The notes under the pieces are model-generated. The model worked only from the letters and a program-made list of their open reading frames with translations. It made no database searches and was not told where the DNA came from. A stretch of 64,000 nucleotides of DNA from Owenia fusiformis (taxonomy: Eukaryota; Annelida; Polychaeta; Sabellida; Oweniidae). The translations under genes and the position numbers were made by a program. This document shows, one piece after another, positions 1-64,000 of the stretch. Position 1 is the stretch's first letter, and each line of letters opens with the position of its first letter. The stretch lies in contig CAIIXF020000001.1 of the NCBI GenBank assembly GCA_903813345.2, forward strand, positions 12,791,915-12,855,914, read 5' to 3'.

Positions 1-60
1 ATCTGATTTGTTTGACACATTTTCGTCACCTGGCTCGTCCAGTGGCGAACGAGACGCCAT
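1..60 (-). CDS. Possible first coding exon of a minus-strand gene, cut by the window edge
   Basis: On the minus strand an ATG at 60-58 opens a frame of 20 codons that runs off the window edge, beginning MASRSPLDEPGDENV. The surrounding 1-200 is clearly richer in G+C and CpG than the AT-rich flank, as expected of a 5' exon or promoter region. A possible splice donor (CCAG|GTGACG) lies about ten codons in, so the exon may end there instead. I do not recognise the protein. A longer competing minus-strand frame (241-26) overlaps it but looks like a chance frame. Divergent orientation relative to the astacin genes would place its promoter at about 60-250. Confidence 0.33.
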   Translation of the reverse strand, partial: MASRSPLDEPGDENVSNKSD

Positions 61-239
61 ATTTATCGGGATTCAGTAAAAACACAACTCGGGTCACTGA
101 CTTGCTGGAACGAAATTCGGAACACAGGATATTGATCACCCGGGGTGAGATAGGGGGTGACAAAATTACAAGCAACATGCATAACTGACCTACCAATCTA
201 TTCCTTACAATATCAAATACAATGTCTCCCAAAAGATTC

Positions 240-510
240 AAAATATGTTATAAATTGGTGAAGTTATTAATGATTCAAAGTGCAAAAATGGGCGAAAAAT
301 GTTTAAATTCTCCCAAATAATAAGAATGGTAACCATTCTTATAGAAAAATGATACATTATTATAAAAATCTTTCGTTTTCCTTGAATAAAGTATGCACTT
401 TTGTGATTTTTAGAAAATAGACATGACAAGGAATGACATGAGCCAAAAATATTCTAAAATTGAAACAATTTTTTGTTGAGCCTGCTCGCTTCTCCGATTC
501 TCTCTTGCCA
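240..510. repeat. Dispersed repeat, with copies elsewhere in the window
   Basis: Two blocks recur. Bases 372-510 (cctTGAATAAAGTATGCAC onward) reappear in the same orientation at about 26920-27045. Bases 240-320 reappear inverted at about 3965-4050 inside intron 1 of the first astacin gene. I see no coding potential and cannot place the family. A long minus-strand frame across 238-429 is fortuitous. Confidence 0.55.
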
Positions 511-894
511 TAGTAAAGTATGGACTGGAGATTAAATGGTGACTCAAACTGAAATTTAAATTGTTACTTTCTGTATCCATCTAAATTCTCCTACAATGAA
601 TGCACTATGATTCCCACGACAATGACCTAAAAGAGATTAATAATGAAAAACTTGATTTGCATAAAAAACTTAACAAATCTTTATAAAAATAATTCCTTAG
701 CTAATATTATTGTTTTGCCATGGAATATGATATGAATTATACATTGAACCCATTTGCAATAAAGATTTAAGCTGGAAAGTAATATATACTCACAGTGGTA
801 AAATACACAATATCATTTAATAAAAACATAAAATATCTTCAAATCTGTTATCCTTCGAAATAAAACAAAATTAAAACAAGGTATTAACATGCAA

Positions 895-1012
895 AATGTC
901 ACCTGCCATTTCTTACAGACACCAACCACTGAATACCATCCACAAGAAAAGTTGGAGACTATACAAATATGTCACCACTTGTGATGGCGTCATACATTTT
1001 CTATTATTTTTG
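895..1012 (-). repeat. Short interspersed repeat, first of five copies
   Basis: The block contains GCAAAATGTCACC, a CCATTTCTTACAGACACCAA-type core and ATGTCACCACTTGTGATGGC. Related blocks lie at about 46300-46410, 49955-50085, 52185-52380 and 59395-59500. The two ends (GTCACC near the left, GGTGACA-like in inverse near the right) suggest a small non-autonomous element of about 110 bp. The superfamily is unknown. Confidence 0.5.
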
Positions 1013-1105
1013 TTCACTAGACCACATGGCACAATAATTGTTACAGATATAAACTAATTTCATTCCCTATCTATGATTTATTGCTATCTTAAAAATAGAA
1101 TTACT

Positions 1106-1531
1106 CAGATGCGAGTAGGTAGTTGCCAGTTTCGCCACCAGGTGGCTGATTCGGGGGAATTAACATGGCAGGGTATTACAAAATTCCCTTAAACTTGAAT
1201 ATGCATCAGTTTTAGTGGTTCACTTTTCATATAACCCTTATGTATCTGATAGTTATACAAATTAAAATATGTCCAGTAAAAGAAAATATTATCTGCCCAA
1301 CACAGGAAAAGATATTTCACTTTTTGTGGTTTTACAGCATGGGGTATATGGGGAATCTCCCCGACCTAGAAATCTCATTTTCAAAGAAAATTAAATTTTC
1401 AAAGTTGATAAACTCTTTTCAAAACCACATTTCTAAATGTAATTTTACATGTAGATTCCAAATATGACATCAGTTTGACTGAATTGTGGATTTTTAATGA
1501 CGTAAATCAAGATTATTTCTACTCGCATCTG
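1106..1531 (+). mobile_element. Candidate MITE with 13-bp terminal inverted repeats
   Basis: CAGATGCGAGTAG at 1106-1118 is repeated exactly inverted at 1519-1531. The interior has no coding potential. A diverged copy in reverse orientation lies at about 44030-44560 in intron 1 of the third astacin gene (shared interior around GTCCAGTAAAAGAAAATATT and GGGGAATCTCC). I could not find a clear target-site duplication, so the superfamily is open. Confidence 0.5.
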
Positions 1532-2560
1532 GGATATTGAAAATGAAATAATGGACCAAATATTGGACCAAAGATTTAAATCTTAGATTTAAGATTTAAA
1601 TAAATTACAACAATCATGATTTTCAGAATATATTTCCCTTGAATGTCCCCTTTTGTCCAAATAAAATGATAATGTCCAGAGTGTCCAGAAAGTCTTTCAC
1701 TGTATAACATGTTAAATTAAGAAGAATGCATATCTTTCAAACTGACTTAACTTTTTAATTAAATTACATATCAAGATGAAACAACAAATTTCAAACTTTG
1801 ATGATAATGTATGATTACCCAATTGTATCATGAAGTAGTTTGTATATCTAAAAAATAATTCTTTTTTATCCCTCAGCTATTCTTAAAGGCACAGTCGTTT
1901 CAGAATAAACCTGTAGTTGTTATCATAATGGTAATAACACATCTTGATCTATCAAGGTATAACATGTGAATGAAGAAACAAACTGGTTTTTAAAACAGTA
2001 TGAAGATAACCATCATCATATAACTATCCTATAATTGGTAATCAAAACTAAGACTTTTTTGCCAGGTATACATTATTAAATTAGATTACAAGATAGTGAC
2101 AAGATTCTCAGGACACCCTTTAATACACCTTTTAATGTTTGATCATATATCTTGCTTTCAAATGTAAGCTTTCAGCCCTTTGTGCACATTGAAGATACCA
2201 AATAAAAAGTAAATTCAACTTAATTAAATATGAAAAATCATTACAGATGTAATTTGTTTGGACATGGGGAAATTAAGAAAGTTCAATTACTATAACAATA
2301 TGATTTATTGATCAAAATGGCCAGAAGTATTGTGCTGCATCACTGATTGACTTCCCTAAGATATTTTCATATGTTTAAATTGTCAAGTAATGTCTTTTTA
2401 CATGAGTATTTATAAACTGTCCAATTATACCACATCTTGCTTTAATTTAGAGAATGTTCTTCTGTTTTGACATTCTGCCTTTACATTGGCCCGTTTCCTC
2501 TGTTTAAGTGCTACACTGTGATATTTTACTTCCTGGTTAATTGCCTTTTGCTGTCTCATA
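1532..2560. other. AT-rich noncoding flank upstream of astacin gene 1
   Basis: No coding exon, RNA gene or repeat boundary is visible here. The core promoter of astacin 1 should lie near 2450-2600, where only a weak AAATATATC-like box near 2562 is seen. Unlike genes 2 and 3, this copy does not share the conserved upstream block. Confidence 0.4.
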
Positions 2561-2623
2561 ATAAATATATCAGAATTATTGGATCTTTCCTGTTTGAGAC
2601 ACCAACAAGGCAAGAGGTGAAAG

Positions 2624-5600
2624 ATGAAAAACAAACTTCTATTCTTGGCTTATTTCATTGGATTATTACTAATTTCAAATTCTAAAACTATTGAAGTAAG
2701 TAATTATGATAGTTTATACCTACTACTACAAAGTTATACTAATTAAGATAATTTGAAATCAAATTAATGTCTTATGTTATATACACAATCATATATTGAC
2801 AGGTATACTAAATTATAAAGCAAACCCTGGATGAGTTGAACGGTTCAACTATTAGATGGATTTTATAATAGATATACTGTTTGACATATCCTGTTAATAT
2901 TGTAAAATAAATGCGATAAGTACTCATTTAACAAGTTAATTTGCATTTTTATTTAAACAACTATATGGTAAATACTGTTATAAGATTGATTTGACAAATT
3001 GTTAATGCTAACAAAAAATGTTCACTTTAACTTGTGAATAAAATATATTTTTACTTGATTTGCAGTGGTCAATGCAGCGTAAATGCATACTCCTATTTTG
3101 ATGTTTATTCTACTATTGTAATTTATGCCGATTCCTGCACTTCCATCAAAAAACTATACATTATTAAAATGTGGATTTTTTTGGCACACCCTAAATATTC
3201 TATAACTGCCTCATATATATATTCTCAGAAAAATTTCGAATAAACCATGACATTTTCAACAGTTCTACCTAACTTTAAACATGCTGTGACATGGAATAAG
3301 TAATCATTGAATACTTGCAAGATTTCTGATGTCATTCACAGCTTCAAGTGGCAATCGGATCAACTTATTGCTACAGTTTCTTTTAAAGAATTCTTTCAAT
3401 TTGAAATACAAACATTTGAACCTGCAAAGTATGTTGTCATAAATCTAGCCATTATACAAAAGTTTTCTTTGTTTCTTTATTCTTGATATTCATTTAATTT
3501 TTTGATAGTAATATTTTAGAACCTCTGTCAGTATTCTAAAAAGTGTTCCACCATGGAGGTGCATCCTTGGTCCAAGGGTATTTCACTTCTTTTTGAGTAA
3601 TAAATGAAGTCCTTTGAATGAAGGATGGGGAGGTGCTCCATTGAAAGATATTCAATATCCCCTTCAAGGGGTCCAAGTGAATTATAGGACCTATATAATG
3701 GTTAGCTAATGCCCTAAGGCATCAAAGGTTAGACAATGGTAAGAAAAAAGTCCACCATCAATATAATTACCAATATGATTTCTAAGCTTCATTGTTATCC
3801 TTTAGTCAAACAGTCATGTTTAATTCAAGATAATTACACTGAACATATAACTTAATTAAATGTTATGAGCTATTATAACTGTTACATGTACATTGTTTTA
3901 TATAATTTATACACAATAAAAAGTACTAAATAACCAATTTCCAGTACTATAAAAGTTCACACTTAGTTGGGAGAGTTCAAAACAGTTTCCCCATTTTTGC
4001 ATTTGAATCTCAAATAACTTCACCAATTAATACATATTGCAGATTTTTATTCATATTATATTTGAGATCCTTAGGAATACATTATTAGGTTAACTGTTCA
4101 TATTTCAAGCAATATTGTTACCCCTAAATTATGAGATTATTATGAATCTTATCTGATTCCTCCTTTAACAAGTATAATTTGGTTCACATAATGTGCACCA
4201 TTAAATGTCTAATTAATTTTTTCTTATTTGTATATACAATTTTCTTATTTATATATATAGATCTGATTCTTCCTTTAGTATGTATAATTTGGTTCACATA
4301 ATGTGCACCATAAAATGTCTATGTAAATGTTTTCTTATTTTTCTTATTTATATATAGAATTTTCTTATTTATATACCTGATTCTTCCTTTAGTATGTACA
4401 ATTTGGTTCACATAATGTGCACCATAAAATGTCTGTGTAAATTTTTTCTTATTTTTCTTATTTATATATAGAATTTTCTTATTTATATACCTGATTCTTC
4501 CTTTAGTATGTATAATTTGGTTCACATAATGTGCACCATAAAATGTCTATGTAAATGTTTTCTTATTTTTCTTATTTATATATAGAATTTTCTTATTTAT
4601 ATACCTGATTCTTCCTTTAGTATATATAATTTGGTTCACATAATGTGCACCATAAAATGTCTATGTAAATTTTTTCTTATTTGTCTTATTAATATATAGA
4701 ATTTTCTTATTTATATACCTGATTCTTCCTTTAGTATGTACAATTTGGTTCACATAATGTGCACCATAAAATGTCTATGTAAATTTTTTCTTATTTTTCT
4801 TATTTATATATAGAATTTTCTTATTTATATAGATCTGGTTCTTGCTTTAACATGTATGATTTGGTTCACCGAATGTGCATCATTTGTATGTAAAATTTTT
4901 CTTATTTGAATTTTTTGTGAAATCAGGATGATAATGAGATTGAGAAAGAGCCCAGTGAGAGCAAACTTGGGGAAGGACCAGAAGATGGATACCAAGAAGG
5001 TAATGAGGTCAAAGAGACAGAACAAGCAATCCCTTCTTTCATTCATGTCTACTCTTGTCATTTTCTTCACATTTCCAAGACAAAAAAACCAAGAACAGAC
5101 TAGTGCTGTACTTCAAATAATGGAAATCACTTTTATCTAGTTGTAAAGTACAGCTAGATGTAATGTAGGAATAAAATATTTTATCCAAGTCTCATTATTG
5201 GGAAGCTATTTTTACCATTCATAAATAAAGTTTTGCAATTTTTATAAATTGACATTGACATTTATTGCTCTATTAATACTTTAATGTTTAACTCAAAAAA
5301 CACAATATGCGTCAACATATAGTATACAAAACACAATATGCTTTGACATATAGTATATATTTTTTCTTTTACAGTTGAAGACAATCCTGAGGAGAATGGT
5401 GGTATGTGATTTTGAATTTGATAGAGGCATAACAAATAACTTATTTAGAATTTGATATAATATACATCTGTATAAACCGTAAATGAAAATTGCTTTCCCT
5501 GAACATATTCAATTTCATCACATCTAAAAATATTGTATAGCCATATATCTTGGGGAATTGTTTACAATCAGGATCATATCCATGAAATAAAGATGCTTTT

Positions 5601-8600
5601 TGTAACTGTTGTTTCAGATCTGTCAGAAGGAGATATAGATAGAAGTGAAGAGGTAAGATAATCTAAATATTCAACAACAAGAAAACAGCAACTCCACAGA
5701 GTAGAAAATTCCAACGAACAAAAGATTCATGAATCTGTTTATGTCACAATATAATGTTTACCATCTATTCTACCCTAGAGAAAATGAGACAGACATTAAA
5801 GATATATCAGAATGTCCACCAGTTTTGGTTGGCCATTTTTAAGTTTCACTGGCACAAACAATATTTGTGATATAATGCAGGATAATGTAACCATACTTTG
5901 GACATAAATATATCCCTAAAAGACCATGTGTAGTATGGCAAGTGACTTTAGACGGTCATATCTTTCACCATGAGTACTTTCTGGGCATAAATACAGTGGT
6001 TTTTATTAAAAAAATATGTTTTCTTTCAAGTGAAGTACCCATGATAATAAAAATATCAATCGAACAATTCGAAAAATTATGAATAGGGACCCCATGTCAA
6101 CATTTTTTCAAAATATCGAACCTATTTACTCAAAAGAGGATCTCCCTTTTCTGATTTTTATTGCATGAAAAGATTATTCAACAAGGGGTCTAAAACATCT
6201 TCAAAAATATAATTGTACTGAAAGTCTAGTTTTGAAGATATCAATTTTCAATGACCAAAACAATGGATAGCACGAGTTTTCCCTGATAGAGCCCATGGGG
6301 AAAATAACATGGGATATGTGGTTTTTAACTTTAACGCATTTCAATACGCATCCCCTTTTCAGAAATTGTTCATATAGTGTAGAAGAATTTTTTGATATGT
6401 TTAAATTGAGAAAAGCAAGGTCCTCTTTTTAGAAAATAAGCCTAACATTTTTTAAAAATTGCCAGGGTAGGGCCCTAATCCATAATTTTTCAGAGAGTTG
6501 GATTAATATTTCACTATCATGAGGACTTCACTTGAAAGAAAACATATTGTTTTAATAAAAACCATTGTTTTTATGGCCAGAAAGTACTCATGGTGAAAGA
6601 TATGACTGTCTAAAATCACTTGCCATACTACACATGGACCTTTTGTGAATTTCCACTTTAGGCAGCAATTTTGAATTTTCCTTTGCACAATTCAGAAATA
6701 TAATATTCTAACTTCCTAAGGCAACTGTTGTAATATATAATGACTTTCACAATTCTTATCCAGATAAAAAGTTTCTGTTAATGACACCTAATTATCAATG
6801 GTTGATCTTTTTCAAATAAATATGATAAACATATTCATGAGCAAGTAATATTTACAGACACTGAAACTGTATTGACTTTGTACTTTTGATCTTCTGCAAA
6901 AGTTAATACATTTGATCTTTCAAAATTGCAAATTGCCTTTTACACAAGTTAATATTATCAAATTAAAATCTCTCTGATAGTTATGGATGATATAAATTTT
7001 CTTCAGAAATTCAAATCTGCGAGAACAGGAGATTCTGCCTTGAGATGGCCAAGGGGAAAGGTGATATATGCAATTGATAAAATGAAAATATGTAAGTATT
7101 CTATAAACCCATATTATATTGATATTTTGATTTCTGTAGTGTCTTGATTTTTTTAAAAGCATTTACTTAAGATTTACAATGAACAACTACACAACAAAAT
7201 TCTGAAAGTCCATGGAAAGTCTATATTAAGAGTCTATATGATAATGGTTGGACTAACCCTGAATATTAAATTAATGAATTCTCTAAAAGGCACTATTCAA
7301 ATGAGAAAAAGCCTTACGCCCGGGGCATTAAGTGGGTCATATACTATATGCCCATACTAATCTGTTTCAGCATCAAGAACGAGTGCAAATATAACAAAGG
7401 CAATGAAAATGATAGAAGATGCTGTTGCAATTCGTGGAAAAAAGTGCATAGAATTTTCACCAAAATCATATTCTGATGATGACTTTGTCTTTTTAACTAG
7501 CAAAAATGGGTAATTGGATAAATAATTTTCTTTCTTTAGTTTAGAGCTTCAAGCTTTGGATAAATGCTTATATTCCAAATAAAATACTTAGCAAACTGCA
7601 GACAAAATGAAAACTGAAGTTTTTGACATGATCATTTCTGAAAAACAAAATTGAAATTTCATTTAAATATACCACAACATTTTGAAATATTAAAAGTAAA
7701 AATATAAATTTTAAAATAAATAATCCATTAATCCAATGAAGGTCAACTGGAAAATAAAACCAGAACATATTTTGTATGATTTATAGGTGTTTCTCTAAGG
7801 TTGGTAAGGTGGGAGGTAGACAGGATATATCGTTGGGTATAGGCTGTAGAAAGATTGGTACAATAATACATGAGCTGTTACATTCTCTTGGGCTGGAACA
7901 TGCACATACAGAAGCGAATAGGGACAATTATGTCCATGTCAATTGGAAAAATGTCATACCAGGTAAACATTTATTTATTGTCCCAGGTAACTACATTTTC
8001 ACTTTGTAATTATCTTATGCTATATTTGTTGATAAATTGTTACTGATTTAACTTTTATGGAATATTAAGCTATACAGATCATATAAACATAATTACAACA
8101 TAATAGATATTTCCCAATCGCTTTAAGAGTCTAAAAGTTTTTGCAAAATCATTATTTTAGATTATAATCAACTTAATTGATTGTTATCATGTCTTCTCAC
8201 CTAGGGAAAATCATTAACTTCAAAAAGAGGGCGCTGTCAAAATATGACCATAAACCATACGACGTTGGTAGCATCATGCACTATGGAAACTTTGTCTTTT
8301 CAAAACGACCCTATCTTAAAACAATGCAGTCTAAAAAGAACCCTAAACTTATATTTGGACAAAGAAGTCACTTGAGCAAGGGAGATATTGCCGTTCTGAG
8401 AAAAATGTATATGTGCACAGGTAAAGTAAACTTTGTTAAAGGTTGAATCAAATCATCTATTGAATAAAAAATATCATGAAAATACACCTGAGGAAAGCAA
8501 AAATATCTTTATCACCATTATTTCAAATTCTTTACTTAGTAGCCTTCATGTTACAAATCTTTACTTCCTGCGAAAGCTATTTGGATTTTGATATAATAGC

Positions 8601-9531
8601 TTTCCCACGGAGCATTTGGACAGCTCAATGATCGTGACCTTTGAAATCGAATTCAGTCGATCCGCGGCTTACTTTTGGTCTCTAACTGTGTCTTACATCA
8701 GTATCATCAATCCGTGTAAGTATTGGAGCGCTGGAGTACTTCTTTTTCGATCAAGACTTGTAATTGTTAGTCGAGTGAATCGTTTTACTGCCAAATTCCA
8801 ATATGGCGGTTTCTGCTCGGACATTTTCGTAAATCTCCGGAGGTTGTCCGAACCTAACTAATTCTCAAAATTCATTTCGTTCGTTGCGTATCTCGCACCT
8901 AGCAAACCGCCATATTGGAAATAGGTCTGTAAAACTTTAACTCGATGAACAATTTACAAGTCTTGATCGAAAAAGAAGTACTCCAGCGCTCCAATACTTA
9001 CACGGATTGATGATACTGATGTAAGACACAGTTAGAGACCAAAAGTAAGCCGCGGATCGACTTAATTCAATTTCAAAGGTCACTATTGATCAGCTGTTCA
9101 CATCTCCGTTTGAGAGCCATAAGTTTCAAAATCTAACATGGCTCTCGAAGTGAGTAAACAAATCTTACTCTAATATCTCATGTTTGGCTTTTGCTCAACA
9201 TTATTCATTGTTTATTCTATTTTCCGTTTCTTTCCATCCTGTTTTTATACCTCTTGTTTACAATGCCCACTCCCCTTATATACCAAGCTGAACCCCACTT
9301 GTATGATGAAAATGTGGTTGCTCTGAACATCATTATTAAGAAACTTGTTATATTGTTGTAGCAAAAGGATCTGGAGTTAAGAGTAACACTGTGAAAAAAT
9401 CATACGCACAGCCTAAACCTAAAACCACAAAAAAAGCACCATTAAGACAACAATCTACTAGACGAAATTATGGATCGTCTTCTGTGCGCCGCACATCTGC
9501 AACAACACGAAGAAGATTTGTTGCTGGTTGA
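2624..9531 (+). CDS. Astacin-family (M12A) secreted zinc metalloprotease, copy 1 (nine exons, 330 aa)
   Basis: Exons: 2624-2695, 4927-4999, 5375-5401, 5618-5652, 7007-7091, 7371-7509, 7787-7962, 8205-8420, 9362-9531; all junctions are GT/AG and the joined frame is open to TGA at 9529-9531. Residues 1-20 are a hydrophobic signal peptide (MKNKLLFLAYFIGLLLIS). Residues 25-69 are a Glu/Asp-rich propeptide ending LSEGDI, where Asp63 matches the astacin aspartate switch that blocks the zinc. The catalytic domain starts near LRWPRGKVIYAID. Zinc ligands are His172, His176 and His182, catalytic Glu173, Met-turn SIMHY at 225-229 with Tyr229; the four family cysteines are 123, 145, 164 and 273. Oddities: the residue after the third His is Ala183, not the family Glu, and the usual HTRxDRD reads HTEANRD. 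Exon 9 encodes a Lys/Arg/Ser/Thr-rich tail. The substrate is unknown; expected to be secreted. Confidence 0.88.
4155..4915 (+). repeat. Seven-copy 114-bp satellite array in intron 1 of astacin 1
   Basis: Units begin at 4155, 4265, 4379, 4493, 4607, 4721 and 4837, each starting GATTCTTCCTTTAGTATG or similar and containing TTTGGTTCACATAATGTGCA. The spacing is 110, 114, 114, 114, 114 and 116 bp, and inner units are nearly identical. The last, shortened unit ends about 12 bp before the exon 2 acceptor at 4926, so the array supplies the T-rich tract of that splice site. Confidence 0.9.
5677..5790 (+). mobile_element. Left-end fragment of a pearl/Helentron-like element
   Basis: The block AAACAGCAACTCCACAGAGT followed by a variant of AATCCCAACGAACA matches the left ends at 34820 and 39595 and, inverted, at 51287. 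It lies in intron 4 of astacin 1. No right end with a GACG microsatellite follows, so it is truncated or interrupted by the adjacent foldback element. Confidence 0.55.
5922..6645. mobile_element. Foldback element in intron 4 of astacin 1
   Basis: The left arm (5922 to about 6150, starting CCATGTGTAGTATGGCAAG) is repeated inverted over about 6410-6645 (ending CTTGCCATACTACACATGG). Inner parts such as AAAAATTATGAATAGGG also pair. There is no coding frame. A solo arm of the same family lies at 11227-11392. Confidence 0.75.
7787..7962 (+). CDS. Astacin 1 exon 7: zinc-binding exon
   Basis: The exon opens in phase 2 with GCFSKVG and carries SLGIGC followed by HELLHSLGLEH, the HExxHxxGxxH zinc signature, then RDNYVHVNW. 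It ends at a GTAAAC donor. It holds family cysteines 2 and 3, which form a disulfide in characterised astacins. Confidence 0.9.
8205..8420 (+). CDS. Astacin 1 exon 8: Met-turn exon
   Basis: The exon encodes NFKKRALSKYDHKPYDVGSIMHYG, written here as its key parts: Y-D-V-G then SIMHY, the Met-turn with the zinc-facing Tyr, and later FGQRSHLSKGDIAVL and YMC, the C-terminal helix and fourth family cysteine. Position 222 is Asp and 262 is Gly; both are Cys in copies 2 and 3. Confidence 0.88.
8555..9160. mobile_element. Foldback element in intron 8 of astacin 1
   Basis: The best arms are 8626-8815 and 8897-9090, pairing through GATCCGCGGCTTACTTTTGG, TAAGTATTGGAGCGCTGGAG and CAATATGGCGGTTT. Weaker inverted similarity extends outward to about 8555 and 9160. 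No target-site duplication was found. The inverted arms could fold into a long hairpin in the pre-mRNA just before the last exon. Confidence 0.75.
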
Positions 9532-10057
9532 CAATTGTTGAAATCTCCATGACAAACTAAAATCTTATGAAAGTGATATAAAGTTTCAATTTTTAAACTG
9601 ACCAGGTGATGAGAAAGAATATTGTATGAAACAATACGTTATTGTATGAAACAATACGTTGAAAGTTCAATCAGTTTGGTTATCATTAATTGTACCAGGT
9701 GCAATAAGAAATATATTTTTCTAAATTGAAAAGTGGTGTTGAGTTTTCTTTTCTTATAGGCCTATAAGTAACAGAAATGTTGAGGTTAAATTGATCTGTA
9801 AAAATGCAATGTATGATAAGAATGCATTACATGTACTTATTATATCATTGCCTAGTTGTATCAATGAAATATAAGCAAGATACTGTATTATACCTGAGAC
9901 TAACATAACATTCTATGTTAGTCTCAGGTTATACTAACATATTACAAAAAAGATGAAAGATTTTTAAATTATCAATTGACACAAAGTGATAAATATCACA
10001 CTTTGAAGACCATGATGCTCACTATGTAATTTACCCAGCATGCCCAAAACCTAGTCT
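9532..10057 (+). other. 3' flank of astacin 1 with a perfect short hairpin
   Basis: No canonical AATAAA is evident close to the stop; AATAAG occurs near 9702. A perfect 15-bp inverted repeat (CCTGAGACTAACATA, six-base loop) occupies 9893-9928. Whether it marks transcript end processing or a small relic element cannot be judged. Confidence 0.4.
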
Positions 10058-10062
10058 GTACT

Positions 10063-11012
10063 CACAGTGTCCAACCAAAACGCTCTTACATGCACGACGG
10101 AGCGTTTCATTTACGCGGAAACGCTCCGAAGCAAAATAAAATGGCGGCTAATGAAGATTCTACTATGACCGCAAGTATTGTTTTACTTGTTTCTCTTACA
10201 TATCATACGTCATGGTGACATATTATGTACCATTCGATGAACACTACCGTGAGCAAAGATCTTATTGCTTCACCTTCTGGTGGTAAACTGTTATTTGGTT
10301 GATCAAAGCTCCGTAGTGTAGATCGAACGAATCTGAAGTAGACGAATTGACCACAAATTACGAATTAAACTAGTATTTATAAGAAGACGTCAATCTTTTT
10401 GTCAAAGTAGTAGATCACAAACTTGTATATTCTCATTTCCTAAACTCCCAGTCCAAATCCATTACTTGTTCTCGAGAAATCGCTTGTCTACCTCGAAACG
10501 CTCCTAAACAGATCTAGACTACCGGAGCGTTTCCAGTTCACTGTGTTAACCAGATCGGAGCGTTTCTTAAATGTGATAATGTCATCATTTTTAAGACTGG
10601 ACTTTTGGTTACCAAATCACTATTATGATGATGTATGGTGCGTTGAAGCATTGAAATTTGACCAAAATATACATTGGTGCTCTAATCTTGGCTCAACTAA
10701 TCACATGTCTCAACAAAAGGGGTTTTGACTGGTAAAATGACAAATACGTTTTTGAATTTTGATAACTATACTGCTTCGTACAGCTCTTAATTCAAACGCC
10801 AACAGCCAGCCAAGTACAACATGAATATCACAACCATCGAATGGTATACTCGAAATAAGTAACTCATACCTCTTATTCCCATTATTGGGGAAATCGTCAG
10901 ACGGCTCATCATTCCCGCTCGCCAGTTGTCCCACCCTGGAGCGTTTCTTTGTTTAGTTTCAGTAATGAAACGCTCCGTCGTGCATGTAAGAGCGTTTGGG
11001 TTGGACACCGTG
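10063..11012. mobile_element. Non-autonomous DNA transposon, CACAGTG terminus, 5-bp duplication (Transib/RAG-like candidate)
   Basis: The 48-bp terminal inverted repeats differ at two positions and begin CACAGTGTCCAACC (left) and CACGGTGTCCAACC (right, inverted). They are flanked by the direct repeat GTACT at 10058-10062 and 11013-11017. Transib and RAG-like transposons make 5-bp duplications and have CAC-starting ends; CACAGTG is also the V(D)J heptamer. The 950-bp interior has no transposase frame. It carries seven exact copies of GGAGCGTTTC in both orientations (10099, 10118, 10495, 10524, 10557, 10938, 10967). Superfamily placement is inferred from ends and duplication only. Confidence 0.72.
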
Positions 11013-11226
11013 GTACTGGCATCTGTAAAATTTTCAAGTTGATGAACAGGTTAATGGTTTTCTTGGAATTTTGATGACAAGAATTGTTCCGGGGAATTAA
11101 TATGTAGTCTTTGAGAAACTTTGAAAACATTGTTTATGACCTAGTTTGATGACCTTGACTTTTGAGCTTGAAAATTTCACTTTTCAGACCTCAGTAGGTA
11201 TTTTTTGATTTTGATTAAACTGATCT

Positions 11227-11392
11227 AAAGGTCCATGTGCAGTATGGCAAGTGATTTAAGACAGTCATATCTTTCACCATGAGTACTTTCTGGGTATAAA
11301 TACAGTGGTTTTTATTGAAATAATATGTTTTCTTTCAAGTGAAGTGCCCATGATGATAAAAATATCAATCAAACAATTCGAAAAATTGAAGT
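11227..11392 (+). repeat. Solo arm of the foldback family seen at 5922-6645
   Basis: It contains CCATGTGCAGTATGGCAAG, TTTCACCATGAGTACTTTCT and TATGTTTTCTTTCAAGTGAA, matching the left arm at 5922-6060 closely, then leaves the match after AATTCGAAAAATT. The remaining 11393-12416 holds only a right-end-like block (CACTTGAGCTAAAAATG near 11465) and a short hairpin of GCCGACCACC near 11809-11865. Confidence 0.65.
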
Positions 11393-12416
11393 TGAATAAT
11401 TGAATAAAAAAGTGTCACAAGTGTTTGGACAGACATACAGTTATTGATAACAATAGCTCACTCACTTGAGCTAAAAATGGGATTTCATAGTTTCAATATT
11501 TTCTGAGTAATAATATTTGTAAAATATGAAGCCATAAATTTTGGTCACTGGTATTTCCACAAATGAAAGTGATCCCTCGTGCACAAACAGGCAATTTAAT
11601 AAAAATGTAGACAATACCAAAGCCAATATGAACAGATGTCTGGTTATTATGATATGTTATAGGCTTTCCCATCATTAAAGGTATTAATAGCTAAAAAAGA
11701 AAAAGAAAATTCATTATTAATTTAATTAAGACAACCTATCTTTAAAACAAAACCATGGTATCAAAACTGCTACTAGAATTAGGGTTTACGAAAAAGACAG
11801 ACCGCCGACCACCGTCCAGTCACTCTCCCCAGTTATAGGTACATATGGGTGGTGGTCGGCCCCGAGAATTATAGCACAACCATGCATTTTATTAGATTCT
11901 GTTTTTATTCTACCTTTGGAAGGTTTTGCAGCTAAGTCTATAACAAAAGTTTAAAAGATTTTAGATCATAATAAGTTATATAAATCTCACTTTGCAAAAG
12001 TGAATGTTAACCTATGCCTTTCCAAACTGTCATATTTTGAACAAGAATACAAAATAATAAAAAACTGACAAAAGTTTCAAAATAAAGAGAAGATTTCATT
12101 TACTCTGACTCAGATATAAAGCTGAGTTAATCAGCTAAATTATATGTCTCACTAGTCCTCATTCAAGTAAGATGTACAGGGTAAGGATGATTCAGAAATG
12201 ATATTTGAGTTATTTGAACAAATTGGTGTGAGCCCATTTCCACTAACAATGAGTATCACTGTTCTCCAGCTTTCAGTCATTGGGGGTGCAATAGTGGAAT
12301 AATTAAGCAAGCCAAAAACAATGTCTGTATTTAAATTAGTTAGGGGGGGGACTGGCTATGCCTATGCTGTTTGTCCTCCATCTATTCTAGAGAACAAAAA
12401 TTAGTACCGTGGGTAC

Positions 12417-13540
12417 TGGGCTCACATGGTGTTGCTCAAAAGTGAAAAAAAAACGGATATAATTTTTTGCCGAAATTTTGTAACAAAATTATTTCATACA
12501 ACTACTCTTTACAAAGACATGGCTTTTTACAATACAGGACACCTGAAATTATTTGTAAAGCTAGGAAATGGGCCAAAAGTGAATTTCCCCGAGACAAAAA
12601 TGGTGCCCATTTTGAAAATAGGCGAGATTTTGAAGCAGGAGTCAAAGTTTTTTTTTCTTTATTGATGTTGAACAAAAATATTTTAAAACAGGATTAATCC
12701 TATCTACAGAGGACTTAAAAAGAGCCAAGTGTTGACAGACAGAGGTTTTAAAACTTGCCACTATTTTGGACTGACTAAGAGACAGATGGACAAATCAATG
12801 TTAACTAAAATGGCTGAAGATAAAAAAAGGATATGATTTTTTTGTCAATTTTTGTAACAAAATTATTTCATACAACTACTCTTTACATTGAAATGGATTT
12901 TTACAATGCAGGACACCTGAAATTATTTGTAAAGCTAGGAAATGGGTCAAAAGTGAATTTCGTGAGACAAAAATGGCGGCCATTTTGAAAATAGGCGAGC
13001 TTTTGAAGCAGGAGTCATAGGGGAGTTTTCTCTATTGATGTTGAACAGAAATAACTTAAAACGGGAATCCTATCGACAGAGGTTTTAAAACGTGCCACTA
13101 TTGTAAACGGAAAATTGGAATTCGCAAGACAGATGGACAAATCAATGTTAACTAAAATGTATTAAAATAAAAGAATGGATATAATTTTTTGGTGATTTTT
13201 TGTAACAAAATTATTTCATATATCTACTCTTTACATTGACATGGATTTTTACAATGCAGGACACCTGAGATTATTTGTAAAGCTAGGAAATGGCTCAAAA
13301 GTTAATTTCGCGAGACAAAAATGGCAGCCATTTTGAAAATAAGCGAGCTTTTGAACCAGGAGTCATAGGGGAGTTTTCTGTATTGATGTTGAACAGAAAT
13401 AACTTAAAACAGGAATCCTATCGACAGAGGTTTTAAATGTGCCACTTTTGTTGACAGACGGACGGACGGACGGACGCACGCATGGACAGACAGACGGACA
13501 AGTGAGTGATTGCAAAAGCTCACCATGTGAGCTAAAAATG
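12417..13540 (+). mobile_element. Pearl/Helentron-like element with three 350-370-bp core repeats and GACG microsatellite
   Basis: Three core units start near 12450, 12825 and 13175, each with TTTGTAACAAAATTATTTCA and AATTATTTGTAAAGCTAGGA. They are followed by a GACG/CAGA microsatellite at 13453-13500. GCTCACATGGTG near the left end (12420) pairs inverted with CACCATGTGAGC near the right end (13521-13532), a subterminal inverted repeat. This order (left flank, core repeats, tetranucleotide microsatellite, right flank) is the published organisation of bivalve pearl elements. No target duplication is seen, as expected of Helentrons. Confidence 0.65.
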
Positions 13541-13803
13541 TTCACAAAGTTCAAAGTGGTGCTTAAACTTTTGTGTCATCCTGTATATTTTTATCAAGTT
13601 ATGATAAATTAAGGTGGCTACTCAGTTAGGGTCATATAATGACAATATTTAAATTCTCTGAAAAGGGTATAAGCTTGTGTTTTGCATAATCTTATAACTA
13701 AGCCTAGTAAGCTTTGTGCATCTTTATGAGGATGGATATATTTACATAATGTTAAATGAAAAGCACAATCACCAGAATATTTATAAGAAATAAGGGTAAT
13801 TAA

Positions 13804-13912
13804 TTGAATTCATATTTTATATAGTTAAAACACCTTAATATGAAAACAAATGCTTCTGTTTCACCTGACTAGTTTTCAGCTTAATTTCATCCATCTAAAC
13901 AATTGGCATCTA
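13804..13912 (+). promoter_or_regulatory. Upstream block conserved with astacin 3
   Basis: ACACCTTAATA, AAACAAATGCTTCT, TTTCACCTGACTA and a distal GGCAT recur in the same order at 42664-42784, about 250-280 bp before the ATG of the third gene. Its retention between paralogs whose flanks are otherwise filled with different repeats suggests a promoter-proximal control region. It may alternatively be only duplicated sequence that has not yet diverged. Confidence 0.5.
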
Positions 13913-13977
13913 TATTATATAGGATACCTAAATTTAAGCCTTTGGGAAGCTGTCATATTCCCAAAGTGGAATTTGCT

Positions 13978-13986
13978 TATATAAAA
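13978..13986 (+). promoter_or_regulatory. TATA box of astacin 2
   Basis: TATATAAAA lies 99 bp upstream of the start codon. Initiation about 30 bp downstream would give a 5' leader of roughly 75 nt without an intron. The third gene has a weaker TATATTTAAAA at 42833-42843. Confidence 0.5.
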
Positions 13987-14084
13987 CCTGTCAATAACTG
14001 CAGGCACTATCTCGATGGCCATAGTGTTTAAAAGGGATTCATCGCTCAACTGGTGACAGAACTCAGGATCTCAGGAAAACAACA

Positions 14085-17000
14085 ATGAATGTTTTAACAT
14101 TTAAATATCTATTACTCCTCATTGGACTGCTTGGAGCACATGCTCGGGTAAGTTATAAGCTCAAAGATCAGGTCTATTTAACAGACTTAATTGGTCCATT
14201 AGCTTTTTTTTAAAACCAATTGCATGCCTAATTCCATGTTCATATATACTTGTAGGGGCTAAAAGAGGGGTTTATTGACACCTGTCCTTTCGTAAAGAAA
14301 TGCAATAGGTAGATTAGTGTATAAAAACAATGTTGAATTGAAAACTTGAGATACATATTAAACAAAGAGGAATGGCACTATTATAATATAAATTATAATA
14401 GAAATCAGTTTGTCACCTGTATTGGCACAGTCTTCATGAGAAAGAATTGCTATTTATTCAATAATACTACTGTTTTTCCTGGGAAATAAAATCATATTAT
14501 CCCTCTTAAAATCATATATACTCGAAAAATCATATTGTCCCTGGAAAAAAATCATATTGTCCCTATTTTTTTCAAAAAAGTTTTTTTTTCAAAAAATCAT
14601 TTTAATATCGCCAAATCTGCCAAATTAAAACGTCCATCAAATTAAAGCAATTTACAGTACATGTGTATGATTCTGTTGTCTATTATATATAAATGTATAT
14701 ATAAATGTCTATTGTCACTCAAGTATAAGATAAATATAGGTTATTTCATGCTTGATTTTCAATATGAATTTTATTCCACGGGAAATATGACATTATACTT
14801 GAGTGACAATAGACATTTATATATACATTTATATATAATAGACAACAGAATCATGTACATGTACTGTAAATTGCTTTAATTTGATGGACGTTTTAATTTG
14901 GCAGATTTGGCGAATTGATAAAAACTGCCAAATTAGGTCTCCGCCAATTTTTTGAAAACAAAATTCCAGGGGATTTTGGTCCAGTGCATTTTACATGTGT
15001 TGCCTTGCACGATAAAACTTTGGTGAAAATATTGGTAAAATGTCAGAGGTTTAGATAAAACAATTTAATGGCAGGAGAGATAAAATTGCATTATCACTGG
15101 CGAGCTGCGAAGTGATTAATATGATTGATGAATGTCAATCCGTCAAATTGAATAGCAGCCAAAATTTGCCCAATCCCCCAAATTAAAGCAATTTATAGTG
15201 TATAATCTTATTTTTTATTTATTTAATTATATTTTTTCTGGAGTTATCCTATCAGCCAATATGATTGTGAAGTTACTTTGCCAGAATCTGGTTCATTGAC
15301 AGACACGTTAAAATTCATTAAATACACTTCACTTGCAAACAAAATACCGTGAACACTATTAGTATAGTAGGAACAAGGGGTTCCCATGCACCCATAAGGT
15401 GTGAATAAGTTACATACATTTTTGTAATCCCTAGGGTGTCTATTTAATGAATTCATTTGTTAACATTGCCAACTAATGTCCCATAGTACTTTTATGGCGG
15501 CATTCAGTTACCATGGTTACGCATCTTTAGACATCTTACCTTGGTATCTTAAATCATTTGTAGCTCTGTCATTATTTGGTCTATAGAAATGATATTGGTA
15601 CCAAATTGAACCTCGTTAAATTTTCAATAAATTTCTGATATTCAATTATGCAAATTATCTAATTTGCATAAATTATGACGTCATCAATCTATTTTTGGTT
15701 CAGAATTTCCAACTATAGCAACGTATCTATTAGAACTGAGGCCGTATGGCAAAATTTCTGAAAGGTTTTGTCCTTTATTCTATTAGAAGAAGGTATAAGC
15801 AACATAAAAGTGAAAACAGATTCAAAATTGAATCAGTATTACGAAAGTTATGTAACTTTCGAGGCAGCTATCGTGAATGTCATTATTTGACAATAATATA
15901 CATACATCTTACCTTGGAGTCTTGAATCAATGTAGCTTCGCCATTATTTGGTCTATAGAGATGATATTGGTATCTAATTAAACCTTATTAAATTTACTAT
16001 ATGGTTACAATATTCAAGTATGCAAATTAGCTAATTTGCATTAATTGTGACGTCATCAATCCATTTTTGGTTCAGAATATCCTAGTATAGCAACATATCT
16101 ATTAGAACTGAGGCCGTATGACAGAATGTGTGCATAGTTTTGTCCCTTATTTGATGAGTGGAAGATATAAGCAACATTAAAGAGACAACAAATCTTCAAA
16201 ATTGGATCAGAATTAACAAAATTATCCAGCTTTGGAGGCAGCTACTGTGAACGTCATTGTTTGACAATTATAAAAAGAATATTAAATTAACAAAAAAAGT
16301 AACAACCATAGTTGTTTCAATCTTATTGAGTAAAAATGTGCATGTATTGAACTGAACTAATAAGTATGTGGAAAGCTTACATGTATTTTGACTATCATTC
16401 ACAGGGGTCAAAACGGTTATCTCGACCCTGTATATTAAAGATCCAATTTTATAATTTACCATGCACTTTCAATGATTCATATAAATAGTATACATATAGT
16501 CTGATTTTCATCATATTCTTCATATTCTTGATTCTTAAAGTATCTGAAGTATAAAGCATGATTAGAAGTGAAGATGATTCATCATATGGTTTATGTAATA
16601 TTTCTAACATTTCAGATGCTATGGTAACATCACTTGATAATGAGGTTTTTACATTTCACGTTCTTAATGAGTTAGAAGAAAGTTATTCTCCCTTTGCTTT
16701 AGAGATAAATAGTCACATGAATTTGTTTAAAAAAATTATAACTTAATTTAACCCCCTCCTGACAGCCCCCATATTTGAAGATTTTGGTGAAACCTGGCAA
16801 AATACATTAATTATTAGGTTCCAGAAGCCCCTAGAAGCTATATGATGGCCCCCAGTGGCCCCAAGAATCTATACAGGGGCCCCAAGTGGCCCCCAGAAGG
16901 TATACGATGGCCCCCAGAAGCTATACAAGGGCCCACAGAAACTATACTGTGGTCTCCAGAAGCTATATGGTGGCCCCCAGTGGCCCTCAGAAGCTATATG

Positions 17001-20000
17001 ATGGCCCCCAGAAGCTAATTAGTGGCCCTCAGGAGCTATATGATGGCACCCAGAAGCTATACAGGGAACCCCAGTGGCCCCAAGAAGCTATACGATGGCC
17101 CCCAGAAGCTATACAGCAGCCCCCAGAAGCTACACGATGGCCCCCAGAATCTATATGATGGCCCCCAATGGCTCCCAGAAGCTATAGAGGGCCCCCAGTA
17201 GCCCCTAGAAGCTATACGGTGGCCCCCAAAGCTATATGGTGGCCCATTGGGGAACACTGTATAGCTTCTGGAGGCCATCGTATAGCTCATGGGGGCTACC
17301 GTATAGTTTCTGCGGGCCCTTGCATAGCTTCTGGGGGCCATCTTATAGCTTCTGGGAGCCACTGGGGGCCCCTGTTTAGCTTCTGGGGGCTACAGTACAG
17401 TTCCTGCAGGCCCTTGCATAGCTTCTGGGGGCCATCGTATAGCTTCTGGGAGCCCCTGTATAGCTTCTGGGGGCTACTATATAGCTTTCGGGGCCACTGA
17501 GGGCCACCATATAGCTTCTAGGGGCTACTGGGGGACCCTTTATAGCTTCTGGGAGCCATTGGGGGCCACCATATAGATTCTGGGGGCCATTGTGTAGCTT
17601 CTGGGAACCACCATGTAGCTCCTGAGGGTCACTATTTAGCTTCTGGGGGCCATCATATAGCCTATGAGGGCCACTGGGGGCCACCGTATAGCTTCTAGGG
17701 GCTACTGGGGGCCCTTCACATCTTCTGGGAGCCATTGGGGGCCATCATATAGATTCTTGGGGCCATCATGTAGCTTTTTGGGGCTCCTGTATAGCTTCTG
17801 GGGGCCATCGTTTAGCTTCTTGGGGCCACTGGGGTCCCCTGTATAGCTTCTGGGAGCCACCGTATAGCTCCTGGGGGCCACTAATTAGCTTCTGGAGGCC
17901 ATCATATAGCTTCCGAGGGCCACTGGGGGCCACCATATAGCTTCTGGAGACCATAGTATAGTTTCTGGGGGCCCTTGTATAGCTTCTGGGGGCCATAGTA
18001 TAGCCTCTGGGGGCCCAGTGTAGCTTCTGGGGGCCACCGTATAGCTTTTGGGGGCCACTGGGGGCCCCTGTATAGCTTCTGGGTGCCACCGTATAGCTCC
18101 TGGGGGCCACAGGGTTTCCTGTATAGCTTCTGGGAGCCACCGTATAGCTCCTGGGGGCCACTATTCAGCTTCTGGGGGCCAACATATAGCTTCTGGGGAG
18201 CACAGTATAGCTTCTTGGGGCTACTTGGGGCCCCTGTATAGATTCTTGGGGCCACTGGGGGCCATCATAAAGCTTCTGGGGGCTTCTGGAACCTAATAAT
18301 TAATGTATTTTGCCAGGTTTCACCAAAATCTTCAAATATGGGGGCTGTCAGGGGGGGGGGGTTAAATTAATTAAGTTATAATTTTTCAAAACAAATTCAT
18401 GCGACTATTTATCTCTAAAGCAAAGGGAGAATAACTTCCTTTTAACTCATTAAGAACGTGAAATGTAAAAACCTCATTATCAAGTGATGTTACCATAGCA
18501 TCTGAAATGTTAGAAATATTTCATAAACCATATGATGAATCATCTTCACTTCTAATCATGCTATATACTTCAGATGCTTTAAGAATCAAGAATATGAAGA
18601 ATATGATGAAAATCAGACTATATGTATACTATTTATATGAATCATTGAAAGTGCATGGTAAATTATAAGATTGGATCTTTAATATACAGGGTCGAGATAA
18701 CCGTTTTGACCCCTGTGAATGATAGTCAAAATGCATGTAACCTTTCCACATACTTATTAGTTCAGTTCAATACATGTACATTTTTACTCAATAAGATTGG
18801 AACAACGATGGTTGTTACTTTTTTGTTAATTTAATGTTCTTTTTATAATTCTCAAACAATGACGTTCACAGTAGCTGCCTCCAAAGCTGGATAATTTTGT
18901 TAATTCTGATCCAATTTTGAAGATTTGTTGTCTCTTTAATGTTGCTTATATCTTCCACTCATCAAGTAAGGGACAAAACTATGCACACATTCCTTCATAC
19001 GGCCTCAGTTCTAATAGATATGTTGCTTTACTAGGATATTCTGAACCAAAAATGGATTGATGACGTCACAATTAATGCAAATTAGCTAATTTGCATAACT
19101 TAATATTGTAACCATATAGTAAGTTTAATAAGGTTTAATCAGATACCAATATCATCTCTATAGACCAAATAATGGCGAAGCTACATTGATTCAAGACTCC
19201 AAGGTAAGATGTATGTATATTATTGTCAAATAATGACATTCACGATAGCTGCCTCGAAAGTTACATAACTTTCGTAATACTGATTCAATTTTGAATCTGT
19301 TTTCACTTTTATGTTGCTTATACCTTCTTCTAATAGAATAAAGGACAAAACCGTTCAGAAATTTTGCCATACGGCCTCAGTTCTAATAGATACGTTGCTA
19401 TAGTTGGAAATTCTGAACCAAAAATAGATTGATGACGTCATAATTTATGCAAATTAGATAATTTGCATAATTGAATATCAGAAATTTATTGGAAATTCAA
19501 CGAGGTTTAATTTGGTACCAATATCATTTCTATAGACCAAATAATGACAGAGCTACAAATGATTTAAGATACCAAGGTAAGATGTCTAAAGATGCGTAAC
19601 CATGGTAACTGAATGCCGCCATAAAAGTACTATGGGACATTAGTTGGCAATGTTAACAAATGAATTCATTAAATAGACACCCTAGGGATTACAAAAATGT
19701 ATGTAACTTATTCACACCTTATGGGTGCATGGGAACCCCTTGTTCCTACTATACTAGATCTATATCTTAAATTCTCAGTACTTGAATTAAATAACAAATT
19801 ATGCAAGTTTATAAATGTTTTTTAAAAGGCATCCATTATAAACATACAAATATCATATTACTATGACAAATATGTTTCTTGAAGGACATGATAAATCATA
19901 ATGTAAAATATTTCAAAATTGTTGAATTTTAGAGCTGTGCGATGAGCAAAATGCATTATGTGATCACTTCCTGATTTGTGATAAATTTTTCATAAATTCT

Positions 20001-23000
20001 ACACATGAGAAAATTACTCTAAGAAGAATAACAAAGTTCATTCATGCATTGAATAGTGACACACAATCATTGGCAATTATAATGGATCCAAAGTCTTTCT
20101 TTTCAGTCTTCCCTAAGTGAAAGTGCGAGTGAAGAAGAGGGATCTGGTGAAGGTGAAAATGGAATAGATGATAATGGAATAAAAGATGCTGATGATGAAC
20201 GTAAGAGAAAATTGTTGTATTTCATATTTTCTACCTTTTTGGGAAAAAGCATATTACAAACCAAATTAGAAATATATTCATACCCAGAAAAGAGGGCATT
20301 TGTTTCAACTCATTGTTGTCAAAAATGGCATCTTGGATGACACAATGTGACATTTTGAAAAGAGACAAAATGCCCAAATCTAGTTTAAGACAAACAGTTG
20401 AAAAGTAAGCATGCTGTCAATTAATGTGTTTTTGTATTTGTAGTCGAAAAAATGCCAGAGGAAAGAGAAAAACCTGATAAAGAAGCTAAAGGTTAGTAAA
20501 TAAAAATGTAATAAGTAATAAAAATTTAACTAACCTGTTGAATCCCAGGCTCTAAAATCAGTTTGAAATCTGAAAAAAAAATTCATTTGACATTTTACAA
20601 TACATATAATACAACATACAAATATAAATGATGAAATGTACCAATCATCATTCAATAATTATTATATAAATATTTTATTAACAAGCTACACTGCATCACA
20701 ATGGCACTAGTTACTTGGCCTTTAGCAATTATAACTTTATCCATTTAAAGCTATTAGTCTATATATGCATAGACTATATAATGTAGACTAGTAATATTAT
20801 AAATATACAGTATCTTTTACCACGTTATTTTTTTAATAAGGTATAAGTGCATTAAACCATTGGCTTTCAACAGAAAGCCCATGATTAAACCACCTGGGCC
20901 TAGGATGTAGGTGATTGTGAAATATAGATGAATAATGAAGTACACTAATGTTGTGATCATTTTCAACCAAATTTACTACTTATTGATATGAATGCACTTC
21001 ACAACTCCTGAATTGATGTCTTCATTTTTAAGGTGTGCTAATTGAGGGAGACGTATTAGTATCAGACAGCAAGGTGAGAAATGCAATAGTTTGATCATAC
21101 TGATACAGAGGTCAATGGGATAACCCAACTGTAGTTGACTATTTCCTCATGGATAGATAGAAACATGAGTACTGGTAATAGAGTTGCTCATAACTGATTG
21201 CAGTTTGGTGAACTAAATTCATAATTGTGTTTCTCTTAAACTGATTATTGAAGAAATCTGAAAAATACACATCCTCAATGTGATGGACATTGAATGACAA
21301 TTTAACCTCGTTGGAACAAAATAACATAAACACAATGTGCCTATAGTCCTCTCAATATTATAGGGATACAAGAAAAATTAGATTGATTTAGAATTATCTA
21401 AAACAATAAATAAATACACCAAAAATAGATACTTAAAAGATACATTTCAATTTTTATTTTTAAGATACTACATTCAAATCAACCAAACTTTTGATATTGA
21501 GAGAACTAAGTACATAATGTATATGTCATTTTTTCCAACAAGGGTTGGATAGATGTTTCATTGCATTCCAAACATGTGGTAGCAGGAACAAAGGAAAGTG
21601 TCAGATGGGTTGGGAGATTTTGTTTATATTCATTTTAATTTTGAAAAAAATGGAAATTTTATATCAAATACATGACAAGTGTCAAAAAAGTTTGAAGAGT
21701 GTCAAATGGCCATACTAGCTTTTCAAAGAAACAAAAGCTGTGCACAGTGTAGTAGCAACACCAAAATGATTCAAGATTTTATCTGGTAGAGACTCGAGAG
21801 ACCATCAAGAATATGCATCTCTAAGAGACCACGATGCATGGTCACGTTACTACAGATCTCGCAAATAAATACATTTATTCAAAAATTAGCCTGGTCCTAG
21901 TGACCCTCATGATGTATTCCTTGCAACTTTTAACTCAATCGATGTGACATTCATGAATTTGTTTCAATTGCTTTTTAAATGATTGTCTGGAGGCAGCTTT
22001 ATTTAAAAATTGTTATTATATGGAGTGCATGTGAGAATATCACATTATTGAAGGAAAATGATGATTTGCATATAGATATTTGATCTACACATAAAATTAT
22101 GCAAATTACACTAATGCAAAGTATGTATATGATGATGCTTGTTTCACATCATAGTGTTTGTCCAACACATCATGTGGTCGGACAGATATTTAACAAACAG
22201 AAACAGGATGAAAGGGACAGGGATATTTCTTATTAAAAGAAATAACTTCAGAAATAACTAGATGACAAATATGCATAGCCTTTGTATGTAAATACACAAG
22301 CGAATAAGCTAGCAATTAACAAAACAACTAAGTTACCTTATAATTACTTAGCTATTCGATTGCTTACTAAGACTGCATTTTTGAATTGCCTGCGGTGCAA
22401 GAAAACTTAATGCACTTAATGAGCCTTCTCAGCGGGTATCTCGAAAAAATCAATAAGACCCTGAATGCAAATTACATACTCACACATTTTCAACAAAGGC
22501 AGCTAGTCCAAGCGCACTTACACTCATAATAATACCACTGTGTCAAGAGTGTGTTGACTAGTTGCTGGTGTACCACAGGATTTCCATTGCAATAAACCAT
22601 GCTGTCTTTCAAAAGAATTATGTGAGTGTAAGTGATCTTGGATGAACAGTTTTTGTTGAAAACATGCAACCATGCAATTTGCTTCGTGAGGCCCATTGAT
22701 CCCTCGATCTCATGACATCTGGAGGGAAAACTCAAGAAACACCAAGTTATCCACCCAAGCCGCGAGCAGTTCAAAAATGCAAACTATGTTAGGAAGTTAG
22801 TTAGCTAATTAATAAGTAAGTGTTTTAATTAGTCATTTAGGCAGTTAATAATGCCTGGGTCACATTTGCTCCAATCCATCGGCCGGCGCCCAGCCAATTG
22901 AGTGTATTGCTCAATATTGTATTCAATTTTGAACAAAATACTCAATCAGCCGGGCGCCGAAGTGAAAATTGAAGCAAATGTGACCAAGGCATTCCTAATA

Positions 23001-26000
23001 TAGCATTCGTGAATGCAACTTCCAGCTACCAGGTTGATTGCAATTTGATGGCCAACTCATTTGAATAAGAAATGGTTCGTACATTGTAGTTACTTAGTCA
23101 GTAACTAAGTTACTTAGTCATTTACTAAGTTTGTTAGCTACTGATTATTTTAGTTACTTTATAAGTATGCCATCATGACATGATGCACATGAAAATGATG
23201 CACATGTAAGTATAAAGATATTTGGACTGATTTTATAAAATGATACATTCAGACATTATCCTATCTAGGTTTAATTTTAGGTGTAAGGAGCATTTGACAT
23301 TTCAACATTTTAGGTGAGGAATGCTGCAGTCGCTCCAAAGTTGTGGCCTGGTGGTATCGTATATTACAAAATTGATAACACAAAGTTCTGTAAGTATGCA
23401 CAATGAAAAACTGTATTAACTCTGTATTATATTTGCTTTCTTCGTTTTGTTCCATTTGAAAATTACTGCAATAGTAGTTGAGAGAACATGATAAATAAAA
23501 TACATGATGGGCATCCCGGTGATTAAATATGACATGCACAACTTAGGTAGTTCCATTCAGATTTTATGAAATAAACATACAGGCTTTTCATCCAGAGATT
23601 TCTGACATTTTTTCAATATTCTTACATAGGATTAATGCAGTTTATAAGGTATTTATTCATTTATTCAAGTGTCACTTATTTAAAGAAGCCAGCTCTACCT
23701 GGGCTTATGAGACACATTTACAGCATTACATAATTACAATTTACAATGGAATATATAATTATAATACAATTTACTATAACATGATAATTAGACTCTAGAT
23801 TGAAAAAACTTTGTTCAATTTCAAATCTAGTTAAAGGAGTGGTATCGATATGGAGAATGTTTTGAACACACGTTTCTCTTAAACCAGTCATAGAAAAATC
23901 TAAAATTTATCACATCGTCAATTTAATGGTCATCTTTCGAATGGTAACAATATAATTTGAAAAATATATAATTATATACTTTCATCTATATTGTTTTAGA
24001 AAACACATCAAACACTTGTTTTGTTCTTGGTATCATCTTTCCAGAGTGAAATGAAACATCTTTCCGAACCTCATTGGAACAAAACGACATAAACACAACA
24101 TGTTTAGGTCTCTGAATATTGTAATTGTAAAAAGGAAAGTTTGGTTGATTTTAAAAAAGTATCTTGTTAATGAAATAAAAGGTTTATCTTAATTTTTATC
24201 TCATTTGGGGGGATTTTGTTTTAATTTTTTGAATACTTTTTTAAAATCAACCCAAAATTCCTTTGTAAAACTATAATATTGAGAGGTCTAAAAACATGTT
24301 GTATATGCTATTTTGTTCCAACAAGGTTCGGAAAGACATTTTATTTCATTATCAAGAATTGGTTGAAAGGAGCAAAAACAATTGCACTAAAAAAAAATAT
24401 ATGTTAACAAAAACAGTTATATAAAATATTTCTAAATAATTTTCGCATTAAATTGTTGTCAATCAGTCAACATTATATAAAATACCATGTTTTTACAGAA
24501 TGTTTTCAATGATTGGTTTAAGAGATTAACATTGTTGAATTCAGTTCACCCGAATCGATACCAATCCTTTGATTTTGAATGAAATGCTTTTCCTTATGCA
24601 AAATATTTTTTGTAAATATATTCCGAAAACATTTAATTCATTTTTTGTTGTTATTGAAGGACCCACAGCCCAATGTCAATTGTAACCTCACTATGTTTAG
24701 AAAATATTAACTTTGTACAGAAAAACCTCTTTGTCCAAATGAATTAAATGAGTAAGTTACTAAGCCATTAACATACTCAGACTTAGACTTAGGTACTACA
24801 TGTAAGTTATTGAGTTAGTTAGTTACTAAGTTACTTTAAAGCAATTTTCACAAAACCTGCCATTGACTTTATATATTCATCAAATTGAAGCAAGTTGGAA
24901 AATGAACTATTTTTACCATTACCATTTTTTGACATCAAATATCTCAAAAACAGTAAAGAAATTAGTGTTGACATATACTGAGCAATTTGTAGACAATGCT
25001 TAAATCTAGTGAAAGGTTCTTTCTTGAAAGAATATGAAGTGTTAGGACAAACTTTAAAAACTTAAAAAAACTTAGACTTGACCCAGTTCCCTGAAAAAGT
25101 CTTACTCTTGTCAAATGTTATAGAGTACACAGAAAACAGTAATTCCAAGAGCTTTGAAATCTTAAGAGGACACATGTAAACAACTATGCATAGGCTCACT
25201 GTGTAAGTCAAAATATTTTTAAATGAAATGAGATTTTTTTATAACAGCCAGGAAAAAAACAACCTTGAAAATTAATGTAAACAACACAATTTGTTCAGTC
25301 CAGAAAAACTAGCAAAACCAAGAAAAAAATGTCTCAGGATGTGATTAGTAACATAAATATGGAAATAAAAAACCATGACTAAATATATATCAATGGCGTA
25401 GCGTGGGTATTTTGTGAGTGTACGCCGCGAGTAAGCGAAATAGACCTGCTTTGAGGGGGGTTCAGTGGAGGTCCCCCCAAGAAAAAAAAACACGGTGAAC
25501 AATATGGCACCCTAAAACAGAAATGGCCATCTTAACATTTATCCAGAATGTCGAAAAACTTATCAGTTCTAAACTTTCATAGGTAGAAACATCCCTGAGA
25601 AATTCAAATGAATCCCTCAAACGGTTTGGCTGGAAACCTGTAGACAAGCCTTGACAGACAAGGTTTAAGAACAGAAAATCCAAAATGGCCGCCTTAACAT
25701 TTACCAAGAATGCTGAAAACTTATCAGTTCTAAACTTTCATAGGTAGAAACATCCCTGAGAATTTCAAATGAATCGCTCAAACGGTTTGGCTGGAAACCT
25801 ATAGACAAGCCTTGACAGACAAGATTTTAGGACGGAAAATCCAAAATGGCCACCTTAACATTTACCCAGAATGCCGAAAAACTAATCAGTTCTAAACTTT
25901 AATAGGTAGAAACATCCCTGAGAATTTCAAATGAATCCCTCAAACGGTTTGGCTGGAAACCTGTAGACAAGCCTTGACAGACAAGATTTTAGGACGGAAA

Positions 26001-29000
26001 ATCCAAAATGGCCACCTTAACATTTACCCAGAATGCCGAAAAACTAATCAGTTCTAAACTTTCATAGGTAGAAACATCCGTGAAAATTTCAGATGAATCC
26101 CTCAAACGGTTTGGCTGGAAACCTGTAGACAAGATTATTCGGGACGCCCGCCCACCCGGCAAACTGATTACAATATAGCACCTTAGGGTGCGATAAAAAG
26201 AAAGTGAAAAAGAAAATGAGATAGCATTTGAAGCGTTCTGGGGCGTTTGAAATACAAAATTCCGACTATTATGGACGAATAGAATGTAAATTATTAGCCA
26301 TTTTTGAAGTGTGGGGCAAATCAATATAAAAAATCAACTGTTTTCTAAATTTTGAGAGTATGCCATGGCGTTTTATGCGTATATGACGCTACGCCATTCT
26401 ATATGAAACCTATCCATTACACATACCATATATGGATTGGAATACAGAAGTTTTCTTGAATGTGGTTTTAATTTCTACCTGAAAGATGGCAATGTAATTA
26501 ATAACTCTTTTAAAAATTACTTACCACTGGGTTATCTTAGAGTTGGCTCACTTTGGCCTTTTTACAATGTTTGTGCAGCTTAATCCAATGTTTTGAATTG
26601 TCTATTGTTGATTCTCTCAAAATGACTTACTAACTTACTATTGGCCAATTATGAGGGATTCCACTTCATTTGTTTGGTAGAAAATCAATCAATATGTTAT
26701 CACTCTATGCAGACTGTACTATATATATGAAAACAAGTGGTGCGGATATCATGTGCGCAAAGTGCAGATATTAACCAGGCCCGTAGCCAGGATTTGCCAA
26801 GGGGAGGGGGGGGGGGGGGTCAGTATTCATAAATTTCCAGGGGGGTTCACATTTGACAATCTTGGCCTAAATATGGCTAAAATCACTTGAGAAGTGCTCA
26901 AAATGGTGAAAAACCTTTTCCTGGAATAAATTATGCACTTTTGCGACTTTTAGAAAATATGAATGACAAGGAATGACATGATCCAAAAATATTCTTAAAT
27001 TGAAACAATTTCAGCCTGCTCGCTATATCTGATTCTCTCTTTAATATGTGATACAACTCACTCATTGCATCGCATTGCAGCTGTTTCACAGCATAAACAT
27101 TCATTCAATATTGGGTGATCGAGATGACCTATCAATATAAATTATATTTGCATTTTGAAAGTTGAAAGATTTCTTTGTGATTCTATACAAAAAAGCGATG
27201 CCGATATCCACGGATATCCGTAAAGTGACGGATATCCGCACCGCTTGTTTAGAGGTTGCACATATCTGATAAATGTTTCCAATTTTAAAAAAATTCACAA
27301 AGAAAGTTTATGACTTTTAAATTGCAAAAATAATTAATATTGATTGGTCATCTCGATCACCAATACTGATCTTGAAGGCTGTAAATTGTGTAATAAAGCA
27401 TCAATTTCAAATTCTTTGATATGGAGCAAGGATGAATGCCTAGTGCGTCTTTAAAGAATGAAGAATAAAACAATAGACAGAATTTCCCTTTTATTAGGTC
27501 TCCTATACAAATGGATGACTATAACTGATTACCCAACATGCCTTTATGAAATATCACAAATTCAAATTCAAAAATGACCGTTAATATCCGCACCTTGCGC
27601 ACATGATATCCGCACCGCTTAGAGCACAGTCTGTAACAGTGGTTATAATCTGAAATTATTTTGAAAATATTTTGTACTTTTAGGAACTTTAGGAATAAAG
27701 TCAATGTAAAGCAAATTGAGAGTGTGACTGCTCAGTAATGTTACTTGAGACAAATGTGTGATTGTGCTTGTAGTAAAACATGATAATCAATTGCAGTAGA
27801 CACGACCAAAGCGTGAGCCTAATCAATAACGCACCAGCAATTTGTATGACACGCTCAATATTTAACAAAATATAACCACATAAGTCAATGAGCTATTGTA
27901 TTTCATCCAATCAATTTGGTGAAGTTCCTGTACTATCACACGGTACTAACTCATCGGGGCGTATCAAAACCAAAACACCCCGCAAAACCGTTAATTTGAA
28001 TTTCATATCTACCCTGTCTTTGGAAAATCAATTGATTGTGAGTCTCACACTACACCATTTTTCTTCAAACTTGTTCCATTAAAACCTTCACAGAGATACC
28101 TTTCAGTCGAGACATTGCTTTTGTTTACAAATTGTCCCTCGTTTTAGCGGCGTTTTGGTCCCCAGATATGAGAAGTTGCAAACCCTCAGAAATTTCAACC
28201 ACAATCCTTGATATCTCGCCAGTTCTTCTATCACTCACCTCCATATTCTGTGCAAGTACTCCCATTACAACCCTCTGTCGCTGCATCAACATATTTATTA
28301 CATGAAACGCAGCAATTTTGAAAAGTCCTACGCAACTGTTCGAAATTGACCAAAACGCCCTGTTGTCTTCCAAAACGCCCCGCAGAGTCTATGACTACAA
28401 ACGTGTACAGGTAGATCCAACGGGGCGTTTTGGAAGAGAACGGATTGTTTTGATCAATTTCGAACACATGCGTAAGATTTTTGGAAATTGCTGCGTTAAT
28501 GACATAAATATGTTAATGCAGAGATGGAGGGTTGTAATGGGAGTCCTTTTGCAAAATATAGGGGAGAATAATAGTTTGAACTGGCGATATATCGAGGCTT
28601 TTGGTTGAAATCTCAGAAGATTTGCATCTTCTTACATCTGGGGACCAAAACGGCGCTAAAACGAGTGACTCTGTACACAAAAGCATGTTTCGAGTGAACG
28701 GTATTTCTGTAAAGGTTTTAATGGAACAAGTTTGAAGAAAAACAGTGTACTGTAAGACTCACAATCATTGATTTTCCGAAGAAAGGGTAGGTTTGAAATT
28801 CAAATTAACGGTTTTGCGGGGCGTTTTGGTTTCGATACGCCCCGGTGAGTTAGTACCGCGTGACTATACCATGTGTTACCTGAAATTAACAATGTCTTAC
28901 TTGAATGCCATTTAATTGTTAATTGCACCAAAACTGTTTCATATGATCATTTATTTATTTTGATCCCTAAAACCCGGCTTTTTATGTATGCAATTAGCCT

Positions 29001-32000
29001 GGAAAACAATGAGTTAAAACTACCCACTGTAATACATTTTTCTCATTATTATGTCTGGAGTTAAATTAATTGTGAATCAATATACCTGATATTTGAGTAT
29101 TAATGCTTTATAAATAATTACTGCTTCATGTTTTGTTCCATTGTTTTAGCAAGTGCAGTTGTTGACAATATCACACTGGCTATGAGTCAAATAAGTTCTA
29201 AAACACTGAGGTGTATAAAGTTTCAAGAAAGGACAGTGCAGAGAAATTACATCAATTTCGTCAAAGATGATGGGTAATTTTTAATATTTTATCAAAGCTG
29301 CAATAACAAAGCATATAAACATAGTCATATGTCTTGATTGATTGATTGATGCATGAACAGATGTACACATGTATTTTAATCTAAAATAGTTAGTAATTCA
29401 GATAAAGGTTAGGCCCATAGTCAGGGGGTTTGAGTGAACCACCCTGGTCAAATACTTTTCAAAATCATGCAGCTTTTCACCATTATATCTTTGAGTGATT
29501 TTGGGCCAAAAATTGTCAAATTCAAACCCCCCTGGAATTCTTAAAAACACAGCCCCCTTGGCAAAAGCTGTCTATGGGCCTGAATATACATGTAATTCAT
29601 GTAATTTTCTTCTTGATTTCTTATCCACAATACTGTCAACTTTTATCTTATAAAAGAATTGCTAGGTAAAAATACCTATAAAGATATGCAATACCATATA
29701 TGCCATGTCCCTTTCAGATGCTTCTCAGAAATAGGAATGAAAGGATTGGATCAGGAATTATCACTTGGAACAGGCTGTAATCAGGTTGGTACAATGATGC
29801 ATGAAATACTCCACGCTATTGGGGTGTCTCATCAACACACCAGAAACGATAGAGATGACTATGTTAAAGTTAATTGGAGCCAGATTAAAGGTAAAAATAC
29901 CCTTATTCAGTATATTTCATTAAAATAATAAGGGCCAAAACTGAAGTAAAACATTCCATTTCAGAAATGCTGAATTCCTAAAGGTGATGTCTAAACTGAA
30001 CTAAATCAAATTGATGTAACCATCACTGGTTTCGTGCTTTACAATGGTTTTGCTAGTTGCATCCTTTCTTGTGAATATATTACCAAAATTTCAAACAATA
30101 ATCGTTATTATGTTGGTTTCACGAAAAAATCATGCCATTTTCAAAGTGGCAGCCATCTTGATAATCTTTTGCTTAAAACTGTTTACCAATATCCATCTTT
30201 CCACTAAATATGAAGAAAATCCATCTACTAGTGCGGCGGTCAAAAAATGGCAACTCTGTCAATATTTTCCTCATATGTATGTCATTTCAGGGAATTAACC
30301 CCCTGATATTTGGAACATTTGTACATCATTCAATTTCCCACCAGCCCCCTATATTTCATGACCATCAGACTGATAGTCACAATATAACTGCACTCTAAAC
30401 AACATGCTCCAAAGTTTTAATATTTTTCTTGACCACCCTGTATTTGAGTTATTTTCTGGACAGACGGATGGACTGACAGTCAGACAGATGGATGGACTGA
30501 CTGACAGATGGGCGGATGGCTTCACTACATCCATACCGAATTTTGTTTGTTGGGATAATTATGCACATAGTTAAAAGCCAATGAGAATATGGCCCACGCT
30601 GGTGATGTTGTCAACATGATGATGTCTTCCAGTAGATTCACTTGATAGTTTTGACAAAAATGAGGGAAGGGGCTTGGCTTTACTATTGGTTGGTATCTGT
30701 TCAACAAAAATAGAGAATATTGCCACATTTTTTATGAAATGGGCAAACATCTATTTGAGTATGACAGTATAAAGTCACATCTTTTGAACATGAAATGGGT
30801 CTGGTTACTGAAAACCAATCCCAAGAAGTGGGTGTATGATTGAAAGAACAACCCTGGATGTGGGTCCAGTTTTGGAGAGATTAACCCCTAGAAATACATG
30901 TATAATGAATTGACCAGTTGTTACCTCTACCCCCTCCCCTGGCCTGAAGCTCATTGTTTGAATTGCTGGTGGTTTGCTTCTGTTTCCTTTGACTGGTATT
31001 GCTCTTAATGTTTCTTTTTATATGTATTTATAATACTTTTTGGTTTTACCTCTTATGGCACTTAAGCTCACACATTTAAAAAGGATGAAACTGCTGATCT
31101 AATAACATGAACAATAATTGATTGTACACTGTTTTTACATTTAGCATCAGTGAAAGTCAACTTCGAGAAGAGGGACAATGACAATGATACTAATGTTCCT
31201 TACTGCTTCAACAGCATAATGCATTATGGCAACTTTGCGTTCACTTCAAGAAAAGACGTTAAAACATTAACTTCAAAGACAAAGCCTTCAATGACATTTG
31301 GTCAAAGGGTGAAGTTAGAGAATTGTGATATTATGTATCTAAAGAAGTTGTACCAATGCGGCAGAGGTATGGTTATTTACATTTTCAATTTAAATTGTTT
31401 AATTGATCAATAGCTGTTATTAAAACATTCTCTATTCTTAATGATAAATAACTTTCACAGTCAATAGACTCGGGCATAAACATTCTCTTCTGAAAATATC
31501 AAAGCTTAAAAGATTCCTTAGCTTGTAAGCAATATGACAAGTTGACTGAAATGGGAATAATTATCAATGGTGGGCAATGGTTGTATTTTTACCCCGAGAG
31601 AATCTCATTGTTGTCACAATCATAGGCACAATACACTGGCAGTGGCCCAGCCATTCCCTAGAATAGCCATATTTCTACCTGTATGCACCTATACTTGGAT
31701 GTATATTCATTGTTCAAGTAAATTATTTCTCTGATGTCATACTCCATTTATGTGTAATCACATCATCAGAATATTATAAAAAATTACTTAGGACAGCTTT
31801 ACAGAATAAATCAGAGATGGTTTTAATATGATTTGATAAGAGAACAATATTTTGAAATATGGATGCATAAATATTGTAAATATATGTTTCAGGAGGATCA
31901 GGTATACCCATCGGGACCAGTTCAAGATCATCTTATTCAAGACCTTCCTCAACAATTCCCAGATCAAGACCATCTGGCTCAAGCCCTAGAAAAACTGCTT

Positions 32001-32017
32001 TTGCTGGAGAAAAATAG
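14085..32017 (+). CDS. Astacin-family (M12A) secreted zinc metalloprotease, copy 2 (nine exons, 321 aa)
   Basis: Exons: 14085-14147, 20107-20200, 20444-20491, 21033-21073, 23314-23389, 29150-29273, 29718-29890, 31145-31366, 31893-32017. Signal peptide MNVLTFKYLLLLIGLLGAHA; Glu/Asp-rich propeptide to residue 82 ending LIEGDV (aspartate switch Asp75). A basic site VR|NAA fits activation cleavage, giving a mature start NAAVAP before LWPGGIVYYKID. Zinc ligands are His177, His181 and His187, catalytic Glu178, Met-turn SIMHY at 230-234, family cysteines 129, 150, 169 and 278. Additional Cys227 (just before the Met-turn) and Cys267 (before the last helix) are absent from copy 1. Gln188 replaces the family Glu that holds the mature N-terminus. 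Exon 9 is a Ser/Arg/Pro-rich tail. Introns are inflated to 18 kb by mobile elements. Confidence 0.9.
14609..14912. mobile_element. Foldback MITE in intron 1 of astacin 2
   Basis: Arms of about 110 bp pair from CGCCAAATCTGCCAAATTAA (left) to its inverse ending at 14912, separated by an 80-bp loop. No coding potential. The superfamily is unresolved. Confidence 0.8.
15360..19756. repeat. 4.4-kb near-perfect palindrome in intron 1 of astacin 2
   Basis: The left arm begins TAGTATAGTAGGAACAAGG at 15360 and is repeated inverted to 19756 with only scattered differences over about 1.47 kb of non-satellite arm. Each arm holds two diverged direct copies of a 370-bp unit (about 15535-15905 and 15905-16270), recognisable by TCTATTAGAACTGAGGCCGT and TGACGTCATCAATC. 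The centre is a minisatellite that also changes orientation. No target duplication is apparent, so it may be a large foldback transposon or an inverted duplication. The arms appear free of host exons. Confidence 0.93.
16830..18290. repeat. 21-bp minisatellite that flips orientation at about 17255
   Basis: The unit is close to GCCCCCAGAAGCTATACGATG, repeating every 21 bp with occasional 31-bp spacings from an inserted CCCAGTGGCC. From 16830 to about 17255 it reads in this sense; from there to 18290 it reads as the inverse (TATAGCTTCTGGGG). Because 21 is a multiple of three, long frames of the type MAPRSYT appear on both strands; they are not genes. Confidence 0.9.
21205..21600. mobile_element. 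Diverged foldback element, family member 1
   Basis: It shares GTTTCTCTTAAAC, TCGTTGGAACAAAATAACATAA and the inverse ending CCAACAAGG with the elements at 23833-24570 and 45296-45913. It lies in intron 4 of astacin 2, and one end is poorly defined. Confidence 0.55.
22852..22991. mobile_element. 140-bp hairpin MITE
   Basis: TGCCTGGGTCACATTTGCT at the left pairs with AGCAAATGTGACCAAGGCA at the right. An inner GCGCCC/GGGCGC block also pairs. Low-complexity ACTAAGTTA-type tracts flank it at 22310-22370, 22790-22850 and 23085-23160. Confidence 0.7.
23833..24570. mobile_element. 740-bp foldback element, family member 2
   Basis: The left end (AAAGGAGTGGTATCGATA) and right end (TATCGATACCAATCCTTT-like) are inverted, and inner blocks such as CCTCATTGGAACAAAACGAC pair across the centre. 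It sits in intron 5 of astacin 2. There is no transposase frame. Confidence 0.8.
25389..26397. mobile_element. Element with GGCGTAGCG ends containing four 162-bp core repeats
   Basis: CAATGGCGTAGCGTG near 25391 and CACGCTACGCCATT-like sequence near 26385-26396 form inverted ends. Inside, about 25510-26140 holds four units with ATGGCCACCTTAACATTTACC, trimmed here as ACATTTACCCAGAATG, and AAACGGTTTGGCTGGAAACC. They are relatives of the 163-bp array at 61610-62310. No clean target duplication was found. Confidence 0.6.
26711..27630. mobile_element. Nested terminal-inverted-repeat element with GATATCCGCACC motifs
   Basis: CAGACTGTACT and GGTGCGGATATCATGTGCGC at the left match the inverse at 27565-27637. 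Two further structures are nested: a block starting GGCCCGTAGCCAGG with a G-run near 26778, containing the dispersed repeat of 26920-27045; and an inner inverted pair built on GATCGAGATGACC at 27117-27129 and 27343-27355. No transposase is present. Confidence 0.6.
27937..28862. mobile_element. Non-autonomous DNA transposon with CAC ends and 5-bp duplication, second copy type
   Basis: The terminal inverted repeats match at 58 of 62 bases, all four differences being transitions. They begin CACACGGTACTAACTCATC (left) and CACGCGGTACTAACTCACC (right, inverted). The direct repeat ACTAT flanks both ends (27932-27936 and 28863-28867). The interior carries repeated GGGGCGTTTTGG-like motifs in both orientations, paralleling the GGAGCGTTTC motifs of the element at 10063. 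It lies in intron 5 of astacin 2. Frames on both strands reading FEIDQN arise from the inverted structure. Confidence 0.75.
29410..29584. mobile_element. 175-bp MITE with AGGCCCATAG ends
   Basis: TAGGCCCATAGTCAGGGGG at the left pairs with CTGTCTATGGGCCT at the right. The interior resembles the GGCCCGTAGCCAGG repeat near 26778. It lies in intron 6 of astacin 2. Confidence 0.6.
29718..29890 (+). CDS. Astacin 2 exon 7: zinc-binding exon
   Basis: The exon encodes GCFSEIG, SLGTGC and HEILHAIGVSHQHTRNDRD followed by DYVKVNW, an almost canonical astacin signature. The one departure is Gln in place of Glu directly after the third zinc histidine. Confidence 0.92.
30030..30560 (+). mobile_element. Pearl/Helentron-like element remnant with right end
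   Basis: A degenerate core (GAAGAAAATCCATCTACTAG) is followed by a GACNGATG microsatellite at 30460-30515 and the right end CATACCGAATTTTGTTTGTT then GGGATAAT. It lies in intron 7 of astacin 2; the left end is not seen. Confidence 0.6.
31145..31366 (+). CDS. Astacin 2 exon 8: Met-turn exon with extra cysteines
   Basis: The exon encodes VPYCFNSIMHYGNFAF, then MTFGQRVKLENCDIMYLKKL and YQC. Cys in PYC replaces the usual Asp of PYDxxS, and Cys in ENC replaces the usual small residue before DI. Confidence 0.9.
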
Positions 32018-32140
32018 ACAATCATCCCAGGCCTCTGACAAATGTGACCATACTGATTTTACGTGTATTCTTATACATCAGATCTTTTACAATAATCATA
32101 TTAACATTGCAGACCAATGTAGTTTTCCTATTTGTATTTT
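32018..32140 (+). promoter_or_regulatory. 3' untranslated block shared with astacin 3
   Basis: GACAATCATC with nearby GGCC just after the stop, and ACATTGCAGACCAATGTA about 90 bp later, recur at 60909-60930 and 61013-61033 after the third gene (ACATTGCAGATCAATGTA). It supports the chosen last exon of both genes. Confidence 0.5.
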
Positions 32141-32189
32141 ACACATATCTAACATCATTCTTTAAGCTTTCAGCTGTCATCTTGATAAT

Positions 32190-34080
32190 TTCTTCTCAAG
32201 CAGATTTCGTTGTCCCTAAACATCAGCATATAAAGTTTGATCCAAATCCATCCACTGGTATTTGAGTTAAAAAGATTACCTTTTTCCAAAAGGTGGCAGC
32301 CATATTAAACAGTGACCATCTTGAATCTTTTTTTTTGTCAATAAATTTCTGATTTATAGTGTAGTTTATATTTCTTTATATTTCTTGTAACATGTAAATA
32401 CATTGTTTCTTTAAGTCCCCGTCTATAGTTTGAAAATATTTTTTTATCATTCATTTACTATTTGTCAGGACTTAAAAAGTGATTTTAGAGATTTTTGAAC
32501 AAAAACTTTTTTTGAAAAAAAAGTTGTGAGCATTTAATTTCTCAAATATTCAAATTTCTTAATCATCAAATATTTCTTAATGCATTTCAAAAAAGATTAT
32601 ATTTTTAACACCAATGCAAAGATTGAACAAAAGACACACTATTTCAATAATAAAATGTCATATTTAATGGGCCACTTCAATGTTTTAGCTTATCAAAAAT
32701 ATTTTGAAACATTAGTGATGTCACTAAGGTAACCAAAACTTTTTGAAAAAAATTGAAGATGTCAATCTTTTCTAAACATGCTAGACTTTCATAAAAAAAA
32801 TGTTGATTGTCTAACCAGGTTAAAAGGAAGAATAAATTATGTTTTAGATATCATTGTACCATTGGTTTCTAAGAGAACTAAAATTTTGAAATGCATTTTT
32901 CTCAGAACCATTTTCATGCACTGATAAGTTCATTTCTCGCTTGTTTATCAACCGATTTTCTTAATTTTTTCGGCAAAAAACATGGGAGGATGTATGCTAT
33001 GCATTGGTATGAATTGTGGCTAATTAGAAGATATGAGTGACCTCTAAAAGTTGGTTTTAAATAAATTCACAAATTTTGGAATAAAGTGTCTATCAAAAAC
33101 CACTTTTTGAAATTAAAAAAAAAAGTTTCACATATCACACTTTGATAACATTGGGTAAGACTACAATATAAGCCAAAGTGGTTTAAACTTTACATGGGGC
33201 CTTTAAGTGACAGGTGTGAAAAATTGATTGTCTTTTGGAGTCTTCTCTAAGCCCAGGAACATTAACCTCTTGAATCCCAGGCTCTAAAATCGGTTGAAAC
33301 CAGAGATTTTTTTCATTTTTGCCACCTTTTCACATTTTACTCAAGACCTATACAACTTAAGATGCTCAAGTTAGTAAAATTAGATGGCAGAGATCATTTC
33401 TTCATGTTCATTTCACGTATACATCACAAAGGAACTTATCGTGTCACTTGTCTATTGTGAAATCATAGAGACAATTAGAAAAGGTGTTTTGCAATTCACC
33501 TTAATAATTTAATAACCACAATAATAGTGTATGTTGCAATTCATCAATGATTCAATGTATGTTGCTATTTTCTACAGTTATTTGATGCTTATTGCGACTC
33601 ACCACCATAATACAATGTGTGTTGTGAGTCATTTTAATAATTTAATGTATGCTGTGATTGACAACAAATTAATATATGTACAATAATACATGTATAATGT
33701 CCGTTGCAATTCACGACATCTTGAATATGTGTTTCTGAGCAAAACTTCTTTGTCTCTAGGCAAACAGCATATAACATTTGAACCAAATCTGTCAAATGGT
33801 ATTTGAGTTATCAAGGATTACTTTTTTTACAAAAAATGGTGACCAATTTAGCTGTTATTCTAAAAATTCCTTCTCAAGAACAACTCCTGTCTCCCTAGGC
33901 ATCAGCATATAAAAGTTGAACGGAATCCATCAAATATTTTACCAAAAATGGCACCCATTTTAAAATTTAGTGGTCATCTTGAGTTTCTTTTCTCCCTTTT
34001 CTATCTAGGCATAAGCTTGAACCAAATTCGTCAACTTGTATATGAGTTATCAAAGAGTCTCGAGAAGAAGTCCTACATCT
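32190..34080 (+). repeat. Scattered 145-bp core-repeat copies and a degenerate minisatellite, otherwise empty
   Basis: Single or partial core units (CAGCATATAAA then TTGAACCAAATC and GTATTTGAGTTATCAA) lie at about 32190-32340 and 33730-34080. Between them, 32341-33258 shows nothing recognisable. A block GAATCCCAGGCTCTAAAATC at 33270 also occurs at 20541. Bases 33485-33715 are a degenerate tandem repeat based on AATGTATGTTGCAATTCA. No coding exon is seen in 32018-34800. Confidence 0.55.
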
Positions 34081-34868
34081 ATAACTAGAAATCAAATAAC
34101 ATGACTCCCATATGATGAAAAGTACTGGAAATACTAGTCTTTTTGTTGAGGTTAATAAAGTTTTAAACCTAGATCAGTCATGCTTAACTAAGTATGACAG
34201 TATAATGATAATAACAGTCCTACAAATTACAATGGGAATTAGCACTCACACAATGAATTCATTCAGGTCAAGCCCTATTGTCCTTTCCCCATATAACAGG
34301 TTAGTTTCACATCATAACTCTGGTTATTGAAGCATATTGTTCCAATTACATAAGGCAATATTCAAAACACATCTGCTTATCTTTTAATAAACATTTCAAT
34401 AATCTTAAATGGTTAATAATTAATAAACAAAAGATAATTTTGTTTTTATTATCGATAGCAGGGAAGTAACAAATGATAATGCATTCTTCTATTATTCCAA
34501 AATGGAATGTGATGCATAGCAACTACAGGATGGGCCTATACTGTATATACCCTATATGTCTGTGACTCGGATGTCGTAAAAATGACATATTTATCTCCAT
34601 GAGTATATGTACAAGTCAAAAGATGTACAATAATATTCAAAAATATTTAAATTTAACTGGACATCAACAGAGTCATTGATCTAATTGATAATTAATTAGC
34701 AAAAACCTCTACATCTTTGTGATCTCAATTTAGTACCAAAATAGCCGATTTTGAGCAATAATATTCATTTTTTGCAAGAAACATTTGTTTACTTTAATGA
34801 AATGAAAAACAACGTTTTACTAGAAAAACAGCAACTCCACGGAGTAGCAAATCCCACCGAACAAAACA

Positions 34869-37731
34869 TATGCTTATTATAGCTAGTGTAAATGTTGAAA
34901 TGTTTGTGCACTTTGAGATAAAAGCATTAAACAATTTTTACTTAACAAGATTAGTATTTGTAACAATAATGATATATATCAACTTCGTTATAATACTTTA
35001 CTCGAGTATGAGGCAAAAGCTGCCCAAATACGGTCACGTGTACAGTGGATAGAGGAAGGTGAACGCAACACAAAATTTTTTCTTGGTCTTGAAAAACACC
35101 AACAGAAGAATCAAACAATATATAATTTAAAACGTCCCAATGGAACTGTAGTTAGTAATCAGAGTGAAATATTACAAATGCAGGAGAAGTTCTATAAAAC
35201 CCTTTATACTTCAAAATATATACAAAAAGATAAAATCAAAAATTATTTAGATAATACCAACATTAAACGAGTATTAACAAAAGAGGAAGCTGATCTCTGT
35301 GAAGGAGAGCTCACTTATGATGAAGCAAAACATTCTATTTTTAGCATGAAGCTTAATAAATCTCCAGGTCAAGATGGATTAACTGTCGAATTCTATCAAA
35401 CGTTTTGGCCATTAATTGGTAAAATGGTAACTGATGTTTTAAATCATGGTCACAGTAAAGGACAATTAATTTTTTCTCAAAGATTAGGCATAATAAAGTT
35501 GTTACATAAGAAAAATGATAACCAAATATTAAGTAACTGGAGACCCTTAACCATGCTTAATGTAGATTACAAATTATGTGCCCACATTTTAGCTCAGAGA
35601 CTTCATAAAATATTACCACTAATTATTAATCAAGACCAACAAGGTTATATAAAAGGAAGATTTATTGGATACAATATTAGGTTAATAAGTGATGTAATTA
35701 ATTATGCTAATAAATATAGAAAAACATTAGATTCTGCTATTATTTTTGCAGATTTTTCAAAATGTTTTGACTGTTTGGAAATTGACTTCACAATAGAAGC
35801 ATTAAAGAAATTCAATTTTGGTATGAGCTTTATTAAATGGATTAAAACTTTGTATAATGGGATACAAAGTTGTGTAGCTAACAATGGTCACTTATCACCA
35901 TATTTTGATGTATCTCGGGGCATTCGGCAAGGGTGCCCCATTTCTGCTTTGATCTACCTCATTGCTGCTGAAACTATGGCAATTAATATTAGAAACAACA
36001 GTAAAATTAAAGGTATAAAAGTAAGAAACAAAGAAGTTAAAATATGTCAACTAGCCGATGACACCACTCTTTTTGTTCATGGAAAAAACTCAATTAACAC
36101 AGCTATCAAAGAAATACAACGTTTTGGAACAGTTTCTGGTTTAGAGCTTAACTTAGAAAAAACAGAAGGTATAAAACTTGGTAACTTTAAAAATGATAAT
36201 AATACTACTTTTTGTAATATTTCCTGGAAACAGGAAGTAAAATCATTAGGCGTCTACTTTGGAATAGATCAAACTAAATTGCATGATCTTAATTGGAATA
36301 GTATAGCTGACAAAATGAGAAAATCGTTGTCTTTGTGGAAAAAACGTAAGATTTCCCTTTATGGAAAAATAGTTATAATTAAAACTCTTGCATTATCTAA
36401 ACTGATGTATTTAGCAAAATGCATTGAAACTCCAAATGAAACTTTTTTGAAAGATATCACTTCAGAGCTTTATTCATTCCTTTGGGATGGAAAAAGAGAC
36501 AAAATTAAAAGATCTGTCCTAATTAATACTTTATCTAAAGGTGGACTCTCAATGCCTGACTTAAAATCTAAATTTAGGGCTTTCAAAATTAAATGGCTAT
36601 TAGATATTGAACATGGAAATAAACAAGCAAGTTGGAATATTTTAGCAAGAGAGATATTAAGTAAAACTGGACTCCCAGATACTCTGATATTTAAATCTAC
36701 ATATGGAAAACCTGAGAATATTAGTAATTTTAATGTCTTGCCTCAATTTTACCAAGATATACTCCATGCTTGGAGTATTCTTGGAGGCTCAGAATCCAAA
36801 ACTCACAACATAAGCTTTGCAGAAATTAGACAAATGGTGATATGGCACAATAAATACATAACTTTCAATAACAAATGTTTGTTTTTTGAAAATTGGATAG
36901 ATTCCAATATACTGTATGTAAATGACTTAATGCTTACTCAAAATGAAATAGTTAATAAACTTAATTGTAAAGTCAATTGGATGGCAGAATTTATAACAGT
37001 TAAACAGTCTGTGCCATCTCATTATAAAGTTAAAATATTTAGTGATGAAAGTAAATGTACACATGTAAATACAAACATAAATCTCAGGTTTTATGATAGC
37101 AAATTGAAAAATTATAGATTCTTGGATAAACATGCAAGTTCTAAAGACTTATACTCAATCTTGTTGGAAAAAATTGCAACTAAAACATATTTGGAATCAT
37201 TTTGGATTAATCTTTGTGAAATTCAAAATAGTCAACTATTGTTTCAACAGACTTGGATACTATTAAAGCAATCCAAGAATAAAAAAGTGGCCAATTTTAA
37301 ATACAAACTTTTACATTACATTTTACCATGCAAGCAATTACTTCTTCAATGGAAAATAAGTGTCAATGATAAGTGTGATATTTGTGGACAGGTAGAAGAC
37401 TATAGACATTTGTTCTTTCAATGTCATAGAGTAATTAATGTAATCAATCAACTTGAAAATTATATACTTGATCATTTTAAGATTGAATTAAGCTTGAAAA
37501 AGTATAAGACTCTTATCTTTGGCTACAAGGTACAAGAAACTAGCTATACTTACTTTAATGAGTGGTTAAATAATTTATGGTATATTATATTTGTAAACTA
37601 TTGTAATAATGTTCAAGAATTAAAATTGTATCACTTTTCGCAGATATTGTAATATTGTAAAATGATGTAAACAAAGTTATAAAACAGAAATATATACATG
37701 AAATAATAACAAAAAAAAAAAAAAAAAAAAA
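34869..37731 (+). mobile_element. 5'-truncated L1/Tx1-type LINE retrotransposon with poly(A) tail
   Basis: The sequence from about 34869 carries the C-terminal two thirds of an ORF2-like protein, a short 3' UTR and a 21-base A tract (37711-37731). The endonuclease domain and ORF1 are missing, the usual 5' truncation. I could not identify a convincing target-site duplication. The long uninterrupted frame points to recent insertion. Confidence 0.88.
34917..37652 (+). pseudogene. LINE ORF2 fragment: reverse transcriptase, endonuclease lost
   Basis: In-frame sequence is open from 34917; the ATG at 35178 is internal and gives 824 residues. Before it, RSRVQWIEEGERNTKFF is the typical pre-RT segment. 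RT motifs follow, numbered from that ATG: NKSPGQDG near 60, NWRPL near 120, FADFSKCFD at 190-198 with catalytic Asp192, GIRQGCP near 250, and LADD at 292-295 (usual FADD or YADD, both Asp kept). A C-terminal CDIC-x7-H-x4-C cluster is the zinc-finger-like motif of L1-type proteins. The enzyme would copy its own RNA at a nicked target, but without endonuclease and ORF1 it is probably not autonomous. Confidence 0.88.
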
Positions 37732-37800
37732 GAGATAAAAGCATGAAATTTGGCACAAAGTTAGTTTATACCATTGTGAACAAGCCATCATCATATAAAA

Positions 37801-38870
37801 TTTGAACCAAATCTGTTCACTGGTATATGAGTTATCAAAGATTACGTTTTTTACGAATATGGGCAGCCATCTTGAAATTCAGCTGCCATCTTGAAAATTA
37901 TTTCTTGAACAGAGCTACTGTGTCCCTAGGCATAATCATATAAAATTTCAATCAAATCTGTTCACTGGTATTTGAGTTATCAAAAATTATGTTTTTTACG
38001 AAAAATTGCCGCCATTTTGAAATTAAGCAGCCATCTTGAAAATGTTTTGTCAAACATAGCTACTGTGTCCCTAATAATCATCATATAAAATTTGAACCAA
38101 ATCCGTTCACTGGTATTTGAGTTATCAAAGATTACATATTTTTACGAAAAATGGCCGCCACTTTGAAATTAAGCGGCCATCTTGAAAATCTCTTTTTGAG
38201 TGTAACTCCTTTGTCCCTAGGCATCAGCATATAAAATTTGAACCAAATCCGTTCACTGGTATATGAGTTATCAAAGATTACGTTTTTTAAGGAATTTGGG
38301 TCGCAATCTTAAAATTCAGCCGCCATCTTAAAAATTATTTCTTGAACAGAGCTACTGTGTCCCTAGGCATAATCATATAAAATTTCAACCAAATCTGTTC
38401 ACTGGTATTTGAGTTGTCAAAGATTACGTTTTTTACCAAAAATTGCCGCCATTTTGAAATGAAGCGGCCATCTTGAAAATGTTTTGTCGAACATAGCTAC
38501 TGTGCCCATAAGCATCATCATATAAAATTTGAACCAAATCCGTTCACTGGTATTTGAGTTATCAAAGATTACATATTTTTACGAAAAATGGCCGCTATTT
38601 TGAAATTAAGCGGCCATCTTGAAAATCTCTTTTTGTGCGAAACTCCTTTGTCCCTAGGCATCAGCATATAAAATTTGAACCAAATCCGCAAACTAGTATT
38701 TGAGTTATTAAAGATTACATTTTTTACGAAAAATGGCGGCCATTTTAAATTCAGTGGCCATATTGAAAATTCCTTCTCGAGCAGAGGTCCTACACCCATA
38801 AGGCATAAGCCTATAAAATTTGAATCAAATCCGTGAAACGGTATTTAAGTTATCGCCCGGACAAACAGAC
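37801..38870 (+). repeat. Eight-unit 145-bp core repeat with a three-unit higher-order pattern
   Basis: Units start at 37801, 37946, 38091, 38237, 38383, 38528, 38674 and 38819 (spacing 145-146 bp), each with AACCAAATC and GTATTTGAGTTATCAAAGAT. Units 1-3 match units 4-6 one to one in their spacer variants (ATTATTTCTTGAACAGAGC, GTTTTGTCxAACATAGC, CTCTTTTTG), so a trimer of about 437 bp was duplicated as a block. Confidence 0.85.
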
Positions 38871-39594
38871 AGACGGACGGACGGACGGCTTTCCTATATC
38901 CCTCTCGAACTTCGTTCGGTGGGATAACAAGGTTAGTTTTGTTTTAATCAGACATTACCATTCAGTATGTGGAGACTAGCTTACTTTACAAGTATAGCAC
39001 TCGATTTTTTTCCTAATAGTTCCTAAGGAGCTTTCATGTTCAAAATATACAGTGTTTGGTCATAAATTGTTTGTTTTGTCATAGTTTGAAATTTATTCAG
39101 CCCTTGTGTCTGCATATACTGAAAGATACAGGATGACAATTTTTTATTTATGCTTATATTTTAAAACCTACGTTTATCTAGACATAACTTTCGCTATCAC
39201 ATGGTAGAATCATATAATCGCCACTGAGTGGATGTTTGAAAACACTTGTATGCAATGTAGACATGCGCGCAGGGAATATATGTGAAATAGATAGATGTTG
39301 TGAATATTTTTGCAAAAAAATTCACGTACTTTTAAAAACAGTGGCCATCTTGAAAAAAAAATTTGTGTAAAAGTATTTACTATCTTTCCAAGAAATATGA
39401 AGAAAATCCATCCACTAGTATTCGAGTTATCTTCCAGACATCTTGTAAAATATAAATACACTGCCCATATGTTTTGTTAAAGAGCAACAGAAGCATACAA
39501 TCTTTCCATAAAGATAAAGTCAGAAACATATTTGGATATCTACATCATGGAGGTAGATTATAATTGATTTTATTTATTTGTCATATTCAGTCAT

Positions 39595-40573
39595 CTAGAA
39601 AATGGCAACTCCACGGAGTAGCAAATCCCAACGAACAATATATAAATCATGAATTTGTAGTCACAATGTAATATTTACCATCTCCTCCATCTTCCCCTTG
39701 AATAAATATTTGAGATCGTTGTAGTATCATGTATACTTTCAAGATAATGGCGAATTCCTGCTCTAGGCAGCCATTTTGAATTTTCTGAGGCACAAATCAG
39801 AAAAACAATACCATAATTGTGATCTTCTCTGAAATTCAATATTTGCAATCAACTCTAAATTGCCTCTCATTTGAGTATAATAAAGCTATACTGTACTTCA
39901 AAAAGATCTCAAAATTAACACAAATTCATGTTTTCCCAACCCCCCCCCCCCTATTCACAGCCCCTGGGGGTCTGGGTGAAAAACACAGGATATTTATGAA
40001 AAAGACTTTAAAATAATAATATTCATTATTTTGTTTAAAATGAAAAACATAAGCTTTTTGCGAAAAATTCCCGCCATTTTTAAATTGACGACCATCTTGT
40101 AAAACTACTCACCAATATACATCTTTCCACCAAATATGAACAAAATCTGACTGACTGACCTGACTGACCTGACTGACTGACCTGACTGACTGACCTGACT
40201 GACCTGACTGACCTGACTGACTGACCTGACTGACTGACCTGACCTGACCTGACCTGACCTGACCTGACTGACTGACCTGACTGACTGACCTGACTGACTG
40301 ACCTGACTGACCTGACTGACCTGACTGACCTGACTGACCTGACTGACTGACCTGACTGACCTGACTGACTGACTGACTGACCTGACTGACTGACTGACTG
40401 ACTGACTGACTGACTGACCTGACTGACCTGACTGACCTGACTGACTGACCTGACTGACCGACCGACTGACTGACTGACTGACGGATTATTTGAGTTATTG
40501 CCCGGACAAACAAACAGATGGACAAATAGACGGCTTTTCTATATCCCCTTCAATTTCTTTCAGTGAAATAATT
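39595..40573 (+). mobile_element. Pearl/Helentron-like element, apparently complete
   Basis: The left end CTAGAAAATGGCAACTCCAC is followed by GGAGTAGCAAATCCCAACGAAC, given here as GGAGTAGC then AATCCCAACGAAC. The right end CTATATCCCC...TTTCAGTGAAATAAT closes at 40573 after a long microsatellite. A same-family copy in reverse orientation lies at 50233-51287; they share TAAAGCTATACTGTACTTC-type and CCCCCTATTCACAG-type interior blocks. The C-run is at 39939-39950. Confidence 0.7.
40145..40490 (+). repeat. CTGAC/CTGA microsatellite, about 345 bp
   Basis: Mixed tandem CTGA and CTGAC units fill the position where the other family members carry a short GACG tract, so this one has expanded greatly. 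It produces a spurious Gln/Ser/Val/Arg minus-strand frame. Confidence 0.95.
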
Positions 40574-41390
40574 AAAATTGTATACAAATTAAATGGATAA
40601 TATATAAATAGCAGGGGCTACACCAAAGTATTTTTGTCACAACAATAAGTTGCCAAACATAGATAAGCATAATCAAAGAGAATGTGAAGACAGATTTACA
40701 ATATTATAATGATTTGTCAGTATTACAACTAACCATGCATATTGTCAAAAATCTATCACAGTAAGTACAGCCACCAGTATTAAAATTTTCATTTACCCCA
40801 AATCTTATGATATATCAGTAGAATGAAAATGTAATGGAGGCTGAGATGCCCCAATTCTATAATCAACAAGGCACATAATGTGAACGAGATCACACCATCG
40901 AAAAACCTTCAAAATGGCCACCAGAAAACAAGATAGATGCCCAAAAGTTAATCAGCTTTAGAACTTGATATCCTCTATCATGTATGTGAAAATCTGATGA
41001 GCGGTTTTCCTAAAATGAGGATGACAAGATTTGTTGAAAAATCTTCAAAGTGGCCACCCAATTGAAAAAAGCCTATGGAAAATCATCTCCAATTATCACC
41101 AAACTTACAATTGATAATTAGTTGAAAGTTAGGTGTACAAATTCACATGCAAATGAGCTAACTATCAAATAAGTTAACGCTTAATTTGCAACTTAATTAA
41201 CGGTTAGCTACCATCAATATGCAAATGAGCTATATAGTGGTCGATTGTCACTGATTTACGTAAATTGGTTGAAAGTTAGTCGTAAGTTTGATGTAAGTTA
41301 ATCTCTAATTATCACCTAACTTACTATTGATAATTAGTTGAAAGTTATGTTTAAGTCAGATTTGTTACTACTCAAAAATGACTCGCTTCT
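40574..41390. other. Noncoding intergenic DNA with a short direct repeat
   Basis: TTGATAATTAGTTGAAAGTTA occurs near 41113 and 41333 within blocks about 225 bp apart (quoted to 20: TGATAATTAGTTGAAAGTTA), and ATGCAAATGAGCTA occurs twice (41150 and 41218). No gene is seen. Confidence 0.45.
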
Positions 41391-42246
41391 TTTTTGCTTC
41401 CTTTCACCCGGATATTTTTGCCTCATCTTGAACTATTTTGTGACGGAATATTCATCTTAATTAGGATCTTTCAGAACAGATTTTTAAAGTGCGGCCATAT
41501 CTTGAAAGAATTCTTCTTGAAAAAAACGGTTACCAATATTCATCTTTTCACCAAATATGAAGAAAATCTGTCCTCTAGTATTTAAGTTATCTTCCAGGTG
41601 AATGGACAGATGGATGGACAGACTGACTGACTGATGGACTGACGAACAGTGGCTTTTATCCCGTGCCAGGACTATAGTCCTGTACCGAGCACATTCTTTT
41701 GCCTGTACGATTACAACTTGGGAGAATTATCTACGCCCCTTACACTTAAGATACCTACACCAATGCATTATAGAACTCAAAATGTAACTTCTAATATATT
41801 GGAAGCGTTGATTGTCTGGGTATATCGGCAGAACGGGAACATTTTTCTTTTTCATCGAGAGAGATTCAATTACTTTTCAAGATGGCGGTTGGATTTAAAA
41901 TGGGATTCCCCGTTTGACTGTCCCGGATGTGGCCCGGAAGAACCAATAAATGGAGGAATTTGACAGTTAAAATAAGTTAAATATTACACGGAAATATTGC
42001 GATCAAAAACGAAAATTTCTTTGTTCTGCCGATAAACCCAGACAATTGTGGATTCAACTACACGAAAAGTGCTAAAATACCAAGGAATCTATTGAAGTAG
42101 GTATCTGAAGTGTAAGAAGCGTAAAAAATTCTCCCATGTTGTAATCGCACAGGCAAAAGATTGAGATGTTCTCAGGACTATAGTTCTGGCACGGGATAAA
42201 GTGGCTTCACTATATCCCTACTGAACTTCGTTTATTGGGATAATAA
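41390..42246 (+). mobile_element. Pearl/Helentron-like remnant interrupted by a hAT-like MITE
   Basis: A core relic (AATATGAAGAAAATCTGTCC) and a GATGGACAGACTGACT microsatellite at 41603-41645 lead into the MITE. After it the right end resumes with CACTATATCCCTACTGAACT and TTATTGGGATAAT. Removing the MITE and one duplication restores the right-end sequence seen near 30515 and 38886. The left end is not identified. Confidence 0.65.
41656..42199. mobile_element. hAT-like MITE with perfect 8-bp target duplication
   Basis: Terminal inverted repeats start TTATCCCGTGCCAG on both sides and inverted similarity extends about 190 bp inward (TTTTGCCTG, GATTGTCTGGG, ATCGGCAGAAC). AGTGGCTT is duplicated exactly at 41648-41655 and 42200-42207. 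An 8-bp duplication is the hallmark of hAT elements, although P and Merlin elements can also give about 8 bp. A 104-codon frame inside has no recognisable domain. Confidence 0.85.
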
Positions 42247-42663
42247 GTGGTAAAATAGGGGAATCCCCTTCCCTACCTTGTTTTGAGATGTAACCTTGAA
42301 CTCTACAAGGAGCAAACTAAATTGAGTTCATTCAAAAAAATCATTCATTAATTATCCCCACAATATCGCACTCAAAGACAGATTTTGAAAATTTAAAAAT
42401 CAATTAAGGCAGACTGACATGGAATTACAAGGAGTTACAGAAGGTGTTACAGATTATTTGGTAGCACAGCAAAGTTAGATATATTTTTTACTTTTCAATT
42501 CAACCCAATGTACTGTATGCCATATCCATGCTTACTGTCTAATATACCATTTTATATCATTTCTGTAGATGGCACAAGCATCCAGAAAATATAGTTTCTG
42601 AGCTTTCTGATGCTCTATAAGAAAAATCTGAAACGTTTTATAGGATTTGATAATCTAAGGGTT

Positions 42664-42784
42664 AAATGGATTCATACATTATGTCAATACAACACCTTAA
42701 TACAAAAACAAATGCTTCTCTGTTTCACCTGACTAACTCACATGTAAGCTCAATTTGATTAATCCAATCAATTCTTGTTGGCAT
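42664..42784 (+). promoter_or_regulatory. Upstream block of astacin 3 conserved with astacin 2
   Basis: ACACCTTAATAC, AAACAAATGCTTCT and TTTCACCTGACTAA appear in the same order and spacing as at 13804-13912. A TATATTTAAAA at 42833-42843 is a possible TATA box 84 bp before the ATG. Confidence 0.5.
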
Positions 42785-42916
42785 TACAATGTCATAACAA
42801 AGATAACTATACTTAATCCTTTTCAAAATGGATATATTTAAAAACATTTATTGAGTTGCACTAAACCAGAAGACTGGAGGGTTGGGGAACGCATCTAACG
42901 GGAGAGCCTGACAACC

Positions 42917-45900
42917 ATGAACAGTTTAACATTCAAATATCTGTTGCTCATCATTGGATTGATTGGGACTCATTGCAGGGTAAGTTATATCAGGTAATTG
43001 TTGTCCTGTTTGCACATACAAAGGACGATTCTCGGTTTGGAGAACAGTCGCCTGGGCTGATAATTTTTTTCATGAAAATATAGAAATATTACCCAAATTA
43101 ACTATGAATATTCAAAAGAGGACATTTAAATCTACAAGATGTAAAAATAACAAATTGATCTGAAGCAGGGATAACGCTCAATTAGACCGATTCAATAAAA
43201 TACAAGTCTCGATTTGGGGAAAGAAGTTCATCAGTGTACTGCGCTAATATTTTTTTGCGAAAAATCTAGAAATATTACCCAAATTAATTTATGACTATTC
43301 AAATGAAGACATTCAAATCTATATCATGTAAAATAATCAAATTTGTCCGAAGCAGGGATAATGCTCATTTAGATTGATGAACTTCGTTCTCCAAACCGAG
43401 AATCGTCCTTTGCTGAAGTGTGCAAGAGGTAACATATCTAGTTAAAAGAAGGATATAAGACAACTGGAAATGCTAAATGGGCATTTTTAGATTCTTAAAA
43501 TTGTCAAAGTTGAGTAAAATTGGGGGTAATGTGTGTACAAATTGTAACCTGATAACTCATCCCCAGAATAACTCATCAATTGTTAGAAGTATCAAAATAC
43601 ATCAGCTGTTTAGAAGATCAAGAAAAAAAGAATCGCATATTAAGAAGATGATGCCAGTGAGAAATGCCTGATAATAATGTCTTTATTAAAAGGCTCTATC
43701 ATGATATTTGGTCAAGATCAAAATATACAAAATTCAACATAATTGTCTTTTAAACCCCAAAAAATTAAAAACAATGTAGTATATAAATAAACAATGAACA
43801 ACACTGCGTATCATAATCGAATAAAATCTGGTAAATATGACAATGTAAATAGAACAACGATAAATGCAAGTATATATTAATTTCCTGAAAATGGATGATT
43901 TTAAAAGGAACGACAAAGCAACATTCATGACATTTCACCTAATACCCAAGACTCATTTCATTTGTTTCACTCGCTACATAAAATTCAGTTGAATTTGCTT
44001 AATCCTGAACAATCTTTTTATAGACGAGATGCAAGTCGAAACAATTTTCATTTTCATCATTATATATTCAAAATTTAGTGTAAGTGATATGATATTTGAA
44101 ATCTATAGTACTATGTAAGATTGCATCTAGAAATGTGGTTCTGAAGATTGTTCATTAACTTTAAAATTTTATTTTTCTTTGAGGATGTGACTTCTAGGTC
44201 AGGTAGATTCCCCATAGAGTCCACGTTATAAAATCTTGAAAAGTGAAATATCTTGTATTGGACAGATAATATTTTCTTTCACTTTACCTCTATGACTTTG
44301 ATCTTATTATTTAATAAATCTTGCTTATTGTACCAACTGCCCTGACAACTGTAGAATACAACAATAACATATGCATAAATCTAGCTCAAAACAATTGAAA
44401 AGTATGAATAACTTACAAATGCATACAGAAATGGTCCATTTATAAACTTATGAATTTGTAAATTATTTGTGAATGTTAATAAATTTACATATTGCGAATG
44501 TTGTTAGTACGAACAGTATAAGAAAGGGCCACTGGTGGTGAAACTGTTAACAAACTATTGGTACCTTGGAAATTAACATTTCTAATCACCCTGTATATGG
44601 CACCAAATGCATTGACTTAGAATGAAAAAGTTTATATTCATGTACATGTATTGAATAGTGGAACATAATTATAATCATACGTGTTCTGATTTCTTTCTTT
44701 CCAGCCATCCACTGAAAGTGAGGAAAGTGAAGAATCTAGCAATGAAATAGATGATGATGGTAAGAGAATATTGTTAGATATCAAAATATATTATTTTCTG
44801 TTTGTTATATGAAATAGCATACCAACCAAACTTTCAAAAACTTCAATAAACATAAATTGGCATCAAATTGAAAGTTAATGTGAATTGTGAACAACCTATT
44901 CAACTTTCCTTTAGGTTTTAATGTCCTACTGTACTCCCTGTAATCTTGCGAATTTTAAACTACAGAGAATAATCAGTTAAAAAATTTGCGAATTTTGACC
45001 TACAGAATAATCAGTTAAAAATGTAATTAGTCCTAAACATATAGATAATGAAATGCATATTACACATATTTGGGCTTTGAGCACTTAAAACAGAGCACTG
45101 ATTATTTTTGAATGACAGAGGCTATCAATTGAGTTCGTCTCATCTAAAATAGTGAATAAAATTCATTCAAAATAGCTTTTGATTTCAGCTAAATCAAGTA
45201 AAACCTGAATTCCAAATATTTTGTCGTGCAAGTTCCAGTTTTGAACAAATACATAAAAATTCTCAAGCATCTGAGATTGAAGAATTTAAAGGAAACAAAG
45301 GATGGGTATTGATATGGTGAACTTTTTGAACACAAGTTTCTCTTAAACCAGTCATTAAAAATTTCTGAAAATTTTACACATTGTCAATTTAATGGTCATC
45401 TTTTGAATGGTAAAAAATATAATATGTATATAAACTTTTCTCTATACTGTTTTAGAAAACACATCAGGAACTTCTTTTGTTCTTGGTATCATATGTTCGG
45501 AATGAAACGAAACAGCTATCCAAACCTCATTGGATCAAAATGAAAATGCGTTTAGGTCTCTAAATCTTGTCATTGTACAAAGGAAAGTTCGGTTGATTTA
45601 AAAAAAGTATCTTGAGAGGTCTGAGAAAATGTTGTATTTGCTATTTTGTTCCAACAAGCTTCGGAAAAGATGTTTTATTTCATTCTCAAGAATTGGTAAA
45701 AAGAAACAAAAAACAATTGTACTAAATACAAAAAATGTTAACAAAAACAGTTATATAAAATATATATAAATAATATTCGCATTAAATTGTTGTCAATCAG
45801 TCAAAATTACATAAAGGATCGTTTTTTACAGAATGTTTTCAATAATTGGTTTAAGAGAAAAACATTGTTAAATTCAGTTCACCATATCGATACCAATACT

Positions 45901-48900
45901 TTTCTTAGAATGAGGCTTACTCAAATGACTTTTTTTACATTTGAGCCAAACCATTACTGTTATTGCAACAAAAAACACTGCAATTTAGTAGGAAACTAAG
46001 TGTGAAATAATTACATATTACCTATATACTTATGTATAAATGTTTTTCACTTATCATCAAGCTGTTATAACCTTAAAACATAGTAATAAAAAATTAAAAG
46101 ATTGCATGTATGTCGTCATTACACCTTATAGCTGATGTAAATATCAAAATAATAGTTTTGAAATAACATGTCATTAACATATCAGAGTAAACCTAGTTTG
46201 AACGGGGTTTTAACATGATACGATCCAGACTAAAAAATCCCTTCTAACTGTTCTGTAATAATTACAAAATGTCTGAAGAAGACGATTATCATTAATCCAA
46301 GGCATTAACATGCAAAATGTCACCACTTGCCATTTATTACAGGCATCGAACACAGCCACAAAAAAAGTTGAGGACTATAACACCATGTAGAGATATGTCA
46401 TGCATATGCAACATTTTGTTTTTGTCAACCTAAGTTTAACAATGAAAACAGCACTTGTTAAAATATTTGTATAATATGTGTGTCACAATTTAGTTCAAAT
46501 CAGTGACTGTTTTATGATATCAAACATTAACAAGAATAAGAAGGAAGATGTGACCCCTAACAATTCTGTTTGGGCTACTGACAGTACAGTAGATATATAA
46601 TTGTATTTAATAATAAAAATGTATGAGATATAAGAAGTTTGATCACCCTGAAGGCAAAATAAAAATGGCAAAAAAGCTGTGGCAACTTCAATATTGAGTA
46701 CATTCTGGCTTCTAAATTACGAGGGGTGATCCAAAAGTCTTGGACGCACCGCTCTAGCTTTGCTATTTTCTAATATAATTATATGAAACTTTCAGATAAT
46801 AAAGATCAACATCTTAACAACTTTGTGTATAAGTTTCAACAGAAAATAATATGTTTTAGCTACTTTTTCAAATATTTTTTGATATTGGGTCCCTGCCACC
46901 CGGAACGGTATTTGAATATAGCAAATCACGTCACAACTGTTAATTTGAAAAATACTTTAGGTGCAGGTGCACAACCTAACACCAGTCATGATATGAGAGA
47001 ATTTCCAATTTTTCAATCTGAGTGTCATCTGCCATCATCATCTTCACATAACAAAATATACTTTTAAACATATTTTCCATGAATTTGAACATATTTTCCG
47101 TGCCGCTTTACCCTTGAATGAAAGATATTTATGAAACCGCCATAATGCTTATGTGATACGAATGTTCCTTGAGCGCCACTCTAAACCTCATCCAATGAGT
47201 AAAAACATTTTCTTTCAACCCTCCTTTCAACTTCAGAAAAGGAAGAAAATCACACGGAGCCTTATCTAGACTGTATCGCGCAGATGGGAGCTGCTCAAGG
47301 TCAATAATAGTGAGAATATTTTGTAGTATTCTTTGCTTCACTTTGATTTCTTTCATGTTCTGCATTTCAGCAGCCATCTTGCAGCAAAAATGATACCAGA
47401 ATGAGGGTTACTTGTCTGATGTCATTTTCTTAGAATTTGACATATACGGCCATTGTCATATGTGACATTATAATTAAAGCACAATTAATTGGTTGCCTGG
47501 TAACAAAGGAAGTAAACTAACATGGTTAAATATTCAAAATTCAAAGAAAGATAGTGGTTAAAACTTGCGAAGCAAGTCATATGGCGGCAACGTTTAAGGC
47601 TGAAAGTTGCCTTATGCGAATACCGTTCCGGGTAGCAGGGTCCCTATATTAAAAACGATCTAGAAAACTACATAAAATATATCATTTCACCATGGAATTA
47701 ATACACAAAGTAGTTAGGTTGTTGGTCTTTATTATTGAAAGGTTTAAAGTAATTTTATCAAAAACCAACAAAATTAGAGCAGGGCGTCCAAGACTTTTGG
47801 ATCACCCCTCGTATAAGGAATAAATCCCATTATTATATCATTATCTAGCTAGCGACAGTATGATTGGTCAAAACCGGGTCACATGTCGTGGGATATCTGG
47901 CGATATTCAATGGCAATGCTAATCAGATAAGACAACTGTGAGATATCTAGCGATATCCCACGCTCCCGGGAATTTTCAAAGAATTTGTTTTCGTTCAGTG
48001 TAAATAATTTAGTTCAGTGTAAGTCAAAATGGCAGATGAACCGAGTAGATTTAATGCATTTCAATGTTAACCTATGACTTAATAATATTAGGGATGTTTA
48101 GCTAGACAGTGATATAATAAAACAAATATTTCACTCTATTTCGGTGAATACCTGTAGCACTTTCACAAGGTGATATCACTTGTGAAAGATGTACAGGTAT
48201 TCACCTCATTAGAGTGAAATATTTGTTCAATATTCTTTCAACTGACAATAGATGAGTGAGTTTTTCCATTGGATGAAGTACTGTGTTGCTAGCAAGATAT
48301 CCAAGATTTTGAATAGTATGGCATGGTATGGTATGGTATGGTATGGTATGGTATGGTATGGTATGGTATGCCCACATGTTTAAATGAACAATTGATAAGA
48401 TTGACACTTGTAATTATAGGCGGGACTGTAAAAGTCTAAATTGCTTCATAAATAATATTACATCTGTCCTTACATATATGCTTGTATTTACAGATGAAAC
48501 GCCCGATCAAGTACCACACAATGATAAAGAAACAGAAGGTAAATAATTTTAAAAAGCCTTAATGTCCACATTAACAATTTCAGAGACATCTACAGTCAAG
48601 GCAAACAATAAACAATGTAACATACATGCCTGATATACACACATTCAGGTGGGCCAAAAATGTCCATATTTCTTTCTTTTTTATAATGCATGGATTTCAA
48701 TAATATTTTCACAGGATCTGTACCCTTTGCATTCGTTTGACTTCACTTCTTAAAAGAGAGCTTCGTCTTCACTCTTTCAAACTAAAATAAACGCATTTGG
48801 CGTATGTTTCTTCAAGCTCGCTGATTGGTGGAAGGTCAGCGCGTAGGTCAATAGGTCAAAAGTGATTTACCCAAACTGTCGCCAGTACCCGTCGTGGGGC

Positions 48901-51900
48901 AGGGCTACTAAACTGTAATATGGTCTCTGCTAGGCAGAGTGTAGTTTAACTAGACTCTGCACGCAGGGTACAGGATCTGCCATAATCAATTAGACAATCA
49001 ACCTCAAATTGAGATAATATCTGTGGTGGTTTCAATCAACATTAGAGCAATGGGAAGGTTTTTAAACCAATATATAAGAAAAGATGGACCTGCTGTTCAA
49101 CATAAAAAATGGAACTGGTGGGTCAAATTCTGGGTCAAAAATGAATGAGTCAAATGATCTACATCTTACTTATTTGTTTTTGATACTTCTACTATTAGGC
49201 AATCAGCATGGGGGTTTGTTGGTACCAAATTAGGGAAATGATGGCCAAGGTGATTTTTTGGAAGGGTTTAGACCTCTAGAGAAAATATGTGATAGCATTG
49301 TAATGGTCTTCCAGTTTACAATAAATCTCCGATCTCACCGAGCAAATCAGAGTTCGTCGTCGAGATACGGATGACTTTCCATATGGTCATTTCCTCTGAC
49401 ATCCCCGCATAATTGATGAGCACGTGTTTCTTCCACTTCGCTGATTGGTTGAGAAAGGGTCAGCGTGGTAGATTTGAAATGATTTATTACTCAGGCTGTC
49501 ACAGGCACCAACATTCGGGTCAGGGCTGCTAGACTGTAATATAGTCTATACTAGGCAGAGGGTAGTTTATAACTAGACTCTGCGTACAGGGAATTTTCAA
49601 AATGGCCACCGGTGCACTTATTACCGCATAAAAGAAGTATTATCTAAGCATACTGAGAGGCACACAGTGATTTTAGGGTCTATATCTAGGTTTTAGGGTC
49701 AACGTTTTCCTTTATATCCAAATATAAGTCATCAAAGAATTACTTTATATGGAACTCCAAGATGACCACCAAAATAGCTGCCGAAATGAATATGTGACTA
49801 TTGATATAAGCTCAAAGAACAAATAAAATTTGTGCTTCTCATATATCATTCTGGCAACTATATATTTTTAACTAAGACTACCAATTTCCGATAACCTTTC
49901 TTATTCAGACACCCATAATGATTCATTTATCCCTCTCAGGGACAAATATAACATGGCACTATGTCACTACCTGCCATTTATTACAGATACCAAACACCAA
50001 ATGTGAGCTTTCAAACGCCATCCATAAAAAATTGGAGACAATAACAATATGTCACCATTTCTGGCGGTAACATAAAAATGGTTCCTACATCACTACCAAA
50101 GAGTTCTAAAATATATGCATTATTAAAAATATTATCATCAAAATTAAAAATGGACATGTTTGGCCCACCTTGTATACAATATAACAATACCATAATCAGG
50201 TAGACATATGAGAATCTACAGACATGTACTGTAATTATCCCAACGAACAAAGTTCGGTAGGGATATAGTGAAGCCCTCCGTCCGTCCGTCAGTCTGTCAG
50301 TCAGTCCGTCAGTCCGTCAGTCCGTCTGTCCGTCCGTCCGTACATTAACAAATGAATATGAAACAGTATATTCTCCGCAAAGAGGGTAAACTAAGAGGAC
50401 AAATCAACATAAGACCAACAGTAAGGGGAAGGGGAGAGTTTTCCGGCCGGATCAAAACGTTTAACCCACCTATGCGCAGTCTCAAGTCTGTGGACCCTGA
50501 AGAAAGATAACTAACATCGCAATCAAATCAAGACAAAGAAAGAAGAAAATGAATGAAGAACCAATGCAGCAACAACAAATGACGTCCGTCCATCCGTCCG
50601 GAAGATAACTCAAATACTAGTGGATGTATTTTCTTCATATTTAGTGGAAAGATGTATATTGATGAATAGCTTTACGCAAAAAAGTTTTCAAGATGTCCGC
50701 CGCTTTAAAAATGACGGAACGTTTTTTGCAAAAATCATAAATTTTTCATTCTTAACCAAAGTAATTAATATTATTGTTTGAAATTTTGGTAGTATATTCA
50801 CAACGTATTTCACATATATTCCGTGTTTTTCATCCTGACCCCCAGGGGCCGTGTATGGGGGGTCAGGAAAACAGAAAATTTCGCTAATTTTTAGATCTTT
50901 CTGAAGTATAGCTTTATTATACTCAAATGAAAGGCAATTAAGAGTAGATTGCAAATATTGTATCTTTTTATCTTTTTTCTGATTCGAGCCTTGTAAAACT
51001 CAAAATGGCCGTCTTATGTACGATTTCGCAATAATTTTTCGATCCCTTCAAAGTATGGCTATATTATACTCAAATTGAAGGAATTTTGGAGTAGATCACA
51101 ATTATGGTATTATTTTTCAGATTTTTACCTCAGAAAATTCAAAATGGCTGCTTTGCAGGAATTCGCAATTCTAAAATCTAATTTTTTTCAATTTTAACCA
51201 AAGTAATGAGTATGATTGATTGGAATTCGGTAATTGATATTTTGTTCGTTGTTCGTTTGCTACTCCGCGGAGTTGCCGTTATCTAGTTACCTTTGGCAAG
51301 TAATCTAATTACAAGGTGCTAAATCTATTTCTGAGTGTAATTGCACTGTAATTAGAAGACAATGACTAATGTGAAGGATAATCAATATATATTACACATT
51401 ATTTTGTTAAATATGAATTAACACAGCCAAAGTGTGAGAATAATAATGTCTGATACAACTTTTCATTAGCAATTAATATCAAACATAACTTATTGACATC
51501 TTGTATCATTACATGATTACATTAGTCACATATCAAATGTCTTAGGCTGTTGAGTTATAGAAATTAGTGTTTTGTATGATCAAACAAAATATTGCCGATC
51601 ATATTCAAATGGATGTTAGATACATTTACCCCAGTGATCTCCCAAACATTAGAGCAAGTGGGTACTGCACCCACTTGAGATTTTAAAAATAGGCTTGCAC
51701 CCACCTGAGAATCCATTTACACCCACTTGAAAATGAGAAAAATCATGAAAAATTGGCATAATTTAATCAAATTTGGTCTAATTTGTGAAATTTAGAATTT
51801 TGCACGCACTTGAGAAAAATCCTGGGGAGAACACTGTACCCCTTGTCATTGCTTTTTATTTAGAAAGCACAATTACTTTCTTTACTTAGAAGATAGTCAT

Positions 51901-54900
51901 AATTAGTAAGCCTCTGGAACCCATCCCCTCCCTCCACTCACAAGAGGACACAAGGGCTTAGCAAGATTATAAAATTGACTGTTTCATGCTTTGAAATTAA
52001 TTTAAATAGATCACATTTCATATCTTTAACATTTCCTAATTTCTTTTTTTGTACATTTAAAGGGGAACTTGTGGAGGGTGACATATTATCCAGCGGAGGT
52101 GTGGTAAGTAATTGAACAGTTTTTACATATTGATTCAGTAGTGAATGGAAAAGACAAAGTTAATACTTCATTTCTGTACATGAGACAAAAGGCGTGCAAA
52201 ATGTCACCACGATTTATTACATAAGTACATCAACCACTGAACACCAACAAACCAATGCTGAACATCAATCGCTGAATGCCGAACACCATCAACAATCGCT
52301 GAATGCCAAACACCATCAACAAAACAGTTGAAGGCCATAACAATGTCACCACTTGTGGTGGCGGCATAAAAACACATGGGCCATGAAATATTTATTCATG
52401 AAATCATCAAAGATGGCATAAATGATGTTCATTATAGGCCACTTATTAATATATTTTCTGAGTTATCAATGAATTGAAGAAATATGATTGCAAGCAACCG
52501 AAATACATTTTTGAAACTTTGAAATCACTTTGGATAAAAAAAAATATTTTAACAAACTATTAAGAAATACTTTCTGAAAGGAACTCACAAAATGTTGATT
52601 TCTCATGATGAAGAAAATAATGAAAGATCAGCATCAGACTTGTAATTGCCATTAAAAATGATTTGTTCAATTAAAAGGATGTGTGAATTCACCTTAATAT
52701 TGATATTTTCATTTTGGACCATTTTAAACTTTTTACACTAATATCTCAAACAATTATTCAAATTGTCTATTGAAAGTCATATGCTATATTTGCATAGAAC
52801 CTTAAGAGGAATGTTTGTATTTATATTTTTCAAAATGGGATATGAAGCAACTTAAAGATTTTTCATAGTAATGGACTGAATATATGTGGACAATAAAAAT
52901 GATGGAGAGCTTGAGTAAATCCAAAATTTCCATCACTGGAAACGGTAGGAGTAGTAATACATATATTTACAGAATATTTCTACAAAGACAAATCTTGATT
53001 CACAATGTGAACTTGAAATTTCAACTTTTTAGTTCAGAAATGCTAATGTTCAACCAAAGATGTGGCCGGGTGGTGAAGTCTTTTATGAAAAACCGAGGAC
53101 AACAACATTCTGTAAGTATACACAAAACTAAGATAAAATCTTCTTAAAGAAAATTTTGCACCCTTCACATACTTGAAAATGATCCTTGCTTTATTTTAGC
53201 GATCTAACCGTAATCTCTCCAATAACAATACATATCATTATATATTGTGAAAATATGCTGTTATCGTTTTTGATGTTGCAAATAAGCTATTCTTGGCAGG
53301 AAAAAATTGCCATGCATGAAATTTCCTGGGATTTTTGACTTCTTTCATATATGGGCACTTATTAGAATGGTCTAAGGATGTATTTTCAATTTTCTAAATG
53401 TCCCAGGTGCTAATTAGAGAATATGCTAAATATTATATATGATTATTCATTATTTTTAGCATCTGGTGTGATTGATAACATTACCCAGGCTATGGCAGAT
53501 ATAACTGCTGCATCTGGGAATTGTATAGTGTTTAAAGAAAGGACTATACGGACAGGAAAAAGAAATTATATTCAAATTAAAAAAGACCGTGGGTAATTTT
53601 AAATTATTTTTTATAGTAGTAGTATCTTTATTTTTTTATGTCCCATGCACTAAAACAGATACTATATACAAAATATAACATTAAAAAATACATAAAAACA
53701 GTGCCTGACCAATGCTAACCTATGAGAGACATATATGTTTATTGCTGGAAAATGTCTCAAATTGTCTCAAATGAATTTCTTAATATAGGGTGACCCCAAA
53801 AATCCAATCCTCTTATTTTGAACTTCTCAATCTTAATGGAATCTTCTTGAATTTTCTTATGTATAGTAAGCTAAATGGGGTAAAAAAGCACTACTTACCA
53901 TATTCCCTCCAATAAATGCACAGAGCATCTACCATAGTTGGATTACCTTACCTCTACCTTAATCCTGGATTGTGATATTGGTTCTCGATTGGAGGGGGAG
54001 GGGGATGCTAGAAATTGTTTCTTTTCACGTTAGATCATGGTTTTGGGATATATAGGGTCTACTTTTCTTATGACAGATTTATACTTACAGTTTGCTTTTC
54101 TTGTTGGATTTCCTTAAAGTTTTTAGTCACTCTTCCCTTTTGGCATTTGTGCTTATATATTTATTCTCCTGAAAGAGGTATCTCAAATGACAAAATCGGT
54201 ATAATGTGATTGAAAATAAATTGTATGTTGTTCAAATAGTTCAATTGGGCAAGAAATCAACAAGTGGAGTATATCGTCACAATATCCTTCTCGTATTGGT
54301 TTTCCGGAGTATATCGTCAAAATATCCTTTGTATATTGGTTTTCCGGAGTATATTGTGGCATACTTTGTTGAATATATGTATTTAATGGCAAAAACAAAA
54401 ATTCTAGGAAATTAAATGTTTAATAGGCTTAATCCCTAAGTAAGTTGTAGATGCAGTCAACGTATGCCAATTACACCAGAAAAAATAAAAAAGCATTCTA
54501 GTGGAAAGCGCTATACAAAATCGCCATCCTGATTACACCAACATTTCTAAAAAAGAGCCTTAGGAATTTACCTGTCATTTCTAAAAAGCCTTTCGTGCAC
54601 TTTTAACGATGTAGATATGGAGAATATCCAGTAGATGTGTACATCTAAAATAAATGCATTATTTTAGCATCTAGGAGAAAACATAATCAAAACTTTTGCC
54701 AGTGATGTGAACTAACCTTTAATTTTGGAGATATAATTTGATGACCTATCGAATTTTTGGGTCAAATCAATCGATCATTTCCTGTATTTTGCGGCGGCCA
54801 AAATGTGTAGCATTCGAAATATGTCTTATTTCATTTAGGGCAAATGTTAAAAACAAGAGTAAGGTGTTTTACAAAAACTGATCGGTATTACACTACACTC

Positions 54901-57900
54901 CTGAAGCGCCCAACGATTTAAGGCATTTTTTGGTGACTAGGGTCCTAGGAGTTTTGGAAAAGCACTTTTGTAAAACCACGATCGTGATTACACCTATTTT
55001 TCAAAACGGGTTAAAACCTAGGCGCCTTCCTAAAACGCATGGTGTGATTCCATCAAATGATTGCTCTATGGAACATTCCATTTCCATATGATTTTGATCA
55101 GAAGTACACTAGAGAAACAATACCTGCTACAGAGCTTTGCTCATTTTAATTACAGATGCTTCTCAAAAGTAGGAATGGTGGGGGGACCTCAGCCACTATC
55201 ACTAGGACTAGGATGCTATAAAAAGGGTGTTATAATACATGAGTTTCTTCATGCTCTCGGAGTCAATCATGAACACACACGGCATGATAGAGACCAACAT
55301 ATTGAAGTTAAAAAGAACAATGTTTTGAGTTTAGGTGAGAATACATTTATTCAGTTTACATCATTATTATAAATATGTAAAGTCTTGTTAGAGATAAATG
55401 CACTGTATGTACAGAGATCGCCTAATATTAAGAGCTGCAGGGTATATTGCCATACGTGGCAGCAAGATCTCGTTCTATCCAGTATTGAAGCAACGAGATC
55501 TCCAACCATCCCATTTTGCGCATCTTGTCGAGTCTTTGATCACCCACTTTTAATACTAGGCGATCTCTGTACATACAGTGAAATGGGTATTATCAGATGA
55601 TGTTAACCCCTAAGAGTACTTAATGCCCGAGCATTCTTTTTTCAAATTAATTTCAAGAATTTTACAATTCAATTTTATCAATTTATTTATTAAACCATCA
55701 TCCAATGGCTTTATATAAAAAACCTCCTACCTCATACCCACCTACCCACCTCCGTGGGACATGATGCAGTCATTAAAGGGTTCAATTTTAAAGTTTTTAA
55801 ATCTCAAAATAGCTCTAATTATTAACATTTCTACAATTCCGGCTTCATTTTATGACTAGATGGATGACAGATCCATAAATAAAGACATATGGGTGCATTG
55901 TAATGTGTAATGACATGAGGGCGCCCCAGGGGAGGGGAATAACTAAAAATCAACCGCGAGCATAGGTCCAACAAGCCAGATAAAGAAATTGAAAGAAAGT
56001 GTGCTAAATTCGATGCCCCGAGTGGAAATCGAACCCAGCTGGGCTGTAGTAGCAATTTGCTATCAAGGGTCGTTACAAATGCATCTATAATTCATCATAA
56101 ACTACTTAGATTTAATAAACTAAGATCTTTAAATTGAACCCTTCAAAGACTATATCATGTCCAACGTATGTGGGTAGGTGGGTATGAAGTAGGAGGTTTT
56201 GTATACAAATCCTCACCCAATCATTACAATACAACAGTACAATAACATATAATTAGATATTCAATTTAAAACCTGCATAGTCTAAAAAACTGTACCATAG
56301 ATGTAATAGGCATAAATCATGCCTCTGCATGAATTTGTTTGAAACCAGGTTCAATCAAACATGAACCCATTATAATGTAATTTTAAGCCGTTTTAAAAAT
56401 AATATATTACTTAAAGGGAATGCGAAGTTTTGTCCCTTAAACTTGATAATACGTTAGAATAAAGATACATCTTTCAATCCAACTTCGTTTTATTGTTCTA
56501 TCATTATCCCCTTAATTGTTATTGAGCCCCGGGTTTTGCATATGAACTGGACTACGGAGCTGCCATTTCAACCGTAAAGTGGTTCTTTACGACATTGTTA
56601 TGACGTCATTGATGCCAGATTGATGCCTGGCATCCAAAAGTTTTGTGGCGCCAATTTTGAATCAAAAAATAAATGCCGAGTTGTTGCCATTCCAAAACCA
56701 AATAAATCATATTAAAGAAACTAAAAGAATACGTATATACCACCAATAATAAAGAACGATTTCAATAGAATATTAACGCCGGCATTTTCGGAATTGCTTT
56801 TTACCTATCTAGACATGGAATGCTGGTTACATTTATTCGTTATTTACACTTGAAATAATCTTGGATTCGTGACTTTTTAACTTTTATTAGGTCTAGCGCT
56901 AAATGCGAACACAGAATGCTAATTCTATCAGGCGAATGCAAACTATTTGAATAAAACATAATAAAATTAATTCAACTAACCCATCTTGAATTTCCAATAA
57001 TGCAATCTCGGTGATGATTTAATTTGCTAGTCTCATTACAAAAATAAGTGTTCTTACTTTAATATTCATTGCATTTATGTTTATCTTTAACACAAGTATT
57101 CGAAAAAAAATTTAAAATTAAATTTTAAAACCGTTTCCAATTACTATCACATGTCATGGATTCTTAGCCTCGGGGAGCCTACGGTCTATCATTTCTGCGG
57201 TAAGTAAAATTTCTACGGTTGCCTAAGTATTTCTGCAGTCAGATAATTTAGCAGTCTCATTTGCTAAGATAGCCATACGGCGTATCTTGATGAAAAATTA
57301 CGACTCCCGTACGGCTGATAAATGATGACACACGAGCAGCATAGGGCGGCACTACGACGTGCGTAGTTTTTCTTGAAGGCATCCACAAGGGGTTCTATGG
57401 TTCGGAAAGGTCAATTGTAACCTATGAAATCCAAGCGCAGCCGCAAGTGAACCCGAAGTACAGCCGCCGTGAGACCTACAGTTTGGCTGCTGCTTGTTGA
57501 CATCTACCGTGACCACAGGGAAGAAAAAGTTATAGCTCCGACTCTACGCCCTGTAAAAACTGGATATGCCGTGTACGTAGACCGCAAGGTGACCTTAAGA
57601 CGACTGTAGTTTTCCTATGTTTGCCGCAGAAATTTACTGATTTCAGGGAAATACGGTCGACATGCGGTCGCATTGAGCAAATGTGACTGAAGCTTTTAAA
57701 GTTCCACTTATTTTAGAAAAAACGATATGGAAAAACAAAAGGTTGTATGCCATTGAATTGAAAATCATTATTTGGAAAATACTGTAGGACTGTACTTACC
57801 ACGGATGTTATATAATTAAATTTGAAGCTTGAAATCAGGAATTGTTTTTAACAAAAAATAAATATATAATAAAATAAATATTAAAATATTGGCGTACTAT

Positions 57901-60898
57901 CAATACGGCAATTGCCTTATCGTCGTTGAAATGAAATATCATACTACAATCGACACCATCGTCTCCCCGCATCACTGAATGTTATCAGTCTTCTCTTGTC
58001 ATGATCCAAGGTGACATACCATTGAATTTTGAAAAGCTTTTTTTTGTCAAATTGAATGTCGCTATTATGGTGATATGATGATTGAAATTGGTCGTTTAAC
58101 AACTGAGAAAAATTAAACATTACGTATTAATCTTTGAAAATATGACAGTGGCAGTCCTTGTGAAGCTATTGCCAATCTTAATATTTAAGAGATTGACATT
58201 TACATACCTATCATTTAGACGACATCGATTTTTCGTTTTTTGTTTGCGTTTTTCATCAGAATTTAAATGGTTAAACACTTTAGGGAGTTACTGTTTCATT
58301 GGATTACTACTTTTCGTTTTATTTCTTTCATTCTCCAATATGCACCTATTCATATTTTAGTATGCCTATTTGCCGACGTATACCTTATCATTATATAATA
58401 TAAAATAATTCTAGTGGATATTTTTCAAGTGGAATATAATGCGATGACTTTTCAGTCAAAACCAGTTAAATTCCGAATCGCGCAGCCGAATTCTCATGAG
58501 TTTAGTGATTTTTCTACCTAGCTTATACTATATCACATTAGAGAAAATAAATACAAACATTTGAAAAAGACATTGCAACAATTCAATTTCTATGAAGAAA
58601 ATATTGAAACAACCTTTTCAAATATATAATATGATATGGACATGAACATGCGGCAACAATGTTAAGCGGACAGAAATAGTTATACAAATATCAGTGAAAT
58701 GTGTTCTATTTCTGCGATCAGAGTATGACGTGATTATATAGCGACACTTCCCAGGCATCAATTCTAAGGCATCAATGACGTCACTGATACATAACAATGG
58801 CGGCATCCGCAGCCATTCAGATATGGGTACTTTGAACTTGAATTATATGTTAGTTCAAACACGATACGTCCTATGAGTGAGCGGAAGTGATAGATGATGG
58901 TTATAAGTAGTCAGTGTGTAAATTAGAACATGAAACTTCGCATTCCCTTTAAAGTTTTCAAGTTAAAGCTGTGACAACATTTAACAAGAAATTTGGTCAA
59001 TTCGAAGCAAGTTGAAAAAATACCATTTTTGACCCTGAGAAGATCATTGAAGGTGAAATCGCTAATCTAAACTCAGATTTGAACTTCTGGGGTCTTCCAA
59101 ATAATTTCGAAAAAAAGATTTGGTCAATTTGAAGCAAGTTGAAAAAGGACCTTTTTTGCCTTGAGAATGTCATTGAAGGTCAAATCTTTCTTGACCTTGA
59201 GAATCTCATTGTAGATGATTTTGAAAAAATTGGTCAATTTGAAGCAAGTTGAAAAAAGACCTTTTTGACCTTGAAAATGTCATTGAAGGTCAGATCTTCA
59301 ATATAAAGTCAGTTTTGAACTTCTGGAAACTTGTAGATGATTTTGTAAAAAATTGAGGTCACTCTAAAAAAGTATTTGATAAGTAATTGAAAGTTGTAAG
59401 AATTTGTTACTGACGCAAACTGCCGATTGCCAACCACCAACTACAGTAAAATAAAAACAAGACCATAACACTTTTTTTGTGGTGACATAATAAAAATGGC
59501 ATTTCAGGCATTCTCTATGTTCCCCAAACATGGTTCAATGAGACAGTGTTTCCTATATTTGAGGACATAAATAAAACAGCCACCCATAGTATATAGAATA
59601 ATGTAATGGTAAATCAGAAAACTGGTAACAGATATTGCCTTACTAGCCTGTTGCTATCTTGATATGGTTGCTATAAGAAAATATAAACCATCAATTCCCA
59701 TTAAATTATGAAAAAGATTTTGCAACAATTTGTTACAAATACTGATCTGTGAATTTTGGTTACAAAATGGCAAACAACATCTCATCACTGAAAAATCTGG
59801 GTGCCAAAACTAAATCTCTACTATCTACAGTGCTCTATAGTATAGCAACAGACGGACAGATCGTCGCCTAGTCTATACCATAGTCTCGCTGTGTGAGCCA
59901 AAACCCAGTAATTCATAGCCTTAAAACATCCAATTTAGGGTATCTTAAGGTACATCTAAAACACTCTAAGGGACACTGTTAAAACTTACAGTCGGATAAA
60001 CAGTGCATGCCCTTAGCCACATATAGAACAACAAATCCTTAGATTTTTATGTCCATCTTGTTTTTTTAATTTAGATGTGTACAATAATAACTTCAAGAAG
60101 AGGATAATTCACGATGATTATGGCATTCCTTACTGCTATATGAGCATAATGCATTACAGCAACACAGCATTTTCTAAAAGTGATAACGACAAAACAATAA
60201 TTCCATTGATCAATCCTAGCCTGAAATTAGGACAGAGAGTCAAGTTAGACTCATGTGATATCAAGCTCCTGAAGGAAATGTATAAGTGCACTCCAGGTAA
60301 ACTCCATGTTACTTATTGATACATTTAGATTTCTATGTATGTGTAATTTAAATTCAAATTTTTTTAAACAGAACTTTTAATTTCTAACCACTTCTTGATT
60401 ACATAAGTGAAGACTAGAATCTAAGCCAAAACTTAGCTTGCATTCATGAATGCAACTAATGCCTGTTGGCTACCAGATTAACCAACTATTTTGTGGTTAA
60501 CTCATTTGAATATGAATGCAATAATGGCAGGAGGTATTATTCATATTCAACTGAGTTACCCATGATGGGTGCACCGCAATACTTTTTTAGATGATACGCA
60601 AACTTAACATCAATAAAATCATTTAGATCAAATCAAAATTCCAAATCCTTATTAATATTTCTAGGAAGAAAGTTAAATAAATTCAATACAATCTTCTCAT
60701 TTTGTACAAAAGAACAGCATTATGATTGGAACACAATTTCATTTATTTTCACATGTTGTTTCCTGGTCCTATGATGAGTGAATATAATTTAACTTGTATG
60801 TTTCAGGCAAGGGATCAGGTATACCCAAAGAAGATAGTTCTGATGACTCATATTCTTCATATTCTTCATATTCTTTATATAAAAAACCTGGCACATGA
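42917..60898 (+). CDS. Astacin-family (M12A) secreted zinc metalloprotease, copy 3 (nine exons, 302 aa)
   Basis: Exons: 42917-42979, 44705-44759, 48494-48538, 52063-52103, 53033-53111, 53460-53592, 55156-55334, 60075-60296, 60807-60898. Signal peptide MNSLTFKYLLLIIGLIGTHC is close to copy 2. The short acidic propeptide ends LVEGDI (aspartate switch Asp61); FR|NANVQP fits the activation site before MWPGGEVFY. Zinc ligands are His167, His171 and His177, catalytic Glu168; Glu178, which anchors the mature N-terminus in the family, is present only in this copy. Met-turn SIMHY is at 222-226; family cysteines are 116, 140, 159 and 270. Extra Cys219 and Cys259 match copy 2 with the same 40-residue spacing. 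RDxY reads RDQH and the usual NWxN is lost, so the segment after the zinc site has diverged. Exon 9 is an acidic, Ser/Tyr-rich tail (DSYSSYSSYS). Confidence 0.88.
43019..43412. mobile_element. Terminal-inverted-repeat element just inside intron 1 of astacin 3
   Basis: A 27-bp inverted repeat (CAAAGGACGATTCTCGGTTT onward) closes at 43412. Within it, two direct copies of about 170 bp share AGAAATATTACCCAAATTAA and GAAGCAGGGATAA. The element begins only 40 bp after the exon 1 donor. Confidence 0.75.
44030..44560 (-). mobile_element. Reverse-oriented diverged copy of the 1106-1531 MITE
   Basis: The inverse strand shares GAAAATATTATCTG, ATTTCACTTTT, GGGGAATCTACCTGACCTAG and GTTTCACCACCAGTGGC with 1106-1531. 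Ends are worn. Confidence 0.5.
45296..45913. mobile_element. Foldback element, family member 3
   Basis: AAAGGATGGGTATTGATATGG at the left (quoted as GGGTATTGATATGG) and CCATATCGATACCAATAC at the right are inverted. The interior matches 23833-24570 block by block (TTGTTGTCAATCAGTCAA, TTTGCTATTTTGTTCCAACA). It lies in intron 2 of astacin 3; the 70-codon frame inside is fortuitous. Confidence 0.75.
46720..47811 (-). mobile_element. Degenerate mariner-type element with TA duplication
   Basis: CGAGGGGTGATCCAAAAGTC at the left is repeated exactly inverted at the right, each flanked by TA (46718-46719 and 47812-47813). The ACGAGGGG-type end and TA target are typical of Tc1/mariner. A second inverted pair (ACCCGGAACGGTATT at about 46898, inverse at 47619) suggests rearrangement inside. 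A transposase remnant is listed separately. It lies in intron 2 of astacin 3. Confidence 0.82.
47129..47377 (-). pseudogene. Mariner transposase C-terminal remnant
   Basis: The minus-strand frame contains ARYSLDKAPCDFLPFLKLKG, which resembles the mariner catalytic C-terminal segment YSPDLAPCDF followed by the KLK stretch. The catalytic Asp of that segment is kept. The two upstream catalytic Asp motifs and the helix-turn-helix region were not found, so the gene is dead. Confidence 0.65.
48121..48229. repeat. Hairpin with about 50-bp arms
   Basis: CAAATATTTCACTCTA and GGTGAATACCTGTA pair with their inverses ending at 48229, with a short GTGATATCAC-like centre. Probably a small MITE in intron 2 of astacin 3. 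Confidence 0.75.
48317..48369 (+). repeat. GGTAT pentanucleotide microsatellite
   Basis: About ten tandem GGTAT units follow one variant GGCAT. Its inverse gives the spurious HTIPY peptide repeat on the minus strand. Confidence 0.95.
48799..49600 (+). repeat. Pair of diverged 190-bp direct repeats 610 bp apart
   Basis: Copies at about 48799-48985 and 49408-49600 share TCGCTGATTGGT, CAGGGCT, ACTGTAATAT, CTAGGCAGAG and ACTAGACTCTGC. The last two parts form a small hairpin in each copy. Located in intron 3 of astacin 3. Confidence 0.65.
50233..51287 (-). mobile_element. Pearl/Helentron-like element, complete, reverse orientation
   Basis: Read on the minus strand, it starts CTAGATAACGGCAACTCC with the perfect palindrome ACTCCGCGGAGT (51262-51273). 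It ends in a GACGGACGG microsatellite (50278-50340) and CGAACTTTGTTCGTTGGGAT. The interior matches the element at 39595-40573. Intron 3 of astacin 3. Confidence 0.72.
52185..52380 (-). repeat. Interspersed repeat copy with internal CACCATCAACAA duplications
   Basis: It shares GCAAAATGTCACCAC and ATGTCACCACTTGTGGTGGC with 895-1012. The middle has expanded by tandem duplication of ATCGCTGAATGCC and ACACCATCAAC. Other copies in intron 2 and intron 3 of the same gene lie at about 46300-46410 and 49955-50085. Confidence 0.55.
54266..54358 (+). repeat. Three-copy 40-bp tandem repeat
   Basis: GGAGTATATCGTCA recurs at 54266 and 54306 and, as GGAGTATATTGTGG, at 54346, with TATTGGTTTTCC between. Located in intron 6 of astacin 3. 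Confidence 0.8.
55156..55334 (+). CDS. Astacin 3 exon 7: zinc-binding exon
   Basis: The exon encodes GCFSKVG, LSLGLGC and HEFLHALGVNHEHTRHDRD. It is 3-6 bases longer than in the paralogs, ending KKNNVLSL. Confidence 0.9.
55401..55580. mobile_element. 180-bp CAC-ended MITE with 5-bp duplication
   Basis: About 30-bp terminal inverted repeats begin CACTGTATGTACAGAGATCG on both sides and differ at about one position. The direct repeat AAATG lies at 55396-55400 and 55581-55585. An inner pair around AGATCTCGTT/AACGAGATCT makes the element almost wholly foldback. It is in intron 7 of astacin 3, 66 bp after the exon 7 donor. Ends and duplication size put it with the elements at 10063 and 27937. Confidence 0.8.
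55713..56203. mobile_element. 490-bp element with 75-bp inverted ends, possible tRNA-like segment inside
   Basis: AAAACCTCCTACCTCATACC and ACCCACCTACCCAC at the left pair with their inverses ending near 56203, and AGGGTTCAATTT with its inverse near 56136. On the minus strand about 56045-56010, GGGTTCGATTTCC resembles a pol III B box, so a tRNA-derived SINE may be nested. No A box is convincing, and I do not call a tRNA gene. Confidence 0.6.
56415..58948. mobile_element. 2.5-kb Kolobok-like non-autonomous DNA transposon
   Basis: Terminal inverted repeats start AGGGAATGCGAAGTTT and are flanked by TTAA at 56411-56414 and 58949-58952. Diverged inverted similarity extends about 230 bp inward (TGACGTCATTGATGCC, ATTGATGCCTGG). 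TTAA targets with AGGG-starting ends are the Kolobok pattern; piggyBac shares TTAA but usually starts CCC. The interior has a GC-richer stretch (57180-57680) with no transposase frame. It makes up half of intron 7 of astacin 3. Confidence 0.75.
58990..59360 (+). repeat. Three diverged units of about 120 bp
   Basis: GAAGCAAGTTGAAAAA followed by GACCTTGAGAATGTCATTGA and AGGTCA recurs at about 59003, 59130 and 59243. No frame is kept. Confidence 0.7.
59395..59500 (-). repeat. Degenerate copy of the 895-1012 interspersed repeat
   Basis: AACCACCAACTACAG and ACCATAACACTTTTTTTGTG with GGTGACATAATAAAAATGGC fit the family only loosely. The remaining part of intron 7 to 60074 shows no further structure. 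Confidence 0.4.
60075..60296 (+). CDS. Astacin 3 exon 8: Met-turn exon with extra cysteines
   Basis: The exon encodes NNNFKKR, IPYCYMSIMHYSN, KLGQRVKLDSCDIKLLKEM and YKC. The Cys in PYC and SCD mirrors copy 2. Confidence 0.9.
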
Positions 60899-61559
60899 AA
60901 ATGAAAGGACAATCATCAAAGGCCAATGATACCATGAAATGACACATGAGACTGTTTGAAATTTTCATGGATCTTTAGACTTTTTTCTTATAATAATAAT
61001 ATTATTATTTGAATACATTGCAGATCAATGTAACTGTTATGTTTCATGAATATTTTAATTTAATGTATATACATTATGTGTCCTATATTTTGGATTCCAA
61101 ATATGTGTACAGTATGATGTCATAATATATTTGATGCATATGAAAGGATGTTAAGATGTCCAATATTTGATTTAAAAATTCCAAATTGACAATGGTGTTC
61201 CAAGAGACATACGATGTATCAAAATGTGAGATATCTTGAAAAAATTTGAAAGAACTTTTTAAATAATCATTACAGGAACATAAGCATGTCAAAGGGGAAT
61301 GATCTAAATAAAAGATGGTGATTTTGAATCTAGAATTAGGAGATGAAAACCTTTATTCTGAATGTATGCATGTTAAGTTGAAAATGGGATTTAGACAATT
61401 CCAAATTGCTGTTTTCATGTGTTTTTTAAAATTGTTGATGAATGGATGAATGTGTACAGTGTGAGACAAAGATACAAAATAGACCTCTTTGAACTGAGCA
61501 GCCATATTGAAAATTTCTTGTAAGCATTCAGTTTTTACACAAGAACACAAATGTGTACA
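60899..61559 (+). other. 3' flank of astacin 3
   Basis: The first 135 bp contain the block shared with astacin 2 (GACAATCATC, ACATTGCAGATCAATGTA). AATAAA occurs at about 61306, some 400 bp after the stop, and could be the polyadenylation signal. Nothing else is recognised before the repeat array. Confidence 0.4.
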
Positions 61560-62876
61560 AAATGTCCCCACCTTTGGGTGATCCCGTCAAATGGTTATCC
61601 TAAAAATGAGTAGACAAGACTTTACCGACACAATTTGAGGAGGGAATATCCAAAATGGCCACCTTAAAATTTACCCAGAATGCCCAAAAAATAGTCAGTT
61701 CTAGATTTTCATATTAAGAGCCACCCCTGAAAATTTAAAATTGATCCCTCACACAGTTAACCAGAAAACATGTAAACAAGACTTTACAAACAAGATTTTA
61801 GGACGGAAAATCCAAAATGGCTGCCTTGATTTTTATCCAGAATGCCAAAAAACTAATCTCTTCGAGATTTTCATACTAAGAATCATCCCTGAAAATTTGA
61901 AATTGATCTACCAAACGGTTCACCTGGAAATCCGTAGACAAAACTTAACAGACAAGATTTTAGGTCAGAAAATCCAAAATGGCTGCCTTGACATTTACCC
62001 AGAATGCCCAAAAACTAATCAGATCTAGATTTTCATACTAAGAATCATCTCTGAAAATTTGAAATTGATCTACCAAACAGTTCACCTGGAAATGCGTAGA
62101 CAAGACTTTACAGACAAGATTTTAGGATGGAAAATCCAAAATGGCTGCCTTGACATTTACCCAGAATGCCCAAAAACTAATCAGATCTAGATTTTCATAC
62201 TAAAAATCATCCCTGAAAATTTGAAATTGATCTACCAAACGGTTCACCTGAAAACGCGTAGACAAGACTTTACAGACAAGATTTTAGGACGGAAAAATCC
62301 AAAATGGCCGACAATAAAAAAGTGATTATGAGTTTTTGCTGATTTCCTTTTACAAAATTATCACATATTACTACTGTTAACAATAACATAGGCTTTTACA
62401 ACAAAGTACACCTGAAATTATTTATAAAGCTACTAAATAGTTAAAGTATGAAAATTGAAAAACACCATTCAATATGATACAAAGTATTATCGCGCGCTAA
62501 CTTTTCTTAAAACATTCAAAATGGCTGACATGACTGAGCTAACAGGTCCAAAACCTAATCAGATGTAGAATGAAGTGAGCTGAACAAGATGTTAAAGTTT
62601 CAAAAGCAACTGTGAAGTCATTTTTCTTAAAGTTTGCAGACAAGGATTTTAGCATTTGACTTCAAAATGGCCGACAGGAAGTAGGTATCCACTTAAATTT
62701 TTTTCATCCACATCAAGATGCACTCATAAGTTATCCCTGAAAATTTGAAGGTGATATCTGTAGCGGTTTTGGAGAAAACTGCCGGACGTACGGACGGACG
62801 GACAGACGGACATACGGACAGACAGACGCGCCTAGGCCGACAATATGGCCCCACACTATGTGGTGGGGACATAACA
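61560..62876 (+). mobile_element. Pearl-like element with five 163-bp core repeats and GACG microsatellite
   Basis: ATGTCCCCACC near 61561 pairs with GGTGGGGACAT at about 62861-62872. Core units begin GACAAGATTTTAGG (61790, 61950, 62113, 62275, plus a diverged first unit near 61610) and contain TTTACCCAGAATGCC and GATCTACCAAACGGTTCACC. Bases 62320-62440 resemble the 12450-13540 core, so the element is a mosaic. The microsatellite is at 62785-62830. Confidence 0.7.
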
Positions 62877-63808
62877 AAAGGCAGCCATTTTGAATTGAGT
62901 GGCTATATTGAACTCCTTGATGAACGGAAAGGACGGGTGTCATTAAGGTCCCTTTTTAGCCCCCAAAGATATCTGATAATAATGGATATCATATTGAAGA
63001 AAATCATTTGTGCTTTATAAAAATACAATTTCAGCGAATTTTGACCTTGGATGTTCACACAACAGTCATTTAAAGATCATATACCATTTTTGGTGTTTTT
63101 ACAAAAAATTCTTTATTTATTGTTGTCTAAGTCAATAGTATGTAAATATTAACCAATTTAAATATATTAAAATGTAATATATGAAATACTGAAGAAAAGA
63201 TACAATTAAAATTATTTTCATGGAAAGCACATATGGCAATATTGACAAAATGCAAATGCTATTTTGGTAGGTTCTGGGCTAGCAATGGGTACATTTCAAC
63301 TGTGACTGTAATGGATTACTATTGACTTTTATCAACATCACAGGGCAATATTTAAGCAACTTAAATACAAGGAAAATCAAAGATTTCCTCTCATTTCTAA
63401 AACGAGGAACAAAAGCATGAATTCAAGGAAAATAAATGATGGCCTGTGCCAATTATATAACATATGAGAAAGTTGTGGCACAGTAAAGGATATGTATATC
63501 ATATGATTTTAAATGATTTTATCTTTATCTCCGAGTTGATATCAATATATGGCAATTGCCAAGTTAGCATAGCGAATTAGCGCAGATATTGATATCAATG
63601 AGTTGGATTAACACAATATCATGAAAATGCATAGGATGTTCTATTTTTCCCATAGTTCACCTCTAAAACTAAACAAAGCATATCAAAACAACATCCTTCA
63701 TTCATTCATCCCCATGTTGTCATGAAATCACTATGTAACAAAACACATCATATTGGTGGTAGTTTTCAAATCCCTGCCAAAAGGTGATATCTGTGAAATA
63801 TTTATAAA
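62877..63808. other. AT-rich noncoding DNA
   Basis: No exon or repeat boundary is visible except a short inverted pair TTGATATCAATAT/ATATTGATATCAA near 63536-63600. Confidence 0.4.
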
Positions 63809-64000
63809 GCCAAAAAACTAATCTCTTCGAGATTTTCATACTAAGAATCATCCCTGAAAATTTGAAATTGATCTACCAAACGGTTCACCTGGAAATCCGT
63901 AGACAAAACTTAACAGACAAGATTTTAGGTCAGAAAATCCAAAATGGCTGCCTTGACATTTACCCAGAATGCCCAAAAACTAATCAGATCTAGATTTTCA
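63809..64000 (+). repeat. Exact 192-bp copy of 61844-62035
   Basis: Every base from GCCAAAAAACTAATCTC to the window end is identical to 61844-62035. The copy starts abruptly in the middle of a core unit, after unrelated sequence, and continues beyond the window. Confidence 0.93.

What the first reader, a model, noticed from the sequence alone, without database searches (positions are those of the whole stretch)
10063..11012. Transposon whose end is the V(D)J heptamer CACAGTG, with a 5-bp target duplication
Seen: 48-bp inverted ends with two mismatches, starting CACAGTG and CACGGTG, and exact GTACT on both flanks. Known: Transib and RAG-like transposons have CAC-starting ends and 5-bp duplications, and CACAGTG is the recombination-signal heptamer. 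Inference: this is a non-autonomous passenger of a Transib/RAG-like transposase in this genome. CACTA and Chapaev elements also start with CAC but give 2-4 bp duplications.
Basis: partly seen in the sequence, partly recalled or inferred. Interest (0 to 1): 0.8.

Follow-up and report, generated by a model that had tools for sequence, protein, structure and literature searches.

The report
Non-autonomous CAC-ended, 5-bp-duplication DNA transposon
This is one small, gene-less copy of a common "cut-and-paste" jumping-DNA family whose ends resemble those used by relatives of the antibody-gene recombinase, but the enzyme that moved it was not found in this genome, so the immune-recombinase link stays unproven.

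Summary
In detail: 10063-11012 is a 950-bp element with 49-bp inverted ends (47 of 49 paired) and exact GTACT duplications. It belongs to a repeat family with 606-621 matching ends in its genome. All 27 copies checked share these boundaries; 23 have exact 5-bp duplications, 4 differ at one base. So it is a non-autonomous cut-and-paste transposon. The headline "V(D)J heptamer CACAGTG" is wrong for the family: 40 of 42 ends read CACGGTG, and CACAGTG is seen only at this one end. The Transib/RAG reading is partly supported. CAC ends and 5-bp duplications fit Transib. But RAG1, HzTransib and two recalled Transib-like queries found no Transib and no gene with these ends, and the duplications are AT-rich, whereas Transib, ProtoRAG and RAG favour GC. 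The genome's Chapaev-type elements make 4-bp duplications (4 of 4 copies), so they are unlikely partners. A second non-coding family (CACTGTG ends, 5-bp duplications) lives in the same genome. Best guess: an orphan Transib-type passenger; hAT5 or an unrecognised RAG1/CACTA-like transposase remain possible.

The parts
10058..10062 (.). left target site duplication GTACT
   Evidence: exact match to 11013-11017
10063..10111 (+). left 49-bp terminal inverted repeat, starts CACAGTG (family consensus CACGGTG; the A at position 4 was seen at this end only, 1 of 42)
10078..10107 (.). inverted repeat inside the TIR, AAACGCTC (10078-10085) / GAGCGTTT (10100-10107)
   Evidence: the same 8-mers pair within the family TIR
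10099..10107 (+). motif GGAGCGTTT, copy 1; further + copies start at 10524, 10557 and 10938
   Evidence: 7 copies on both strands in 950 bp, 500 mononucleotide shuffles mean 0.002, max 1
10119..10127 (-). motif AAACGCTCC, copy 1; further copies start at 10496 and 10968
10502..10504 (.). junction of an internal deletion of about 320-340 bp relative to the 1.3-kb form; the L002 copy has the same short form
10112..10963 (.). interior: no similarity to the nine transposase proteins compared (one Transib-like, seven Chapaev-type, one L032-type; RAG1 itself was not in this comparison)
   Evidence: the first frame of the element holds 16 stops
10964..11012 (-). right 49-bp terminal inverted repeat, starts CACGGTG on the - strand
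11013..11017 (.). right target site duplication GTACT

Best explanation
A non-autonomous cut-and-paste DNA transposon (a long MITE) of Transib-like type. A transposase supplied in trans bound the CAC..GTG ends, probably helped by the repeated GGAGCGTTT/AAACGCTCC motif, excised the element and joined it to staggered cuts 5 bp apart in AT-rich DNA; gap repair left the duplications. Shown: ends, 5-bp duplication, copy number, no coding similarity in the copies examined, AT-rich target. Inferred: transposase binding to the motif, the excision chemistry, and that the transposase is of the Transib/RAG1-core kind. The partner is either lost or absent from this assembly, or too diverged for these searches. 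That it is a non-autonomous TIR transposon I hold at about 0.97; the Transib-type assignment carries the confidence given here.
For: Fixed boundaries with 5-bp duplications in 27 of 27 copies allowing one mismatch. Termini begin CAC in 42 of 42 ends of 21 elements: CACGGTG 40, CACGGCG 1, CACAGTG 1. CAC ends with 5-bp duplications are described for Transib and RAG-like transposons (PMC7204232, passages; PMC4411706, passages). The Chapaev-type elements of the same genome give 4-bp duplications in 4 of 4 copies, so 5 bp sets this family apart from them. A second CAC-ended 5-bp family exists here (8 of 10 exact), with an uninterrupted target copy that shows the single GTTAA.
Against: No Transib or RAG1L gene found in four protein searches, nor with the RAG1 Pfam model (where 0 of 14 control genomes rang, so it says nothing). 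Duplications are 88% AT in 19 copies (95 bases), 84% in all 27 (135 bases), against 66% in flanks (1710 bases), opposite to the GC bias reported for Transib, ProtoRAG and RAG. No RSS nonamer at 12- or 23-base spacing: 3 and 1 of 9 matches to ACAAAAACC (nonamer recalled; best elsewhere 6 of 9 at spacing 4). Beyond CAC the end does not fit the protostome RAGL consensus CACTWMCAAACKTYKBB (comparison is my reading).
Confidence: 0.5

Rival explanations
1. The family is moved by a so far unrecognised lineage of the CACTA/Mirage/Chapaev/Transib group (RAG1-related transposases) that uses CAC-type ends, 5-bp staggers and AT-rich targets.
For: The group shares CA..TG termini in most cases and 2-5 bp duplications (PMC12730594, passages). 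Besides Chapaev types this genome holds a RAG1-like lineage with a 726-729 aa open frame (L032/L033) whose only Pfam match up to E 10 and only clear PDB matches are RAG1, and broken or split relatives of it at 26-38% identity. Canonical Transib is not seen.
Against: L032-type ends are CATATCGAG, not CAC, with no 5-bp duplication in the two copies with both ends printed. Ends of the broken lineage were not found. No element links either lineage to the CACGGTG ends.
Confidence: 0.25
2. A non-autonomous hAT5 element (hAT group with 5-bp duplications).
For: hAT families with 5-bp duplications exist (hAT5; PMC12730594, passages). Repeated subterminal motifs are common in hAT elements (recalled). 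A at position 2 and G at position 5 of the end fit the hAT end pattern (recalled).
Against: The recalled hAT end pattern YARNG needs a purine at position 3; 42 of 42 ends have C. 49-bp near-perfect ends starting CAC are not typical of hAT (recalled). No hAT search of the genome was made.
Confidence: 0.15
3. A Chapaev-type passenger.
For: CAC-starting ends, and Chapaev-type (DUF1280) genes with long open frames are present in this genome.
Against: The two families that could be bounded begin CACACCAT and make 4-bp duplications in 4 of 4 copies.
Confidence: 0.06
4. A chance inverted repeat or an artefact of segmental duplication.
For: None found.
Against: 606-621 ends with zero in the reversed controls. 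Duplications differ from copy to copy. The two short-form copies have unrelated flanks.
Confidence: 0.01

Closest known systems
Transib superfamily, non-autonomous members
   Same: CAC-starting inverted ends, 5-bp duplications, spread of gene-less copies.
   Different: No Transib gene found here; AT-rich rather than GC-rich targets; 49-bp TIR with an internal repeat, no RSS-like nonamer at 12/23 spacing.
RAG-like (RAGL / ProtoRAG / TransibSU) transposons
   Same: CAC termini, 5-bp duplications.
   Different: No RAG1L found; end does not follow the protostome RAGL consensus beyond CAC; no RAG2-like search was made.
Chapaev (CMC group)
   Same: CAC termini; Chapaev-type elements with DUF1280 transposase and a Cys-rich first ORF (my reading) are present in this genome.
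   Different: CACACCAT ends and 4-bp duplications, 4 of 4 copies.
hAT5
   Same: 5-bp duplications; subterminal motif repeats (recalled trait).
   Different: Third base of the end is C in 42 of 42 ends; no hAT partner was looked for.

Membership tests
Non-autonomous TIR transposon (MITE-like) | many copies with shared TIR boundaries, copy-specific duplications, no transposase | tested here: met
Transib | 5-bp target site duplication | tested here: met
   23 of 27 copies exact, 4 of 27 with one mismatch
Transib | termini beginning CAC | tested here: met
   42 of 42 ends
Transib | partner element encoding a Transib transposase in the same genome | tested here: inconclusive
   nothing found, but the tool's sensitivity could not be checked on a eukaryote known to have Transib, and introns or N runs could hide it
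Transib | GC-biased duplications (reported preference) | tested here: not met
   88% AT in 19 duplications against 66% in flanks, 84% in all 27; preference from PMC8289069 passages
RAG-like transposon (RAGL) | RAG1L gene with same ends | tested here: inconclusive
   RAG1 core query found only the L032-type lineage; RAG1 Pfam search uninformative because 0 of 14 controls rang
RAG-like transposon (RAGL) | RAG2L gene | not tested
   no RAG2 search made
RAG-like transposon (RAGL) | protostome TIR consensus CACTWMCAAACKTYKBB | tested here: not met
   family reads CACGGTGTCCAACCCAA or CACGGTGTATAACCCAA; consensus from PMC7204232; compared by eye
V(D)J recombination signal | heptamer CACAGTG with nonamer at 12 or 23 spacing | tested here: not met
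   CACAGTG in 1 of 42 ends; nonamer match 3 of 9 and 1 of 9 at those spacings
Chapaev | 4-bp duplication | tested here: not met
   5 bp here; the genome's Chapaev-type elements give 4 bp in 4 of 4 copies
hAT5 | hAT transposase in a partner with the same ends | not tested

The most novel reading that the evidence does not exclude
Two gene-less families in one genome (CACGGTG ends, about 1.3 kb, strongly AT-rich targets; CACTGTG ends, about 3 kb, targets only slightly richer in AT than their flanks) use RSS-like CAC ends and 5-bp duplications without any recognisable Transib, so a still undescribed RAG1-related transposase lineage with a target preference unlike known Transib may be moving them.
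Probability: 0.2. Interest if true: 0.6.

Novelty: new member of a known kind. Interest (0 to 1): 0.3.

Why it matters
Transib and RAG-like transposons are the accepted source of the V(D)J recombinase, so each new CAC-ended 5-bp family is a pointer to where such transposases live. Here the ends fit, but the partner is missing and the target preference does not fit, which makes the family useful mainly as bait: the 49-bp ends can be used to hunt the autonomous partner in related species.

Tried and rejected
Autonomous partner by ends: I paired, by eye, the ends in two capped listings (100 of 621; 100 of 606). Only one span exceeded 2.2 kb, L025, which is an ordinary copy split by another element; L026, L040 and L041 are 1.7-2.1 kb. 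30 ends without a listed partner, out of the 47 exact 36-mer matches, were read about 690 bp inward. All 30 begin with the family's own end DNA; in 13 of them the similarity stops early, and these 13 plus L027 share no interior with one another and have no stop-free stretch over 97 codons. Ends with other DNA behind the TIR: 0 matches, control 0; this pattern needs an exact 20-mer and would pass only about 4 in 10 unrelated interiors. TIR head with another interior: 4 matches against 12 in the control. Nine transposase proteins against 39 fetched pieces: one 31-residue match at E 0.33. Most of the 606-621 ends were never read inward, so a long copy could have been missed.

Partner by protein: RAG1 core, HzTransib stretch, Transib-like query, second Transib-like query plus HzTransib. 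The one weak hit (E 1.62) is a Chapaev-type ORF. Five loci of broken relatives of the L032 protein have no family ends within the 5.7-7.0 kb read. The RAG1 family model rang nowhere, controls included, so it says nothing. A profile of six Chapaev-type ORFs gave only two chance PDB matches; the two L044 pieces likewise gave chance matches only. Boundaries of two further elements (L034/L081, L032/L082) were not reached.

Chance, foldback and Chapaev readings were rejected as told under rivals. hAT5 came up late and could not be searched.

Full report
What is there. The window element runs from 10063 to 11012 (950 bp). Its ends are 49-bp inverted repeats pairing at 47 of 49 positions, and GTACT lies directly outside both ends, at 10058-10062 and 11013-11017. 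The window is part of a 498-Mb assembly in 525 contigs.

It is a family. A search with the element scored 40 of 631 first-look candidates and reported 156 matching pieces at 40 listed places, the window's own included. Of 20 copies fetched from these, 19 are 1246-1302 bp long and one is 1620 bp. The window copy and L002 are a shorter form lacking about 320-340 bp, at sites with unrelated flanks. A 17-base end pattern gives 304 + 317 = 621 places with 0 in the control; a 36-base pattern with up to 3 mismatches gives 305 + 301 = 606, control 0. If each element has two ends, that is roughly 300 elements.

Boundaries and duplication. Of 20 fetched copies, 19 have a duplication of exactly 5 bp and the twentieth differs at one base. 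Of 5 further CC-type copies 2 are exact and 3 differ at one base. L002 and the window copy are exact. In all, 23 of 27 are exact and 4 of 27 differ at one base. The duplications are AT-rich: 88% of 95 bases in 19 copies (the imperfect copy of that set left out), against 66% of 1710 flanking bases, with a 5-base footprint; over all 27 left 5-mers the figure is 84% of 135 bases.

The heptamer. Of 42 ends in 21 elements, 40 read CACGGTG, one CACGGCG and one CACAGTG; the last is the window's left end. So the exact RSS heptamer is seen at one end of one copy, and the family consensus is one base off. There is no nonamer at the 12 or 23 spacing. Two subfamilies differ at positions 9-10 (CC or AT). 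Mean pairwise identity of the 21 elements is 0.959; as these are among the best-scoring copies, the whole family may be older.

Other anatomy. Each end contains its own inverted repeat AAACGCTC/GAGCGTTT. GGAGCGTTT/AAACGCTCC occurs 7 times in the window element (500 shuffles: mean 0.002, maximum 1), 8 times in L008 and 5 times in L006. I infer that these are transposase binding sites; this was not tested.

The missing partner. No copy with coding DNA was found in what was examined: end pairs in the capped listings, 30 ends without a listed partner, end patterns with other interiors, and protein comparison of 39 fetched pieces. A RAG1 core query found four weak places, E 0.68 to 3.69, which belong to a different transposon (L032/L033) with CATATCGAG ends. 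Transib queries validated against HzTransib in the PDB found nothing but one Chapaev-type ORF at E 1.62. Absence is not proved: the tool warns that misses do not show absence, and no eukaryotic positive control was possible. The only hint of sensitivity is that the RAG1 query did pick up the L032 type at 25-26% identity.

Chapaev as a control. Two families of Chapaev-type elements were bounded by comparing two copies each (DUF1280 match in 6 of 6 ORFs scanned; the Chapaev name is my reading, after passages of PMC4411706). They begin CACACCAT and have 4-bp duplications in 4 of 4 copies. The method therefore tells 4 from 5 bp, and these families are not the partner. A third pair did not reach its ends.

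A second family. In L025 the 1.3-kb element is split by a 3064-bp element with CACTGTGG ends and GTTAA on both sides; the uninterrupted copy L008 has GTTAA once at that place. Its longest stop-free stretch is 81 codons. Of 10 further copies 8 have exact 5-bp duplications, one has a 6-bp match and one is imperfect. Its duplications are 78% AT (50 bases) against 70% in flanks (400 bases), a small difference. The first look reported 5199 candidates, of which 40 were scored.

Judgement. Ends and duplication length place the family nearest Transib. The GC bias of Transib, ProtoRAG and RAG is from passages of PMC8289069. Papers were read as passages only: PMC7204232, PMC8355894, PMC4411706, PMC12730594, PMC8289069, PMC10045372; all others were seen in search listings. 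Whether the family is already named in Repbase or Dfam could not be checked.

Noticed in passing
L025:445-3508 (G000:C2:14752162-14755225): Second non-coding family, about 3.06 kb, 63-bp TIR (84-90% between ends in most listed copies) starting CACTGTGG, 5-bp duplications in 8 of 10 copies plus the nested GTTAA case; 5199 first-look candidates, 40 scored. L048 holds another copy inside the first family.
   Followed up: partly
L032:1260-6625 and L033: Transposon of about 5.4 kb with a 726-729 aa open frame whose only Pfam match is RAG1 (E 0.0013, below cut-off) and best PDB matches RAG1 (E 4.5e-4); CDG, GGD..C..C and GVEKSN lie in RAG1 order (the CDG part is my reading). TIR CATATCGAG, duplication length unresolved.
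   Followed up: partly
L034-L039, L079-L081: Chapaev-type elements with open frames of up to 667 aa (DUF1280), a first ORF with a Cys-rich region like the RAG1 N-terminal part (my reading), CACACCAT ends and 4-bp duplications in the two families bounded.
   Followed up: partly
window 15360-19756: Very large foldback: 938-nt arms 98% complementary with further nested inverted arms, about 4.4 kb in all.
   Followed up: no
window 35178-37652 (+): 824-aa ORF with reverse transcriptase and zf-RVT domains, a LINE-type retroelement.
   Followed up: no
L026:796-1571: Insertion of about 0.78 kb in a copy of the family, with ATACCGTATT-like inverted ends and a 2-base overlap, mariner-like.
   Followed up: no
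L042-L046: Broken or split relatives of the L032 transposase (26-38% identity) with no ends found.
   Followed up: partly
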